64,000 bases of DNA, from NCBI RefSeq assembly GCF_015209745.1, contig NZ_CP063657.1:1426001-1490000 (forward strand), written 5' to 3'. Under the pieces are notes generated by a model that was not told the DNA's origin, searched no databases, and worked only from the letters and a program-made list of their open reading frames with translations. Positions 1 to 64,000 of this stretch are shown piece after piece. Every line of letters starts with the position of its first letter. Position 1 is the first letter of the stretch. The DNA is from Lysobacter avium. Its GTDB lineage: Bacteria > Pseudomonadota > Gammaproteobacteria > Xanthomonadales > Xanthomonadaceae. The position numbers were made by a program, and so were the translations under genes.

Positions 1-59
1 GATCCGGCCGAGAGACTTCCGGGTACTCTGATCCGCCGCTGAGCACATCGCGGACGAGG

Positions 60-563
60 CTAGCGACGTCGCGGAAAGCCAAACCAGCGTGGGACGCGTT
101 GTCTGTACTGCGCGAACAACGTCCCGAAGCGCGCCGCCAGATGCCTCTCTTCGCGTTTTATCGCGAGCTGGTTCACCAACACGGCCGCAACCAGTGCGGT
201 AACCAGTAGCCACGGCGAGTGCAGCGCCAACGCCAGACCGAGCAGCAACAGCGTGTTGCCGAGATAAATGGGGTTGCGTGACAGGGCGAAAACCCCGTTT
301 GTCACCAAGTGTCCCGCAGCACGATGGGGCAGGATGTTCGTCCGTGCCCGGTGCATGGTGAGCATGGCTGCAAGGTCAAAGCCAAGCCCCGTCGCCGCGA
401 CCAGGATACCGGTGACACGAGTCCAACGCCCTGCCCCGGCCAGCATTTCTCCGGTGGGCAATACCGCTTCCAATACCCAGGCTGCCAACACCGCGCCCAC
501 CGCCAGGATGGGCGGCCAGGGAATCCGGTTGGGGCGCTGCCTGATGTCGTCGTTCATCATCAT
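60..563 (-). CDS. Isoprenylcysteine carboxyl methyltransferase-like membrane protein
   Basis: A 167-residue membrane protein of the isoprenylcysteine methyltransferase / phospholipid methyltransferase superfamily. Several hydrophobic segments flank the family core: a His-containing stretch, then a G-x-F-x-x-S-R-N-P-I-Y-L-G-N motif, and a C-terminal E-x-x-L-x-x-x-F-G-x-x-x-x-x-Y segment, which together form the S-adenosylmethionine site in the family. The start is placed at the first of three consecutive ATGs because it overlaps the stop of the upstream outer-membrane gene (ATGA) and follows an AGAG-type ribosome site; a longer in-frame reading to 647 would run into that gene. It is the last gene of the exporter operon. 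Bacterial substrates of this family are mostly unknown, and its role in export is not evident. Confidence 0.85.
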   Translation of the reverse strand: MMMNDDIRQRPNRIPWPPILAVGAVLAAWVLEAVLPTGEMLAGAGRWTRVTGILVAATGLGFDLAAMLTMHRARTNILPHRAAGHLVTNGVFALSRNPIYLGNTLLLLGLALALHSPWLLVTALVAAVLVNQLAIKREERHLAARFGTLFAQYRQRVPRWFGFPRRR

Positions 564-2068
564 TTCTCTGGCGCATTGCGATGTGTGATCGCGTCCACTG
601 CGGAGCGTGCATTGGCGGGTGCCTGCAGATCGGATTGACCTTCCCACCCGCCTCCCAACGCCTTGAACAAGGCTACCAATGCGACTGCGGCGGATGTGTG
701 CGTGCGGGCGTATGCGTCTTCGGCATCCCGAAGATTGCGCTCTTCGGCCAGTTGCTCGGCAAGGGCGATGTCGCCGGCGCGGTAGCGGTCTTGTGCGTGC
801 CCGTAGCTGCGGCGCGCTGCTTCTACCGCCCTGCTCCGACGCTCAACCGCTTCCAGGCCGAGCCGGTAATTGGCAAGCGCCCGCTCAGCGTCGCCGAGTG
901 CGGCCAGCACTGTCTGCTCGTAGGCGACTGCGGCCTGGGTCTGCCGCGCTTCGCTGGCGCGGATCTCGGCGCGCACCCGACCACCATCCAGCACGCGCCA
1001 TGAGATCAGCGGCATGACCGAAAACGTCTGGCTGGTCGATGCGAGCAGGTTGTCGGCGTCCAGTGCCTGAAAGCCGCCGCTGGCCCCAATGGAAATCTTG
1101 GGGAACAACTCGGCAGTAGCAACCCCGATGTCGGCGGTGCGAGCGGCGAGTCGTCGTTCGGCGGCCAGGACGTCGGGGCGGCGGCGCAGGATGTCCGCTC
1201 GCTCGCCCAGCGGTATCGGAACCAACACGATCGCATCTGCGGTGGTTTCGAGCAGCGCAAGTTCGCGCTCCGGTGGCTGGGCGAGCAGGACGCCCAGCTC
1301 CAACGCTGCGCTGCGCAATTGCGCCTCGATTCCGGGAATTCCAGCTTCCGCAGCCGCAACGCGTGCGTCGACCGCGTCGACTTCCGCCTGTGCCGCATCG
1401 CCCGCCTCGAGCCGCATCTCCACCAGGTCACGTGTAAGCGTCAAAGCAGTCACAGAACCCGTGCGCGCCGCAAGCTCCCGCTGCGCGCCCCGCAACGACA
1501 GGTAGCTGCGCGCAACTTCGGCGGCGATGCTGATGCGCACGCCGACCGCCTCTGCCTGCGCAGCCTGGACAACCGCATCCGCGCTTTGCAGCGCCCGCCG
1601 GGTCCGACCGAACAGGTCGATTTCCCAACCGGCGTCGAACCCGGCGTCGTAGATGGTCTGGTCGCGCTCGACGCCGGGAATGGAAGCGATCGGCAGAGGC
1701 CCGTTCGCGCTTTGCCGGCGACGCATCACGCTGCCGTCAATTTCAACGACGGGCGCATGTCCGCCGGCGGCCCGGTCGCGTAGCGCACGCGCTTCGTCGA
1801 TCTGTGCCTGTGCCTGCTGCAGGTCCAGGTTGTTCGCCAGGGCCGCCTCCGCAAGTCGCGTGAGATCGGGATCGCCCAACGTGGCCCACCACGTCGAATT
1901 ATTGAACTCTGCAACGTTGGAATCAGCGGGCTGGCTCCATCCCGAGCCGGTATCGACGGGCGGTGGGTCGCGGTACTCCGGCCCGACCGCGCAGCCGCCG
2001 GACGCGAGAGCGGCCAGAACCAGTGCAGCGAGCACTCCGCAACGGGAACCGGTGTTTGAGCGCTTCAT
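560..2068 (-). CDS. NodT-family outer-membrane efflux lipoprotein (OprM/TolC type)
   Basis: A 502-residue outer-membrane factor. A lipoprotein signal peptide ends in L-A-S-G-G-C, giving Cys26 as the lipidated residue, followed by the family-typical V-G-P-x-Y start. Two outer-membrane efflux (OEP) repeats follow, at about residues 65-255 and 285-470, with long helices rich in Ala, Glu and Arg. A GAGAGG ribosome site lies just upstream of the ATG. It is encoded 31 bases after the ybhR-like permease and overlaps the methyltransferase gene by four bases, so it should be the dedicated exit duct for the ABC exporter encoded upstream. Family assignment is firm; the pairing is inferred from the operon. 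Confidence 0.93.
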   Translation of the reverse strand: MKRSNTGSRCGVLAALVLAALASGGCAVGPEYRDPPPVDTGSGWSQPADSNVAEFNNSTWWATLGDPDLTRLAEAALANNLDLQQAQAQIDEARALRDRAAGGHAPVVEIDGSVMRRRQSANGPLPIASIPGVERDQTIYDAGFDAGWEIDLFGRTRRALQSADAVVQAAQAEAVGVRISIAAEVARSYLSLRGAQRELAARTGSVTALTLTRDLVEMRLEAGDAAQAEVDAVDARVAAAEAGIPGIEAQLRSAALELGVLLAQPPERELALLETTADAIVLVPIPLGERADILRRRPDVLAAERRLAARTADIGVATAELFPKISIGASGGFQALDADNLLASTSQTFSVMPLISWRVLDGGRVRAEIRASEARQTQAAVAYEQTVLAALGDAERALANYRLGLEAVERRSRAVEAARRSYGHAQDRYRAGDIALAEQLAEERNLRDAEDAYARTHTSAAVALVALFKALGGGWEGQSDLQAPANARSAVDAITHRNAPEK

Positions 2069-2099
2069 GTCAGACCTCTCATTGCGTCGTGCATGTGCG

Positions 2100-3239
2100 T
2101 CACTGCAGACGACTGCGTACGAGTACGGCGGCCGCGGTCAACGTCACCAACGCGATGACCGCGAGCGGCCAGGTATTGGCGAGGATGTCGGAGGCCGGCA
2201 TGGCCTTCAGGAACGAGCCTTCCACGATGACCAGGAAGTGGGTGAGCGGAATGGCCTGGGCCATCCATTGCAGTGCGATGGGCATGTTCTCCACCGGCGT
2301 GGCGAAACCCGACATCAGCACCGCGGGTACACCGATTGCAAACGCTCCGAGGATGGCCTGCTGCTGGGTCGCCGAAACCGAGGAGACCATCAGGCCAATA
2401 CCGACCACCGACAGGATGAACAACAGCAGGCTCGGCAGGAGCAGCCAGAACGAACCCGTAAACGGCACCCGGAACAGAAATGCAGCCGCCCCGATCATCA
2501 TCAGGCCAAGCACGGTGCCGATTGCGAGTGCGGGCACCGCCTTGGCGATGATGATCTCCGCCGTGGTGGTCGGCGATACCAGCAGTTGATCGAACGTTCC
2601 CAGCTCGCGTTCGCGGGCGATCGACAGCGATGTGATCATCAACGCACTGAAAAAAACCAGGATCCCCGACAGTGCCGGGACTACAAACCAGCGATAGACC
2701 AGGTTGGGGTTGAACCAGTGCCGCACGACTGCCGGGGACGCTGGCCAGGATTGCCCCCTCGCCGTGCTGCCGACGTCTGCCGCGATGGCATTGAGGTAGC
2801 CCAACGCGATCTGGCCGGCATTGCTGCGACGTCCGTCCACGATCACCTGCACTTCTCCAGTGCGGCCAGCGGCGATGTCGCGTGAGAATTCGGGTCCGAT
2901 GTGGATCGCAGCAATCACCTTCCTGCGATCGACGAGTTCCTGCAGTTCGTCCGGATTGTGCACGGTATAGAGGCGGTCGACGAAGTGCGCGGCGCCGATG
3001 CGTGCCTGGAGCTCGTGCGACCACCGTCCCGCATCGTGGTTGTATACGGCAATGTTGGCGTTGCGCACTTCCAGTGTGGTGGCGAAGGTGAAGACCAGCA
3101 GTTGCAGCAGTGGCGGCGCGAACACGATCATGCGGCTGCGCGGGTCGCGCAGGATACTGAGCAACTCCTTGACGATCTGCGCCCGTAGACGCGGACTGAT
3201 GAAGCTGTCCAACAGGCCGGCCATCCACGGGGAGCGCAT
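2100..3239 (-). CDS. ybhR: ABC-2 type exporter permease, YbhR-like
   Basis: A 379-residue inner-membrane permease of the ABC-2 / YhgE type. An N-terminal membrane segment (about residues 35-55) is followed by a large periplasmic domain (to about 175) and then five hydrophobic segments. The conserved R-E-R-E-L-G-T-F-D-Q-L-L-V-S-P coupling region is near residue 235. It forms a pair with the homologous permease encoded three bases upstream; together they would make the transmembrane pore driven by the fused ATPase. In E. coli the YbhGFSR exporter affects resistance to some drugs and cation transport; substrates here are unknown. Confidence 0.9.
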   Translation of the reverse strand: MRSPWMAGLLDSFISPRLRAQIVKELLSILRDPRSRMIVFAPPLLQLLVFTFATTLEVRNANIAVYNHDAGRWSHELQARIGAAHFVDRLYTVHNPDELQELVDRRKVIAAIHIGPEFSRDIAAGRTGEVQVIVDGRRSNAGQIALGYLNAIAADVGSTARGQSWPASPAVVRHWFNPNLVYRWFVVPALSGILVFFSALMITSLSIARERELGTFDQLLVSPTTTAEIIIAKAVPALAIGTVLGLMMIGAAAFLFRVPFTGSFWLLLPSLLLFILSVVGIGLMVSSVSATQQQAILGAFAIGVPAVLMSGFATPVENMPIALQWMAQAIPLTHFLVIVEGSFLKAMPASDILANTWPLAVIALVTLTAAAVLVRSRLQ

Positions 3240-3242
3240 CGA

Positions 3243-4433
3243 TCAGGCCTCCAGGTTCTTGCTCGTCTTGTGCTTCGCGATGGCGAAGAAGACGGCGCCA
3301 ATGGCAGCCATCGCCCCCAGGTTCGGCAGGAACACCGACCACACATCGCCCGCCAGGAACACGGTCTGCAGCGAAGACACGAAGTAGCGCGCGGGGATCA
3401 GGTATGTGATCAGCTGGATCGGCAGCGGCATCGCGTCGATCTCGAACAGGAACCCCGAGAGCAGGAACGACGGCAGGAAGCCGGAAAAAAGCGCGACCTG
3501 CGATGCGAGGAACTGGTTCCGGGTCACCACCGAGATCAGCAGTCCCTGCCCCAGCGCAGGAATCAGGAACACTGCCGACAATGTCATCAATGCAAGCAGC
3601 GACCCGCGCAAAGGCACGTCGAACGCAAACGTCGCCAACGCGGCTGACGCCAGCGTGGCGATCATGCCCATCGTGAAATACGGCGCCAGCTTGCCGATCA
3701 GGATCTCCATCACCGACGCGGGCGTGGAGAGGATCGCCTCCATCGTCCCCCGCTCCCACTCACGTGCGACGACGAGCGCGGTCAGCATGGTGCCTATGAT
3801 CGTCATCACGATGGCGATGGCGCCCGGGACGAGCGCACGACGGCTTTCCAGCTCGGCGTTGAACCAGAAGCGCGGATCCAGTGAAATCGCGGGCACCGGT
3901 GCCGATCCGGCGCGACCCGCGCCCCAGGTCTGCACAACTCCCTGGGCATAATTGGCGACGAAATTGGCTGTATTGGGCTGCGAGCCGTCAGTGATGACCT
4001 GCACCAGCGGCTGCGAGCCCGGCGAAGCCAGACGGCGCTCGAAATCCTGCGGGATCACCACGAAGCCGCGCAACTTGCCGGAAACGAGCTGATCCGCGAC
4101 TTCACGACGGTCGCGTGCCGGGGTCATCTTCAGGTAGCGGGTGCCGGCAAAGGCCGCTGCGAGTGATTGCGCGGCCGCGGTATCGGACTCGAGCACTACT
4201 CCAATGCGCACCTCGCGCACATCCAGCGATACCGCGTAGGCGAACAGGAACAGCAGCACCACCGGCATCACGAAGGCGATGAGGATCGTGGACGGGTCCC
4301 GAATCGCCTGCAGGCTTTCCTTCCGGATCAGCGCGGCCAGTCGACGCCCGTCGAATCTGCGCCCGCTTCGCTCGTCATCGGGTCGGGTTTGGGGGCCGTC
4401 GTATGCCGGCGCATCGATGGAATCGCTGCTCAC
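3243..4433 (-). CDS. ybhS: ABC-2 type exporter permease, YbhS-like
   Basis: A 396-residue ABC-2 permease paralogous to the next gene. The first membrane segment lies near residues 42-62, a periplasmic domain follows to about residue 205, and five C-terminal membrane segments follow. The coupling motif R-E-W-E-R-G-T-M-E-A-I-L-S-T-P is at about 240. The start overlaps the stop of the ATPase gene as ATGA, and its own stop is three bases before the ybhR-like start, showing tight translational coupling. Expected to act as a heterodimer with the YbhR-like protein. Confidence 0.9.
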   Translation of the reverse strand: MSSDSIDAPAYDGPQTRPDDERSGRRFDGRRLAALIRKESLQAIRDPSTILIAFVMPVVLLFLFAYAVSLDVREVRIGVVLESDTAAAQSLAAAFAGTRYLKMTPARDRREVADQLVSGKLRGFVVIPQDFERRLASPGSQPLVQVITDGSQPNTANFVANYAQGVVQTWGAGRAGSAPVPAISLDPRFWFNAELESRRALVPGAIAIVMTIIGTMLTALVVAREWERGTMEAILSTPASVMEILIGKLAPYFTMGMIATLASAALATFAFDVPLRGSLLALMTLSAVFLIPALGQGLLISVVTRNQFLASQVALFSGFLPSFLLSGFLFEIDAMPLPIQLITYLIPARYFVSSLQTVFLAGDVWSVFLPNLGAMAAIGAVFFAIAKHKTSKNLEA

Positions 4434-6217
4434 GCCGCCTCCGCGGCAGTGCGAGCCCCGTCTTGCAGCTCGGCGGATTCAACCAGGTGGATGAATGCGT
4501 CTTCCATCGTCGGATCGGGGCGCTCGTCGCACCGCGCTCCCCGTTTCAGCCCGTCAGGTGTGTCGAGTGCGATCAGCCGGGCGCGATACATCATCGCGAC
4601 GCGATCGCAGTACTCGGCCTCATCCATGAAATGGGTGGTCACCATCACGGTAACTCCCTTGCGCGCGAGCCCATTGATGTGGGTCCAGAACTCGCGCCGC
4701 GTGATCGGATCAACACCCGAAGTGGGTTCATCGAGAAAAAGCACAGGCGGGCGGTGCATCAGCGCACAGGCCAGCGCGAGCCGTTGCTTGAAGCCCAACG
4801 GCAGGGATTCGGGCGACGTCGACAGGTATTGACCGAGATCGAAGGTCTCGATCATCTCGTCGATGCGCTCGCGCCTGAACGCTCGCTCCAGCCCGTAGAC
4901 GCCCGCGGAGAATTCCAGGTTCTGGCGCACCGACAGCAGCCCGTAAAGCGAGAACTTCTGCGCCATGTAGCCGAGCTGGCTTTTGGCCGCACCGGTTGCG
5001 TGACGAAGATCGTTCCCCACGACGTGCGCCTGCCCTGCCGTGGGTTTCAGCAAGCCACAAAGCATCTTGAACGTGGTGGACTTGCCCGCACCGTTGGGTC
5101 CCAGCAGGCCGAATATTTCGCCCTTGCGTACCTCGAAGCTGACACTGTCTGTCGCGGTGAAGTCGCCAAAGCGCTTGGTCAGATCCTTGCAGGACACGGC
5201 GATGTCGGAATCAAGTTCCACCGTATCAAAGCGATCGGCGAGCGCCGACGTCCCGCCCGGCCCGCCGCCCAGCAGGTCGATGAAGGCATCCTCGAAACGC
5301 GCCTTTACCGGTTCAAGGCTTGCCCCCACATCGGCGGCCAGCGCTTTGAGTTCATTGCCGCCGGCACCCTGCCGCAGCACCACCCGCACTGCATCGCCCT
5401 GGAGCACGCCATCGCTCACGCTGGCCAGATCCAGTGCGCGTGAAAGGATGGCGCGACGTTCGGCGCCGACGTGCTCCATGCGGAAACTTCGCCCCTGCAG
5501 CCGGTCGCTCAGCTCCTGCGGCGCACCGTCGAACTCGAGCTTCCCCTCGTTGAGCAGCAGCACGCTCTGGCAACGCTCGGCCTCGTCCAGATACGCGGTC
5601 GACCAGATCACCGCCATGCCATCATCGGTGAGTGCCTGCACCATTCGCCACAGATCCTGCCGGCTGACCGGATCGACGCCCACGCTCGGCTCGTCCAGCA
5701 GCAGCACCCGGGGTTTCGCCATCAGCGCGCAAGCCAGTCCCAGCTTCTGTTTCATGCCGCCCGATAGCTTGCCGGCGAGGCGTTGGGTAAACGGTCCGAG
5801 CCGGGTGAAGTCGAGCAGGCTTTCGAAGATCCGGTCGTGCAGGCCGGCGCCCATGCCGCGCAGGCGCGCATACAGGCGCATGTTCTCGATTACCGACAGG
5901 TCTTCGTAGAGACCGACGCGCTGCGGCATATAGCCACTGGCGACGTGGATCGCATCGTTGTCGTCAACCACGTCAAAGCCGGCCAGCGTCACGGCCCCGC
6001 CATCTGGCACCAACAGCCCGGCCATGATCCGCATCAGCGTTGTCTTGCCGGCGCCGTCCGGTCCGACCAGCCCGGTGAGGCGCCCATAGTGGATTTGCGC
6101 GCTGAAACCCCGCAGTGCCTCGACATCGCCGAAGCGCTTGGCGACGTTGTGGATCTCCACGGCGGCGGCGCTCCCGAGGCGTTGTCGTCGAACGTGGTTG
6201 GCGTCGGCCGAAGTCAC
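4430..6217 (-). CDS. ybhF: Fused double ABC transporter ATPase, YbhF-like
   Basis: A 595-residue protein with two tandem nucleotide-binding domains. The first has Walker A G-P-D-G-A-G-K-T-T, signature L-S-G-G-M-K-Q and Walker B L-L-L-D-E-P. The second has G-P-N-G-A-G-K-S-T and L-F-L-D-E-P, but its signature is the altered L-P-L-G-F-K-Q. I chose the GTG at 6217 because it lies directly after the membrane-fusion gene stop and has a GGAG seven bases upstream; an in-frame ATG at 6262 would overlap that gene by 44 bases. It energises the YbhS/YbhR-like permease pair. Confidence 0.92.
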   Translation of the reverse strand: MTSADANHVRRQRLGSAAAVEIHNVAKRFGDVEALRGFSAQIHYGRLTGLVGPDGAGKTTLMRIMAGLLVPDGGAVTLAGFDVVDDNDAIHVASGYMPQRVGLYEDLSVIENMRLYARLRGMGAGLHDRIFESLLDFTRLGPFTQRLAGKLSGGMKQKLGLACALMAKPRVLLLDEPSVGVDPVSRQDLWRMVQALTDDGMAVIWSTAYLDEAERCQSVLLLNEGKLEFDGAPQELSDRLQGRSFRMEHVGAERRAILSRALDLASVSDGVLQGDAVRVVLRQGAGGNELKALAADVGASLEPVKARFEDAFIDLLGGGPGGTSALADRFDTVELDSDIAVSCKDLTKRFGDFTATDSVSFEVRKGEIFGLLGPNGAGKSTTFKMLCGLLKPTAGQAHVVGNDLRHATGAAKSQLGYMAQKFSLYGLLSVRQNLEFSAGVYGLERAFRRERIDEMIETFDLGQYLSTSPESLPLGFKQRLALACALMHRPPVLFLDEPTSGVDPITRREFWTHINGLARKGVTVMVTTHFMDEAEYCDRVAMMYRARLIALDTPDGLKRGARCDERPDPTMEDAFIHLVESAELQDGARTAAEAA

Positions 6218-6218
6218 C

Positions 6219-7256
6219 TCATGGCTCCGGAGATTCCTGCGTACCGGCTGGATCGTTCCCAACCACCACCGTTACCGGCATGCCTTGCCGAAGGCCTTCA
6301 TCCGCATCGGCGACCACCACCCGCAAGCGGTAGACGAGGTCGGTCCGCAGGTCGGCGGTTTCCACGGACTTCGGGGTGAACTCGGCACGGGGCGAGATGA
6401 AGCCGATCTGACCGCGGTAGGCTTTCTCCGACGAGTCGGTGTGGACGCGGACCTGGGTCCCCGGCGCCACCAGCCCCAACTGTGGCTCGCTGACGTAGGC
6501 GCGGACATACACCGGATCGCGCAGGCTAAGGCTGTAAACCGTGCTGGTGCTTGCGACCATGCTGCCGGGCTCACGCACGCGCGAAAGTACTGTCGCGTCG
6601 CTTGGCGCAACCAGCTGAGTGTCATCGAGAGCCGTAAGGGCCTGTGCCAAGGCGGCTTCGGCGGCGGCCACCCGCGCCTGCCCTGCGGTGACGTCCTCGC
6701 TGCGGAATCCCTCACTGGTCAGGGACAGGGCGGACTTGGCCGAGGCGAGTGCGGCGGCGGCCTGCTCGCGCGCGTTCCTTGCCGCATCGACAGTGCGTTG
6801 ACTGCTGGCGCCCGAGGGCAGGAGCCGCTCTTGGCGTCGGAAATTGAGCTGCGCCTCGTCGAAGCCGGACTGCGCCTGAGTGACGGCCTGCTTCGCCTGG
6901 GCAACTTCCTGCGGGCGGCTGCCACTGCGCAGCTTGGCCAGCTCCGCCTGGGAGGCATCAAGCTCGGCCTGTACAGCGGCCAGGGAGTGCTCGTAGGGGC
7001 CCGCATCGATCGTGGCCATGACATCGCCTGCCGCGACCGCGTCGCCCTCATCGAAATGCATGCGCGAGATGCGTCCCGGTTGCCGGAAGGCCAGTTCCAC
7101 CTCGCGGATATCGACGTTGCCGTAGAGGCGCAACGCGTCGCCATCGTCCCGATCACGCACCAGCCACCATGCCAGGCCCGCGACCAGTATTACCGCGAGC
7201 ACCAGCAGAACCCGCCGTGCCCTGCCGAAGGGAGTCCTGCGGGGCTCAGTCGTCAT
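6219..7256 (-). CDS. ybhG: HlyD-family membrane fusion protein, YbhG-like
   Basis: A 345-residue periplasmic adaptor: one N-terminal membrane anchor (about residues 14-34), a biotinyl-lipoyl-like half (G-N-V-D-I-R-E-V-E-L-A-F), a long alpha-helical hairpin rich in Ala/Gln/Glu (about 90-200), and the returning lipoyl and beta-barrel region containing A-P-S-D-A-T-V-L-S. The ATG at 7256 overlaps the end of the repressor gene by 11 bases; an upstream ATG at 7322 would lie well inside that gene and is less likely. It should bridge the ABC-2 permease to the NodT-type outer-membrane factor of the same operon. Confidence 0.9.
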   Translation of the reverse strand: MTTEPRRTPFGRARRVLLVLAVILVAGLAWWLVRDRDDGDALRLYGNVDIREVELAFRQPGRISRMHFDEGDAVAAGDVMATIDAGPYEHSLAAVQAELDASQAELAKLRSGSRPQEVAQAKQAVTQAQSGFDEAQLNFRRQERLLPSGASSQRTVDAARNAREQAAAALASAKSALSLTSEGFRSEDVTAGQARVAAAEAALAQALTALDDTQLVAPSDATVLSRVREPGSMVASTSTVYSLSLRDPVYVRAYVSEPQLGLVAPGTQVRVHTDSSEKAYRGQIGFISPRAEFTPKSVETADLRTDLVYRLRVVVADADEGLRQGMPVTVVVGNDPAGTQESPEP

Positions 7257-7860
7257 GGCGTGCCTCGATACCGCGGCGGTAAATCGTGAACGACCCGGGC
7301 GCATCGCGGCGCATTTGCTCAACGTCCCCCGCCAGCAGGGATTGCATGATCAGCCCTTGGATCGAACCAATAAACAGCGTCGCCGCCGCATCGGTGTCCA
7401 GCGTGGACAACAGTTCGCCCTGTGCCTTGCCCTCCTCCACCTTGGCCCGCAGGCGAGTGCGGTAACCGGACATCAGGACCTGGACCATCTTCTTTGCCCC
7501 TGTCGTGCCGGATCGCTGGAGCTCGCCGAACATCATGCGCGGGACCCCCGGATGCTCCGCGACGAAATCAACGTGGGCCAGGAACATTGCGCGCATTGCC
7601 CCAAGCGGCGAGTCGATGCCCGTGGCGGCCCGGTCGATAACCGTCAGCAACCGCTCGGCGACCCATTCCATGACGGCCTGCCAGATCGCCTCCTTGCTGG
7701 GAAAATGCCGGAACAGGGCGCCTTGGGTAAGCTGCATTTGCTTGGCGATCGCCGCCGTCGTGATTTCGCTGGGATTGGTGGACGCTGCCAGCGCTACCAC
7801 CGCTTCCACCGTTACGGCACGACGCTCTTCGGCGGGGAGGTTCCTCGATCGCTGGGACAT
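7246..7860 (-). CDS. cecR: TetR-family transcriptional repressor, CecR-like
   Basis: A 204-residue TetR-type regulator. The N-terminal helix-turn-helix is clear at about residues 34-60 (T-T-A-A-I-A-K-Q-M-Q-L-T-Q-G-A-L-F-R-H-F), followed by an all-helical ligand domain. In E. coli the TetR protein CecR (YbiH) controls ybhGFSR, and here the gene heads the corresponding operon, so the symbol rests on synteny as much as sequence. A 14-base inverted repeat at 7882-7895 sits between a plausible -10 box and the start codon, as expected for self-repression and repression of the whole operon. Confidence 0.85.
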   Translation of the reverse strand: MSQRSRNLPAEERRAVTVEAVVALAASTNPSEITTAAIAKQMQLTQGALFRHFPSKEAIWQAVMEWVAERLLTVIDRAATGIDSPLGAMRAMFLAHVDFVAEHPGVPRMMFGELQRSGTTGAKKMVQVLMSGYRTRLRAKVEEGKAQGELLSTLDTDAAATLFIGSIQGLIMQSLLAGDVEQMRRDAPGSFTIYRRGIEARHDD

Positions 7861-7881
7861 TTTCTGTCTGGCCTGAAAGAA

Positions 7882-7895
7882 AGTAATCGGTTACT
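7882..7895. promoter_or_regulatory. Inverted-repeat operator for the TetR regulator
   Basis: AGTAA-TCGG-TTACT is a perfect five-base inverted repeat with a four-base centre, 22 bases upstream of the repressor start. Size and placement fit a TetR-family operator overlapping the transcription start of the leftward operon. It also lies in the 129-base space shared with the rightward metal-efflux genes, so it could affect those too. The binding protein is inferred from position. Confidence 0.55.
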
Positions 7896-7923
7896 ATCTT
7901 ATCGCAGCAGTGCGGTAACGCAA
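7896..7923 (-). promoter_or_regulatory. Putative sigma-70 promoter of the cecR-ybh operon
   Basis: On the minus strand, TTGCGT (7918-7923) and TAAGAT (7896-7901) are separated by 16 bases. The -10 box directly abuts the inverted repeat at 7882-7895, the arrangement expected for steric repression. The match to consensus is moderate. Confidence 0.4.
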
Positions 7924-7989
7924 CACTTCCAGAATCAACGCAAGCAGCCGGCCTGCTTTCGAGCCCCCACTCAAACCGGTGTCCCCCCG

Positions 7990-9129
7990 ATGCGTTTGTC
8001 CGCCATGAAACCCGCCCACTGGATCTCCGTCGCGCTGGTTGCCGCTGTTGTGGTCCTTGCCTTGGTGTGGTTGCGCAGCCCTTCCCCAGCGGATTCAGGC
8101 TCCGCAGGCGCGGCCCCTGTCGCCGACGCTCAGGGCCGGATCCAGATGAATGCGGACCAGATCGAAGCCCTCGGTATCGAAACCGTGGCGGCAAAGCCGG
8201 CCAAAAACATCCCTGTTACCGGCCTTCCAGGCGAGGCCGTACCGCCGCTTGATGCAGTGACCCAGGTGACCGTGCCGTTCACGGGCGTGGTCACGCGGGT
8301 ACTGGTGGATGAAGGCGAGCGCGTTCGAGCCGGGCAACCCCTGTTGCGCATGCAGAGCCGCGAGTTGATTGCCATGCAGGGCGACCACGCGCGAGCCCGC
8401 GCGGAAGCGGGGGTTTCCAGCCAGCAGGCGCGCCGCGACGCGACACTCGCCGGCGAAGGGATCATTCCTGAAGCCCGCCATGCCGAGAGCAGTGCGCGAG
8501 CCGCGGCCGCGCGCGTGACCCTGGATGAGGCGAACGCGATGATGTCCCGGCTGCGGCGCGTGCCCGGCGGACAGGCCGGCGAATACGATGTCCTCGCCCC
8601 CCAGTCCGGCCTTGTACTGCGCCGTAGTGTTTCTCCGGGAGAGGCCATGGAAGCGATGGCCCCGGCCTTCGTGCTGGTGGAGTCCGACGCCCTGGATGTC
8701 CAGTTCCATGCACCCATTTCCCTGCGCGGACAGCTGCAACCGGGACTCCCCATCAGCCTGGCCAACGGCATCGAGGGCGAAGTGGTCGCGGTGGGGGCCG
8801 ACACGGACGCAGGTACGCAGACGCTACGCGTACGTGCCCATGTCGATAAGCCGGGGACGCTGGTGGCCGGGCAGCAACTGGCGGTCGCGCTTCTCCTTCC
8901 GGCGCCGGCGGATGCGGTATCGGTGCCGCAGCGCGCGCTGCAGGCTCACGGCCAGGGCGACTCTCTGTACGTGCAGGACGGGGCGACGTTCCGGGGGATG
9001 GCAGTCGAGCGTCTTGGCGGCGATGCCGAAACCGCTGTGGTGCGCTCGGCGGAGACGCTGCAACCCGGTGACATGGTCGTGCAGAAAGGCGGCAGCGTGC
9101 TGAAGTCGCTCGCACCGATCGTGGAGTAA
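7990..9129 (+). CDS. RND efflux periplasmic adaptor (CzcB/CusB-like)
   Basis: A 379-residue membrane-fusion protein with an N-terminal membrane anchor (about residues 13-31), then split lipoyl halves (V-T-V-P-F-T-G-V-V-T-R-V-L-V-D-E-G near residue 95 and Y-D-V-L-A-P-Q-S-G-L-V-L near 200), a helical hairpin between them, and C-terminal beta-barrel and membrane-proximal domains. The start is uncertain: ATG 7990 or the in-frame ATG at 8005, neither with a strong ribosome site. It is four bases before the pump gene. No His-rich metal-binding stretch was seen, so the metal cannot be predicted. Confidence 0.88.
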   Translation: MRLSAMKPAHWISVALVAAVVVLALVWLRSPSPADSGSAGAAPVADAQGRIQMNADQIEALGIETVAAKPAKNIPVTGLPGEAVPPLDAVTQVTVPFTGVVTRVLVDEGERVRAGQPLLRMQSRELIAMQGDHARARAEAGVSSQQARRDATLAGEGIIPEARHAESSARAAAARVTLDEANAMMSRLRRVPGGQAGEYDVLAPQSGLVLRRSVSPGEAMEAMAPAFVLVESDALDVQFHAPISLRGQLQPGLPISLANGIEGEVVAVGADTDAGTQTLRVRAHVDKPGTLVAGQQLAVALLLPAPADAVSVPQRALQAHGQGDSLYVQDGATFRGMAVERLGGDAETAVVRSAETLQPGDMVVQKGGSVLKSLAPIVE

Positions 9130-9133
9130 CGCC

Positions 9134-12100
9134 GTGCTCTACCGTCTCATCGAGTTTTCCCTGCGCCAGCGCCTGCTGGTGCTTTTGGCGGCGCTGGCGG
9201 TCTGCATTGCCGGCGCGATGGCCTTCATGCGCTTGCCCATCGACGCATTCCCCGACATCTCGCCGACGCAGGTGAAGCTGGTGCTCAAGGCGCCCGGCCT
9301 GACCCCCGAGGAAGTCGAGGCCCGCGTCATCACGCCCCTGGAGATGGAGTTGCTGGGCGTGCCCAGCGCGGTGATGTTGCGATCGGCGGCGAAGTACGCC
9401 ATTGCCGACATCACGCTCGATTTTGCCGAAGGCACCGACCTTTACTGGGCCCGGCAGCAGGTGGCGGAGCGGTTTGCCAACGTGGCTCCCGACCTTCCCG
9501 AGGACGTGAGCGGCGGACTCGCACCGATTTCCACTCCGCTGTCGGACGTGTTCATGTTCACCATCGAGGGCGGCGGCCTGAACCTGCAGGAGCGCCGCAG
9601 CCTGCTGGACTGGACCATTCGCCCCGCGCTGCGCACGATACCGGGGGTCGCCGACGTGAACGTCCTGGGCGGTGAAGCCAAGAGCTTTGTCGTGGTCCCC
9701 AACCGGGGCCGGCTGACCGCCAACGGGCTGGCGTCGCAGGATCTCGTGGACGCCTTGCAACGCAACAACCGCAATGACGGTGCAGGCCGGCTGCAGTCCG
9801 GCGAATCGGCACTCATCGTTCGTGCCGAAGGCGCCCTGCAGACCGTCGGCGACATCGGCAACGTGGTGGTCAAGCCCGGTGCCCAGGCGTTGCGGATCCG
9901 GGATCTTGCCGAGGTTCGCGTGGAGGGCCTGACCCGGTACGGCGCGGTCGTCCGCGACGGCGAAGGCGAGGCCGTCCAGGGAATCGTCGTGGCGTTGCGC
10001 GGCGCCGACGCGTCGCAACTGATCAGGAATGTGGAAGCGCGGCTTGAGGAAATCCAGCCGAGCCTGCCGGCGGGCGTGGAGATCGACACCTTCTACAACC
10101 GCAGTGCCCTGATCACCCGGGCGGTCGGCACTGTCGAGCGTGCGCTGCTGGAAGCCACGGCACTGGTGGTCATCCTGCTGCTGCTTTTTCTCGGCAACCT
10201 GAGGGCGGCGGTCGTGGTCGGGCTCATACTCCCAATCGCGGCACTTTCCACGTTCCTGCTGATGTATCTCACGGGACAGAGCGCCAATCTGATGAGCCTG
10301 GGCGGCCTGGCCATCGCCGTGGGATTGCTGGTGGACGCAGCGGTGGTGGTCATCGAGAACACCGTCACCCGCCTCGACCCCGACGCGCCGGGCGCGCACC
10401 TGCCCCACCTGCATCGCGTGTTCGCCGCCACCCGCGAGGTCGCCATGCCGGTCGCTGCAGGCATGCTCATCATTTCCCTGACCTTTGTGCCGCTGCTGAC
10501 CCTGCAGGGCCTGGAGGGCAAGCTTTTCGCTCCCGTGGCGCTGACCATCGTTTTTGCGCTGGGCGCCTCGCTGCTGGCGTCGCTCACCGTGATACCGGTG
10601 CTGGCCTCCTTCCTTATGAAGGAGGGTGCCCACGGTGATCCGTGGCTGGTGCGCAAGATCGACGGCATCTATCGGCCACTGCTCGACAAGGCTCTGGCCA
10701 AGCCTGCCTACGTTTTTTCGGCCAGTGCCCTCGCCCTGCTGCTGGGCGTGGTGGCCTATACCGGCACCGGCAAGAGCTTCATGCCGACCATGGATGAGGG
10801 CGACGTGCTGATCCAGTTGGTGAAATCACCCTCGATCTCGCTGGAGCGCTCACTGGAGCTTGAGCTCGCCGTGGAGAAAGCGATCATGGACGAGGTCCCG
10901 GAGGTCGCCCACATCGTTTCCCGGGTCGGCTCCGACGAGCTGGGCCTGGACCCGATGGGACTCAACGAAAGCGACATGTTCCTGGAGCTCAAACCCAAGA
11001 AGGAGTGGCGCGTGCGCGACAAGGACTGGCTGACCGGGGAACTGCGCAAGGTGCTCGCCCGCTTCCCCGGCATCGAGTACGGCTTCACCCAGCCCATCGA
11101 CATGCGCGTCGCCGAAATGCTGACCGGAAGCCGTGGCGACCTGGCGGTGAAGATCTTCGGTCCCGACCTGACGGTGCTGGGCGAGCTCGCCCAACGCGTC
11201 GCGGTCCTGGTGGAGGAAACCGATGGTGCAGAAGACGTCCTGACCCAGACCACCGAAGGGGTGGATTACCTGAAAGTCGAGATCGACGCGTTGGCCGCCG
11301 GGCGACAGGGTCTTGCAGTGGCCGATGTGCAGGACGAACTGCGCGCCCAGCTTGAAGGCGTCGATGCGGGGATGGTGATCGAGCCCGATCGCAGGACGCC
11401 GATCATCGTGCGCGGCAACGACGACATCCGGCTGTCTGCAGAGCTCTTCTCGCGGATGCAGGTCAGCCTGCCGCAAGGCGGCGATGTACCGCTGTCGAGC
11501 ATTGCCCGCATCGTGGGCGGCAACGGACCGGTGATGATCGATCGCGAGCACGGTTCGCGCTACGCGCTGGTGCAGGCCAACGTGGACGGACGTGACCTGG
11601 TCGGCTTTGTCGAGGAAGCGAAGGCCGCGGTGGCTCAGGAGATCCCGTTGCCGGCAGGCTATCGGCTGGAATGGGGCGGCCAGTTCGAGAACCAGCAACG
11701 CGCCGCAGCGCGTCTGGCCCTGGTGGTCCCGGCAGCGTTGGGACTGATTTTTCTGGTCCTGTTCATGACGTTCGGCTCCGCGCGACAGGCGTTGCTGGTG
11801 CTGTTCAACATCCCATTCGCACTGGTCGGCGGCATGGTGGCCCTCTGGCTTTCAGGCGAATACCTGTCGGTGCCGGCGTCGGTCGGCTTCATCGCACTGC
11901 TTGGCATCGCGGTGCTGAACGGGCTGGTGCTTGTCACCCGATTCAACCAGCTCCACGACCAGGGCCTGGACATCACCACGGTCGTGCGCGAAGGCGCATG
12001 GCGACGGGTCCGACCGGTGCTCATGACGGCAAGCATCGCCGCCTTCGGCCTGGTTCCACTGCTCCTTGCCACCGGCCCGGGCTCGGAGATACAGCGCCCG

Positions 12101-12226
12101 CTCGCCATCGTGGTGATCGGTGGCCTGGTCAGCGCCACCGCCCTGACCCTGCTGCTGATGCCCTTGCTGTACCGCCGCTACGGCTTGCCGCCGGTGTCCA
12201 AATCCGACAGGAGTGCAGCGCCATGA
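9134..12226 (+). CDS. Heavy-metal-type RND efflux pump (CzcA/CusA family)
   Basis: A 1030-residue inner-membrane proton-driven transporter starting with GTG. It has the full RND layout: TM1 at about residues 12-30, a large periplasmic loop, TM2-6 around 335-475, a second loop, and TM7-12 to about 1015. The TM4 proton-relay segment reads V-D-A-A-V-V-V-I-E-N, with the Asp and Glu typical of heavy-metal efflux RND pumps. The cation is not certain: the D-A-A-V-V pattern is closer to the Cu/Ag-type than to the D-G-A-V-V of classical Co/Zn/Cd pumps. Its stop overlaps the DUF3240-like start as ATGA. Confidence 0.93.
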   Translation: MLYRLIEFSLRQRLLVLLAALAVCIAGAMAFMRLPIDAFPDISPTQVKLVLKAPGLTPEEVEARVITPLEMELLGVPSAVMLRSAAKYAIADITLDFAEGTDLYWARQQVAERFANVAPDLPEDVSGGLAPISTPLSDVFMFTIEGGGLNLQERRSLLDWTIRPALRTIPGVADVNVLGGEAKSFVVVPNRGRLTANGLASQDLVDALQRNNRNDGAGRLQSGESALIVRAEGALQTVGDIGNVVVKPGAQALRIRDLAEVRVEGLTRYGAVVRDGEGEAVQGIVVALRGADASQLIRNVEARLEEIQPSLPAGVEIDTFYNRSALITRAVGTVERALLEATALVVILLLLFLGNLRAAVVVGLILPIAALSTFLLMYLTGQSANLMSLGGLAIAVGLLVDAAVVVIENTVTRLDPDAPGAHLPHLHRVFAATREVAMPVAAGMLIISLTFVPLLTLQGLEGKLFAPVALTIVFALGASLLASLTVIPVLASFLMKEGAHGDPWLVRKIDGIYRPLLDKALAKPAYVFSASALALLLGVVAYTGTGKSFMPTMDEGDVLIQLVKSPSISLERSLELELAVEKAIMDEVPEVAHIVSRVGSDELGLDPMGLNESDMFLELKPKKEWRVRDKDWLTGELRKVLARFPGIEYGFTQPIDMRVAEMLTGSRGDLAVKIFGPDLTVLGELAQRVAVLVEETDGAEDVLTQTTEGVDYLKVEIDALAAGRQGLAVADVQDELRAQLEGVDAGMVIEPDRRTPIIVRGNDDIRLSAELFSRMQVSLPQGGDVPLSSIARIVGGNGPVMIDREHGSRYALVQANVDGRDLVGFVEEAKAAVAQEIPLPAGYRLEWGGQFENQQRAAARLALVVPAALGLIFLVLFMTFGSARQALLVLFNIPFALVGGMVALWLSGEYLSVPASVGFIALLGIAVLNGLVLVTRFNQLHDQGLDITTVVREGAWRRVRPVLMTASIAAFGLVPLLLATGPGSEIQRPLAIVVIGGLVSATALTLLLMPLLYRRYGLPPVSKSDRSAAP

Positions 12227-12528
12227 GCGACTGGATCCGACTGAACATGGTGTTCCCGCCCCGGCTTGAGACACCGCTGACCGAAGCACTGAGTTCCGAC
12301 CCATCCATTCCGGGCTACACCCTTTTCCACGCCGAGGCCCATACCGGCGACTTCGCCGGCGCCTCGGATGCCGAGCGGGTCCGCGGCCGCGTGGACAGGC
12401 GCGTGTTGTGGGTGGTGATCCCCGCGGACAGGAAGGACGACGTTCTGCGCTTGATGCGCGAGCACGTGGACGCCGGCGCCCTGCGCTGGTGGACCGAAGC
12501 GGTAGTGGAAACAGGGCTGCTGGGATGA
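12223..12528 (+). CDS. Small DUF3240 / P-II-like protein of the metal efflux operon
   Basis: A 101-residue soluble protein without signal peptide. It resembles the DUF3240 family, small alpha/beta proteins with a P-II-like fold often encoded beside CzcA-type pumps. The pattern is a beta-strand (L-N-M-V-F-P-P), a helix, strands around H-A-E-A-H-T-G-D-F, and a C-terminal R-W-W-T-E-A-V-V-E-T-G strand. The middle segment R-V-R-G-R-V-D-R-R-V-L-W-V-V-I fits the P-II-like repeat. The gene overlaps both neighbours by four bases, so it is translated with the pump. A regulatory or metal-sensing role is inferred from context only. Confidence 0.7.
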   Translation: MSDWIRLNMVFPPRLETPLTEALSSDPSIPGYTLFHAEAHTGDFAGASDAERVRGRVDRRVLWVVIPADRKDDVLRLMREHVDAGALRWWTEAVVETGLLG

Positions 12529-13760
12529 AGCGGATTGCATCAATGGCGCTCCTTTTGGCGTTGACCACGCCGATTGTGCAAGCGCAGGACTGGCTGCCCG
12601 ATCCCGCTTTGGTGGAGGCCGCTATCGCCGAGCAACCTGGCGTCCGCGCAGCGATGCGCCGCACCGACGCCGCCGGAGCGCAGGCGCGTGCCCGCGCCGT
12701 GGGCCCGCACGAGTTCGAAGTGAGCGCCATTGCGCAGGAACGCAAGATCGATGTCGATGACGGGACGGAACGTTACGACGAATATGAAGCGCAACTGGGA
12801 CGCGCCTTTCGATGGCCGGGCAAAGTGGCACTGGACCGCCAGATCGGCGAATACGGCATAAGCGCCAGCGAGCTCCGGCTGGACGATGCACGGCACGAAG
12901 CCGCGCGCGTATTCCTGAAGTACTGGCTGGACTGGCTGCGCGCCAGCGAACAGTCGGCGGAGGCCGCCGAGCAGTTCGAGTCGCTGAGCCGCGAGCGCAC
13001 TGCGCTGGCGCGCCGGGTGCAGTTGGGCGATGCCGCGGCGAAAGATCTCGACCTGCTGGATGTTGAACTTGCCCAGGCGGACGCCACGCGACTTGCCATG
13101 AACGGAGCGCTCGTGGACGCTGAGGCTGCCATCGCACATGACTTCCCCACCCTGCCCTTGCCGGAGCGTGTCCCTGCTTTGGGCGATCCGCAGGAGTTGC
13201 CCGAGACACCGGCGGCCTGGGTGAACCGTATTGTCCAGCGCAGCCACGAAATTGGCGCGCTGGAAGCAGATGCCATGCAGGCTGACGCGCTCGCCGCTCG
13301 CAGCCGTGCGGACCGCCTGCCCGACCCCACCCTTGCCCTGCGATTGATGAATGATCGGGGGGGGGCCGAGCGCGTGGTCGGCCTCGTATTCACCATGCCC
13401 GTGGGCGGACGCCACCGCTCCGCCCTGGCCAGCGCCGACGGCGCCAGCGCCGCCGCATTGCACGGTGATGCCCAGGCGAAGCGTCGCGAGATCGAGCGCG
13501 AGGCCGAGCAGGCCGTACGCAAGGTCGAGCAGGCGCGCATGCAGTGGCTTGCCCAGCAGCGCGCCCTGAGCGCCAGCGATGGCGCCCGCAAGCGCATGCG
13601 TCGCGGCTGGGAGCTGGGCGAATTATCACTGGCGGAGTGGCTGCTCGCCGAGCGTACCCATCGGCAGATCGCCCTGGCAGAAGCCTCGGCCCGAGCCGAC
13701 GCCGAGGAGGCGCGACTGGGGGTCCTGGTCGACAGCCACGAGCTTTGGCACGCCGATTAG
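12525..13760 (+). CDS. Outer-membrane efflux protein of the metal RND system (CzcC-like)
   Basis: A 411-residue OEP-family protein. A 20-residue signal peptide ends in V-Q-A-Q, with no lipobox Cys, and the rest is mainly long coiled helices (for example E-Q-S-A-E-A-A-E-Q-F-E-S-L). The ATG overlaps the preceding stop (ATGA). A run of nine G bases at 13357-13365 lies inside the coding frame. The gene ends convergently with the next gene, the two stop codons sharing bases. It completes the tripartite pump with the adaptor and RND protein; C-last order differs from the usual C-B-A order. Confidence 0.85.
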   Translation: MKRIASMALLLALTTPIVQAQDWLPDPALVEAAIAEQPGVRAAMRRTDAAGAQARARAVGPHEFEVSAIAQERKIDVDDGTERYDEYEAQLGRAFRWPGKVALDRQIGEYGISASELRLDDARHEAARVFLKYWLDWLRASEQSAEAAEQFESLSRERTALARRVQLGDAAAKDLDLLDVELAQADATRLAMNGALVDAEAAIAHDFPTLPLPERVPALGDPQELPETPAAWVNRIVQRSHEIGALEADAMQADALAARSRADRLPDPTLALRLMNDRGGAERVVGLVFTMPVGGRHRSALASADGASAAALHGDAQAKRREIEREAEQAVRKVEQARMQWLAQQRALSASDGARKRMRRGWELGELSLAEWLLAERTHRQIALAEASARADAEEARLGVLVDSHELWHAD

Positions 13761-15313
13761 CCGCGGTTGGCGCCTATGATGCGCTCGAATTCCAGCTCCT
13801 TCAGCAAGCCCGCATGGTCGCGATGCACGAACGCCGCGGCCAGCTCGCGTCCGCGCTTGAGGTAGCTGATGGTGCAGTCTCGCTTCGAAAGGTCGCCGTC
13901 CAGCCGGACATCGTCGAAGCCCGTCGCGTGGCCGACGTAGGACAGGCCGAACCCGTGTTGCTCGGTCCAGAAAAAGGGCACGGCGTCGTAGCGTTTCCTG
14001 CGACCCAGCATGTTCAACGCAGCGGTCTGTCCCTGGTGTTCGGCGACCACCCAGTGCTCGATGCGCACGCGTTCGCCGGTCAGCGGTCCCGGCCACAGGG
14101 CAATGTCGCCCGCGGCGTAGATTCCCGGCGCACTCGTCTGCAGATATCGGTCGACGATGACGCCACGATCGACCGCAAGCCCCGCCGCTTCGGCCAGTTC
14201 CAGCCGCGGGCACACACCGATGCCGACCACCACCAGATCGGCTTGCAGGGTCTCCTCGTTGGTCAGGATGACCTCGTCTTCGTTGATCGTGCTGGCAGTG
14301 GTTTCGAGGTGGAAAATCACCCCTTTCTTCTCGTGCAGTTGCTGCAGGAAGGCACCGAGCTCCTTCCCCAACACGTTGGCCATCAGACCGGTTTCGCGCC
14401 CGACGACGTGCACTTCGATGCCGCGCGCGCACAGGGCTGAGGCGACCTCCAGCCCGATAAAGCTGGCGCCGATGATCACCGCGGTTTTTGCGCTTCTCGC
14501 TTGCGTGAGAAGGCGGTGGCAGTCGGCGGCACTGCGCAGGTAGTGCACGTGGGGAAGGGACGCGCCCGGCACGTCCAGCTTGACCGGTTCCGCACCTGTG
14601 GCGATCAGCAACGCTTCATACGCAACGCGCTCACCGTCCGCGAGCTCCACCTCATGCTCGGCCACATGGACGCGCTCAACCCGCGTTCCCAACCGCAGGT
14701 CGATGGCGTTGTCGCGGTAGAACTGCGACGGATGCAGGTCGTTGGCGTCCTCCTTGATGTTGCCGCTGAGCACGCCCTTGGACAGGTTGGTACGGTCGTA
14801 GGGCGCGGCGTCATCGGCGCTCAGCATGGCGACCGGCCCGGTGTAACCCTCGCGTCGCAGCGTCTGGGCTGCGCACAATCCGGCCGCTCCTCCGCCGATG
14901 ATGACGATCGATGCCGGCAACGCTACCGCTGTGGAATCGCGAGTGGGCTTCAGTGAAGCGCGTGGTTCTGCAGGCCGCTTTCGGGTCACGGTGGCTGTGC
15001 CTGCGGTGACCTCGACCTGGTAGCAGTCCACCGGATCGAGGGCAGGCGGGCGCGATGGCAGGCCGGTGCGCAGGTCAAAACAGGCGTGGTGCCAGGGACA
15101 GCGAACGCCGCCATCCACCACCAGCCCTTCCGCGAGCGGTCCACCCTGGTGGGTGCACACCGCACCGAGGGCGAAAAGCTCCTCGCCCTGCCGGACCAGT
15201 ACGACGGGTTTGGCATCCACATGACCCAGCAGCAGCCCGCCATCGGCAATCTGGTCGATCCGCACGCCGACCGCCAGGTCGGGCCCTTCCAGCGTCTCGG
15301 TGTCGTCCGCCAT
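13757..15313 (-). CDS. Rieske-type ferredoxin / FAD-dependent NAD(P)H reductase fusion (AIF-like)
   Basis: A 518-residue protein. An N-terminal Rieske [2Fe-2S] domain (about residues 8-105) carries C-T-H-Q-G-G-P and C-P-W-H-H, and a pyridine-nucleotide-disulfide-type flavoprotein follows, with FAD motif V-I-I-G-G-G-A-A-G-L, NAD(P) motif V-I-I-G-A-S-F-I-G-L-E and the C-terminal A-A-G-D-I-A FAD contact. This layout matches apoptosis-inducing-factor-like (AIFL) and ferredoxin-reductase families. ATG 15313 was chosen because AGAGGA precedes it by eight bases; a longer reading to 15409 has no good site and would run into the degraded GH94 gene. The partner oxidoreductase is unknown. Confidence 0.9.
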   Translation of the reverse strand: MADDTETLEGPDLAVGVRIDQIADGGLLLGHVDAKPVVLVRQGEELFALGAVCTHQGGPLAEGLVVDGGVRCPWHHACFDLRTGLPSRPPALDPVDCYQVEVTAGTATVTRKRPAEPRASLKPTRDSTAVALPASIVIIGGGAAGLCAAQTLRREGYTGPVAMLSADDAAPYDRTNLSKGVLSGNIKEDANDLHPSQFYRDNAIDLRLGTRVERVHVAEHEVELADGERVAYEALLIATGAEPVKLDVPGASLPHVHYLRSAADCHRLLTQARSAKTAVIIGASFIGLEVASALCARGIEVHVVGRETGLMANVLGKELGAFLQQLHEKKGVIFHLETTASTINEDEVILTNEETLQADLVVVGIGVCPRLELAEAAGLAVDRGVIVDRYLQTSAPGIYAAGDIALWPGPLTGERVRIEHWVVAEHQGQTAALNMLGRRKRYDAVPFFWTEQHGFGLSYVGHATGFDDVRLDGDLSKRDCTISYLKRGRELAAAFVHRDHAGLLKELEFERIIGANRG

Positions 15314-15392
15314 CCCGGTGTCCTCTGTGTTGCCCCCCGTTTCGGTCTCACTCCCGAGCCTGAGCCACCCCGCATTAGATCGCGGTGAATCT

Positions 15393-18300
15393 TTATCCTC
15401 CTGGCGCACCGCTTCCCATGGTCAGATGGACGTGGTGCTGTTGACCGTCATCGCTCAACGGAATCCTCGCAGCATTGCCGCTCAATCCTACCGGCGCGCC
15501 GTCCAGCATGGCGTCGCGGATGCCGCGGGTGGCGCCCGCGGGGTTGTCCAGCTGGATGTGATATTCCGAACCGCGGTGGCGGTAGATCATGGTGAAGCCG
15601 GGCCAGTCCGCGGGAATACAGGGATCCACCAAAAGGTGGTCGCCACGCAACCCGAAGCCGAGCAACGCCTCGATGCCAGCGCGGTATAGCCAGGCGGCGG
15701 AGCCCGTATACCAGGTCCATCCACCGCGCCCGGCCAGGGCGCCGATGGAATAGACATCGGCGCAGGACACGTAGGGCTCAACGCCGAAATGCTCAGCCGC
15801 TTTTGGCGATATCGAATGGCCGACAGGATTGAAGAAATCGAACAGCTCCCAGGCCTTGTCAGCCTCGCCCAGCGCGGCCCAGGCAAAGATCGACCAGATG
15901 CAGCCGTGGGTGTACTGCCCGGCGTTCTCCCGGACGCCGGGCGGATAGGCCTTGATGTAACCCGGGTCGTGGTGGCCGTTCTCGGCGAACGGCGGCGTAA
16001 ACAGCCGCGCTAGGCGGTGGCGCCGGTCAACCAGTTCACGGTCGGTGGCATGCATGGCCGAACGGGCCCGGTCCGGATCGCCAGCGCCCGACATGACGGC
16101 CCAGGATTGCGCGATCGAGTCGATGCGGCACGCCTTCTGGCTGGCACTGCCCAACGGCGTCCCATCGTCGTAGTAGCCGCGCCGGTACCACTGACCGTCC
16201 CAACCTGCGCCTTCCATCGCCGCTTTCACGGTGAAAGGGCACACTCGCCTCAAGAACCTCGACCTCCCCGGTCACTTCCAAGTAGTGCAGCACCGAATAC
16301 GGCAGCCAGAGCCGGTCGTCGGTCATCCGGCTGCGAAGGCCCTTTCCTCCCGGCGGCAACCACCAGTGCTGCACGTCGCCCTCGATGAACTGGCGCGAGG
16401 CGGCACGCAGCAAATGCTCGCGGGCGATGCCCGGGCAAGCGATGCAGAGCGCCATCACATCCTGCAGCTGGTCGCGGAAGCCGTACGCACCGCTGGCCTG
16501 GTAGTACGCCGTGCGCGCCCACATCCGGCAGGAGAGCACCTGGTACAGCAGCCAGTGGTTGAGCAGCAGGTTTGTCGCAGAATCGGGCGTTTCGACTTGG
16601 AGCGTTGCGGTGACATCTGTCCACCTTTGCCGGATCTCGCCCATCACCGCGTCCAGATCCAGGCCGCGAGCGCGCTGGACCAGATCACTGGCGGCATTGG
16701 TTGATTCCGCGTCGCCAATCAGGAAACGCAACTCCCCCGTGGCGCCGGGTCGATCTCCAATACGGACTGTAGCGCGGCGCAGGGATCACGGCCCGCGCCG
16801 CACCAGCCCGACAGTGATCCGCCTGCGTTGAGCGCCGCCGGTCGATCGACCGCGCCATGCGTGCCGAGGAACTCGCCGCGATCGCAGGTGAAAGCCGCCA
16901 TGTCCACGCCGATGTCTGCGAAGGCGACGCGCTCGCCGAATGCCTCGCGCCAGCGATTGACCGCAAACACCGCGCCGGTTTGCGGATCCTGCGACGTCGC
17001 CACATAAGGGCCGGACGCGGTTCCGTTGGGGGCCAATGCCCACTGCAGGTAGCTGGTAACCGCAATGGCCCGACTGCGCCCCGACCCGTTGTCGATGCGC
17101 AGTCGGGAGATTTTGACCGCATACCCAGGCGGTACAAGCTGCAACAATTCGATTCGCAGACCGTCGAAATCGTGCGACCAACTGGTCCAGCCCCTGCCGT
17201 GACGTGTGACGCGATTGCTTGCCGCGCCCGATAGCGGGAGTGGCGTGGCGCTCCACAGGGCGCCGCTGTCGTTGTCACGCAGGTACACGACCTCACAGGC
17301 CTCGTCGGTAACCGGGTCGTTGGGCCAGGGCGTGAGCGGATTTTGCTGGCTGTTGCAGGAGAACGTGTGCCCGCCGCCCTCCGCAGTCGCGATGAAGCCG
17401 AAGTCAGGATTGGCGACGACGTTGCTCCACGGCGACGGGGTGCAGCGATCACCATCGGCGCGGATGAGGTACTCCTCGCCGTCCCCGCTGAAGCCGCCGT
17501 AGCCATTGTCGAACTGCAGGGAAAGCGCCGCAGCGACAAACCCGGCGTGATCGACCGGACGGAGGTCCGCGTTGGTTGGGAGCGCTGTCGGCTCCGGTCC
17601 ATTGATCAGCGGCGCGTCCCACCCGTTTTCCGCCACGGCACGGGTAGCTACCGGCCTGGCCGCGACGCCGCCTGCCGGGACGATCGCCCGGGCCGCGCCG
17701 AGCAACCCTTCGTAGAGGCTCCGGTCAACGCCATCGGAGCGCAGATAGAACGCTTCCGCTTTCGGAAGACCTCCTCCAGCTTCGAGCTTCCGCATCTGCT
17801 CTGCGACGAGATCGACAAGCGACTGATCCCCTGCAGATCCCTTCGCGACACTTCCGCTTGCCAGCAAGACCACGTCCACGCCGATTCCCATCGACTGCCA
17901 GTAGCGTTGCGCGCGCAGCACTTCATCGACACGTTGGGGAGTTTCCTCCCCGTCGATCAGCAGCAGCGCGATCGGACGATCGCCGGATATGCCGGCCGCC
18001 CAGAGAACCGGAGCACCACCGGCCGCCCGGGCCAACGCCTCCGGTGATGTGCGCCACGCCGGGTTGGACACCAGCAGCGCAGCGAGCAAGCCGCACCAGC
18101 GCTCCGCGCAGGCGTGATCGACCTGGAACTTCGTCCTCCTCGCGATTTCGCAAACGCGCGCCTTTTCAGTGACGTGCCCGCAGTGTTCAGCCCCCGGCGA
18201 AGCCCTGGCCAGTGCCAGCGCTTTTACCCGCGTCTGCGCGGCGCAATTCCAGAATGCGATCCTCACCGTGGCACCGGCCGCGATTCGCACGCGGCGCCGC

Positions 18301-19043
18301 AGGCTGATCACGGCGTCCAGTACGTCGCCGCCGCTTCCGCCAAGTACATCGCCGTCGCGCAACGCCAACGCGTTCTCCAGACGGCGTCCGCGACCAAGGA
18401 ATCCGCGGCGATCGCTCTCGTATTCGCAGGTATCGGTCGGCTGGCCTTCCACCCTCGCCACCTGGGCGATCCAGGTTTCCTTCTCGTCGGCGGATTTGCG
18501 GCGCCGGGTGGCGAGCAGCACCCCGCCCTCGGCCACCCACTCGGTGCGCACGAAAAGCTTGTAAAACGCTGGGTGAGATGCGTCCGCGGCGAGGGACCCA
18601 AGAACAGGCTCGCTATAGGAGGTCACCTCGATCACACGCGGCTGTGAGCTGCGATTGGTCATGCTCAGGTGCCGCAGCTCGGCGTCGCGATCGGCAGCCA
18701 CGACCACAGTCATGGAGGTTTCCAATTCGTGCGCGATCCGTCTGCTGGAAAACACCCCATGCGCCGAATCGATGGCCACCTCACCAGCGGGCGAAGACAT
18801 CGGCTGCCGGGTCGGTGACCACACCGCGCCGCTGTCGGCATCGCGCAGCACCAGGTAACTGCCCCACGCATCGCAGGTCGGATCTTCGCGCCACCGGGTC
18901 AACGCCCGGCCGCACCATCGACTCCACCCCGACCCGGCATCGGTCAACATGGTGGTGAATCGACCGTTCGACAGCAGGTGGACACGCTGCACGGCAATCG
19001 TCGCGGCGCTCGTATCGGGCATGTCTGATCCATCGGACCGCAT
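15393..19043 (-). pseudogene. Degraded GH94-type glycoside phosphorylase (1,2-beta-oligoglucan phosphorylase / NdvB C-terminal-like)
   Basis: Three reading segments together cover a GH94 (former glycosyltransferase 36) protein. The first, 774 codons from 19043 to about 16750, contains two similar beta-sandwich halves (each with a L-R-D-x-D-S-G-A-x-W-S motif). The second runs from about 16747 to 16240 in another frame (F-R-D-Q-L-Q-D-V, D-D-R-L-W-L-P-Y). The third runs to 15393 (W-Y-R-R-G-Y-Y-D-D-G-T-P-L-G, G-G-W-T-W-Y-T-G-S). The first break looks like a one-base loss in the C/G run at 16745-16749. At the second, V-P-F is followed almost directly by K-A-A-M-E-G, skipping roughly 100 residues that in GH94 enzymes include the D-W-N-D catalytic-acid region. 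The product therefore cannot be active as read. Confidence 0.85.
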
Positions 19044-19129
19044 GGAGTCTTGATCCTACTCCCCCATCGTTACGCGGCCTTGAAGGTCGATCCGCTACCG
19101 TCGCCGTATCGCAGCGGACGGATACCACG

Positions 19130-20407
19130 GTGACCGATGAGCGACTGATCGATCGTTTGCAGCGGGGCGCATTCGGCTACTTTTGCGGCGCGTTCAATCC
19201 GGTCAATGGTCTGGTCGCCGACACGAGCCGCGCGGGTTCGCCATGCAGCATCGCGGTGGTTGGCTTCTGCCTGGCAAGCTATCCGGTGGCGGTCGAGCGC
19301 GGATGGATCGGTCGGCGGGATGCGGTCCAACGGGCGCTGGCGACGCTGCGCTTCTTCCACGAGAGCGATCAGAGCGGCGCGGCGGGCGCCACCGGTCACA
19401 AGGGCTTTTACTACCACTTCCTGGACATCGATTCGGGCACGCGGACGTGGCGCTCGGAGCTGTCCACGATCGACACCGCGCTGTTCATTGCCGGGGCGTT
19501 GCTTGTCGCGCGCTACTTCACCCACGACACGCAGGATGAGCGCGAGTTGCGCTTTCTGGCCGACGCCCTGTACCTGCGTGTGGACTGGCAATGGGCCTGC
19601 GCCGACGAACCCACCATCCGCCAGGGCTGGAAGCCGGAGTGTGGCTTCCTGCACTACGGCTGGGATGGCTACGACGAAGGCATCCTGCTGTATGTGCTGG
19701 CCGCCGGCTCGCCCACCCATCCGATCGACAGCGACAAGTACGCCGCGTGGACTGCCACCTACCAGTGGGAAAACCTCTATGGCGAGGAGTTCCTGTATGC
19801 CGGGCCGTTGTTCGTGCACCTGTTCTCACACGCCTGGATCGACTTTCGCGGCATACGCGACCGCTTCATGCGCGAGAAGCGCAGCGATTACTTTGAAAAC
19901 ACCCGCCGCGCCATTGCCGTCCAGCGCGAGTACGCATGGCGCAATCCGCAAGGTTTTGACGGTTACGACCGCGACTGCTGGGGTTTGACCGCATGCGACG
20001 GTCCGGAAGAGGGCAGGCCGGAGCTGGCAAACCACCTGGGGCGGCTGTATGGCTACGCCGCGCGGGGGGTTCCCTACGGGCCGGATGACGGCACCTTGAG
20101 TGCCTGGCTCGCCCTGTGCTGCCTGCCCTTTGATCCCGGGGTCGCGCTGTCGGCGACCCACGCGTTGCTGCACCGGTATCCACAAACCCTGCGCACGGAG
20201 CGCTTCGCCAGCGCATTCAACCCCTCACTCGCAGACGACGACGGCGCGCCGTGGGTATCCGCCGGCGCCTTCGGACTGGATCAGGGATTGGTGGTGATGA
20301 TGGTGGAGAACCACCGCACCGGGCTGATCTGGAACCTGATGCGCGACTGCGAATACCTGCGAAACGGCTTGAAAAACGCCGGGTTCGGCGGAGGCTGGCT
20401 GGAATGA
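19130..20407 (+). CDS. Glycoamylase-like (GH144-related) carbohydrate-active protein
   Basis: A 425-residue soluble protein starting with GTG, lacking a signal peptide. It matches the glycoamylase-like domain found in endo-beta-1,2-glucanases (GH144) and inside cyclic-glucan synthase NdvB: G-L-V-A-D near the start, G-F-Y-Y-H-F-L-D-I-D, E-L-S-T-I-D-T-A, W-D-G-Y-D-E-G-I-L-L-Y-V-L-A-A-G-S-P-T-H-P and W-G-L-T-A-C-D-G-P. It is divergent from the broken GH94 gene (86 bases between starts) and its stop overlaps the next start as ATGA. A role in beta-1,2-glucan breakdown is inferred from family and neighbour. Confidence 0.82.
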   Translation: MTDERLIDRLQRGAFGYFCGAFNPVNGLVADTSRAGSPCSIAVVGFCLASYPVAVERGWIGRRDAVQRALATLRFFHESDQSGAAGATGHKGFYYHFLDIDSGTRTWRSELSTIDTALFIAGALLVARYFTHDTQDERELRFLADALYLRVDWQWACADEPTIRQGWKPECGFLHYGWDGYDEGILLYVLAAGSPTHPIDSDKYAAWTATYQWENLYGEEFLYAGPLFVHLFSHAWIDFRGIRDRFMREKRSDYFENTRRAIAVQREYAWRNPQGFDGYDRDCWGLTACDGPEEGRPELANHLGRLYGYAARGVPYGPDDGTLSAWLALCCLPFDPGVALSATHALLHRYPQTLRTERFASAFNPSLADDDGAPWVSAGAFGLDQGLVVMMVENHRTGLIWNLMRDCEYLRNGLKNAGFGGGWLE

Positions 20408-21921
20408 ACTCCCTTACCCGTGAGGGCGCGGTTACCAATGCGCCGGCAGACGACTACGAAGCAGAACGCCTGGGTAACGTGCGTCCGTCCGCCTGGCGGA
20501 ATCCGGACCCGGCGCCGAGATATGACCTGGTCATCCTCGGCGGTGGCACTGCGGGACTGACCGCCGCTGCAGTGGCGCGCGAGCGCGGCGCGAGCGTGGC
20601 CCTGATCGAGCCACGCCTGCTCGGTGGCACATGTCTCAACACGGGATGTGTCCCATCCAAGGCACTGATCCACAGCGCCCGGATCTTCGCCGAGCTGCGC
20701 GACGCCAACAGGTACGGAACGGCGGACGTTGGCCCGGTGCAGGTCGATTTCGCTTCCGTAATGGAACGGATGCGCGGGATCCGGGCGCGGATCAGCCGGG
20801 GCGATGCCGCATCGCGGTTGGCGGCCATGGGTACGGATGTTTTCTTCGCCTCGGCGCGATTCACCGCCGCCGATTCGCTGCATGTCGGCGGGACCGAACT
20901 GAAGTTCGACAAGGCGCTGGTAGCCACCGGGGCGCAGCCTCTGGTCCCTGCCATTCCGGGGCTGGCCGAATGCGGCTTCCTGACCAGCGATACCGTCTTT
21001 GACCAGACCTCCCTGCCGGAGCGCATCGTGGTGATCGGCGGCGGCCCGCTCGGATGCGAAATGGCCCAGGCCCTGTGCCGCTTCGGCGCCCGGACCACGA
21101 TCGTGCAGAACTGGCCGCTGTTCCTGCCGCGGGAAGAACGCGACGCAGCGCAGATCCTGTCGGGGGCCTTTGCCCGCGATGGCCTGGAGGTGCGCCTGAA
21201 CACCCGCGTTGTGGACATCCGCATGGACGGCGAGCGCCGCATCGCCGAGCTGCTGAGTGACGACAACAGGAGCACCCTGGAGTTCGATGCCATCCTTACC
21301 GGAACCGGCCGATCACCCCGCGTGGAGGGAATGGACCTGGAACTGGCCGGGATCGAGTACGACGGCCGCCGGGGAGTGCATGTCGATGATTGCCTGCGGA
21401 CCAGCAATCCGCGCATCTTTGCCGCCGGTGACGTGTGTCTGGCGCACCGCTTCAACGACACGGCGCGCGCCTCGGCACGGCTCGCAGTGGCGAACGCCCT
21501 GGCCGGTGCGAACCAGCGCTGGAGCGAGTTGGTCATCCCCTGGTGCACCTACACCGATCCGGAGATTGCCCACGTGGGCATGTATGTCCGCCAGGCGCGG
21601 GAAAAGGGCATCGGGGTGCGGACCTTTACCGTGCCGATGCATACCGTGGACCGGGCGATCACCGACGGTCACGACGAGGGCTTCGTCAAGATCCACGTGC
21701 GCGACGGCACCGCCGAGATCCTCGGGGCCACGATCGTCGCCCGCCACGCCGGCGAAATGATCAGCGAGATCACCCTGGCGATGGTCGCCAAACTGGGCCT
21801 CGACACGCTGTCGCGGGTGATCCACCCCTACCCCACCCAGTCCGAAGCCATCCGCATGGCGGCTGATGCGTTCGTGCGCAGCGAGCGTGGCCCGGCCGTC
21901 ACGAGGAAATTGCGAGACTGA
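20404..21921 (+). CDS. Pyridine nucleotide-disulfide oxidoreductase (mercuric-reductase/LPD-like)
   Basis: A 505-residue flavoprotein. After a 35-residue leader it has FAD motif V-I-L-G-G-G-T-A-G-L, redox-active disulfide G-G-T-C-L-N-T-G-C-V-P-S-K, NAD(P) motif V-V-I-G-G-G-P-L-G-C-E, the A-A-G-D-V-C FAD contact and the C-terminal dimer domain with H-P-Y-P-T-Q-S-E. There is no N-terminal heavy-metal domain and no C-terminal Cys pair, so it is not a classical mercuric reductase; the substrate disulfide is unknown. ATGA overlap with the preceding glycoamylase-like gene shows they are co-translated, and gnd follows 58 bases later. Confidence 0.9.
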   Translation: MNSLTREGAVTNAPADDYEAERLGNVRPSAWRNPDPAPRYDLVILGGGTAGLTAAAVARERGASVALIEPRLLGGTCLNTGCVPSKALIHSARIFAELRDANRYGTADVGPVQVDFASVMERMRGIRARISRGDAASRLAAMGTDVFFASARFTAADSLHVGGTELKFDKALVATGAQPLVPAIPGLAECGFLTSDTVFDQTSLPERIVVIGGGPLGCEMAQALCRFGARTTIVQNWPLFLPREERDAAQILSGAFARDGLEVRLNTRVVDIRMDGERRIAELLSDDNRSTLEFDAILTGTGRSPRVEGMDLELAGIEYDGRRGVHVDDCLRTSNPRIFAAGDVCLAHRFNDTARASARLAVANALAGANQRWSELVIPWCTYTDPEIAHVGMYVRQAREKGIGVRTFTVPMHTVDRAITDGHDEGFVKIHVRDGTAEILGATIVARHAGEMISEITLAMVAKLGLDTLSRVIHPYPTQSEAIRMAADAFVRSERGPAVTRKLRD

Positions 21922-21979
21922 GGCGACTACGGAGTCACGCACTAATCGCAAACGCATTATTTGAACAAGGAGGCGCGAG

Positions 21980-22885
21980 ATGAAACTCGGCATGATCGGC
22001 CTGGGACGCATGGGCGCCAACATGGCCCGCCGCCTGATCCAGGGCGGCCACTCGATCGTTGGATTCGATCCGGACCCGGATGCCCGCAAGGCGCTGGAAA
22101 GCGACGGCGCGCAGACCGCCGACAGTCTCAAGGCGCTGGTCGAATCCCTGCCCGGACCGCGCAATGTCTGGATGATGGTCCCCGCTGGCGACATTACCGA
22201 AAGCACGGTAGGCGACCTGCTGGCGCTGCTGGATGCCGGCGACACCCTCATCGACGGCGGCAACTCCAACTACAAGGACACCGTGCGGCGGGCGAAATCG
22301 CTAGCCGAGCACGACATGCATTACGTGGACTGCGGCACCAGCGGCGGTGTCTGGGGCCTCGCGGAAGGCTACAGCCTGATGATCGGCGGGGAGCCGGCCC
22401 CGGTGGAAGCGCTGCGCCCGGTGTTCGAGACGCTCGCCCCCGCGACCGACCAGGGCTGGGGCCACGTCGGCCCGCCCGGCGCCGGCCACTTCACCAAGAT
22501 GGTCCACAACGGCATCGAATACGGAATGATGCAGGCCTACGCGGAAGGCTTCGCGATTTTGCAGCACAAGCAGGAATTTTCCCTGGACCTGCACCAGGTC
22601 GCCGAGATCTGGCGCAACGGCAGCGTGGTGCGCTCGTGGCTGCTGGACCTAACCGCCCGCGCCCTGGACGAGAACCCGACCATGGACGGGATCGCCCCGT
22701 GGGTGGACGACTCGGGCGAAGGCCGCTGGACCGTGGCGGAGGCGATCGATCTCGACGTCTCGGCCCCGGTAATCACCCTCGCCCTGCTGGAGCGGCTGCG
22801 CTCGCGTGACAAGGACTCCTACTCCGACAAGCTGCTGGCGGCAATGCGCAATCAGTTCGGCGGGCACGCGATCAAGAAGGAGTGA
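21980..22885 (+). CDS. gnd: 6-phosphogluconate dehydrogenase (decarboxylating), short form
   Basis: A 301-residue enzyme of the short, usually NAD-preferring 6-phosphogluconate dehydrogenase type (YqeC/GndA), converting 6-phosphogluconate to ribulose 5-phosphate and CO2. It shows the N-terminal Rossmann motif G-M-I-G-L-G-R-M-G-A-N-M, the I-D-G-G-N-S-N-Y-K-D segment, D-C-G-T-S-G-G-V-W-G-L and the substrate loop G-H-F-T-K-M-V-H-N-G-I-E-Y with catalytic Lys. A strong AAGGAGG site precedes the ATG. It complements the zwf-tal-pgi-pgm-tkt operon encoded on the opposite strand just downstream. Confidence 0.95.
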   Translation: MKLGMIGLGRMGANMARRLIQGGHSIVGFDPDPDARKALESDGAQTADSLKALVESLPGPRNVWMMVPAGDITESTVGDLLALLDAGDTLIDGGNSNYKDTVRRAKSLAEHDMHYVDCGTSGGVWGLAEGYSLMIGGEPAPVEALRPVFETLAPATDQGWGHVGPPGAGHFTKMVHNGIEYGMMQAYAEGFAILQHKQEFSLDLHQVAEIWRNGSVVRSWLLDLTARALDENPTMDGIAPWVDDSGEGRWTVAEAIDLDVSAPVITLALLERLRSRDKDSYSDKLLAAMRNQFGGHAIKKE

Positions 22886-22938
22886 CGCCGGCGTTACACT
22901 GACACTCCACACCGCCGTCGCTCGATGCGCCCGAAGCC

Positions 22939-23487
22939 ATGCGTAATCCCCTGCAGGACCAGTTGCTGAAAGCCGGCCTGGTCAAGAAAAACAAGGTCAC
23001 CCAGGTCGTCCGCGAACAGAACAGGAAGCGGCACGGCAAGGGCTCGCCCAACGCAGCGCCCGAGCCCGACGCGGTCGATGCCCAGCAACTGCTCGCCGAG
23101 CGCGCCGAGCGCGACCGCGCGCTGTCGGCCGAACGCAACGCGCAGGCGCGGGCCAACGAGCTGAAGGCGCAGGTGCGCCAGATTGTGGAGATGCACCGGG
23201 TCAAGCGCGAGGGCGAGATCGACTACCGCTTCACCGACGGCAAGGCCATCCGCAGCTTGCTGGTCAACGAGGCGTTGCGCGCCCAGCTCGCCAAGGGCGC
23301 ACTGGTGATCGTGCGCCACGGCGACAGCCATGAACTGGTGCCGCGTGCGGCCGCGGAAAAGATCCGCGAGCGTGATCCGGATGCGATCGTGCTCGACCAC
23401 GGCCGCGGCGCCGACGCCGCGGGCGATGCGGATGAGGACGATGATTTCTACAGCCAGTTCAAGGTGCCCGACGACCTGGTCTGGTAG
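22939..23487 (+). CDS. DUF2058 family protein (YaiL-like)
   Basis: A 182-residue soluble, highly charged protein. The N-terminus N-P-L-Q-D-Q-L-L-K-A-G-L-V-K-K-N-K is the hallmark of DUF2058. A coiled-coil Ala/Glu/Arg segment follows (about residues 45-85), then the Y-R-F-T-D-G-K-A-I-R domain, and an acidic tail (D-E-D-D-D). E. coli YaiL is described as a nucleoprotein/polynucleotide-associated enzyme, but its function is not established. It converges on the tkt gene, 15 bases between stops. Confidence 0.9.
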   Translation: MRNPLQDQLLKAGLVKKNKVTQVVREQNRKRHGKGSPNAAPEPDAVDAQQLLAERAERDRALSAERNAQARANELKAQVRQIVEMHRVKREGEIDYRFTDGKAIRSLLVNEALRAQLAKGALVIVRHGDSHELVPRAAAEKIRERDPDAIVLDHGRGADAAGDADEDDDFYSQFKVPDDLVW

Positions 23488-23502
23488 TCACACCGGCGCC
23501 GC

Positions 23503-25548
23503 TCAGCCTAGCAGCGCCCTCGCCCGCTTGACCACGTTGTCGACCGTGAATCCGTAGGCGTCAGCCAGTGCCTGCATCGGCGCGGACGCGCCAAAGCGAT
23601 CGACCGACAGCACGTCGCCGCCGTCGCCGACCCAGCGATGCCAGCCCTGCGCGCTTCCGGCCTCGACCGCCAGCCGCGCAGTGGCCGCAGGCGGCAGCAC
23701 CGAGTCGCGGTAGTCGCGCGGCTGCGCCTCGAACAGGTCCCAGCTCGGCATCGACACGCACCTCACGCTGACGCCGTCGCGCCGGAGCCGTCCCGCGGCC
23801 TCCACGATCAGGCTGACCTCCGATCCGCTGGCGATCAGGATGATCTGCGGCGAGTCGTCGGCGTCGGCATCGAGCACGTAGGCGCCCTGCCTCAGGCCAT
23901 CGGCAGCGGCGTAGACCTCCCGGTCCAGCGTGGGCAGATCCTGGCGGGTCAGGATGAGCATCACCGGCCGGTCGCGCGTCTCCACCGCAACGCGCCAGGC
24001 CACGGCGGTCTCGTTCGCATCGGCCGGGCGAATCACGCTGAGCCGCGGGATTGCCCGGAGGCTGGCGAGCTGCTCGACGGGCTGATGGGTCGGACCGTCT
24101 TCGCCGAGCAGGATGCTGTCGTGGGTGAACACATGGATCAGATGCAGCCCCATCAGCGCCGCGAGGCGGATCGGCGGGCGCATGTAGTCGGAGAAGACGA
24201 GAAAGGTTGCCCCGTACGGGATGAAGCCGCCGTGGGCCGCCATGCCGTTGACGATCGCGCCCATCGCGTGTTCGCGAACGCCGAAATGCAGGTTGCGGCC
24301 GGACAGGCTCCAGCCACCTCCGTCGGAGCCCTGCGGGTCTTCGCCCGCTTCCAGCGGTGGATTGAAGTCGCCCATTCCCTTGAGGGCTGTCTTGGTGGAG
24401 GGATCCAGGTCGGCGGAACCGCCCGACAGTTCCGGCAACTTGGACGCGAGCGCGTTCATTAGCTTGCCGCTGGCAACGCGGGTCGCCATCCCCTTTGCAT
24501 TGGCCGGAAATACGGGGATGTCGGCATCCCAACCGTCCGGGAGCACGCCCTCCAAGCGCCGGCGGAGTTCCGCCGCCAGCTCGGGATGGGCGTCGGCATA
24601 GGCCTGCATCCGGTGGTTCCAGGTCTCTTCCTGGTCGGCGCCCTTCCCCACTGCGGTCTGCATGGTGGAGAGCGCCTCGTCGGGAACCCGGAACGCCGGC
24701 TCCACCGGCCAGCCCAGGTTCTGCTTGGTCAGGCGCACCTCCTCCTCGCCGAGCGGCGAGCCGTGGGCCTCGAAGCTGTCCTGCTTGGGCGAGCCGTAAC
24801 CGATATGGGTGCGGACCAGGATCAGTGACGGCCGCGCGGATTCAGCGGCGGCCGCGCGGATTGCCGCGTCGATGGCCGACAGGTCATTGCCATCCTCGAC
24901 CCACTGCGTGTGCCAGCCGTAGGCGCTGAAGCGCGCTTCGCAGTCCTCGGTGAAGGCGATGTCGGTGGCCGCGGACAGGGTCACGAAGTTGGCGTCGTAC
25001 AGGCAGGTCAACTTGCCCAGCTGCAGGTGGCCGGCGAGCGAGGCGGCCTCGGAGGCGACGCCTTCCATCAGGTCGCCATCGCTGGCCAGGACCCAGGTTC
25101 GATGGTCGACGACCTTGTGCCCGGGCCGGTTGTAGCGGGCCGCGAGCTGCGCCTCGGCCATCGCCATCCCGACCGCGTTGGCGAATCCCTGCCCGAGTGG
25201 CCCGGTGGTCACCTCGACGCCCGGCGTGTGCCCGCGCTCGGGATGGCCTGGAGCCTTGCTGCCCCACTGGCGGAACTGCTTGATGTCCTCCAGCGAGACG
25301 TCGAAGCCGCTCAGGTACAGCAAGCTGTAAAGCAAGGCCGAACCATGCCCCGCCGAGAGGACAAAGCGGTCCCGGTCGGCCCAGTCGGGGTTGCGAGGGT
25401 TGACCTTCAGCCAGCGCGACCACAGCACATAGGCCATCGGCGCCGCGCCGAGCGGGAGTCCCGGATGTCCGCTGTCCGCCTTCTGCACCATGTCCACGGA
25501 CAGGAAACGAAGGGTGTCGATACAGAGCTGGTCGATTCGCGCGGACAT
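23503..25548 (-). CDS. tkt: Transketolase
   Basis: A 681-residue thiamine-diphosphate enzyme of the non-oxidative pentose phosphate pathway. Family landmarks in order: [11 protein letters not shown] near residue 28, G-H-G-S-A-L-L-Y, the TPP motif G-D-G-D-L-M-E-G-V (about 155), R-T-H-I-G-Y-G-S, the catalytic Glu region [11 protein letters not shown] and [14 protein letters not shown]. Length is as expected. It is the last gene of the zwf-tal-pgi-pgm-tkt operon, nine bases after pgm. Confidence 0.97.
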
Positions 25549-25557
25549 GCTGCTACC

Positions 25558-27222
25558 TCACTGTTCGGTGGACGGGTCCTCCAGGGCGGCGTCAACGGTC
25601 TCCTGTGCATCCTTGAGCAATTGCTTCAGATGGTCGGCGTCGCGGAAACTCTCGGCGTAGATCTTGTAGATGTCCTCGGTCCCGGAGGGACGGGCGGCAA
25701 ACCAGCCACTGGCAGCGACGATCTTGATGCCGCCAATGGAGGCATCGTTGCCCGGCGCCTTGTCCAGCACCTGCTGGATGGGCTCGCCGGCAAGCTCGGT
25801 CCGTGTGATGGCCTCCGGGGTCAGCGCAGCGAGTGCGCGCTTTTGTGGCTTGGTCGCGGGTGCTTCCACCCGATCGGTGAACGGCTCGCCATAACGGTCA
25901 CACAGCTGGCGGTAGACCACGTCGGGATCGTCGCCGCCGCGGGCGGTGATTTCCGCGGCCACCAGCGCCGGGGCGATGCCGTCCTTGTCAGTTGTCCAGA
26001 CCGATCCGTCGCGCCGCAGGAAGGAGGCCCCGGCGCTTTCCTCCCCGCCGAATCCGAGCGCGCCGGAAAACAGCCCGTCGACGAACCACTTGAACCCCAC
26101 GGGCACCTCGTACAACTGCCGGCCCAGCCCGGCGGCAATGCGATCGATCATGGCGCTGCTGACCACCGTCTTGCCGATGCCGGCACCCGCGCCCCACTGC
26201 GGCCTGTTGCGGAACAGGTAGTCAATGGCCACGCAGAGGTAGTGATTGGACGGCATCAGCCCGGCGCTGGCGGTCACGATGCCGTGGCGGTCGTGGTCGG
26301 TATCACAGGCGAACGCCACGTCGTAGCGGTCCTTCATGGCGATCAGCCGGCTCATCGCGTATGGCGATGACGGGTCCATACGGATGCGCCCGTCCCAGTC
26401 CAGGCTCATGAAGCCGAACTGCGGATCCACCTGCTCGCTGACCACGTCCAGCGCGATCCGGTAGTGCTCGGCGATGCGGGCCCAGTAGTGGACGCCAGCT
26501 CCGCCCAGCGGGTCAACGCCCAGCCGCAGGTCAGCGCTGCGGATCAGGTCGAAGTCGATCACGTTGCCCAGATCGGCGACATAGGCCGACAGGAAGTCGT
26601 GTTCGACGGTGGTGTCGGCGGCGCGGGCGCGCCCGCCGGTCCAGCGCCGCACTTCGGCCAGGCCGTTGGCGAGGCTCGCGTTGGCATGCTTCTGGATCCA
26701 GCCGGTGACGTCCGTATCCGCCGGGCCGCCGTTGGGCGGGTTGTACTTGAAGCCACCGTCCGCCGGCGGATTGTGCGACGGCGTGATCACGATGCCGTCG
26801 GCACGACCGCGCTCGCGGTTAGCGTTGTGGACGAGGATCGCGTGGGAAATCGCCGGCGTCGGCACGGGCTCGTCGCCCGCCGAGACGCGCACCTGGACGC
26901 CGTTGGCGGCCAGCACCTCCAGCGCGGTCTCCAGCGCCGGCGCGGAGAGCGCGTGCGTGTCGGCGCCGATGAAGATCGGGCCGTCGATGCCCTGCCCCTC
27001 CCGGTACGCACAGATGGCCTGGGTAATGGCGAGGATGTGGTCCTCGTTGAAACTGCCTTCCAGCGAGGAGCCGCGGTGGCCGGAAGTCCCGAACGACACC
27101 CGCTCGGCCGGGTTCGACGCGTCCGGGCGGGTCTGGAAGTACGCGTTGACCAGATGACCGACGTCGATGAGGTCCCGTGCTTCGGCGGGGGTGCCGGCGC
27201 GTGTGTCGATCCGCGTGCCCAT
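25558..27222 (-). CDS. pgm: Phosphoglucomutase (alpha-D-glucose phosphate-specific)
   Basis: A 554-residue alpha-D-phosphohexomutase interconverting glucose 1- and 6-phosphate. It shows the phospho-serine loop T-P-S-H-N-P-P-A-D-G-G-F-K-Y-N-P, metal loop D-T-D-H-D-R-H-G, sugar loop G-G-E-E-S-A-G and the phosphate-binding R-P-S-G-T-E-D near the C-terminus. Its start shares one base with the pgi stop (TGATG), so it is translationally coupled, linking the oxidative pentose route to sugar-nucleotide or glucan synthesis. Confidence 0.97.
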   Translation of the reverse strand: MGTRIDTRAGTPAEARDLIDVGHLVNAYFQTRPDASNPAERVSFGTSGHRGSSLEGSFNEDHILAITQAICAYREGQGIDGPIFIGADTHALSAPALETALEVLAANGVQVRVSAGDEPVPTPAISHAILVHNANRERGRADGIVITPSHNPPADGGFKYNPPNGGPADTDVTGWIQKHANASLANGLAEVRRWTGGRARAADTTVEHDFLSAYVADLGNVIDFDLIRSADLRLGVDPLGGAGVHYWARIAEHYRIALDVVSEQVDPQFGFMSLDWDGRIRMDPSSPYAMSRLIAMKDRYDVAFACDTDHDRHGIVTASAGLMPSNHYLCVAIDYLFRNRPQWGAGAGIGKTVVSSAMIDRIAAGLGRQLYEVPVGFKWFVDGLFSGALGFGGEESAGASFLRRDGSVWTTDKDGIAPALVAAEITARGGDDPDVVYRQLCDRYGEPFTDRVEAPATKPQKRALAALTPEAITRTELAGEPIQQVLDKAPGNDASIGGIKIVAASGWFAARPSGTEDIYKIYAESFRDADHLKQLLKDAQETVDAALEDPSTEQ

Positions 27223-28892
27223 CAGCTGCGACCCCGCGCCGCGCGGTAGCGCTGGATCAGGGTATTGGTGGAGCTGTCGTGGGTCAGCGCGGGCGCGTCC
27301 GTGGCCTTGAGTTCCTCCGCAAGAGGCGTCGCCAGCTGCTTACCGAGCTCGACGCCCCACTGGTCGAAGGAATCGATGTTCCACAGGGTTCCCTGCACGA
27401 ATACGCTGTGCTCGTAGAGCGCCACGAGACTGCCCAGCGCATGCGGGGTCAGCCGGTCGGCAAGAATGGTGTTGCTGGGACGGTTGCCGTCAAATACGCG
27501 ATGCGCTTGCAGCGCTTCGGCGGTGCCCTCGGCCTCGACCTGGGCGGGCGTCTTGCCGAATGCCAGCGACTCGCCCTGGGCCAGCAGGTTGGCGATCAGG
27601 AGATCGTGCTGGTCGCCGGCAACCGTATCCGCACCGGCCTCAGCTTGCAGCGGCAGCGGGTTCAGCGGATGGCAGAAGCCGATGAAGTCGCACGGCACCA
27701 GACGCGTGCCCTGGTGGATCAACTGATAGAAGGAGTGCTGCCCGTTGGTGCCGGGCTCGCCCCAGTAGACCGGCGCGGTCTGGTAGTCGACCCGGCTGCC
27801 ATCGGCGGTCACGTGCTTGCCGTTGCTCTCCATCGTGAGCTGCTGCAGATAGGCGGGAAACCGGCTCAGGTACTGCGAATAAGGCAGCACCGCGACCGTA
27901 TTGGCGCCGAGGAAATTGTTGTTCCAGATTCCCAGCAGGGCCATCAGGACTGGCAGGTTGCGCTCCATCGGGCCGCTCCGGAAATGCTCGTCCATGGCGT
28001 GGAAGCCCGCCAGCATCTCGTGGAAGCGCTCCGGGCCGATGGCCAGCATCGTCGACAGGCCGATCGCGGAATCCATCGAATAGCGTCCGCCCACCCAGTC
28101 CCAGAACCCGAACATGTTGGCGGTGTCGATACCGAACGCCTCCACCCCTTCGGCATTGGTGGATACCGCGACGAAGTGCTTTGCGACCGCCGCCTCATCG
28201 CCCAGCGACTGCATGCACCAGGCTCGGGCGGCATGCGCGTTGGTCAGCGTCTCCAGGGTGGTGAACGTCTTGGAGCAGACGATGAACAGGGTCTCGGCCG
28301 GATCCAGACCGCGGGTGGCCTCGGTAAAATCCGTGCCGTCCACGTTGGACACGAAATGGAACGATAGCTCGCGCTGGCTGTAGAAACGCAGCGCCTCATA
28401 GGCCATGACCGGCCCCAGATCCGAGCCGCCGATCCCGATGTTGATGATGTTGCGGATCGGCTTGCCGGTGTGGCCCGTCCACTGGCCGCTGCGCACGCGA
28501 TTGCAGAACGCCGCCATCCGGTCCAGCACGGCGTGTACATCGGCCACCACGTCCTCGCCGTCCACCACGAGCTTGCTGCCAGCGGGCATGCGCAGGGCGA
28601 CGTGCAACGCCGGACGGATTTCGGTGACGTTGATCCTCGCACCGGCAAACATCGCCTCCCGTCGCTCCTCCAGGCCGCAGGCACGCGCCAAGTCGACCAG
28701 GAGGTCGAGGGTCTCCCGGTTGACCCGATTCTTGGAGTAATCCAGGTACAGACCGGCACCCTCCGCAGCCATCCGCGTGCCCCGCTCCGGATCATCGGCG
28801 AACAGCTCCCGAAGATGGCGCGGCGCCATCCACGCCAGGTGCTCTTCCAGCGCCTTCCATTGCGGTTTCCCGGTGAGCGACCCGTCCTTCAT
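27222..28892 (-). CDS. pgi: Glucose-6-phosphate isomerase
   Basis: A 556-residue isomerase interconverting glucose 6-phosphate and fructose 6-phosphate. Signatures are [33 protein letters not shown] and the C-terminal active Lys/His region [14 protein letters not shown] 28892 was chosen because it overlaps the transaldolase stop by one base (TGATG); an in-frame ATG at 28958 would lie inside tal. Middle gene of the sugar-phosphate operon. Confidence 0.96.
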
Positions 28893-29983
28893 CAGGCGCG
28901 TTCCTCTCCGGCAAGCATGCGGCTGCGTGACTCTATGGTCGCCAGCAGCTCTTTCCACGACTTCACGAACGCCTCTGCGCCCTCGACCTGCAAGCGGTCC
29001 GCCAACGCGGGAATATCCACCCCCGCCGCGGAGAAGCGCTCGAGCACCGCCTTCGAATCACCGCCGTCCAGCGCCATGCCCCCCCCCAGTCGGCCGTGGT
29101 CGGCAAACGCGTGCAAGGTCTTCTCGGGGATCGTGTTGATGGTGTCGGGTGCCGCGAGGGCCTCGATGTACAGCGTGTCGGATGCGTTCGGGTCCTTGGT
29201 GCCGGTGCTGGCCCAGAGCATCCGCTGCGGTTGCGCGCCGCGCGCTGCAAGCTTCTGCCAGCGCGGCGAATCAAGAAGTTCGCGGTAGGCCTTGTAGGTC
29301 TGCTGGGCGACCGCGATGCCCAGCGTGTTGTGCATCTCCTCGGGCACCTTGTCGGCGACGGCGCGGTCCCAGCGGCTGACGAAAAGCGACGCCACCGAGG
29401 CCACACGGGCGTCCAGTCCGGCTTCCAGCCGCCGCTCCAGCCCGCGCATGTACGCCTCGGCCACCGCCAGGTATTGCGCCGTCGAGAACAGCAGCGTCAC
29501 GTTGACCGGCACGCCGGCGAAGATCGACTCCTCGATCGCCGGCACCCCTTCAGGCGTGCCCGGAATCTTGACGAAGAGATTCGAGCGGTCGCCCTGGTCG
29601 TGGATCGCCTGGGCGGCGGCAATGCTGCCGGCGGTATCGGAGGCCAGCAGTGGGGAGACTTCCATCGAGACCCAGCCATCCACGCCGTCTGTGGCGTCAT
29701 GGACCGGCTTGAACAGGTCCGCCGCCCGGCGCAGATCCTCCAGCGCGAGCTCCATGAACAACGCTTCGCCCGACTGTCCCTCCCCCGTCTTCTTGCGCAT
29801 TCCTTCGTCGTAGGCATCGCTGCCGCCGATCGCCTCGTTGAAGATGCTTGGGTTGGACGTAAGGCCGCTCACGGAGAAATCGGCGATATACCGCGCCAGC
29901 GTGCCGTCATCCAGGATGGTTCGGGAAATGTTGTCCAGCCACAGGCTCTGGCCCATGTCGTGAAGTTTTCGAGTCGTGCTCAT
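28892..29983 (-). CDS. tal: Transaldolase
   Basis: A 363-residue transaldolase of the longer class used by actinobacteria and cyanobacteria (TalB type with extra loops). It shows L-T-S-N-P-S-I-F near the N-terminus, W-V-S-M-E-V-S-P, the Schiff-base Lys in [19 protein letters not shown] and a W-A-S-T-G-T-K-D segment. The ATG at 29983 follows GGAGGACGC; an upstream ATG at 30004 lacks a site. It lies 102 bases after zwf and overlaps pgi by one base. E. coli transaldolase is about 317 residues, so this is a different subclass. Confidence 0.95.
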
Positions 29984-30085
29984 GCGTCCTCCGGTATGCG
30001 GCATCGGCCAACATGGTAGCTCCGGGGATGCGAGTGAGCAGTGCCATTGACCGGTCGGTGCGGCGCAACGGGTGTCCGCGTCTGG

Positions 30086-31492
30086 TCAGCAGGGATCGCT
30101 CTGCTCGGGCTGCGGGTCCTGCCAATGGCGGCCGCCGGTGACAAGCTCGTCGGCGGATTCCGGACCCCAGCTTCCCGGTTCATAGATGGTGAGCGGGGTG
30201 TTGTGATTGCCATGCGAATCGGGCAGCACCGGTTCAACGATGCGCCAGGCTTCTTCCACCGAATCGTCGCGGGTAAACAGGCTGGTGTCGCCTTCGATTG
30301 CGTCGCCGAGCAGCTGCTCGTAGGGCGATTTGCCTTCATCGCGCGAGCTTCGCGCGACCAGCTCGACCTGCCGGCCCTCCATCCCCTCGCCGGCCTTCTT
30401 GACGCGAGCGCCGGTGGAGATCACGACTTCGGGGCTCAGCCGGAAGCGGAAATAATTGGACTCGGCGAGCGAGATCGAGTCGAAGATTTCCAGCGGCGGC
30501 GGCTTCAGGTCGACCATCACCTGGGTGCTGGTGATTGGCAGCTTCTTGCCGGCGCGGATGTAGAACGGCACTCCCGCCCAACGCCAGGTGTCGATGTACA
30601 GCCGCAGCGCGACGAAGGTCTCGACCTGCGAGTCCGCGGCAACCCCGGTCTCGTCGCGATAGCCACGGAACTGCCCGCGGACCACATCCTCCGGGCGCAG
30701 CGATCTGGTGGCGCGGAACAGGCGCAGCTTCTCGGCGCGCAGCGATTCCGGATCGCGGCCCGCCGGGGCATCCATGGCCAGCAGGGACATGACCTGGAGC
30801 AGATGGTTCTGGACCACGTCGCGGATCGTGCCGACCTCCTCGTAGAACGCGCCACGCCCCTGCACGCCGAAGTCCTCGGCCATGGTGATCTGCACGCTGT
30901 CGACGTAGGTGCGGTTCCAGACCGGCTCCAGGAAGGTATTGGCGAAACGGAAATACAGCAGGTTGCGCACGGCCTCCTTGCCCAGGTAGTGGTCGATGCG
31001 GAACACCGACGATTCGGGAAACACCGCGTGCAGTTCCCGGTTGAGCTCCCGCGCCGAGGCCAAATCCCGCCCGAACGGCTTCTCGACGATCACCCGCGCA
31101 TTGGCGTTGCACCCCGAAGCGGCCAGGCCCTGGACCACCGTGCCGAACATGCTGGGAGGGATGGCCAGGTAGTGGATTGGTCGCGAGGCCGAACCCAGCG
31201 CCTGTTTCAGACCGCGGAATGTCTCGGGGTCGCTGTAATCGCCGTCGATGTAGCGCAGCTGTTCGCACAGGCGGGCAAAGGCGTCCTCGTCCACGCCGCC
31301 ATTGGCTTCAAGGCTGGCGCGCGCCCGCTGACGCAGGCGCTCCAGCGACCAGCCGCCGCGGGAGACACCTATCAGGGGCATGTCCAGCTCGCCGCTGCGG
31401 ATCATCGCCTGCAGCGCCGGGAAGATCTTCTTGTACGCCAGGTCCCCCGTGGCGCCGAAGAAAACGAATGCGTCTGAGACGGGTGTGGCCAT
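30086..31492 (-). CDS. zwf: Glucose-6-phosphate 1-dehydrogenase
   Basis: A 468-residue enzyme, first step of the oxidative pentose phosphate / Entner-Doudoroff routes. Motifs: nucleotide-binding [17 protein letters not shown], and the active-site [16 protein letters not shown] lies eight bases before the ATG. It heads the operon zwf-tal-pgi-pgm-tkt; no 6-phosphogluconolactonase gene is present in the window, although gnd is nearby on the other strand. Confidence 0.97.
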
Positions 31493-31571
31493 GCCGCTGC
31501 TCCGGTAAGTCGACCCGTCGATTTTGCCTACCCGAACGTGATGGCAGGCGAATGGCCAGGCGAGCGCCCGA

Positions 31572-33233
31572 TCAGCCGTGCCCGCGACCCATGCACGGCG
31601 CGAACAGGTCCTGGCTCGGGTCGTAGACGGTCGTGTCTACCTGCATCAGCCCCAACACCGAACTGAAAAGATTGTCGTGCGTGGCAGGTGCGTCGAGGCG
31701 CTGGCGCATGCAGCCGCTGTCGATATGCCGGTCCGCCGCCAGCGCTGGTGAAAGCCACATCACCATGGGCACCTTCAGCTGGGTGGCCGGCGCGATCGCG
31801 TAAGGCATCCCGTGCAGATAGAGATTGCCCTCGCCCAGCGATTCGCCGTGGTCGGAGACATAGATCACCGCACTGTCGCGGGTGTCGTCCGCGCCCAGGG
31901 TTTCGATCAAACGGGCGAGGAAATGGTCGGTATAGAGGATCGCGTTGTCGTAGGCGTTGACGATCTCCGCCTGGCGGCACTTGCCCAGGTCCGCCGATTC
32001 ACACACCGGGAGGAACCGGCGGAACTGATCCGGGTAACGCTGGTAATAGCTCGGCCCGTGATTGCCCAGCTGGTGCAGCACGATCACCTGATCGCGATCC
32101 TGGGCGTCGATCTTCGCCCGCAGGTCGTGCAAGAGGACCTCGTCCAGGCAGCGCTCCGTGTTGCACAGTTCCGGAACGCGGGCGTCCACGAGGGATTCAA
32201 ACGGCAAGCCGACGCATACGCCCTTGCAGCCGCCCTGGTTGTCGCGCCACAGGGTCGCGATGCCCGCGTGGTCGAGCACGTTGAGCAACGACTCCGACTC
32301 CCTGATCGCCCGCTTGTCGTAGCCACGTCGCCCCTGCGCGGAGAACATGCAGGGCAGGGAGACATCGGTGCTGGAGCCGCACGCGCTCACGTCGGTGAAG
32401 TTGAGGACATCCAGATTGGCCAGCTCGGGCGTGGTCTGGCGCGCGTAGCCGTTGAGGCCCCAGTTCTGGGCCCGCACGGTTTCGCCCACCACGATCACCA
32501 GCACCCGCGGTTTGCCGTCGCCGCGCCCCACAACGAGGGCGTCGCTGCCGACCGGTTGGCGTGCGCGGACGGCCGCCGCGGGATCCTCCGTCGCGACCCG
32601 TATCAGGGAGACGAGGTAGTTGCCCGGGGCGATCAGGTGGCGCAACTCCGTCCGGTTGCGCATCAGCGCCGAGATATCCTGGAACGACACCAATAGTGCG
32701 CCGGTGGTCACGGACGCGACGGCCACCATGAGGACCACACGCCGCAACAGCGCGGGCGCGGGCGCTTGCGCAGGAATCCGCGTCCACCAGACCATCGCCA
32801 CGGGGATGAGTGCGGCCAGCACGGGCAGCGCCAGCCCGGGCGTCAACAATTCGCGGGCCTCGCGGCTGTCGGTATGCAGGACGTTGCGGATCATGTCGGG
32901 ATCCAGATAGACGCCGTAATGGTGGGAGTAATAGCCGGCCAGCGCGGTGACCACCAGCAGCACCGACAGCACCGGTTTGGCTGTCCAGCGGTTCATGACC
33001 ACGCACAGGAGCAGGAAATGCAGGCCGGTCATCGCCGTTGCCAGCGACGCGGCCGTCACCCAGCCGCGTGCGCCGTCCAGCGCACCGGTCCCGGCGTAGG
33101 CACGCCAGAACGCCGCGTTGCAGGCGACGGTAAAGAAGATACTCGCAGCGAAGGCCATGCCCTCCTGACTGACCGAGGGGCGCCACACCGATACGCGACG
33201 ACGCGCGTCGCTGGTTTGGACGACGGCGCTCAT
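31572..33233 (-). CDS. eptA: Phosphoethanolamine--lipid A transferase (EptA/PmrC family)
   Basis: A 553-residue inner-membrane enzyme that transfers phosphoethanolamine to lipid A, conferring polymyxin tolerance in many bacteria. Five N-terminal membrane segments (to about residue 180) precede a periplasmic sulfatase-like domain with the metal-site Glu in [11 protein letters not shown], the nucleophile Thr in [10 protein letters not shown] and the metal ligands S-D-H-G-E-S-L-G. Several Cys typical of the family's disulfides are present. The start overlaps the PAP2 stop (ATGA). Likely controlled by the divergent two-component pair at 34.1-36.0 kb (inference). Confidence 0.92.
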
Positions 33234-34033
33234 GCCGACGCCCCCTTCCCGTTCGGGCGAAGGAGCCACGTCGATCCGCCCAGTGCCACCAGCCAACAGA
33301 TGATCAAGGTCCACAGGTCGTGGGACAGGAAGTGCGCTCCGCGCAACTGCTGGCTGATCCCGAACAACGCGCCCACCCCCAGCGCAACCGCAAGTCCCGC
33401 CCACCGCCAGCGCGGTCGCACGGCGCAAAAGAAGAAGTAGAGCGTCACCCACGCGTAACCGGCGCTCGCGTGACCGGCCGGAAAGCACGCCGCGCGACCC
33501 ATGCTCGGCGGCCGCGCATCAAACAAGCCGACGAACGGCTGCAAGCCACCGTAGCGCTGCAGGTCCCACGGACAATCCATCCCGCTACCTGCCTTGAGCA
33601 GCGATACGGTGACCGCTCCTGCCACCGTTGCAACCGCCAGATAGCCGAGTGGGCGACGCCACCGGGCCAGCCTGCGATCGAAAAGACTCCACACCCATGC
33701 CAGCAAGACCCCCAGCCACGCGGCGGCGGAGACGGTCTTGCCGGCCTCGTGCACCACCGTTGTGGTGATCCAACTCTCGCGCAGGGCCCACGTGTGGCCT
33801 TGGGCCGCGTACAACAGGTCCGCAAGTAAAAAATCGCCGCCTGCATTGATCAGCATTACGCTGGCTGCGGCCGCCGCCAGGAGCGGATATACAAGGTGAT
33901 GGCGCAGGAAAGCGCGCTTTGGCCTCCCCGTCGAGGGAAGGCGTTCGGATGGACAGAACTCGTCGGATCGCGTTGCGTGAATGGCGGGCACGTCGGAACT
34001 ACGGGAGGGGACCAGCGCCAAGCATGTGCGCAC
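33230..34033 (-). CDS. PAP2-family membrane phosphatase linked to eptA
   Basis: A 267-residue membrane protein with an N-terminal cytoplasmic stretch of about 45 residues and six hydrophobic segments. PAP2 motifs are recognisable but variant: motif 1 is K-A-G-S-G-M-D-C-P (Cys where K-x6-R-P has Arg), motif 2 is F-P-A-G-H-A-S, and motif 3 is Q-Q-L-R-G-A-H-F-L-S-H-D. This form is commonly encoded beside phosphoethanolamine transferases, including the PAP2 gene next to mcr-1. It may dephosphorylate a lipid such as undecaprenyl or lipid A phosphate (inference). No ribosome site clearly fixes the start. Confidence 0.85.
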   Translation of the reverse strand: MRTCLALVPSRSSDVPAIHATRSDEFCPSERLPSTGRPKRAFLRHHLVYPLLAAAAASVMLINAGGDFLLADLLYAAQGHTWALRESWITTTVVHEAGKTVSAAAWLGVLLAWVWSLFDRRLARWRRPLGYLAVATVAGAVTVSLLKAGSGMDCPWDLQRYGGLQPFVGLFDARPPSMGRAACFPAGHASAGYAWVTLYFFFCAVRPRWRWAGLAVALGVGALFGISQQLRGAHFLSHDLWTLIICWLVALGGSTWLLRPNGKGASA

Positions 34034-34046
34034 CGTTGTAGCGATC

Positions 34047-34063
34047 TCTCAGCCATTTCTCAG
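34047..34063. promoter_or_regulatory. Tandem direct repeat, candidate response-regulator binding site
   Basis: TCTCAG occurs twice, at 34047-34052 and 34058-34063, eleven bases apart start to start, i.e. about one helical turn. It lies in the 95-base space between the leftward PAP2-eptA pair and the rightward OmpR-type regulator gene. OmpR/PmrA-type regulators bind such tandem half-sites, so this could control both directions. Binding itself is inferred. Confidence 0.4.
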
Positions 34064-34128
34064 GCGTTCGTTATCGGTCGCCAGCGGCCCGGACTAGACT
34101 TGCCTGGATCCGTGCCCCAGCAGAGCCA

Positions 34129-34812
34129 ATGTCCGACTCCCTGAAAATCCTGATCGTGGAAGACCAGCACGATATCGCCGCCAACATCTGGGACTTCCTG
34201 GAGCGCCGCGGCCACGAGGTCGACCACGCCGCCGACGGCGAGACCGGGCTGATACAGGCCCTGCGCATCGCATTCGACGTGATCGTGCTGGACCTTGGCC
34301 TGCCCCGCCTGGACGGACTGGACCTGTGCCGGCAGCTGCGCGAGGCCGGGCATGGAACACCGGTGTTGATGTTGACAGCCCGCGACACGCTCGACGACAA
34401 GATCCGCGGGTTCCATGAGGGCGCGGACGACTACATGGTCAAGCCGTTTGAACTCAAGGAACTGGAAGCGCGCATACGGGCATTGCACCGTCGCGGTGCG
34501 CCCTCGCCACTGGTGCCGCTCGTAACCGGCCCGCTGGAACTGGACGTCCAGGCGATGGTCGCCAGTCGCGGCGGTTCCCGGATCGCGCTTACACGCAGCC
34601 AGAGCAGCATCCTGGAGCTGCTGATGAAACGATCACCCGGAGTGGTCACCCATGACCTGCTGATCCGGGCCGTTGCGGGCAACCGCGGCGGCGATGCAGC
34701 CTCCCTGCACACGCATATGTATGACCTTAGGAACCTGGTGGACAAGCCGTTCGACACGCCACTGATCCGCACCGTGCACGCCATCGGCTACCGCCTGGTG
34801 CCACCCGAATGA
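34129..34812 (+). CDS. OmpR-family response regulator (ColR/PmrA-like)
   Basis: A 227-residue regulator with a receiver domain (acidic pocket E-D near residues 10-11, phospho-accepting Asp in V-I-V-L-D-L-G-L-P, Thr in L-M-L-T-A-R-D, Lys in Y-M-V-K-P-F) and a C-terminal winged helix (about 130-225; L-T-R-S-Q-S-S-I-L-E-L-L and H-A-I-G-Y-R-L-V). Its stop overlaps the kinase start (ATGA). Divergent from PAP2-eptA, suggesting it governs lipid A modification. Confidence 0.92.
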   Translation: MSDSLKILIVEDQHDIAANIWDFLERRGHEVDHAADGETGLIQALRIAFDVIVLDLGLPRLDGLDLCRQLREAGHGTPVLMLTARDTLDDKIRGFHEGADDYMVKPFELKELEARIRALHRRGAPSPLVPLVTGPLELDVQAMVASRGGSRIALTRSQSSILELLMKRSPGVVTHDLLIRAVAGNRGGDAASLHTHMYDLRNLVDKPFDTPLIRTVHAIGYRLVPPE

Positions 34813-36041
34813 GGTTCCCGTTGCCGCTGCGCACGCGCGTGACCTTGCTGTACACGGCCATGGGCGCCGTCCTGAGCGTGGTGTTTGCGCTGGGCGTGGT
34901 GTTCATCGCCGAGGAGTACGAGCGCGTCCTGGTGGACTCCATCCTCACCGGCCAGGCACATGATTACGCCGAACGGCTGCAGCGCGAGCCCGGTATCGAC
35001 CTTCCACGCAGCGACCGGGTCAGCGGCTATCAGCTGCTGCCGGGCAACCGCGGCGAAGTTCCGGACGTATTCCTGGCGCAGGCACCGGGGATCCGTGAGG
35101 TACGCGACCGGGATGGCGACGAGGTGTTCCTGGGCGTGTTCGATACCGCGGCCGGACGCCTGTTCTTTGTGATGGACCTGCACGACATTGAAGCGCTGGA
35201 GCGCTACCTCGCCTTCGTCCTCGCCGTGGTGGTGCTAGCAGGAACCGCTTTCAGCGCGTGGCTGGGATGGCTCCTGTCGGGTCGGGTCGTGCGCCCGGTC
35301 CAGAAACTGGCCGAGTCCGTCGCCGCGTTGCCGACCCAGCCCGAGCGCACGGCGCTCGCAGCCCAACTGCCGCCCGACGAACTGGGACAGCTGGCCACGG
35401 CGATTGATGATTACCAGGCCCGCCTGGCCGCTGCCGCCGAAGCCGAGCAGGCTTTCCTGGGCGATGCCAGCCACGAACTGCGCACACCGATTTCCGTCGT
35501 GCGCGGCGCGACCGAGTTGCTGCTGGAGGACAGCGCCGACATGCCGGCCCTGCAGCCCCGTCTGCACCGCCTGGACCGCGGCATCCGTGAACTGTCGGAA
35601 CTCATCGATGCCCTGATGCGGCTGGCCCGCCACCGGGTGGATTTGGCAGAGTCGGTGGAACTGCGCGGCTGGCTGTTGTCCTGCTTGAAAGGGGTTCCTT
35701 CGATCGCCGACGGATCGGTGAGCGTCGCCCTGGAAGGCCCCGAGATCGACATGGAACTGCCGGCGAGCGACGCGACCCTGATCGTCCACGGCGTGTTGCG
35801 CCGCCTGCTGCCTCCGGGCGTGCAGGGAGCGCTGCGTGTCTCGATCTGCGACAGCAGGATCTCGTTCGTGTTCGACGGCGATGACTCCCGGCGACCCACC
35901 ACCTCGAGGCCCCGCCCTGCCAGCAGCGACCGTCGCCTTGGCCTGACCCTGGTCGGCCGGCTTGCCCACCGCATCGGCTGGGAGATCGACGACACCAACG
36001 CCGCCTCAGGCATCGTCGATATACGACTCGCTCAGGGATAG
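34809..36041 (+). CDS. Sensor histidine kinase with degenerate ATP-binding domain
   Basis: A 410-residue membrane sensor. TM1 is at about residues 10-32, a periplasmic domain of about 100 residues follows, TM2 is at about 138-160, then a HAMP region and a HisKA domain with an intact H-box (G-D-A-S-H-E-L-R-T-P). The C-terminal catalytic region is abnormal. Where an N-box should be, the sequence reads V-H-G-V-L-R-R-L-L-P without the Mg-binding Asn, and the D-x-G-x-G box is replaced by F-D-G-D-D-S. Only the G2-like R-L-G-L-T-L-V segment is recognisable. It may depend on another kinase or act mainly as phosphatase or scaffold (inference). Confidence 0.88.
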   Translation: MRFPLPLRTRVTLLYTAMGAVLSVVFALGVVFIAEEYERVLVDSILTGQAHDYAERLQREPGIDLPRSDRVSGYQLLPGNRGEVPDVFLAQAPGIREVRDRDGDEVFLGVFDTAAGRLFFVMDLHDIEALERYLAFVLAVVVLAGTAFSAWLGWLLSGRVVRPVQKLAESVAALPTQPERTALAAQLPPDELGQLATAIDDYQARLAAAAEAEQAFLGDASHELRTPISVVRGATELLLEDSADMPALQPRLHRLDRGIRELSELIDALMRLARHRVDLAESVELRGWLLSCLKGVPSIADGSVSVALEGPEIDMELPASDATLIVHGVLRRLLPPGVQGALRVSICDSRISFVFDGDDSRRPTTSRPRPASSDRRLGLTLVGRLAHRIGWEIDDTNAASGIVDIRLAQG

Positions 36042-36114
36042 GACATCGCCCTGCCGTATCCTGTGGCGTCCCCGCACCACCGCTTGATGCGCCCCGCAAC
36101 AGTAGGGAATCCTG

Positions 36115-36513
36115 ATGTCCAGCAAGTTCAATGGCAGCCGCAACGACAATGACGACACCCCCGATACGGGCATCGAGCCCCACGCCGACCTGCGCGATGC
36201 GGCCGGCAAGCTGCTGGGTGGAATCGTCCGCCGCGATGGCGAATGGGTGCTCGGCATGGACGGCAAGATGGTCGGCAGCTCCGACAGCGCCGCCACCATG
36301 CTTGCCCTCATCCGCCGTGCCGCCTCGATGCACGAGCGCACCGGCGCCACCGCAACGCTCAAGTTCTCCGATGCGCTGCGCGATGCCGCCAACGCGGAGG
36401 CGCGACAGCTCGGACTGGAGTTCCAGCAATTCGAAGCCCAGCTTGACGAGAAAATGAAGACCACCCCATCCTCATCCGCGAGCAGCGCGGCCGACCGCAG
36501 CGGGCTGCACTGA
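36115..36513 (+). CDS. Hypothetical small charged protein
   Basis: A 132-residue soluble protein I do not recognise. It has an Asn/Asp-rich N-terminus, a central G-G-I-V-R-R-D-G-E-W-V-L-G-M-D-G-K-M-V-G-S segment that looks like a short beta-hairpin, a helical region (about residues 58-115), and a Ser-rich tail. No signal peptide or membrane segment. It lies 73 bases after the kinase gene, and its stop is 10 bases from the stop of the convergent kinase gene. Base composition matches its neighbours, and codon structure supports a real gene. Confidence 0.7.
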   Translation: MSSKFNGSRNDNDDTPDTGIEPHADLRDAAGKLLGGIVRRDGEWVLGMDGKMVGSSDSAATMLALIRRAASMHERTGATATLKFSDALRDAANAEARQLGLEFQQFEAQLDEKMKTTPSSSASSAADRSGLH

Positions 36514-36523
36514 GCGCCCCGAA

Positions 36524-37858
36524 TCACATCCCGGCAACCGGAAACTGCACTGAGGCCTGGAATCCGTCTGCCCGGTCAGTGGCGGGCGAGGCCAATTTGA
36601 GCTCGGCGCGTGCCGCCGTCGCAACGGTCGAGACGATCGCCAATCCCAGCCCATAGCCGGGCGCTCGACCGCTGCCGCGGACGAAACGCTCGGTCAGCTG
36701 TGCCAGCTCGGCGGGGTCCAGGACGTCGCCGGCATTGACGACGCTAAGCCGCGCGTCTGTGGTCAGTTCGACATTGATGGGACGTCCCGGCGCGCCGTGT
36801 TTCAACGCGTTCTCGATCAAATTTCGCGCCAGGATCGCGAATGCGTCTGCATCGATCGGTGAGAGGACCGGCCCATCCGGCGGCAGCGTCAGCTGGATGG
36901 GAACCGTGGCCACGCGTTGCAGGTCTCCCACAACGTGGTTCAGCAGCATCGCCAGGTCCTGGGGAACCTCCGCAAGCACGCTCCCGCCCTCCGCCTTTGC
37001 CAGTTGCATCAACTTCTCTGCGAGGCGCGCCAGCTCCCTCAGCGATGCCTCGATCTGCGCTGCGCGCTCCTTGACCGGTCCGTCGGCCGCCTCATGGCGG
37101 AGACGCTGCACCTGGGCAAGCGCGGCCGCCAGCGGGGTGCGCAGCTCGTGCGCACTGTTGGCGGTGAACCTGCGCTCGGTCTCAAGCGCACGCCGCAGGC
37201 GATCAATCAGGTTGTTGACCGCATCCGCGCTCGGACGGATTTCCAGCGGCAAGGGCGCGGTCTGGATCGGCGAGAGGTCACCTACGCCTCGGGCTTCGAC
37301 CGCGCGTCGATAGGAGCGCACGCTGCGCAGGCTGAAACGCACGAACAGCCAGACGCCCAGCAGGCTGGCGGGCACCAGCAACAGCAGTGGCAGCAGAAGG
37401 GCAAAGGTGGCATCCCGCGCGGCCTTGCGGCGATATGACAGGGGTTCGGCGACCTGCAGGAACAGCGTGTCGCGCAGTGCACTGGCGCCGTACACGCGGT
37501 GAGTCGGCGTCGTGCTGAAGCCCTGCATCGTCGGTGGGCCAAAGACCGTCAGGTCGGCGTCGCGCGATTGCAGCAGGATGGTGCCCTCGCGGTCGCGCAC
37601 CAGATACGCGACCTGGCCGGGAAGCGCATTCAGTGGCGCCACCCTCTGCTGGGTAAGTGGCTCTTCGCGATTGAGGATGTCCATTACCGCGAGCGGCAGG
37701 ATCCGCTGCGCAGCGCCCTGCATCGCATCGTCGAACGCATCGTCGAGCCGGTTCTGCACGATCAGCCCGGACAGGGCGGTCGCGACCACCCACAACACGA
37801 CGATCCCCAGAGTGAGGCCGTAAACGAGCTGCTTCTGCAGACTGCCCGCCGCCTTCAT
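36524..37858 (-). CDS. Sensor histidine kinase (QseC/PmrB-like)
   Basis: A 444-residue kinase. TM1 is at about residues 12-34, a periplasmic region of about 120 residues follows, TM2 is at about 160-180, then HAMP and HisKA with the H-box S-A-H-E-L-R-T-P-L. The ATPase domain has N-box L-A-R-N-L-I-E-N-A-L-K-H and G-box G-Y-G-L-G-L-A-I-V; the D-box reads V-V-N-A-G-D, a variant. The ATG overlaps the regulator stop (ATGA). The signal is unknown; context suggests control of the divergent flavin-redox genes. Confidence 0.92.
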   Translation of the reverse strand: MKAAGSLQKQLVYGLTLGIVVLWVVATALSGLIVQNRLDDAFDDAMQGAAQRILPLAVMDILNREEPLTQQRVAPLNALPGQVAYLVRDREGTILLQSRDADLTVFGPPTMQGFSTTPTHRVYGASALRDTLFLQVAEPLSYRRKAARDATFALLLPLLLLVPASLLGVWLFVRFSLRSVRSYRRAVEARGVGDLSPIQTAPLPLEIRPSADAVNNLIDRLRRALETERRFTANSAHELRTPLAAALAQVQRLRHEAADGPVKERAAQIEASLRELARLAEKLMQLAKAEGGSVLAEVPQDLAMLLNHVVGDLQRVATVPIQLTLPPDGPVLSPIDADAFAILARNLIENALKHGAPGRPINVELTTDARLSVVNAGDVLDPAELAQLTERFVRGSGRAPGYGLGLAIVSTVATAARAELKLASPATDRADGFQASVQFPVAGM

Positions 37859-38523
37859 GGCTGCTCGAGCCGGCCCAACCGGTAGCCCATGCCGCGGACG
37901 GTATCGACCACGTTGAAGCCGAGCTTTTTACGCAGGTGGCTGACATGGACCTCCACCGCATTGCTCTCTATCTCGGCCCCGAACTCGTACAGGCGTTCCT
38001 CCAACTGGGACTTCGACAACAACGCGCCCGGGCGCTGGAGGAAGGCTTCCAGCAGCGCCCATTCCCGCGCCGTCAAGGCGATGGCTTCCCCTTCGCGCTG
38101 GATGCTTCGATCCGTCAAGTCGATGGACAGCTCTCCCAGTTGCAACCGCGGGTTCGGATTGCCGCTGTAACGACGCGCCACGGCAGCCACGCGGGCGGAC
38201 AGTTCCGACAGGTCGAACGGCTTGACCAGGTAGTCATCTGCCCCGGCGTTGAGGCCGGCAATGCGGTCGGACAGCTGGTCCATGGCCGTCAGGATGATGA
38301 CCGGCGTGCGGTCGGCGGCCGAGCGCAGGCGGCGCAGGAAATCGATGCCGCGACCGTCGGGCAGCATCAGGTCGAGCAGGAGAAGGTCGTACGCAGTCGA
38401 GCCGATCGCCAGTTGCGCGTGAGCCAGGGTCTGCACCCAATCCACCGCGTGTCCGTCATCGCCGATCTGCTCGCGCACGGCCTGGCCCAGGTCGGCGTTG
38501 TCCTCGATCAACAGTACCCGCAT
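37855..38523 (-). CDS. OmpR-family response regulator (QseB/PmrA-like)
   Basis: A 222-residue regulator with a receiver domain (L-I-E-D-N near residues 5-9, phospho-Asp in L-L-L-L-D-L-M-L-P-D, L-T-A-M-D, Y-L-V-K-P-F-D) and a winged-helix domain (L-T-A-R-E-W-A-L-L-E-A-F and V-R-G-M-G-Y-R-L). The start at 38523 was chosen because the receiver begins M-R-V-L-L-I-E-D; the frame is open further upstream but carries no family sequence. It is divergent from the PepSY/DUF2271 genes, 82 bases between starts. Confidence 0.93.
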   Translation of the reverse strand: MRVLLIEDNADLGQAVREQIGDDGHAVDWVQTLAHAQLAIGSTAYDLLLLDLMLPDGRGIDFLRRLRSAADRTPVIILTAMDQLSDRIAGLNAGADDYLVKPFDLSELSARVAAVARRYSGNPNPRLQLGELSIDLTDRSIQREGEAIALTAREWALLEAFLQRPGALLSKSQLEERLYEFGAEIESNAVEVHVSHLRKKLGFNVVDTVRGMGYRLGRLEQP

Positions 38524-38537
38524 TGCAAAAAACCCCC

Positions 38538-38547
38538 GCCTTAAGGC
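38538..38547. promoter_or_regulatory. CTTAAG-centred palindrome in a divergent promoter region
   Basis: GCCTTAAGGC is a perfect ten-base palindrome, 15 bases upstream of the regulator start and 59 bases upstream of the PepSY gene. PmrA/QseB-type regulators recognise half-sites of the CTTAA kind, so it is a candidate autoregulatory site. A second half-site was not identified. Confidence 0.3.
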
Positions 38548-38605
38548 TGGCATCAGGATGCTCCGCCAGAGTCCACGTTGCACCCACTCAAAGGAGATCG
38601 CGCTC

Positions 38606-38935
38606 ATGAAACTGCTCACTCTGACCGGCGTCGTCCTCGTCGGCCTCGCCTTCAGCGGCGGCGCACTGGCCAGTGACGACTGTACCGATCCCGTAGCCGA
38701 CTGGCAGCCGCGGGAAGTCCTGCGCCAGCAGCTGGAACAACAGGGCTGGGAAGTCCAGCGCATCAAGGTCGACGACGGCTGCTACGAAGTCCGCGGGACC
38801 GACAAGCTGGGAAACCGCTTCAAGGCCGAGTACTCCCCGGCATCGCTGCAGATCCGTGAGCTGAAGATCAAGTTCGACGGCAAAGGCGGCGCCCGCGACT
38901 ACCTGGACCGAAAACCGGACCAGAGGGCCAAGTGA
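38606..38935 (+). CDS. Periplasmic PepSY-domain protein
   Basis: A 109-residue exported protein. The signal peptide ends near residue 21 (G-G-A-L-A-S), and one PepSY-type domain follows (P-R-E-V-L-R-Q-Q-L-E-Q-Q-G-W-E-V then D-D-G-C-Y-E-V and L-G-N-R-F-K-A). Two Cys could form a disulfide. AAGGAG lies nine bases before the ATG, and a longer upstream reading has no site. First gene of the rightward redox module; PepSY proteins often accompany membrane electron-transfer systems and two-component regulators. Confidence 0.85.
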   Translation: MKLLTLTGVVLVGLAFSGGALASDDCTDPVADWQPREVLRQQLEQQGWEVQRIKVDDGCYEVRGTDKLGNRFKAEYSPASLQIRELKIKFDGKGGARDYLDRKPDQRAK

Positions 38936-38969
38936 AGTCCGCCACCCACCCGATTGCAGGAGCAACAAC

Positions 38970-39440
38970 ATGAACAAGCTCGTCCTATCCCTCTGCCTGG
39001 CCGGTGCCATGGCCCTGCCCGCACTGGCTGATGCCCGGCCGGTCACCCTGACCACCCAGATGAAAGCCCACGGCGGTGACGGCGCCTACCTGGCCATCTA
39101 TGTCACCGATGCCGCGGGCAAGTACCACAAGACACTCTGGGTCTCGGGCAAGAAGTCGAAGTACTACAAGAACCTGCGCGACTGGGCCCGCGGCAGCGGC
39201 ATGCGGGCGAGCGAGTTTGACGGCGTGAGCGGCGCGAGCGTCGGCAGCGGGCGCACCCTCAAGGTCACCGCCGAACTTGAGGACGCGTTGATCGATGCCG
39301 GCTATGAAATACGGATCGACACCGCGGTGGAGGACGGTCGCGACAATCCCGCCGACGTGCGGGCGCCCCTGACCAAGGCCGGCAGCGGCAAAGCGACTGC
39401 GGGGCGCGGTTACGTGCAGTCATTCACTTACGACATGTAA
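38970..39440 (+). CDS. DUF2271 periplasmic protein with ApbE flavinylation motif
   Basis: A 156-residue exported protein with a signal peptide to about residue 20-22 (A-L-A-D-A) and a DUF2271 domain. Residues 84-90 read D-G-V-S-G-A-S. This fits the D-x-x-S/T-G-A-S/T consensus at which ApbE covalently attaches FMN, making Ser90 the candidate acceptor. ApbE itself and a membrane flavoreductase are encoded directly downstream. A role as periplasmic FMN-carrying electron carrier is inferred; the motif and neighbours are seen. Confidence 0.85.
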   Translation: MNKLVLSLCLAGAMALPALADARPVTLTTQMKAHGGDGAYLAIYVTDAAGKYHKTLWVSGKKSKYYKNLRDWARGSGMRASEFDGVSGASVGSGRTLKVTAELEDALIDAGYEIRIDTAVEDGRDNPADVRAPLTKAGSGKATAGRGYVQSFTYDM

Positions 39441-39467
39441 TCGATCGGCCTGAAGGAGGTCCGCATC

Positions 39468-41696
39468 ATGTTGCGTCGGATTCACTCACTGCCCGCTCTT
39501 GTCCTTGGGCTGCTGATCGCCGTATTGGCGATCAGCGGCGCGATCCTGTCGGTCAATCCAGCCATTGACCGGCTGGGAACGACTGTGCCGGAGCGTGGGC
39601 AGGTCAGCGTCGCCCTGCTTGCGGAGCGGATAGCCGAGAACTTCGTCGGCGTGGAGCAGATCCAGCGCAGCCCGTCCGGCTCGATCATCGTCTACTACAG
39701 CCAGGATGACCGGGCCGAGGCGATGCGTGTCGACCCGCTCAGCGGAAAGGCGATCGGCCCGTATGCGACCTCGCCCACCACGCGCTGGATCAAGAACCTG
39801 CATCGCTCGCTTCTTGCAGACACGCCGGGCAGGGCCGCGGCCGGAATCTCGGCGCTGACGATGCTGGTCCTGTGCGTGTCAGGCATGGCACTGCTGCTCA
39901 AGCGCGTCGGGGGATGGCGGCAGCTGTTGCGCCCACTGCGAGGCAGTTTCAGCCAGCGTTGGCACTCGGAGCTCGGGAGAATCGCCCTGTTGGGGCTGCT
40001 GATGTCCGCGCTGACCGGCATCCTCATGTCGGCGACCACCTTCGGCCTGATACCCGAGGGGGCGGACACCGAGCCTGCGTTCCCGACTGCGGTGGAGACG
40101 CCAGCCGCGCCGGTACCGGTGGGCACCCTGCCCGCTCTGCTGGAGATCGATCTCCAGGACCTGCGCGAACTCGTCTATCCGATGCCGGACACTCCCTCGG
40201 ACTTCTACTCGCTCGCCACCGCGCAGGGCGACGGCTACATTGACCAGGCCACGGGCGTCCTGCTGGTCTTCCAGCCACATGACCGGGTCCAGAACGCCCA
40301 TGAACTGATCTACCGCCTGCACACCGGCGAGGGACTGTGGTGGCTGGGTCTCCTGCTGGGCGTCTGTGCACTCAGCGTTCCGGTGATGAGCGCCACCGGC
40401 GTGGTGATGTGGTGGCAGCGTCGCCGCCTGATGCCGCGCATCGCCAACAACAGCGGCGCGCAGGCGGCAGACACCGTCATCCTTGTGGGCAGCGAAGGCA
40501 ACAGCACCTGGGGCTTTGCGAACGCGTTGCACGACGCGTTGCACAAGGCCGGCAAGCGGGTGCACACCGCCCCGATGAACCTGCTGGCGAAGGAATATCG
40601 CCAGGCACGCCACCTGTTCGTACTCACCGCCACCTACGGTGACGGAGACGCGCCCACATCGGCCAGGCAGTTCCTTGCGCGCCTGGGAAGGTTCAGCGGT
40701 GACAACAACCCGGCGTTCGCGGTCCTGGGATTCGGCGATCGCCAGTTCCCGCGGTTCTGCCAGTTCGCCAAGGACGCCCGCGACGCGCTGCTTGGCCGCG
40801 GCTGGACCGAATTTCTCGAGCTGGACACCGTGGACAGGCAGTCCTCGCAGGAGTTCGCGCGCTGGGGAGAGGCGGTTGAACCTGCACTGTCCCTCAAGCT
40901 GGGGCTGACACACGTACCGTCCCACCCCCAAACCCGCCCACTCGAGCTGATCAGCCGGATGGACTACGGTGCCCAGGTCAATGCGCCGACCAGCATCCTG
41001 CGCTTCGGGCCGGTCGCCTCACCGCGCGCTCGCGGGAGGTTGCGTCGGATGCTCGGTATCAGTGAGCTGCCCCACTTCGACGCAGGTGATCTGGTGGGAA
41101 TCGTGGCGCCGGGAAGCCCGGTCCCGCGGTTCTATTCCCTTGCCAGCGGATCCAGCGACGGCTTCCTTGAAATCTGTGTGCGCAAGCACCCCGGCGGCCT
41201 GTGTTCGGGGATGCTTCACGACCTGCAACCCGGCGCCCGGATCGATGCGTTTATCCAACCCAACCCCGACTTCCGGCCGGCCTCGGGCAAGTCGCCGGTG
41301 GTTCTCATCGGCGCCGGAACAGGAATCGGGCCGCTGGCCGGATTCATCCGCAACAACACCGGTAAACACCCGATGTATCTGTACTGGGGCGGCCGCGACC
41401 CGGCGTCGGACTTCCTCTACGAGCCCGAGCTGGACGGCTACCTGGCCGATCACCGGCTGACCGGGTTGAACGCGATTTTCTCCCGCACCGCCAATGGCGG
41501 TTACGTGCAGGACCGGCTGCTGGACCACTCCTCGCAGATGCGGCGACTGATTGAAGACGGCGCTCAGATCCTGGTCTGTGGCGGCCGCGCGATGGCCGAC
41601 AGCATCCGGCAGACCATCGACGCCATCGTGGCTCCGATCGGCCTGGATGTTGCCACCCTCAAACTGCAGGGGCGCTACCGTGAAGACGTCTTCTGA
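39468..41696 (+). CDS. Membrane PepSY / flavodoxin / FAD-NADPH reductase fusion
   Basis: A 742-residue fusion. The N-terminal half is a PepSY-associated membrane protein with four hydrophobic segments (about residues 8-30, 126-148, 172-195, 295-320) and PepSY-like loops between. A flavodoxin-like domain follows (about 335-480; G-S-E-G-N-S-T-W-G-F, T-A-T-Y-G-D-G-D-A-P). Then comes a sulfite-reductase/CPR-type module with FAD motif R-F-Y-S-L-A-S and NADPH motifs G-A-G-T-G-I-G-P-L-A-G-F and Y-W-G-G-R-D-P. It should take NADPH electrons in the cytoplasm and pass them across the membrane. AAGGAGG precedes the start; the next gene begins within its 3-prime end. Confidence 0.9.
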   Translation: MLRRIHSLPALVLGLLIAVLAISGAILSVNPAIDRLGTTVPERGQVSVALLAERIAENFVGVEQIQRSPSGSIIVYYSQDDRAEAMRVDPLSGKAIGPYATSPTTRWIKNLHRSLLADTPGRAAAGISALTMLVLCVSGMALLLKRVGGWRQLLRPLRGSFSQRWHSELGRIALLGLLMSALTGILMSATTFGLIPEGADTEPAFPTAVETPAAPVPVGTLPALLEIDLQDLRELVYPMPDTPSDFYSLATAQGDGYIDQATGVLLVFQPHDRVQNAHELIYRLHTGEGLWWLGLLLGVCALSVPVMSATGVVMWWQRRRLMPRIANNSGAQAADTVILVGSEGNSTWGFANALHDALHKAGKRVHTAPMNLLAKEYRQARHLFVLTATYGDGDAPTSARQFLARLGRFSGDNNPAFAVLGFGDRQFPRFCQFAKDARDALLGRGWTEFLELDTVDRQSSQEFARWGEAVEPALSLKLGLTHVPSHPQTRPLELISRMDYGAQVNAPTSILRFGPVASPRARGRLRRMLGISELPHFDAGDLVGIVAPGSPVPRFYSLASGSSDGFLEICVRKHPGGLCSGMLHDLQPGARIDAFIQPNPDFRPASGKSPVVLIGAGTGIGPLAGFIRNNTGKHPMYLYWGGRDPASDFLYEPELDGYLADHRLTGLNAIFSRTANGGYVQDRLLDHSSQMRRLIEDGAQILVCGGRAMADSIRQTIDAIVAPIGLDVATLKLQGRYREDVF

Positions 41697-42642
41697 ATCC
41701 GCTGATTCATCCGTCGCGGTGATGCAGCGGTACAGCCTGCACGGCGAGACGATGGGCACCCGTTACAGCGCGCTGTTCTTTGCCGCGCCGGGCGTCGATG
41801 AGCCGGACATTGGCCAGCGGCTCTTCGCCGCGGTCGATGCCGTCGATCGACAGATGTCGAGCTGGAAGGCCGATTCCGATCTGAGCCGGCTGAACGCCGC
41901 ACCGATCAACCAATGGACCACGGTTCCGGCGGAGCTGTTCGCGGTGCTGGAAACCGCCCTGCAGGTCGGTCGACAGTCGCGGGGCGCGTTCGATATCGGC
42001 GTCGGCGATCTGGTCCAGTCCTGGGGTTTCGGCCCCGCCCGGGGCGCGATCGACCTCACGGCGATCGCCGCTCGTAAAGCGGGTGTCCGCCGCGCCGCAT
42101 CCGAGATCCTCGAACTGGACGCCCCGCAGAGCCGCGTCCGCAAGCGGGCGGCGATCACTCTGGATCTCGCGGGGATCGCCAAGGGCTTTGGGGTCGACCA
42201 GCTGGCCTGCTGTCTCGACGGTTTCGGCATTACCCGCTACCTCGTCGGGATAGACGGTGAGATGCGCGCCCGCGGCAGCAAGCCGGACGGCCGTCCCTGG
42301 GCCGTCGCGATCGAGAAGCCTGTCCGCGGTGTGCGCGAGGTCACCGGGGTGATGGAGTTGGCTGACGCGGCAATTGCCACGTCCGGCGACTACCGGCACT
42401 GGGTTGAGCATGACGGCCGCAGCTACCCGCACACCATGGACGCCACCGGCCAGCAGCCGGCCAGCAACCGACTCGCCGCGGTCAGCGTCGTGGACGCCAC
42501 GTGCATGCTTGCCGACGCATGGGCGACCGCCTTGCTCGCCTTGGGCGAGACGGAAGGGGTCAGGCTGGCGCGTGAACGTGGAATGGAGGCACTGTTCACC
42601 CTGCACGATGGCGACGGCTTTCAGGAGATCCACGTCGGCTAA
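41680..42642 (+). CDS. apbE: FAD:protein FMN transferase
   Basis: A 320-residue ApbE-family enzyme that attaches FMN from FAD to Ser/Thr of target proteins. Features: G-E-T-M-G-T-R-Y-S near the N-terminus, [36 protein letters not shown] and the C-terminal [15 protein letters not shown] chose the GTG at 41680 (CAGGGG upstream), overlapping the preceding gene; ATG 41722 is the alternative. No export signal is visible, so modification may occur before export of the target or an anchor is missing. Its likely target is the DUF2271 protein two genes upstream. Confidence 0.92.
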
Positions 42643-42670
42643 CATCCACCGCTTTCTACCGGAGCGCGTA

Positions 42671-43585
42671 ATGATTGCACCTGATACCGCCGATACGGTT
42701 CTTGATTGTCTTGTCATCGGCGGCGGTCCGGGTGGTTTGACGGCGGCGACCTACCTGGCGCGCTTCCGTCGCAAGCTCGTGCTGGTCGACGCGGGTCAGA
42801 GCCGCGCGCGCTGGATCCCGGCAAGCCACAACTGCCCGGGTTTTCCGTTTGGCGTGGCAGGCAATGAGCTGCTGGGCCGCTTCCGCGAGCACGCCACCCA
42901 GTACGACGTGCCCGTGGTCGAGGACCGCGTGGACGCGCTGGAACGCTCCGGGGATATTTTCATCGCCCGCTCAGCGACACGCCGATGGCGCGCCCGCAGC
43001 ATCATCCTGGCCACCGGCGTGGTCGACCTGCTGCCCGAGATCGAAGGCGCCGACGATGCCATCGCAACCGGGGCGATCCGATTGTGCGCGGTCTGCGACG
43101 GGTATGAGGCCCGGGATGACGCGATCGCGGTGCTGGGCCGCGGCGAGGAGGCGATCGGCCACGCCGAGTTCCTGCGGACCTTCTCGCGTGACGTCAGCGC
43201 CATCGCGACCGACGGCCTTGACGAGGATCCGACCATGCAGGATCGGGCCACCGCCAGCGGCGTGGTGCTGCTTCCGGCGCCGGACCGGTGGCATCTGGTC
43301 GATGGCGGCTGTGAGGCTCAGCTTCCGGATGGATCCAGGCGGCGCTTCGATACCCTGTATCCGGTGCTTGGCTCCGACGTCCAGTCTTCCCTGTTGTTGC
43401 CGCTTGGCGCCGCGACCGACGACGCAGGCGCATTGAACGTCGATGACCACATGCAAACCAGCGTCGACGGCGTGTACGCGATAGGCGACGTGGTCAGCGC
43501 GCTCAACCAGATCAGCGTGGCCGTCGGACAGGCCGCGATCGCCGCGACCGCGGTCCATGGCAGCCTTCCGCGCAACCCGCGCTGA
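42671..43585 (+). CDS. Thioredoxin-reductase-like FAD-dependent oxidoreductase
   Basis: A 304-residue flavoprotein of the thioredoxin reductase fold: FAD motif [14 protein letters not shown], redox pair C-A-V-C-D-G-Y (the counterpart of C-A-T-C-D-G) near residue 140, NAD(P) region A-V-L-G-R-G-E-E-A, and the C-terminal Y-A-I-G-D-V-V. GGAG lies eight bases before the ATG. It differs enough from TrxB that its disulfide substrate is uncertain. It follows apbE by 28 bases and is probably in the same operon. Confidence 0.87.
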
Positions 43586-43764
43586 GCCGCTTGCCGGCCG
43601 CTGCGAACCCGGACCAGCGGGCAGGCCGAACTGACATCAAAATGAACGATTCACCACGCCACTGTCGCGGGCTGCGCAGGCGGCCGTTTTCACCACGTCG
43701 CCGTCACAAATCGAGGAATAATTTTTGTCTCGCCCGCTAGAGGGCACTCGCCAGGAGACGGAAA

Positions 43765-43902
43765 ATGCCAACCGACAAGAAGCAGTCCACGGACAGCAAA
43801 TCTGACAAGAAACACGCCAGCGGTTCGGATCAGAAGAGCGGCAAGTCGGCGTCAGGTGATACGTCCAAAAGCTCCAAAAAGAGCGACACCAAGAGCCGTT
43901 GA
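43765..43902 (+). CDS. Small Lys/Ser/Asp-rich protein (45 residues)
   Basis: A 45-residue open frame beginning M-P-T-D-K-K-Q-S-T-D and ending K-S-D-T-K-S-R, made almost only of Lys, Ser, Asp, Gly and Thr. A good ribosome site (AGGAG, nine bases before the ATG) precedes it and a perfect intrinsic terminator starts 19 bases after the stop, so it looks like a complete monocistronic unit. It is probably an intrinsically disordered protein; I do not recognise a family. Too short for default gene calling. Confidence 0.6.
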   Translation: MPTDKKQSTDSKSDKKHASGSDQKSGKSASGDTSKSSKKSDTKSR

Positions 43903-43921
43903 GTTTCCGCGGCCAGTAACC

Positions 43922-43948
43922 AAAACGCCCGCGCAACGCGGGCGTTTT
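43922..43948 (+). terminator. Intrinsic terminator after the small Lys/Ser-rich gene
   Basis: A twelve-base perfect stem (AAAACGCCCGCG paired with its complement) around a three-base loop, ending in TTTT. The symmetric A/T ends allow action in both directions, but the only adjacent gene end is that of the small protein. Confidence 0.8.
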
Positions 43949-44032
43949 CGATTCTGCAGGCAGTTCTTAGTTACTCTCGGGCGTGACCCTCTCAGGCAGA
44001 GGAACGATGCGCAATCGACGGAGGACGCTTCC

Positions 44033-44602
44033 ATGGATCCGATTCCCGCCGCCCTGCTTTGGGGCTTTCTGGGCTATGTCGTTTTCCCGTTGTGGCTCGT
44101 GGCCGGCGCAGCCGACTTTGCGTGCCACGCCCGCACCGACATTGCCCACACCTCCGGGGTCGGCGAGTCCGTTCTCCACCTGCTGCAGACCGCCCAGATG
44201 GGGCTTCCCATCCTCGCGATCCTCTTTCTTGAGGTGGACGCCAGTGTGCTGCTCCTGGCGATCGTTGCGTCCGTGGCACATACGGCCACCGCGTACTGGG
44301 ATTTGAGCTACACGGCACCGCTGCGGCGAATCTCCGCACTGGAGCAGTTCGTCCATGCATTCCTGATCATCCTGCCGCTTACCGGACTGGCGGTCATCGT
44401 CCTTCTGCACTGGCCGCAGGCAAGGTCGCTGCTTGCACCCCTCAGCGCGGATTGGTCGCTGCGCCTGCGAGCACCCGGATTTGAGCCAGCGCTGATCGCT
44501 GGCGTCCTCGCAGCCTCGTTCGCCATTGTTGTCGCGCCCGGCCTTATGGAGCTTCGCCGGACGCTGCGTGCGCGGAAGTCGGGACGCGGCGCCATCGCGT
44601 AG
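44033..44602 (+). CDS. Multi-spanning membrane protein of unknown function
   Basis: A 189-residue integral membrane protein. There are about four hydrophobic segments (residues 5-26, 55-80, 100-125, 155-178), a His-containing A-C-H-A-R-T-D-I-A-H-T-S-G-V-G-E-S-V-L-H motif between the first two, and a basic C-terminus. The start at 44033 is supported by GGAGG about eight bases upstream; the frame is open further upstream but overlaps the small gene and its terminator. The motif occurs in uncharacterised proteobacterial membrane proteins; I cannot name a function. Confidence 0.75.
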   Translation: MDPIPAALLWGFLGYVVFPLWLVAGAADFACHARTDIAHTSGVGESVLHLLQTAQMGLPILAILFLEVDASVLLLAIVASVAHTATAYWDLSYTAPLRRISALEQFVHAFLIILPLTGLAVIVLLHWPQARSLLAPLSADWSLRLRAPGFEPALIAGVLAASFAIVVAPGLMELRRTLRARKSGRGAIA

Positions 44603-44626
44603 GGGCAAGCGCAACTGCCTGCTTCC

Positions 44627-44767
44627 CTACCCCGCGGCCGCAGTAACCACGTCCGCGTTGCCCATCATCTGCAGCGCGGCCAGCCACAGCGGCAGCGGCG
44701 TCTGGAAAATCCCGGAAATCCAGATCAGCCAGCGCACCGCGATGTGAACCGGTGCGGTGCGCTTCAC
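44627..44767 (-). CDS. Possible small membrane protein (46 residues)
   Basis: A GTG-initiated frame of 46 codons with one amphipathic/hydrophobic stretch (H-I-A-V-R-W-L-I-W-I-S-G-I-F and L-P-L-W-L-A-A-L-Q-M-M). An AAGGAG sequence lies only one base before the GTG, closer than usual, which weakens the case. It fills the otherwise empty 241-base space before the SDR gene. It could be a real small protein or a relic. Confidence 0.3.
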   Translation of the reverse strand: MKRTAPVHIAVRWLIWISGIFQTPLPLWLAALQMMGNADVVTAAAG

Positions 44768-44843
44768 TCTCCTTTGAATCCGCTGGCCCTAGGTTGATGG
44801 CTCCACGCGCCCGCGCTGGCGCAACGCCAATACAGGAGACCGC

Positions 44844-45869
44844 ATGGCCACGTCATCAAGCTCCGGCACCGGGAAAAAAGCCACCGGGCCGGCAAAAAAA
44901 GCGGCACGTGCAGCCGACCACCAGAAGGATCTGCAGAAGGCGATCGAGAAAAAGTCGTCCGTGCCCAAAGCCAAGAAGCCTGCAAGCGAAAAGCCCAGGG
45001 CAGTGCAGGCCGGAACACGCAAGCAGCCTGTCCGGATGCCGGCCCAGCACATCGACAAGCCCGGCAACGAGCATGAACTCCAGTTGCAGCCGCGCTATGA
45101 CGCGCCGGACTACAAGGGCAGCGGAAAGCTGGCCGGGATGAAAGCGATCATCACCGGAGGCGATTCGGGCATCGGCCGGGCAGTGGCCGTGCTGTTTGCG
45201 CGTGAGGGCGCGGATGTTGCCGTCGTCTATCTGAGCGAGCACAAGGACGCGAAGGCCACCAAGGCGGCCGTCGAAGCCGAAGGTCGCAACTGCGTGCTGA
45301 TCAGCGGCGACGTCAAGGATCCCGCGTTCTGCAAGCGCGCGGTCGCGCGCTCGGTCAAGGCGCTCGGCGGGGTGGACGTACTGGTCAACAACGCGGCGTT
45401 CCAGTTGCACGCCGACGACCTGGAGAACCTGAGCGAGGAGCACCTGCAGGAAACCCTGCAGACCAATATCGGCGGCTACTTCCGCATGGCGAAGGCGGCG
45501 CTGCCGCACCTGAAGAAGGGTTCCAGCATCATCAATACCGGCTCGGAAACCGGCATCTTCGGGCACAAGTCGCTGCTCGACTACTCCGCGACCAAGGGCG
45601 CCATCCACGCCTTCACCCAGTCCCTGGCCAGCAACCTGCTGGAGCGCGGCATCCGGGTCAACGCGGTCGCACCCGGTCCGGTCTGGACCCCGCTCAATCC
45701 GGCCGACAAGCCGGCCGACGAGGTCGGCGAGTTTGGACGCGACAGCGACATGAAGCGCGCCGCCCAGCCCGAGGAGCTCTCGCCTGCGTATGTGTTCCTC
45801 GCCTCGCCGGTCACCGCCTCCTACATCAGCGGGATCGTGCTGCCGGTGATGGGCGGACCGAGGGGCTGA
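44844..45869 (+). CDS. SDR-family oxidoreductase with Lys-rich N-terminal tail
   Basis: A 341-residue short-chain dehydrogenase. Residues 1-65 are a disordered, Lys/Ala/Ser-rich tail. The SDR core then shows the NAD(P) motif T-G-G-D-S-G-I-G-R-A-V-A, N-N-A-A, catalytic Ser in N-T-G-S-E-T-G, and Y-S-A-T-K-G. The core resembles the YhdF/YghA/general-stress SDR group, which often has a shorter extension including the Q-x-Q-x-x-Y-D segment seen here as Q-L-Q-P-R-Y-D. Substrate unknown. An AGGAG site lies close upstream. Confidence 0.9.
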   Translation: MATSSSSGTGKKATGPAKKAARAADHQKDLQKAIEKKSSVPKAKKPASEKPRAVQAGTRKQPVRMPAQHIDKPGNEHELQLQPRYDAPDYKGSGKLAGMKAIITGGDSGIGRAVAVLFAREGADVAVVYLSEHKDAKATKAAVEAEGRNCVLISGDVKDPAFCKRAVARSVKALGGVDVLVNNAAFQLHADDLENLSEEHLQETLQTNIGGYFRMAKAALPHLKKGSSIINTGSETGIFGHKSLLDYSATKGAIHAFTQSLASNLLERGIRVNAVAPGPVWTPLNPADKPADEVGEFGRDSDMKRAAQPEELSPAYVFLASPVTASYISGIVLPVMGGPRG

Positions 45870-45900
45870 GCGGCGACGACGCCGCGCGGGTTGCAGACAC

Positions 45901-45926
45901 AAAAAAGGCCCCGTTCCCGGGGCCTT
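45901..45926 (-). terminator. Intrinsic terminator of the tRNA operon
   Basis: Read on the minus strand, AAGGCCCCG pairs with CGGGGCCTT around a four-base loop and is followed by a run of six T. It lies 38 bases past the tRNA-Glu 3-prime end and so terminates the leftward tRNA transcript. The same hairpin sits 35 bases past the rightward SDR stop and may serve both, although the T run on that side is poor. Confidence 0.8.
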
Positions 45927-45964
45927 GATTGCTTGAATACCCTAAGGTAATCAATGGTTTGAAG

Positions 45965-46040
45965 TGGCGTCCCCAAGGGGATTCGAACCCCTGTCGCCGC
46001 CGTGAAAGGGCAGTGTCCTAGGCCTCTAGACGATGGGGAC
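45965..46040 (-). tRNA. tRNA-Glu (anticodon TTC)
   Basis: A 76-base cloverleaf with encoded CCA end. The seven-base acceptor stem GTCCCCA/TGGGGAC is perfect, the anticodon loop is C-T-T-T-C-A-C with TTC, and the T-loop is GGTTCGAATCC. Second gene of the tRNA-Ala/tRNA-Glu operon, 66 bases after tRNA-Ala. Confidence 0.95.
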
Positions 46041-46106
46041 GCGGTAGTCCCTGTACCTTTTTTTCCGGCTGTCTTTCACACAACCAGGTACAAAAACCAT
46101 TTGAAA

Positions 46107-46182
46107 TGGTGGAGCCAGGCGGGATCGAACCGCCGACCTCCTGCATGCCATGCAGGCGCTCTCCCAGCTGAGCTATGGCCCC
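46107..46182 (-). tRNA. tRNA-Ala (anticodon GGC)
   Basis: A 76-base cloverleaf with encoded CCA. The acceptor stem GGGGCCA/TGGCTCC includes one G-T pair, the D-arm AGCTCAGCTGGGAGAGC is canonical, the anticodon loop holds GGC within C-A-T-G-G-C-A-T-G, and the T-loop is GGTTCGATCC. First gene of the operon. Confidence 0.95.
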
Positions 46183-46202
46183 ACGGGGCTGGAAAGTCCG
46201 TA

Positions 46203-46231
46203 AGGTTAGAGCGCTATCCGGGAACCGTCAA
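46203..46231 (-). promoter_or_regulatory. Promoter of the tRNA-Ala/tRNA-Glu operon
   Basis: On the minus strand TTGACG (46226-46231), a spacer of exactly 17 bases and TAACCT (46203-46208). The predicted start is about 10-15 bases before the tRNA-Ala 5-prime end. The -35 box overlaps the stop codon of the upstream DUF1249 gene. Confidence 0.7.
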
Positions 46232-46719
46232 GCCCCGGTCAGGATTTCCGCGGAACTTTCACTTTCCAGCCTCAACGTGCCCTCTCCGTGCCCGCGCTCG
46301 GCGAGGTATTCCAGCCATTTACCGAGGAAGGTGTTCATCCGCAGACGATGGCTGATCAGGGCCGCCGGCAGCGGATACATGCCCAGCACATCCTGCCAGC
46401 GACGACCGATGTAGCAGTGCGTGGCCTCCAGTTGGTTGGCGTCGTGGTAATGGCGCAGGTAGGCCGACGGGTCGGGCATCCCGGTCACCGGGTCCACCAT
46501 CGTGTAGCTCACGCGCAACTCGGTCGTGTAGCGGTGCTGCAGCAGCACTTCCACACGCAGGTCCAGGCCATCGCCTACGCTGGAGATGTGCCTCCCCGGC
46601 GCGAGATCGGAGGTGTTGAACAGGCGGCGCAGGCGGACATGGTTTTCGGCATACAAGGCCATCAACCAACCGAAGCGGTCGAGCGAAGGAAGGCGGCGAG
46701 TGGCGACAGAACTGGACAT
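46228..46719 (-). CDS. DUF1249 family protein (YqiB-like)
   Basis: A 163-residue soluble protein. It matches DUF1249 by the N-terminal L-M-A-L-Y-A-E-N-H-V-R-L-R-R-L-F, the central R-Y-T-T-E-L-R-V-S-Y-T, P-S-A-Y-L-R-H-Y-H-D-A-N-Q-L-E-A-T and the N-x-F-L-G-K-W-L-E-Y-L motif. Function is not established; in E. coli yqiB lies beside cpdA. Its end overlaps the tRNA promoter. Confidence 0.88.
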   Translation of the reverse strand: MSSSVATRRLPSLDRFGWLMALYAENHVRLRRLFNTSDLAPGRHISSVGDGLDLRVEVLLQHRYTTELRVSYTMVDPVTGMPDPSAYLRHYHDANQLEATHCYIGRRWQDVLGMYPLPAALISHRLRMNTFLGKWLEYLAERGHGEGTLRLESESSAEILTGA

Positions 46720-46784
46720 GCACTGATCCTACACGTCCGTCCCGATTGCGGGCCGCACCCCGCAAGGACCCGGAACAGCGCGGT

Positions 46785-47606
46785 TCAGAACATCTCGCGA
46801 TTGATCCGCAGCGTGGTCATGACCTTGCTCGCGATCTCCTCGATGGAGGTGTTGGTCGTGCTCAGGGTGGGGATTCTTTCCGCGCGGAACAGCGCTTCCG
46901 CTGCAGCGACCTCGCGCTTGCAGGTCTCCAGCTTGGCGTAGTGCGAATCGGGGCGGCGCTCCTGGCGGATCTGGTGCAGGCGGTGCGGGTCGATCGTCAG
47001 TCCGAACAGCTTGTCGCGGAATTTGCGCAGCCGCTCCGGCAGCCGGTCGTGCTCCAGGTCTTCTTCAGTGAGCGGGTAGTTGGCCGCCCGCACGCCGTAC
47101 TGCAACGCCAGATACACGCAGCTGGGCGTCTTGCCTGCCCGTGACACCGCAACCAGGATCACATCGGCATCGTTGTAGTCGATCGCGATGCCGTCGTCGT
47201 GGGTCAGCGCGTAGTTCATGGCGTTGATACGGCGATGGTAGGTGTCGAAATCGACAATCGCGTGCGCGCGGCCCACGTGGCGCATGCGCGACTGGCCAAG
47301 CTCGCGCTCCAGCGGTTCGATAAAGGGCGCAAACACATCCAGCATCAGCGCCCCGCTCTTGGCCAACGCCTCGCCCACGTCGCTGTCCATGCAGGAGTTG
47401 ATCACGACCGGTCGCACGCCGTGGGTCTCGGCCGATGCCTTGATCCGTTCCACGGCGTCTTCCGCCTGCTCCACGCTGTCCACAAACGAAATGCGTTCCG
47501 CAATGAAGTCGGTGCCGTTGAACTGGGTCAGCAGACTGTGGCCGATGGTCTCCGCGGTGATGCCCGTACCGTCGGATATGTAGAACACAGGGCGTGTGTC
47601 GCTCAT
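46785..47606 (-). CDS. ppsR: Phosphoenolpyruvate synthase regulatory protein (PSRP, DUF299)
   Basis: A 273-residue bifunctional ADP-dependent kinase / Pi-dependent pyrophosphorylase that inactivates and reactivates PEP synthase on a Thr. The nucleotide loop reads V-S-R-A-G-K-T-P-S, and the N-terminus [13 protein letters not shown] is diagnostic. The start at 47606 was chosen by family alignment and GAGG upstream; the frame is open to 47723 but without family sequence. Divergent from its target ppsA. Confidence 0.95.
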
Positions 47607-47737
47607 CGGATGTACCACCTCGCAGTGTGCCGGGATTGAAAAGCCCGCCAGATCAACCTTGTAAGCACCCGGCGCAGCGGCGATCATAGCGGCTTCGCCG
47701 TGCCCAGCGGCGTGTCCCCCCACGGAGATACACAGTT

Positions 47738-50116
<2,379 letters not shown>

Positions 50117-50164
50117 GACGTGACGGGCTGCTAACGGCTCCCGTCCTAGAATCCGGTCCACATT

Positions 50165-50192
50165 CGACGCCCCGCCTGACCGCGGGGCGTCG
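50165..50192 (+). terminator. GC-rich hairpin between ppsA and mscS
   Basis: An eleven-base perfect stem (CGACGCCCCGC with its complement) and a six-base loop, 49 bases after the ppsA stop and 18 bases before the mscS start. There is no T run, so it may be a weak or Rho-assisted terminator, or a leader hairpin for mscS. Confidence 0.4.
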
Positions 50193-50209
50193 CACATGAG
50201 GAGATCTGG

Positions 50210-51133
50210 ATGCAATCGACAACGACTATCGCGACCGGCAGTTGGCTCGCCCATGCCCAGGCCGGAGAGTGGACCGAAGCCCTGACTGGCCTTGGAATCC
50301 GGGTCGGCCTGGCATTGCTGCTGTTCCTCGTCGGGCGCTATGTGATCAGCTGGATCCTGTCATTGGGGATTCGGGCGCTGGATCGCAGTCGCGTGGACAC
50401 GACTGCCTCGCTGTTCCTGCGCAAGGTCGCTTCGGTGACGATGACCATGCTGCTGATTCTGGCGTCATTGCAGGTGATCGGCGTGCCGATGACTTCGATG
50501 ATCGCCGTGCTTGGCGCGGCCGGGCTGGCGATCGGCCTGGCGCTGAAGGATTCGCTGTCCAACATCGCATCAGGTGTCATGCTGGTGACGCTGAAGCCGT
50601 TCAAGGTGGGGGATTTCGTCACCATCCACGGCGAGGTCGGCACAGTCGAGGCGGTGAGCATCTTCCAGACCTGCGTGCGCGGCGCCGACAACCAGGTCAT
50701 CGTGCTGCCCAACAGCCTGATCACCCGCGACTCGATCATCAACCACACGCCCGAGGACATGCGCCGCATCGGCCTGTCGCTGCCGATCAGCTACACCGCC
50801 GATATCGACACCGCCCGGGCAATCGCCATCGAGTTGATGCACGCAGACGAGCGCATTCTCGCCGAGCCGGCTCCCAGCGTGCTTGTCTACGCCCTGGGCG
50901 AGAACCATATTGATCTTGGCGTCCGCTGCTATACCAACAACGCGGACAACTTCGTCACCAAGTGCGCGCTGCTGGAGGCGCTGAAGAAGGCCTACGACAA
51001 GGCGGGCGTCTCACCCGGATTCCAGCAGCGTGAGGTGGTGCTGTACTCGCGGGACGGGGAAGGCGGGCGCGTCCCGCTCAACGTTCGGCCGAAAGGCGCT
51101 CAGCCGGCTCAAGACCACCCAACGCCCCCATGA
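50210..51133 (+). CDS. mscS: Small-conductance mechanosensitive channel (MscS family)
   Basis: A 307-residue inner-membrane channel. It has three membrane segments (about residues 28-50, 75-95, 98-125), the third being the Gly/Ala-packed pore helix [19 protein letters not shown], then the beta domain ([16 protein letters not shown]) and the alpha/beta cytoplasmic cage. It releases osmolytes on hypo-osmotic shock. Its last 56 bases overlap the convergent orn gene. Confidence 0.93.
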
Positions 51134-51671
51134 ACCGGCGGTAGTAGCGCAGCTCATTGATCGAGTCGTGAACATCGCTCATGGCGGTGTGGCTGGCCTG
51201 CTTGTTGAGGCCGGCGCTGATTGAGGGCGCCCAGCGCTTCGCCAGCTCCTTGACCGTGCTGACATCCAGGTTGCGGTAATGGAAATAGCGCTGCAGCTTC
51301 GGCATCTGGCGATGCAGGAAGCGGCGGTCCTGGCAGATCGAATTGCCGCACATCGGCGAGGCGTTCGCCGGCACCCATTGGGCAAGGAATGCGAGGGTCT
51401 GTCGCTCCGCCTCCTGCAGCGACACGCCCTGCTCCAGCACGCGGGCCCACAGCCCGGAGCCGCCGTGCTGGTTGCGGTTCCAGTCGTCCATCGCCTCCAG
51501 GGTCGCCAGCGGGTGGGCGATGGCCAGTTCCGGACCTTCGGCGAGCACGTTCAGCTGCTTGTCCGTGACCACCGTGGCGATCTCGAGGATCGCGTCGTTG
51601 TCGGTGTCCAGACCGGTCATTTCCAGATCGATCCAGACCAGGTTGTCGGCATTGACAGGGCCGTTGGCCAT
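51078..51671 (-). CDS. orn: Oligoribonuclease
   Basis: A 197-residue DEDD-family 3-prime exonuclease that degrades di- and short oligoribonucleotides, including pGpG from c-di-GMP turnover. It shows [10 protein letters not shown] (D and E), [12 protein letters not shown] (D) and S-H-T-A-M-S-D-V (H and D). ATG 51671 aligns with family starts; in-frame ATGs at 51707/51704 follow a better ribosome site and are possible. The C-terminal end overlaps mscS on the other strand. Confidence 0.95.
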
Positions 51672-51733
51672 CGGGGGCTCGCGTCGCTTGGAGGGGGCAG
51701 GCATCATACCGTCACCCTGCAACGGAAGCCTGC

Positions 51734-52219
51734 ATGTCTGCCACGCCCTTCGCCGATCCGAACCACTACGCGGTGATTTCGGCGATGATCACCCCCGCAT
51801 TTTTCCTGACCGCCACCGGCTCGCTGTTGATCTCCTCCAACAACCGCCTGGCGCGCGTGGTCGACCGCATGCGCAAGGAGATCGAGCACCTGCGCGACAC
51901 CGTGCCGGGCCCGATGCGCACCGAGCTGGAGATCCGGATCGGCTACCACCGGCGGCGCTCGTACCTGGTGCTGGGCGCGCTGCGGATCCTGTACGCCGCG
52001 CTCAGCGCGTTCGTGGGCACCAGCATCGGGATCGCCGCCGATGCGTTCTTCCATTATCAGCTGGGCTACCTGCCAACGCTGCTGGCGGTACTCGGCGTGC
52101 TGCTGATGCTGGCCGCCTCGCTGTGCCTGGGGCAGGAGGCACGGATCAGCCTGCGGGTACTGGAGCGCGAGCTGCGGGCGGAACTGGACAAGGATTCCAC
52201 CATCCCGCAGCCGTTCTGA
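51734..52219 (+). CDS. DUF2721 membrane protein
   Basis: A 161-residue membrane protein. It shows the DUF2721 pattern: an N-terminal hydrophobic segment ([15 protein letters not shown]), then the conserved [12 protein letters not shown], a basic R-R-R-S-Y-L segment and two further membrane helices (about residues 76-98, 112-132). Function unknown. Divergent from orn, with 62 bases between starts. Confidence 0.88.
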
Positions 52220-52237
52220 CTCAGGCGCAATACCGCC

Positions 52238-52705
52238 TTACGACGACTTCATACGCTTGCGGCGGAAGTAAGCGGTAAGCCGCGCGCCCGCCTCCTCACC
52301 CAGCAAGCCGCCCTCCACCTCCACCCGGTGGTTGTGGCGCGGGTCGGTCAGCAGGTCGAAGACGCCACCGGCGGCGCCGGTCTTCGGGTCGGCGGCGCCA
52401 TAGACCACCCGCGCAACCCGCGCATGCACCATGGCCATCGCGCACATCGCGCACGGCTCCAGAGTCACATAGACCGTGCATCCCAGCAGGCGGTGGTTGG
52501 CCAGGCGGAATCCGGCCTGGCGCATCGCCACGATCTCCGCGTGTGCGGTGGGATCATGCTCGGTGATGTTGCGGTTCCAGCCCTCGCCCAGAAGCGAGCC
52601 GTCCGCGGCGACCACCACAGCGCCCACCGGGATCTCGTCATCCTCGCGCTCGGCGCGGTCCGCCAGCGCCAGCGCGTGGCGCATCCAGCGCTGGTCGTCG
52701 CTCAT
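52238..52705 (-). CDS. tadA: tRNA-specific adenosine deaminase
   Basis: A 155-residue zinc deaminase that converts A34 to inosine in tRNA-Arg(ACG). It has [10 protein letters not shown] (His ligand and catalytic Glu) and P-C-A-M-C-A-M-A (Cys ligands). ATG 52705 overlaps the guaA stop as ATGA, so the gene belongs to the guaB-guaA-tadA operon. Confidence 0.95.
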
Positions 52706-54270
52706 TCCCACTCGATCGTTGCGGGCGGCTTTCCACTGATGTCATAAACAACGCGAGAAACACCACGCAACTCGTTGATTATCCTGTTGGATACACGCCC
52801 AAGAAAATCATAAGGCAGGTGCGCCCAGTGCGCCGTCATGAAGTCGATCGTCTCCACCGCACGCAGCGCGATGACCCACTCATAGGCCCGCGCATCACCC
52901 ACCACGCCGACCGACTTGACCGGCAGGAACACCGCGAACGCCTGGCTGGTCCTGTCGTACAGGTTGGCCTTGCGCAGTTCATCGATGAAGATGTGGTCGG
53001 CGCGTGCGAGCAGCTCGGCATACTCGCGCTTGACCTCGCCCAGGATCCGTACGCCCAGGCCGGGGCCGGGGAACGGATGGCGGTACACCATCGAGGCCGG
53101 AAGACCCAGCTCCACACCCATCCGCCTGACCTCGTCCTTGAACAGCTCACGCAGCGGCTCGACCAGGCCCAGTTTCATATGCTCGGGCAGGCCACCGACA
53201 TTGTGGTGGCTCTTGATCATGTGGGCCTTGCCATTCTTGCCACCGGCCGACTCAATAACATCGGGATAGATCGTGCCCTGGGCCAGCCATTTGGCATTCG
53301 CCAGCTTGCCGGACTGTTCATCGAAGATCTCGACAAACAGGTTGCCGATGATCTTGCGCTTGGCCTCCGGATCAGTGACGCCTGCGAGCGCGGCGAAATA
53401 ACGATCGGCCGCGTCCACACGGATGACCTTGACGCCCAGGTGCTCGGCAAACGTCGCCATCACCTGATCGCCTTCCTGCCAGCGCAGCAGCCCGGTGTCG
53501 ACAAACACGCAGGTCAGCTGGTCGCCGATCGCCTTATGCAACAGGGCCGCGACAACAGACGAATCCACGCCACCCGACAGTCCCAGGATGACTTCGTCAC
53601 CGCCGACCTGTTCGCGGACCCGGGCGACCTGGTCCTCGATGATCTGCTGCGGCGTCCACAGCGTCTGGCATTCGCAGATATCGGTGACGAAGCGTTCCAG
53701 CAGCGCCCCACCCTGCTTGGTGTGGGTGACTTCGGGGTGGAACTGGACGCCGTACCAGCGGCGCTCGTCATTGGCCATCGCCGCCACCGGCACGCGGTCG
53801 GTGCGCGCGGTAACGACAAAGCTCTCCGGCGCCCTGGAGACGTGGTCGCCGTGGCTCATCCACACGTCCAGCCGTGGCGGCGAGCCGGGATGGTCCTTGA
53901 GACCGTCCAGCAAACGGTCCTGCGCCACCAGCGCGACCTCGGCATGGCCGTACTCGCGCTGGTCGGCGGCCTCGGTATCGCCGCCCAGCTGCTTGGCCAT
54001 CGTCTGCATGCCGTAGCAGATGCCCAGCAGCGGCAGGCCGGAATCAAAGACCTCCTGCGGCGCCTGCGGACATCCTTCCAGCGTCGTGGACTCGGGACCG
54101 CCCGACAGGATGATGCCCTTGGCACCGAATCCCTCGATCTCGCCGGGGTCGTGGTCCCACGCCCAGATCTCGCAATACACGCCGAGCTCGCGGATGCGAC
54201 GCGCGATCAACTGCGTGTACTGGGCCCCGAAATCGAGGATCAGGATCTTGTCTCTATGGATGTCGGTCAT
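52702..54270 (-). CDS. guaA: GMP synthase (glutamine-hydrolysing)
   Basis: A 522-residue enzyme making GMP from XMP. The N-terminal class I amidotransferase domain has L-G-I-C-Y-G-M-Q (catalytic Cys) and G-V-Q-F-H-P-E-V. The ATP-pyrophosphatase domain has L-S-G-G-V-D-S-S-V, and the C-terminal dimer domain contains H-P-F-P-G-P-G-L-G and ends P-P-A-T-I-E-W-E. Five bases separate it from guaB; ATG 54270 was chosen over a much longer open frame that runs into guaB. Confidence 0.98.
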
Positions 54271-54275
54271 CGTCT

Positions 54276-55733
54276 TCAGCCCACCCGGTAATTCGGCGGC
54301 TCTTTGGTGATCTGCACGTCGTGGACGTGGCTCTCGCGCGAGCCTGCTGACGTCACGCTGACGAACTCCGGTTTGGTGCGCATTTCCTCGATGGTCGCGC
54401 ACCCCACGTAACCCATGGTCGCGCGCAGGCCGCCCACCAGCTGGTGGACGATATTGCGCAGCGGGCCACGATACGGCACGCGGCCTTCGATCCCTTCGGG
54501 CACCAGCTTGTCGGCATCGGAGGAGTCCTGGAAATAGCGGTCCTTGGAGCCGGTCTCCATCGCCGCCAGGCTGCCCATGCCGCGGTAGCTCTTGTAATGA
54601 CGACCCTGGAAGAGTTCGCTGTCGCCGGGCGACTCGTCGGTGCCGGCGAACAGGCTCCCGATCATCACTGTGGAGGCCCCGGCGGCCAGCGCCTTGCCGA
54701 TATCGCCGGAGTAGCGGATGCCGCCATCGGCGATCAGGGGAATGCGGTCCTGCAGGGCCTCGGCGACCATGTCGATGGCCGAGATCTGCGGCACGCCGAC
54801 GCCGGCTACGATGCGGGTGGTGCAGATGGAGCCTGGACCCACGCCCACCTTGACCGCGTCCGCGCCGTTGTCCATCAGCGCCAGCGCGGCGTCGCCGGTG
54901 ACGATGTTGCCGCCGATGACCTGCAACTGCGGGAAGTGCTTCTTGACCCACTTCACCCGGTCCAGCACGCCCTGCGAATGGCCGTGGGCGGTGTCCACCA
55001 CGACCACATCCACTCCGGCAGCCACCAGCGCTTCCACGCGCGCGTCGGTGTCGCCGCCAACACCCACCGCGGCGCCGACCAGGAGTCGTTCGCTGCTGTC
55101 ATAGGCAGCGTTGGGATTGTCGGTCTTCTTCTGGATGTCCTTGACGGTGATCAGGCCCTTGAGCTCGAAGGCATCATTGACCACCAGCACCTTCTCGATC
55201 CGGTGCTTGTGCAGCAGGCCCATGACTTCCTCGTCGCTGGCGCCTTCCTTGACGGTGATCAGCCGGTCCTTGCGCGTCATGATGTGGCGCACCGGATCGT
55301 CCAGTTTGGTCTCGAAGCGCATGTCGCGGCTGGTGACGATGCCGACCAGCTGGCCACTGTCGACCACGGGCACGCCGGAGATGTTGCGCTCGCGGGTGAG
55401 GTTGAGCACATCGGCGATGGTGGTGTCGGGACTGACGGTGAACGGCGCGCGGATCACGCCGGCCTCGAAGCCCTTGACCTGGGCGACGTGGGCGGCCTGC
55501 TGGGCCACGGTCATGCTCTTGTGGATGATGCTCATTCCGCCCAGCTGGGCCAGGGCGACGGCAAGGCGCGCCTCGCTGACGGTGTCCATCGCGGCCGAGA
55601 GTATCGGCAGGCGCAAGCCCAGGTCACGGGTCAATCGGGCTGCCAGGTTGACGTCCTTCGGCAGGACCGTCGAGTGGGCCGGAATCAGCGAAACATCGTC
55701 GTAGGTGAGAGCTTCAGCCTGGATGCGCAACAT
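54276..55733 (-). CDS. guaB: IMP dehydrogenase
   Basis: A 485-residue enzyme converting IMP to XMP. A TIM barrel is interrupted by two CBS domains (about residues 92-205), with the catalytic Cys in [10 protein letters not shown], the G-G-I-R-Y-S-G-D-I phosphate loop and [10 protein letters not shown] flap. First gene of the guanine operon. Confidence 0.98.
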
Positions 55734-55762
55734 GGTCGGAACCGGAATAGGTGAAGCGCGCC

Positions 55763-55768
55763 ATTGTA
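55763..55768 (-). promoter_or_regulatory. Possible -10 box of the guaBA-tadA operon
   Basis: TACAAT on the minus strand, 29 bases upstream of guaB. No good -35 hexamer is found at 16-18 bases, so support is weak. Confidence 0.3.
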
Positions 55769-55794
55769 CCGCTTTCGCAGCGATCCCATCGCGC

Positions 55795-56706
55795 TCAGCT
55801 GTCAGCCGCCTCGGCGGCTTCCAGGGTGTTCTGCATCAGGGTCGCCACGGTCATCGGTCCCACGCCGCCCGGGACCGGGGTGATCCAGCTGGCACGTTGC
55901 GCGGCCGCCTCGAAGCCGACATCGCCGACCAGGCGCCCGTCATCAAGGCGGTTGATGCCCACATCGATCACGACCGCACCGGGCTTCACCCACTCGCCGG
56001 GGATCAGCTGCGGGCGACCCACGGCTACGACCAGAATGTCGGCGCTGCGGACCGACGCTTCGAGCACGTCCTGCGGGGTGAACTTGTGGCAGCAGGTGGT
56101 CGTGCAGCCGGCGATCAGCAGCTCCAGCGCCATCGGCCGGCCGACGTGGTTGGAGACGCCGACGATGGTCGCGCTGGCGCCGCGCACCGGGCGGTCGGTG
56201 TAGGCCAGCAAAGTGGTGATCCCACGCGGCGTGCACGGCCGCAGGCCGAACTGGCGCAGGGCCAGATGACCAACGTTCTCGGGGTGAAAGCCGTCCACGT
56301 CCTTGCCGGGCGAGATGCGGTGGATCAATGCGCTCGCATCGCGGCGGTCCGGCAAAGGCAACTGGACCAGGATGCCGTGGATATTGGGGTCCGCGTTGAG
56401 ACGGTCGATCAGTTCCAGCAGCTCGTCATCCGTGGTGCCGGACGGCAGATCGAAGTCCACCGCGCGGATTCCCACCTTGCGCGCGGCCCGCCGCTTGTTG
56501 CGCACGTACACCGCCGACGCCGGGTCGCCGCCGACCAGAACGACGGCCAGCCCCGGCGCCGACTTGCCCGCCGCCAGACGCACGTCGACACGCGCCTTGA
56601 GGTTGTCCAGCAGGTCCTCGGCAATGCGCTTGCCATCCAGGATGCGGGCGGTGGGCGGGCTGGCGTCAGTGTTCAAAAGCAGGACCTGGGTGACGTGGCC
56701 GGACAT
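55795..56706 (-). CDS. folD: Methylenetetrahydrofolate dehydrogenase / cyclohydrolase
   Basis: A 303-residue bifunctional one-carbon enzyme. Motifs: [14 protein letters not shown] (catalytic Lys after Y-V), [21 protein letters not shown] and the C-terminal [14 protein letters not shown] 56706 gives a normal length; a longer open frame continues into the MoeB-like gene. It is transcribed with or after the rhodanese-MoeB gene. Confidence 0.95.
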
Positions 56707-56744
56707 TATCGCCGATCTTGCCTCCAACGATTCCGCGGTGCGGC

Positions 56745-57890
56745 TCAGTTGCCCGAGCAGAAAGCCGCGTAGTCGATGTACCCGGGAAAGGGCGTTCCGG
56801 GAGAGCACACCGGGCACGCCGGATCCGGCGACAGGCGCGTCTCGCGGAAGCGCATGCGCATGGCATCGAAATTGAGCAGCCGGCCGCGCAGGGGCTCGCC
56901 AATGCCGAGGATCAGCTTGATGGCCTCGGTTGCCTGGAGCATGCCGATCACCCCCGGCAATACCCCCAACACGCCGGCCTCGCTGCAGTTGGGGGCGTCC
57001 TCGGGTGAAGGCGGCTCCGGGAACAGGCAGCGGTAGCAGGGATAGCGGCCGCGGTGGCGACCGGCGTCGAACACGCTGACCTGTCCCGTGAATCGATGCA
57101 CGGCGCCATACACAAGCGGCTTGCGGAGTTTCACGCACGCATCGTTGAGCAGGTAGCGCACGGCGAAATTGTCGCCTCCGTCAAGGACGACGTCGGCTTC
57201 GCTGATCAGCGCTTCGACGTTGTCGCTGGTCACCCGCACGGCGGCCGGGTTGACCCGCAGCCGCGGGTTCAATGCCGACAGGGCGATGGCGGCCGACTCG
57301 ACCTTGGCCATGCCGATCCGGGCCTCGGTGTGCAGGATCTGGCGCTGCAGGTTGCTGCGATCGACAACGTCGTCATCGGCGATATCCAGCTGACCGATAC
57401 CCGCGGCGGCAAGGTAATACGCCGACGGCGAACCCAGCCCTCCGGCGCCCACGAGCACGACGCGCGCTGCGCCGAGACGCTGCTGGCCTGCCGCCCCGAC
57501 CTCCGGCAGCAGCAGGTGGCGCGAATAGCGCTCGTTGAAGTCGCGCTCATCCGGATCGATTTGCGGCTCCGCCATCGGCAGGCCGTCGGCGCGCCAACGC
57601 CGGGTGCCGCCTTCCACGGAACCGACGTTGGAGTAGCCCGCCGCAGCCAGCGCCCGCGCAGACGCCAGCGAGCGCGCCCCGACCTCGCAGATCAGCAGGA
57701 CTTCGGAATCCAGGCACGGAATCACCTCGCCCGGCGCCGACTCCAGGTCGGGACCCGCAACGCCAAGCGCCGCCGCGGCCATGCCTGTGGAGCGTTCGTG
57801 CGCCTCGCGGGTGTCCACCAGGATGGCACCGGCCTGTTGACGCGCATGCGCCTGTCTGGGCGTGAGAATCGGTGCTTCCATCGCCGCCAT
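56745..57890 (-). CDS. moeB: Rhodanese-MoeB/ThiF-type adenylyltransferase fusion
   Basis: A 381-residue protein. An N-terminal rhodanese domain (about residues 10-110) has the active-site loop I-C-E-V-G-A-R-S (Cys and loop Arg). An E1-like adenylyltransferase domain follows ([18 protein letters not shown], nucleotide Asp, R-N near the start, zinc pair C-Y-R-C and C-P-V-C). MoeB activates the C-terminal Gly of a ubiquitin-like sulfur carrier; the attached rhodanese suggests direct sulfur delivery, as in eukaryotic MOCS3/Uba4 but with domains in reverse order. Start ATG 57890 (57881 is the alternative). Confidence 0.9.
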
Positions 57891-57918
57891 TATCCGCTTT
57901 GGTCGCGGTTGCAGGCGG

Positions 57919-58428
57919 TCAGTAGGCGCCCATGTAGTCACGCTTGCCGATTTCCACGCCGTTGTGGCGCAGCAGCGCATAGGCCGTCGTCACATGGAAG
58001 AAGAACTGTGGCAGGCCGTAGGTCAGCAGGTAGTCCTGGCCGTTGAAGCGACGCTCCTTCGGGGTGCCGGGGCGGGTCAGGATCTCGCGCTGCTCGCTGC
58101 CCTCGAACTGCGCCGCATCAAAGCCGTCGAGAAACGCGAGGGTGCGCTGCAGCCGATCGCGCAACTGCTCGAACCCCTGCTCCTGGTCGTCATAGGCGGG
58201 TACGTCCTCTCCGGCCAGGCGGGCGGTCACGCCGGTGGCGAAATCGCACGCGATCTGGATCTGGCGGACCAGCGGCAGCATGTCGGGGAAAAGACGCGAC
58301 TGCAGCAGCACCGCCGGCTCTATCTTGCGATCCGCCGCGTAGGCCTCGGCCTTGCCGACGATGGCGACCAGGCTGCCCAGCATCTGCCTGAATACGGGAA
58401 CGGATGCGGCGTACATGGAAATCGACAT
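57919..58428 (-). CDS. DUF1993 family protein
   Basis: A 169-residue soluble helical protein (DinB-like fold) with the DUF1993 pattern: P-V-F-R-Q-M-L-G-S-L near the start, L-F-P-D-M-L-P-L-V-R-Q-I-Q-I-A-C-D near residue 47, and a C-terminal Y-G-L-P-Q-F-F-F-H-V-T-T-A-Y-A-L-L-R-H-N-G-V. Function unknown. It is 28 bases upstream of the moeB-like start on the same strand. Confidence 0.9.
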   Translation of the reverse strand: MSISMYAASVPVFRQMLGSLVAIVGKAEAYAADRKIEPAVLLQSRLFPDMLPLVRQIQIACDFATGVTARLAGEDVPAYDDQEQGFEQLRDRLQRTLAFLDGFDAAQFEGSEQREILTRPGTPKERRFNGQDYLLTYGLPQFFFHVTTAYALLRHNGVEIGKRDYMGAY

Positions 58429-58550
58429 GGCGGAACCTCTTGCGGGGGGAACCGGTGATGTTAGCCGTTCGCCGAGCGCACGCGTGGCCGTGACGGCATT
58501 GGCGGGGGTGAGCCTTTAGAATTGGCTGCCCCGCTCCGCTGCCGTGCCAG

Positions 58551-59198
58551 ATGCCCTATCGCCTGCTGAAGTTGTTCGTGGCACTCGCCGCCTATGGGCT
58601 TTCGATGGCGATGATGCTGCAGTCCCACTACGGCCTGATGCCGTGGGACGTGCTGCACCAGGGAATCTCGCTGCAGGGCGGCTGGCCGATGGGCCGGGTG
58701 ACGGTGGCGGTGAGCTTTGCCGTGCTCCTGGCGTGGATCCCGATCCGCCAGAAGCCGGGCTTCGGCACGATCTGCAACGCGATCCTGATCGGACTGACGT
58801 TCGACGCGGTGCTGGAACCGTTGGGGCAACTGGTCGCCGGCGCCGGGCCGGCGATGCGCATGGCATTGCTGGGCGGGGGAATCGTGCTCAACGGCGCCGC
58901 CACTGCAGCCTACCTGGGTGCGGATTTCGGCGCCGGTCCGCGCGACGGCCTGATGACTGGACTGGTGCGCCGCACCGGTCGCTCGGTGCGACTCGTGCGG
59001 ACGCTCATCGAGGGCAGCGTGCTGGCGACCGGCTATCTGCTGGGCGGCACGCTCGGTGCAGGCACCTTGCTCTACATGCTGCTGATCGGCCCGCTGATCC
59101 AGCTCATGCTGCCATGGTTCCAGCGCCCGTCGCCGGCGCCGCGCGTCATCCCCGCAACAGAACCGCCGGCAGAGCAACCAGGCCCAGCAATACGATAA
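58551..59198 (+). CDS. YczE/YitT-like membrane protein
   Basis: A 215-residue integral membrane protein with five or six hydrophobic segments. The conserved S-H-Y-G-L-M-P-W-D-V-L-H-Q-G-I segment near residue 27 and G-A-D-F-G-A-G-P-R-D-G-L-M-T-G near 127 are an internal repeat typical of the YczE family. Function unknown. The last 53 bases overlap the convergent DUF6164 gene, and the tail is Pro/Ala-rich. Confidence 0.85.
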   Translation: MPYRLLKLFVALAAYGLSMAMMLQSHYGLMPWDVLHQGISLQGGWPMGRVTVAVSFAVLLAWIPIRQKPGFGTICNAILIGLTFDAVLEPLGQLVAGAGPAMRMALLGGGIVLNGAATAAYLGADFGAGPRDGLMTGLVRRTGRSVRLVRTLIEGSVLATGYLLGGTLGAGTLLYMLLIGPLIQLMLPWFQRPSPAPRVIPATEPPAEQPGPAIR

Positions 59199-59511
59199 CC
59201 GCCGCGGCGGCCAGCACGACCTTCATCGGCTCGCGGCGCCAGACATCGGCGAACGTCTCCCCGGTGCCGTCACGCTGGCCGGCCTCGTATTCGGCGCGTG
59301 CCTTCGCCTGGCGTCCCGTCTGGTAAACCGCCATGAGCTGCTTGGCTCTCGGCAGGTCGTCGTCATTGGACAGCCAGATCGCGCCATGGGAAATGCCCCA
59401 GCGGCTGGGCTTGGTTTCGTAGTACTCGATGCGATTCTCATCGAGCATGGCGCGCACATCCTCGATTTCATCCTCGAGGACCAGGCGCAGGTTGAGCAGC
59501 AGTTTCGACAT
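59146..59511 (-). CDS. DUF6164 family protein
   Basis: A 121-residue protein: an N-terminal soluble part (L-L-L-N-L-R-L-V-L-E-D-E-I-E-D-V, then R-W-G-I-S-H-G-A-I-W-L) resembling a small ferredoxin-like signal-transduction fold, and one C-terminal membrane helix (about residues 98-119). ATG 59511 matches the family start. Function unknown. The 3-prime end overlaps the YczE-like gene on the other strand. Confidence 0.8.
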   Translation of the reverse strand: MSKLLLNLRLVLEDEIEDVRAMLDENRIEYYETKPSRWGISHGAIWLSNDDDLPRAKQLMAVYQTGRQAKARAEYEAGQRDGTGETFADVWRREPMKVVLAAAAVIVLLGLVALPAVLLRG

Positions 59512-59545
59512 CCGCCGATGATACCGCCCGACGCGCGGTTGCGGC

Positions 59546-60148
59546 TCAACCGCCGCCCAACACCTCGAGCGGGTCCGCCGCCGTCTTCCCGGGCGTTCTT
59601 GGTGTTGGCCTCGGCGATCCGGGGCGCGCGCTGGATCGGCGCGGGCGCGCTTGCACGCCAGCTTCGAGGCGGGTCCGCACCTCGGCGGGAATCGCCTCAT
59701 CGCCGAGCTCGCGGATCAGGCTGGCAAGCAGGTCCCCGGCAATCTCGCGCGACCTGGCCTCATCTTCCGGCAGGTACTGCAACGCATCATTGGCGAGCTG
59801 GATACTGCCGCGCAGATAAAACTCCCGGGCGGTCGCGTCCTCGGAATTGCGCTCCAGCACTTCTCGTGATGCCGCAATGGCCTGCGGCCAATCCCCCAGC
59901 CCGGCCTGGATCTCGGCGATGTGCAGCCAGGGCAGCGACTGCTCCGGCGCCGCATCCGCGGCGCGGTGGTACGCCTGGATCGCGGCTGCCGCATCATCGC
60001 CGCGAAGCGCTGTCTCCGCCGCGGTCATGCTCTGGGCATAGCCTGGCGCGGCGGCGTTTGACAAGGTCGCACAACCCGAGCCGGCCATCGCCACAAGCGC
60101 CGCGCCGAGAACCCACCCCAAACCACGCGTGTGAGTGGATTCGTTCAT
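59546..60148 (-). CDS. Tetratricopeptide-like lipoprotein
   Basis: A 200-residue exported protein with a lipoprotein signal peptide ending M-A-G-S-G-C, then helical repeats of TPR type (about residues 35-115; A-I-Q-A-Y-H-R-A-A-D-A-A-P-E, W-P-Q-A-I-A-A-S-R-E-V-L). The last 35 residues are an Arg/Pro-rich run unlike the rest. The start follows GAGG by eight bases. Function unknown; it may anchor an envelope complex. Confidence 0.75.
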   Translation of the reverse strand: MNESTHTRGLGWVLGAALVAMAGSGCATLSNAAAPGYAQSMTAAETALRGDDAAAAIQAYHRAADAAPEQSLPWLHIAEIQAGLGDWPQAIAASREVLERNSEDATAREFYLRGSIQLANDALQYLPEDEARSREIAGDLLASLIRELGDEAIPAEVRTRLEAGVQARPRRSSARPGSPRPTPRTPGKTAADPLEVLGGG

Positions 60149-60208
60149 CGTCACATCCTCGAACATGGCCGATTCGGCCGCAGGAAACATAGCATTTTCA
60201 CGCGAAAA

Positions 60209-60826
60209 TCACGAGGGTGGCGCGACCGGCAGGTGCCAGTCATAGCGGATCGCCATGTAGCGCAGTCCGAAGCACACCGCCGCGGAGGCAACCATGACCG
60301 GGACCGCCGGCAGCTGCAGGGCGACGCCAACCACCACCACGATCGCGCCCAGCATCGCAGCGATCGCATACAGGTCGGACTGGAATACCACCGGCGTGCG
60401 GGCCACCAGCACGTCGCGCACGATACCGCCGCCGATTCCGCTGAGCATTCCCAGCAGCACCGCGCCAACCGGTCCCAGCCCGTGGTCGAGCGCCTTCAAG
60501 GAGCCGATCACCGCGAACAGCGCCAGGCCTGCGGCATCGAACAGCCTCACCGGGTTGCGCAGGCGTTCGATATCGCTGTAGCGATAGAACGTGATGATCC
60601 CTGCGAGGCAGCTGACCGCCAGGTAGTGCCAGTTGGCCAGCGCCACCGGCGGGGTGGCGCCAATCATCAGGTCGCGGGTGATGCCGCCGGCGGTGGCGGC
60701 CGCGAACGAGAGCACCAGCACGCCGAAAATATCCAGGCGGTTGCGGACACCCACCGTCGCACCGCTGATTGCAAAGGCGAAGGTTCCTATCAGGTCGATC
60801 GTGGTGATGATCGTATTGAGGGCCAA
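60209..60826 (-). CDS. TRIC-type membrane channel family protein (YicG-like, UPF0126)
   Basis: A 205-residue membrane protein with about seven hydrophobic segments arranged as an internal duplication. The signature repeats are A-T-A-G-G-I-T-R-D-L-M-I-G and G-I-G-G-G-I-V-R-D-V-L-V. These mark the bacterial TRIC / UPF0126 family, which forms cation channels. Start is uncertain: TTG 60826 gives the usual length, whereas the only upstream ATG (60976) would overlap the divergent slyD start. Confidence 0.85.
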   Translation of the reverse strand: MALNTIITTIDLIGTFAFAISGATVGVRNRLDIFGVLVLSFAAATAGGITRDLMIGATPPVALANWHYLAVSCLAGIITFYRYSDIERLRNPVRLFDAAGLALFAVIGSLKALDHGLGPVGAVLLGMLSGIGGGIVRDVLVARTPVVFQSDLYAIAAMLGAIVVVVGVALQLPAVPVMVASAAVCFGLRYMAIRYDWHLPVAPPS

Positions 60827-60974
60827 TTCACGGTCACTTTCAAAATGGGCCAACAGGATGCCACGCGGTGGGCGCCGTGGCGTGCTGGGCGCACCGTTGA
60901 GGGCTTGCGGCCGGCAAGGCGTTTCCCCTAGCCTGCCGGTCCCGCCACTGCGGCGCACCGCGCTTGAGAATCCC

Positions 60975-61442
60975 ATGGAAATTGCCGACCGCCGTGTTGC
61001 GACGGTGCACTACACGCTGACCGTCGACGACGGCACGCTGGTCCATTCGTCCTACGCAGTGGAGCCTCTGGTCTATCTGCATGGTGCTGGCAAGCTCATG
61101 CCCGGGCTGGAGAAAGCGCTCGCTGGCACGAAGCCGGGGGATCGACTGAAGGCTGTGGTGCCGCCCGAGGAAGGCTACGGCCCCCGCCACGAACACCTGG
61201 TCCAGACCGTTCCGCTGTCCGCATTCGAGGACCTGGACATGCTGAAGACGGGCGCAAAGTTCCTGACGGAAACCGCGCAGGGTCCGGTGCTTGCCACGGT
61301 CCTGAAGGTGGATGGGGAACGGATCACCGTCGATGGCAACCACGAACTGTCCGGCAAGACGCTGCACTTCGACCTGCGCGTGGTGGATGTTCGCGAGGCG
61401 ACGCTCGGCGAGTTGACCAAGGGCGACGTCGACAGCAACTGA
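60975..61442 (+). CDS. slyD: FKBP-type peptidyl-prolyl isomerase, SlyD-like
   Basis: A 155-residue SlyD-type isomerase. The FKBP half has H-Y-T-L-T-V-D-D-G-T-L and P-L-V-Y-L-H-G-A-G-K-L-M-P-G-L-E, and the inserted chaperone flap follows (P-P-E-E-G-Y-G-P-R-H). It lacks the His/Cys-rich metal-binding tail of E. coli SlyD. Convergent with the next small gene, with only one base between the ends. Confidence 0.92.
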   Translation: MEIADRRVATVHYTLTVDDGTLVHSSYAVEPLVYLHGAGKLMPGLEKALAGTKPGDRLKAVVPPEEGYGPRHEHLVQTVPLSAFEDLDMLKTGAKFLTETAQGPVLATVLKVDGERITVDGNHELSGKTLHFDLRVVDVREATLGELTKGDVDSN

Positions 61443-61443
61443 T

Positions 61444-61683
61444 TCAGCCGGGTGAGCGGCCAGGGTTGCGCTCCTGCCACGCGGCCAGCAGCTCCCTGTA
61501 ATGCTGCACCTCGTCCGCGTAGACATCGTGGACGCAACTGTCGCAGCCGCTGTCGCAGCACTCCATCGGGAGTGGGCGCTCGGGCTCTACCGGCGGCGGG
61601 TCCTCCGCTGCGACCGGGGTCGGAAGCGGCAGGAGCTCGAGCCGCACGTCGTTTTCAGTAGTCGGCTTGCTCACAACAGCCAT
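61444..61683 (-). CDS. Oxidoreductase-like domain protein (Cys-rich, 79 residues)
   Basis: A 79-residue soluble protein with a Pro-rich middle and the signature E-C-C-D-S-G-C-D-S-C-V-H-D-V-Y. It matches the small oxidoreductase-like N-terminal family, in which four Cys probably bind a metal or cluster. Function unknown. The start overlaps the end of the phospholipase-D-like gene by 13 bases, so it is probably co-transcribed with it. Confidence 0.85.
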   Translation of the reverse strand: MAVVSKPTTENDVRLELLPLPTPVAAEDPPPVEPERPLPMECCDSGCDSCVHDVYADEVQHYRELLAAWQERNPGRSPG

Positions 61684-63236
61684 TCTATCGGCAGCGCTTC
61701 CATCCCCCTGACCGCCGCGTTCAGCCAGAAGCCATTGCCCGGCTCCTCCGTCAGAACGCGGTCGTCATCCTTGTTGTCGCCCTGCTCGACCCAAACCAGC
61801 TTGCCATGCGTCCCCCGTCGCACCAGCCACGCGCTGGCGGGGACGAGTTGCTTGAACCTGTCGGCAACGCCCGACGCGATCGCGGAGCTCTCCACCACCA
61901 GCCCCATCTCGGTATTGAGGTTGGCCGAGCGCGGGTCGAAATTGAACGAACCGATGAAGGCGCGGCGACGGTCGGCAGCGAACACCTTTGCATGCAGGCT
62001 GGACGCCGAGCTGCCGGTGAGCTTGCGCCGCACTATCGGCACATCCGCCGTTTCCGGCTTCATCTCGTAAAGGGTGATGCCCGCATCCAGCAGCGGTTTG
62101 CGGCGTTTGGCGTAGCCGGCGTGGACCGCCGTCACGTCCGTGGCGGCGAGCGAGTTGGTCAGCACCGTCACCTTTACGCCCTCTCCGGCCAGCCCGGCCA
62201 GATAGTCGACCCCGAATGCAGTAGGCACGAAGTAGGCCGAGACAATCTGCAATTCCGCGTCGGGGGTCCCGATGACCTGCTGCAGTCGCTCCGAGAGCAG
62301 GCTCTCGCGCGGCGCGCGCCCGAGCCCCTTGGCCGGATCATCGCTGAGCAGCTGCACCGGCACCCATTCCAGGCCGAGGTCGCCGCTCGCCAGGGCCTGC
62401 AGATAGGGTGAATCATCCAGCGCACGCAGATACGCACGCGCGGCCGGATCGCGCTCCACCACCGACGCCGCGGCAGCGAGCGCATCAAGCGCCCCCGGCG
62501 GTGCTGCGGGCACCAGCCCCCGCAGCGGATAGGAGGACTCGCTCGCCCAGTAGAGATCGAAGTCGCGGGATACCTCGTCCACCACCGGTCCCACCGCCAG
62601 CACGTCCAGATCGACGAAGAGCACGCCATCGCCGGCATCGAAGTACTCGTCGCCGACATTTCGCCCGCCCATGATCGTGGCCTGGTTGTCTGCGGTGAAG
62701 GACTTGTTGTGCATGCGCCGGTTCAGGCGCGCAAAATCGGTGAGGTAATCCAGCCAGCGCCAGTTCCTGTGCGGGAAGGGGTTGAACAGCCGCACTTCGA
62801 TCAGCGGGTGGGTATCCAGCGTTGCCAGCAGCGGATCGAGCCCCGGCGTGTTGTTGTCGTCCAGCAGCAGCCGGACCCGGACACCACGGTCCGCGGCCCG
62901 GTGCAGTGCCTCCAGCAACAAGGTCCCCGACATGTCGTTGCGCCAGATGTAGTACTGGACATCCAGTGTCCGCTCCGCGCCTTCCGCCAGCGCAACCCGG
63001 GCCGCGAACGCGTCGTCGCCGCGCGACAACGGCAGCACGCCGGAAAGCCCGGGGTTTGCCCGCGCAAATGGCTGGATGCCCTTGCCCAGCAGCGTGTCGG
63101 CGGAGTCGGCAAGCCGCGCAGACTGCGACCGCCCCTCCAGAGAGGGGAGCCGTGAACTAATCGCCAGGGCCACGACCAGCAGCCCCAGCGTGGCGAGGAT
63201 CGTCGGCCACCTGAATACGTGTCTTTTTCCGATCAT
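61671..63236 (-). CDS. Phospholipase D / cardiolipin synthase-like protein (ClsC type)
   Basis: A 521-residue protein with one N-terminal membrane anchor (about residues 10-28) and two PLD catalytic motifs: H-N-K-S-F-T-A-D-N near residue 178 and H-A-K-V-F-A-A-D near 410, each followed by a G-G-R-N or G-S-F-N-F-D-P-R-S segment. This is the ClsC/YmdC-like group, which in E. coli makes cardiolipin from phosphatidylglycerol and phosphatidylethanolamine. A strong GGGAGGTC ribosome site touches the ATG, but that site is within a perfect hairpin (63236-63258), suggesting regulated translation. Confidence 0.9.
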   Translation of the reverse strand: MIGKRHVFRWPTILATLGLLVVALAISSRLPSLEGRSQSARLADSADTLLGKGIQPFARANPGLSGVLPLSRGDDAFAARVALAEGAERTLDVQYYIWRNDMSGTLLLEALHRAADRGVRVRLLLDDNNTPGLDPLLATLDTHPLIEVRLFNPFPHRNWRWLDYLTDFARLNRRMHNKSFTADNQATIMGGRNVGDEYFDAGDGVLFVDLDVLAVGPVVDEVSRDFDLYWASESSYPLRGLVPAAPPGALDALAAAASVVERDPAARAYLRALDDSPYLQALASGDLGLEWVPVQLLSDDPAKGLGRAPRESLLSERLQQVIGTPDAELQIVSAYFVPTAFGVDYLAGLAGEGVKVTVLTNSLAATDVTAVHAGYAKRRKPLLDAGITLYEMKPETADVPIVRRKLTGSSASSLHAKVFAADRRRAFIGSFNFDPRSANLNTEMGLVVESSAIASGVADRFKQLVPASAWLVRRGTHGKLVWVEQGDNKDDDRVLTEEPGNGFWLNAAVRGMEALPIEWLL

Positions 63237-63258
63237 GACCTCCCATTGTAGGAGGTCA
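63236..63258 (-). promoter_or_regulatory. Hairpin covering the ribosome-binding site of the PLD-like gene
   Basis: TGACCTCC and GGAGGTCA form a perfect eight-base inverted repeat around a seven-base loop. On the minus strand the second arm contains the ribosome site and the A of the ATG, so in mRNA the start would be sequestered. The loop also contains TACAAT, which could instead be a -10 box, making the repeat an operator. Confidence 0.5.
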
Positions 63259-63284
63259 CGCGGCCCTCGCAGCGATCTGTCGGC

Positions 63285-64000
63285 TTACTCCGCCATCAAT
63301 TGCATGATCGCCGGCACCGGCGCGTTGCCGTAGCTCAGGAAGCGGTTGTGGAAGGTCTTCAGGTCGAAGTCCTCGCCCAGCTGCTGCTTCTGCTGCTCGC
63401 GGAAGTCGTAGATTTCCGCGTAGCCGGTGAAGTACGAGGTCAGCTGGACCTGCGACAGGCGGACGCGGCGCCACTTGTTGACCGCCTCGGTCTCTTCCTG
63501 GAAGGCCTCGCGGCGCAGCAGGTCGAGCGCCTTGGCTTCGCTCAAGCCCTCCACGTGGACCTCGTAGTCCAGGATCGCATTGGTGACCACGCGCAGGTTC
63601 CACTTGCCGTACATCAGCCACATCTCCGGGGCCTGCTCGCCCCAGCCGGCTTCCAGCATCATCCGCTCGGCATAGACCGCCCAGCCTTCGATCATCGCGC
63701 CGTTGCCCACCAGGCTCTTGACCAGGCTCGGGCTCTTGTTGGCATGCAGCAGCTGGGTGTAGTGGCCCGGGATCGCCTCGTGGATGTTGAGGATCTGCAG
63801 GACCCAGTGGTTGTACTCGCGCAGGAAGCTCTCGGCCTGCTCGTCGCTGTAGTCATCCAGCGGGCTGACGTTGTAGTAGGTGTTGGCAGTCGGATTGAAC
63901 GGGCCCGGCGCGCTGACCGAGGCGCCGGCGCCACCGCCGCGCATGTATTCGGGCGTCTCGCGGACCACCAGTGGACGGCTGGTGTCCTGGTCGAGCAGGT
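63285..64000 (-). CDS. DUF885 family protein (putative metallopeptidase), C-terminal part
   Basis: The last roughly 238 codons of a gene that continues beyond the window. It matches DUF885, a family of zinc-peptidase-like, often exported proteins of about 580-600 residues. The H-E-A-I-P-G-H-Y motif (zinc-binding H-E-x-x-x-x-H type) and E-G-W-A-V-Y-A-E-R-M are clear, followed by the C-terminal helical region. The frame stays open to the edge. Substrate unknown. Confidence 0.9.
   Translation of the reverse strand, partial: LLDQDTSRPLVVRETPEYMRGGGAGASVSAPGPFNPTANTYYNVSPLDDYSDEQAESFLREYNHWVLQILNIHEAIPGHYTQLLHANKSPSLVKSLVGNGAMIEGWAVYAERMMLEAGWGEQAPEMWLMYGKWNLRVVTNAILDYEVHVEGLSEAKALDLLRREAFQEETEAVNKWRRVRLSQVQLTSYFTGYAEIYDFREQQKQQLGEDFDLKTFHNRFLSYGNAPVPAIMQLMAE

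Follow-up and report, generated by a model that had tools for sequence, protein, structure and literature searches.

A gene set in the genome of Lysobacter avium probably serves to move electrons through the inner membrane and onto a flavin that is fixed to an exported protein. It lies within the window, the 64,000-nucleotide stretch of contig NZ_CP063657.1 (positions 1,426,001 to 1,490,000, forward strand) that was analysed, and its core encodes a DUF2271 protein, a membrane reductase fusion and the flavin transferase ApbE. By analogy, the relay is consistent with the PepSY-like model already in print (PMC8238504), and the idea that it is a new kind of system was rejected on that account. What is new is the conserved lack of a leader on the ApbE, a feature which the preliminary description had called odd for an enzyme with a periplasmic target. 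That the ApbE consistently lacks an export signal suggests that the flavin is attached inside the cell before export. We regard it as fairly probable that the locus encodes a transmembrane flavin relay of the PepSY-like kind already described, whose own, dedicated ApbE stays in the cytosol and flavinylates DUF2271 before export by Sec.

The locus and its predicted flavin carrier

The order DUF2271, fusion, apbE, as first described, is borne out by the open reading frames and their Pfam domains (Table 1). Missing from that description were the small upstream PepSY_2 protein, the divergent regulator and kinase, and the direct repeat between them. Among 80 related loci, for which species counts are not independent, the PepSY_2 gene is present in 67, and the regulator and kinase adjoin the cassette in 56. 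The thioredoxin-reductase-like gene was rejected as a component of the system, since it occurs in two of the 80 loci, both from Lysobacter.

Table 1. Features of the locus, with positions counted from the first nucleotide of the window
Feature	Position	Strand	Basis
Sensor histidine kinase of the divergent pair	36524..37858	-	HisKA and HATPase_c (Pfam)
OmpR-type response regulator, 222 aa from ATG at 38523	37855..38523	-	Response_reg and Trans_reg_C (Pfam, scanned as 37855-38505)
Direct repeat TAAGG-N6-TCAG before the operon, probable response-regulator site	38542..38556	+	Pattern match
Small PepSY_2 protein, 109 aa, N terminus looks secreted	38606..38935	+	PF13670, 94.9 bits
DUF2271 protein, predicted FMN carrier	38970..39440	+	PF10029, 126 bits
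Sec-type signal peptide of DUF2271, residues 1-22, ending in ADA ahead of RP	38970..39035	+	Sequence
Predicted flavinylation motif D84-G-V-S-G-A-S90 in DUF2271	39219..39239	+	D-x-x-[ST]-G-A-S pattern
Fusion of a PepSY_TM membrane reductase (probably a haem protein) with flavodoxin and FAD/NADPH reductase domains, 742 aa	39468..41696	+	Pfam
ApbE flavin transferase without a leader; its GTG start overlaps the 3' end of the fusion gene	41680..42642	+	PF02424, 248 bits
Thioredoxin-reductase-like protein, probably outside the conserved cassette	42671..43585	+	Pyr_redox_2; TRX_reduct below cut-off

The pattern T[CA]AG[GC]N6T[CA]AG, first noticed on visual inspection of part of the loci in which it was later counted, stands upstream of 56 of the 58 cassettes with a divergent regulator (the window included), of 8 of the 21 without one, and in 31 of 1580 random windows. 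At the level of sequence, the direct repeat suggests that the two-component pair may control the operon.

Both the DGVSGAS motif and the signal peptide of the DUF2271 protein (MNKLVLSLCLAGAMALPALADA, followed by RP) are visible in the sequence, as had been claimed. The crude signal test that we applied is passed by 75 of 79 related DUF2271 proteins, and the remaining four are signal-like by eye. The pattern D-x-x-[ST]-G-A-S recurs in 78 of the 79, with Ser as the acceptor in all, and it is therefore not a product of chance; the sole exception, L092, reads NGLTGAS. The check proposed in the preliminary description, conservation of the motif with apbE linkage, has thus been run and passed. The motif is also intact in 17 of 17 cassettes that have no adjacent apbE, so its conservation alone is no proof that the cassette ApbE is the modifier. 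ApbEs are reported to favour Thr over Ser (PMC12052999), a point against the preferred explanation; a Ser acceptor was considered as a hallmark of the leaderless ApbE and rejected, since apbE-less cassettes have Ser too. With the wider pattern D-x-x-[ST]-G-A-[ST] the site is the single one among the proteins of the window cassette (the fusion, PepSY_2, ApbE, thioredoxin-reductase-like, kinase and regulator proteins were scanned). An AlphaFold2 model of DUF2271 (mean pLDDT 82.9) consists mainly of beta strands, with helices at residues 63-83; the motif falls in the loop after these helices, where block 81-90 has a mean pLDDT of 66. A PDB search with DUF2271 gave no relevant match.

A probable PepSY-like relay and its likely acceptor

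The fusion had been described as a membrane protein with NADPH, FAD and flavodoxin domains, and Pfam finds them: PepSY_TM (151 bits), Flavodoxin_1 and NAD_binding_1, with FAD_binding_6 slightly below the cut-off. Its C terminus resembles CysJ and P450 reductase, and His6, 112, 166 and 285 are invariant in an alignment of 29 proteins, which makes them candidates for the four conserved histidines that hold two haems in PepSY-like systems. FoxB of Pseudomonas aeruginosa (7abw; PMC11334425, PMC13038864) is a PepSY_TM haem protein, which the fusion probably is as well, but its chain of 382 residues is about half as long. A weak match in the last helix sets His285 opposite a histidine of the FoxB chain (E 0.29); as this is not significant, identification of the fusion as FoxB by sequence was rejected.

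Meheust et al. 2021 (PMC8238504) define PepSY-like systems by PF03929 or PF16357 within five genes of ApbE or DUF2271, together with at least one signal peptide, and the window has this arrangement. It shares with these systems PepSY_TM (PF03929), a signal-bearing DUF2271 with [S/T]GA[S/T], and apbE. The NAD(P)H-linked cytosolic domain reported for a subset of them, in some cases NAD-binding PF00175, is present here as NAD_binding_1 with Flavodoxin_1 in the fusion, and some of the published clusters contain VIT1. The window differs in adding the flavodoxin domain within the fusion, PepSY_2, the divergent two-component pair and the leaderless ApbE. The genome count in that study left out genes without a signal, and no mention of a leaderless ApbE was found in the available portions of its text. 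The same paper reports DUF2271 as a proven ApbE substrate: the protein of Amantichitinum ursilacus shares domain, motif and last-position acceptor with that of the window, although the acceptor is Thr there and, by prediction, Ser here.

The periplasmic acceptor of the relay is probably ferric iron. In 21 of the 80 loci, all of them from Pseudomonas, the gene right after apbE is of the VIT1 type, and a Ferric_reduct-type protein is encoded nearby in eight of the 80. Other PepSY/DUF2271 loci are reported to be iron-regulated (PMC8238504, PMC11870441, PMC7190382), and PepSY-DUF2271-ApbE clusters were earlier proposed to be iron reductases (PMC8238504). These points argue against the alternative that copper or an oxidised periplasmic protein is reduced instead, which would alter the acceptor only and is otherwise compatible with the preferred explanation. 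We consider it somewhat unlikely: CrpH, a PepSY_TM protein, has been linked to copper (PMC13038864), and a thioredoxin-reductase-like gene lies 3' in the window and in two Lysobacter loci, but conservation of the cassette does not extend to this gene.

An ApbE without an export signal

The observation that the window ApbE has no visible export signal holds from the GTG at 41680 and from every other in-frame start. The protein matches the PF02424 profile, has 6nxi and 5mgy as PDB relatives, and lacks the N-terminal export or lipoprotein signal typical of periplasmic ApbEs. Far from being odd, this is a conserved property. Our own hydropathy and lipobox rule (not SignalP), applied to all in-frame starts, flagged none of 62 cassette ApbEs as exported, 61 of them evaluable since the apbE of locus L030 is in two pieces. 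The same rule flagged 46 of 58 other ApbEs, 57 from the same 60 cassette genomes and one from the genome of L063; the second ApbE of the L063 genome and the ApbEs of the L020 and L030 genomes, except the L030 cassette piece, were left out. The cassette ApbEs fall into a single clade (SH-aLRT 100) that also takes in L170, a second leaderless copy in one cassette genome. In 53 of 61 cases the GTG start lies 16 nt before the last base of the fusion gene, and in 59 of 61 a Shine-Dalgarno-like stretch is found at the start. The TSG, His (by a loose pattern) and [AG]D sites are present in 62 of 62, and the strict loop pattern DLxxIAKG in 43.

The enzyme might nevertheless enter the periplasm by a route that leaves no signal to be recognised, or its real start might have been overlooked, and it would then act there in the usual way. 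Non-classical export is compatible with the sequence, and the majority of characterised ApbEs are reported to be periplasmic lipoproteins (PMC12052999). Yet no in-frame start yields a hydrophobic leader in the 61 evaluable cases, and both the position of the GTG and the Shine-Dalgarno-like stretch argue against a missed start; together with the distribution of FMN_bind proteins given below, this makes such a route most improbable. Known ApbEs offer partial parallels. The cytosolic ApbE of Klebsiella pneumoniae also has no signal peptide, but its target is a soluble cytoplasmic fumarate reductase whereas that of the window bears a signal peptide (PMC12052999). The apbE of A. ursilacus, unlike that of the window, had a signal peptide, which was removed for expression, and the signal-less DUF2271 and ApbE react on coexpression in E. 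coli (PMC8238504). In a thiamine-growth test, an apbE knock-out is reported not to have been rescued by a truncated cytosolic ApbE (PMC12052999), a point against the preferred explanation.

A genome-wide phmmer search bears on a further rival, an ordinary PepSY-like relay in which an exported ApbE flavinylates DUF2271 in the periplasm and the cassette ApbE is redundant or has some other cytosolic role. In the genome from which the window comes, two further ApbEs look exported (one bears a signal peptide, the other starts with a twin-arginine sequence), so the periplasmic route is open here too. The genomes of the apbE-less cassettes carry an exported-looking ApbE elsewhere in 17 of 17 cases; since these cassettes keep the motif and must use another ApbE, the periplasmic route seems workable for this DUF2271 subfamily. 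The group of 17 excludes L030, L020, whose contig ends after the fusion, and L063, whose contig begins in the fusion, has no apbE in about 10 kb after it, and belongs to a genome with a lipobox ApbE. Against this route, the leaderless cassette ApbE is the only ApbE found in 10 of 60 genomes, eight of them metagenome bins and two strains. One of the strains is P. costantinii LMG 22119; its sister L059, nearly identical to it, has FMN_bind and, besides the leaderless enzyme, an ApbE with a lipobox, so the lack of these two in P. costantinii may reflect a recent loss or a gap. P. fluorescens FW300-N2E3 carries both kinds of ApbE. Furthermore, the operon has retained the leaderless gene, whose start overlaps the fusion gene and whose catalytic sites are intact, and the window cassette has no second canonical motif.

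A second type of DUF2271 cluster was sampled as the 30 best-scoring loci and not by random draw; 20 of the 29 Lysobacteraceae loci among these matches encode an ApbE without a leader. Other ApbEs were sought in 21 genomes, the 20 with a leaderless ApbE and one with none in reach (L241). Where the leaderless ApbE accompanies a canonical DGVSGAT, it is the sole ApbE in 6 of 6 Lysobacteraceae genomes (99-100% complete) among the best-scoring loci, which again stands against the periplasmic route; overall we judge that rival rather improbable. Beside 14 of the 20 leaderless ApbEs of this type the motif reads DGV[ST]GPT, which may be a non-working flavinylation site and so counts against the preferred explanation; loss of the motif was rejected, as the alignment shows GPT replacing GAT.

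Of 50 cassette genomes that carry more than one ApbE, 47 encode FMN_bind proteins; no such protein was found in the 16 genomes whose only ApbE is leaderless (10 cassette genomes and six of the second cluster type). Four comparators in the search of the 16 were hand-picked, and the fuller contrast is that with the 50. In two genomes, G092 and G096, FMN_bind is present although the rule did not flag the second ApbE as exported.

Proposed flavinylation before export and its meaning

Leaderless enzymes occur in two separate DUF2271 cluster types. We incline, by somewhat better than an even chance, to the view that a clade of leaderless ApbEs flavinylates an exported carrier in the cytosol before Sec, so that the flavinylated precursor crosses the translocon and a periplasmic supply of FAD is spared, with exported ApbEs serving FMN_bind proteins and leaderless ones DUF2271. 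Sec is reported to export phosphopantetheinylated and biotinylated preproteins (PMC3418276), and its channel is able to open to a width of some 22 angstrom (PMC5963308). Among the matches listed in a limited literature search, none describes flavinylation before export in its title or the opening of its abstract.

We infer the regulator control, the modification before export, the electron path, the haems and the acceptor as follows. The divergent two-component pair would turn on the operon via the direct repeat, and this one operon would yield both DUF2271 and the leaderless ApbE. ApbE would fix FMN, taken from cytosolic FAD, on Ser90 of DUF2271 that has yet to be exported, and the flavinylated protein would then cross the membrane by Sec. 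From NADPH, electrons would run within the fusion through FAD, the FMN of the flavodoxin domain and two haems until they reach the periplasmic face; there FMN-DUF2271 would pick them up and deliver them to the acceptor, most likely ferric iron, which would be freed for uptake as Fe2+.

The route by which FAD reaches ApbE was called obscure in a 2025 review (PMC12052999). A natural cytosolic ApbE, if true, would answer the question of FAD supply for these systems, and would provide a naturally occurring example of a Sec substrate that carries a cofactor. Substrates that bear cofactors are usually exported by Tat. Genomes in which a leaderless ApbE stands alone offer a direct test of the idea, and iron reduction in the periplasm of Pseudomonas and Lysobacter is a task for which the relay would be a candidate.

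The cassette and its relatives

The genes, the DUF2271 signal peptide and the motif ending in Ser90, as given in the preliminary description, were confirmed from the open reading frames and domains of the window. The top database match to the fusion protein is 98% identical and comes from Lysobacter sp. H21R4. An AlphaFold2 model of DUF2271 is mostly beta-strand (mean pLDDT 82.9); its motif falls in a loop of lower confidence that follows a helical segment.

Coordinates of the cassette in the window and of the second DUF2271 cluster in the same genome
Feature	Position	Strand	Remarks
ORF, 132 residues	36115-36513	+	adjoins kinase gene; without Pfam match
Response regulator and histidine kinase		-	divergent from cassette
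PepSY_2	38606-38935	+	
DUF2271	38970-39440	+	plain signal peptide; motif D84-GVSGA-S90
Fusion, 742 residues	39468-41696	+	PepSY_TM at start; CysJ/cytochrome P450 reductase-like end
apbE	41680-42642	+	
Second cluster (L006)	893000-907000 (genome)		TonB-dependent receptor, PepSY_TM_like_2, DUF2271 (DGVSGAT), DUF4198, ApbE with signal, flavodoxin-reductase

The trans-membrane flavin relay proposed in that description is a rediscovery, since such clusters and iron-linked PepSY/DUF2271 systems are already in print. PepSY-like clusters number 3220, with DUF2271 in 2833, and 1077 PepSY genes carry an NAD-binding domain; iron reduction was proposed for such clusters, and the A. ursilacus DUF2271 is flavinylated by its own ApbE, a Thr-to-Ala change abolishing the modification (PMC8238504, Meheust et al. 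2021). An iron link had been reported before that study for Alteromonas DUF2271 genes (PMC7190382), and after it for a Caulobacter PepSY/DUF2271 operon (PMC11870441). No description of a conserved leaderless ApbE, one without export signal or lipobox, was found in the limited collection of literature searched, and it is this enzyme that is new here.

Relatives of the cassette came from a single scan of named genomes, the best 80 of 416 confirmed loci being taken. These 80 are hosted by beta-, gamma- and alphaproteobacteria. DUF2271 lies beside the fusion in 79, the exception being L063, whose sequence begins inside the fusion; PepSY_2 is present in 67 and the regulator and kinase in 56, cut contigs counted. 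The acceptor residue is Ser in all 79 DUF2271s, and D-x-x-[ST]-G-A-S, whose conservation had been proposed as a check on flavinylation, is kept in 78. Four histidines in the membrane part of the fusion (6, 112, 166 and 285) are invariant among 29 aligned proteins and would be the ligands of two haems, on the model of FoxB. The operon is preceded by a direct repeat with a period of 11 bases in 56/58 cassettes with a divergent regulator (window counted), 8/21 without one and 31/1580 random windows of the same size, a pattern first spotted by eye in part of the very loci later counted.

An ApbE without a leader

The absence of an export signal from ApbE, earlier remarked on as odd, holds throughout the cassette. 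One rule was applied alike to all ApbEs: an enzyme is flagged as exported if a hydrophobic segment follows any of its possible in-frame starts or if it has a lipobox. It flags none of 62 cassette ApbEs (61 loci and the window; L030 was not evaluable), 46 of 58 others (57 belonging to the same 60 genomes and one to that of L063) and 18 of 21 in genomes whose cassette lacks apbE. Several unflagged non-cassette ApbEs have twin-arginine starts; another, L170, is a second leaderless ApbE of the cassette kind. The cassette ApbEs fall, together with L170, into a single clade with good support, and all 62 cassette enzymes retain the TSG, His and Asp sites. In 53/61 the start codon is a GTG that lies within the fusion gene, 16 bases ahead of its final base. 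Alcaligenaceae strain CGII-64 carries two leaderless members of this clade, L170 and L021.

Genomes as natural tests

All 17 genomes with a cassette lacking apbE encode an exported-looking ApbE elsewhere, so a periplasmic enzyme can apparently act on this DUF2271 subfamily; on the fusion tree, one change (support 74) would account for the missing gene. In ten of the 60 genomes carrying the leaderless gene no other ApbE was found, which leaves a leaderless enzyme as the only one able to modify their signal-bearing DUF2271. Only two of the ten, P. costantinii and Alcaligenaceae CAII-53, are named strains; the other eight are bins, so sequence may be missing. A sister genome nearly identical to P. 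costantinii (L059) does encode a second ApbE, as well as an FMN_bind protein. The genome of the window leaves the site undecided, since two further, exported-looking ApbEs are present.

FMN_bind is the family of NqrC, RnfG and NosR. Its members occur in 47/50 cassette genomes that have at least two ApbEs; a search of the 16 genomes with a leaderless ApbE and no other found them in none. One of the three misses, G127, has a second ApbE that is itself leaderless (L148). The split is imperfect, since G092 and G096 have FMN_bind and a second ApbE that is not flagged. In the window's genome, a third ApbE with a twin-arginine start lies in L007 (1250000-1260000), apparently a nitrous-oxide reduction region; an FMN_bind match at 1246310 was noted with it.

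A second cluster type comprises PepSY_TM-like, DUF2271, DUF4198 and ApbE proteins, and its DUF2271 has a match in 73/149 genomes of the family. In the window's genome it is an iron-type cluster adjoining a TonB-dependent receptor, the receptor being named by sequence and the other members by domain scan. Among the 30 best loci (own genome counted, all examined), 29 have an ApbE in reach. The nine with a leader all accompany the canonical motif, whereas the 20 leaderless ones accompany it in six cases and DGV[ST]GPT in 14 (Fisher p 7e-4, kinship ignored). Those six loci lie in genomes 99-100% complete, each with exactly one ApbE, the leaderless one. DGV[ST]GPT often replaces DGVSGAT in Lysobacteraceae with a leaderless ApbE (L232, L233, L236-L240, L242-L248, L148). 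Adjoining ApbE and DUF2271 matches share one frame at G353:C1:148570-149925 (L269, 678 residues) and G424:C1:4814732-4816063 (L270, 621 residues), and are probable ApbE-DUF2271 fusions, of a kind that PMC8238504 reports for another protein.

Electron acceptor and site of flavinylation

Electrons would pass along NADPH-FAD-FMN-haem-haem-FMN. Among the best 80 of 416 loci, a VIT1-type gene lies directly 3' of apbE in 21, every one Pseudomonas, and a Ferric_reduct-type protein upstream of the cassette in eight, one a 112-residue piece; both labels come from Pfam runs on two members of each. Seven of the eight Ferric_reduct-type loci (L017, L060, L072, L073, L076, L077, L079, L083) lack apbE, and PF01794 with an FAD domain was found in both proteins scanned (L017, L076). 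In L026, L045 and L072, proteins that resemble arsenic-resistance components, judged from their sequence, occur near the cassette. From neighbours and relatives, iron is the best guess for the acceptor, with copper a real alternative (PMC13038864).

Sole leaderless ApbEs, the second cluster type and FMN_bind co-occurrence are most simply read as the leaderless ApbE acting in the cytosol, on DUF2271 alone, ahead of export. Against this stand a thiamine-related test in which ApbE function required the periplasm, and the finding that Thr is a better acceptor than Ser (PMC12052999). In its favour, a DUF2271 and an ApbE that both lack a signal react on coexpression in E. coli (PMC8238504), preproteins already bearing phosphopantetheine or biotin are exported by Sec (PMC3418276), and the channel of Sec is able to open to about 22 angstrom (PMC5963308).
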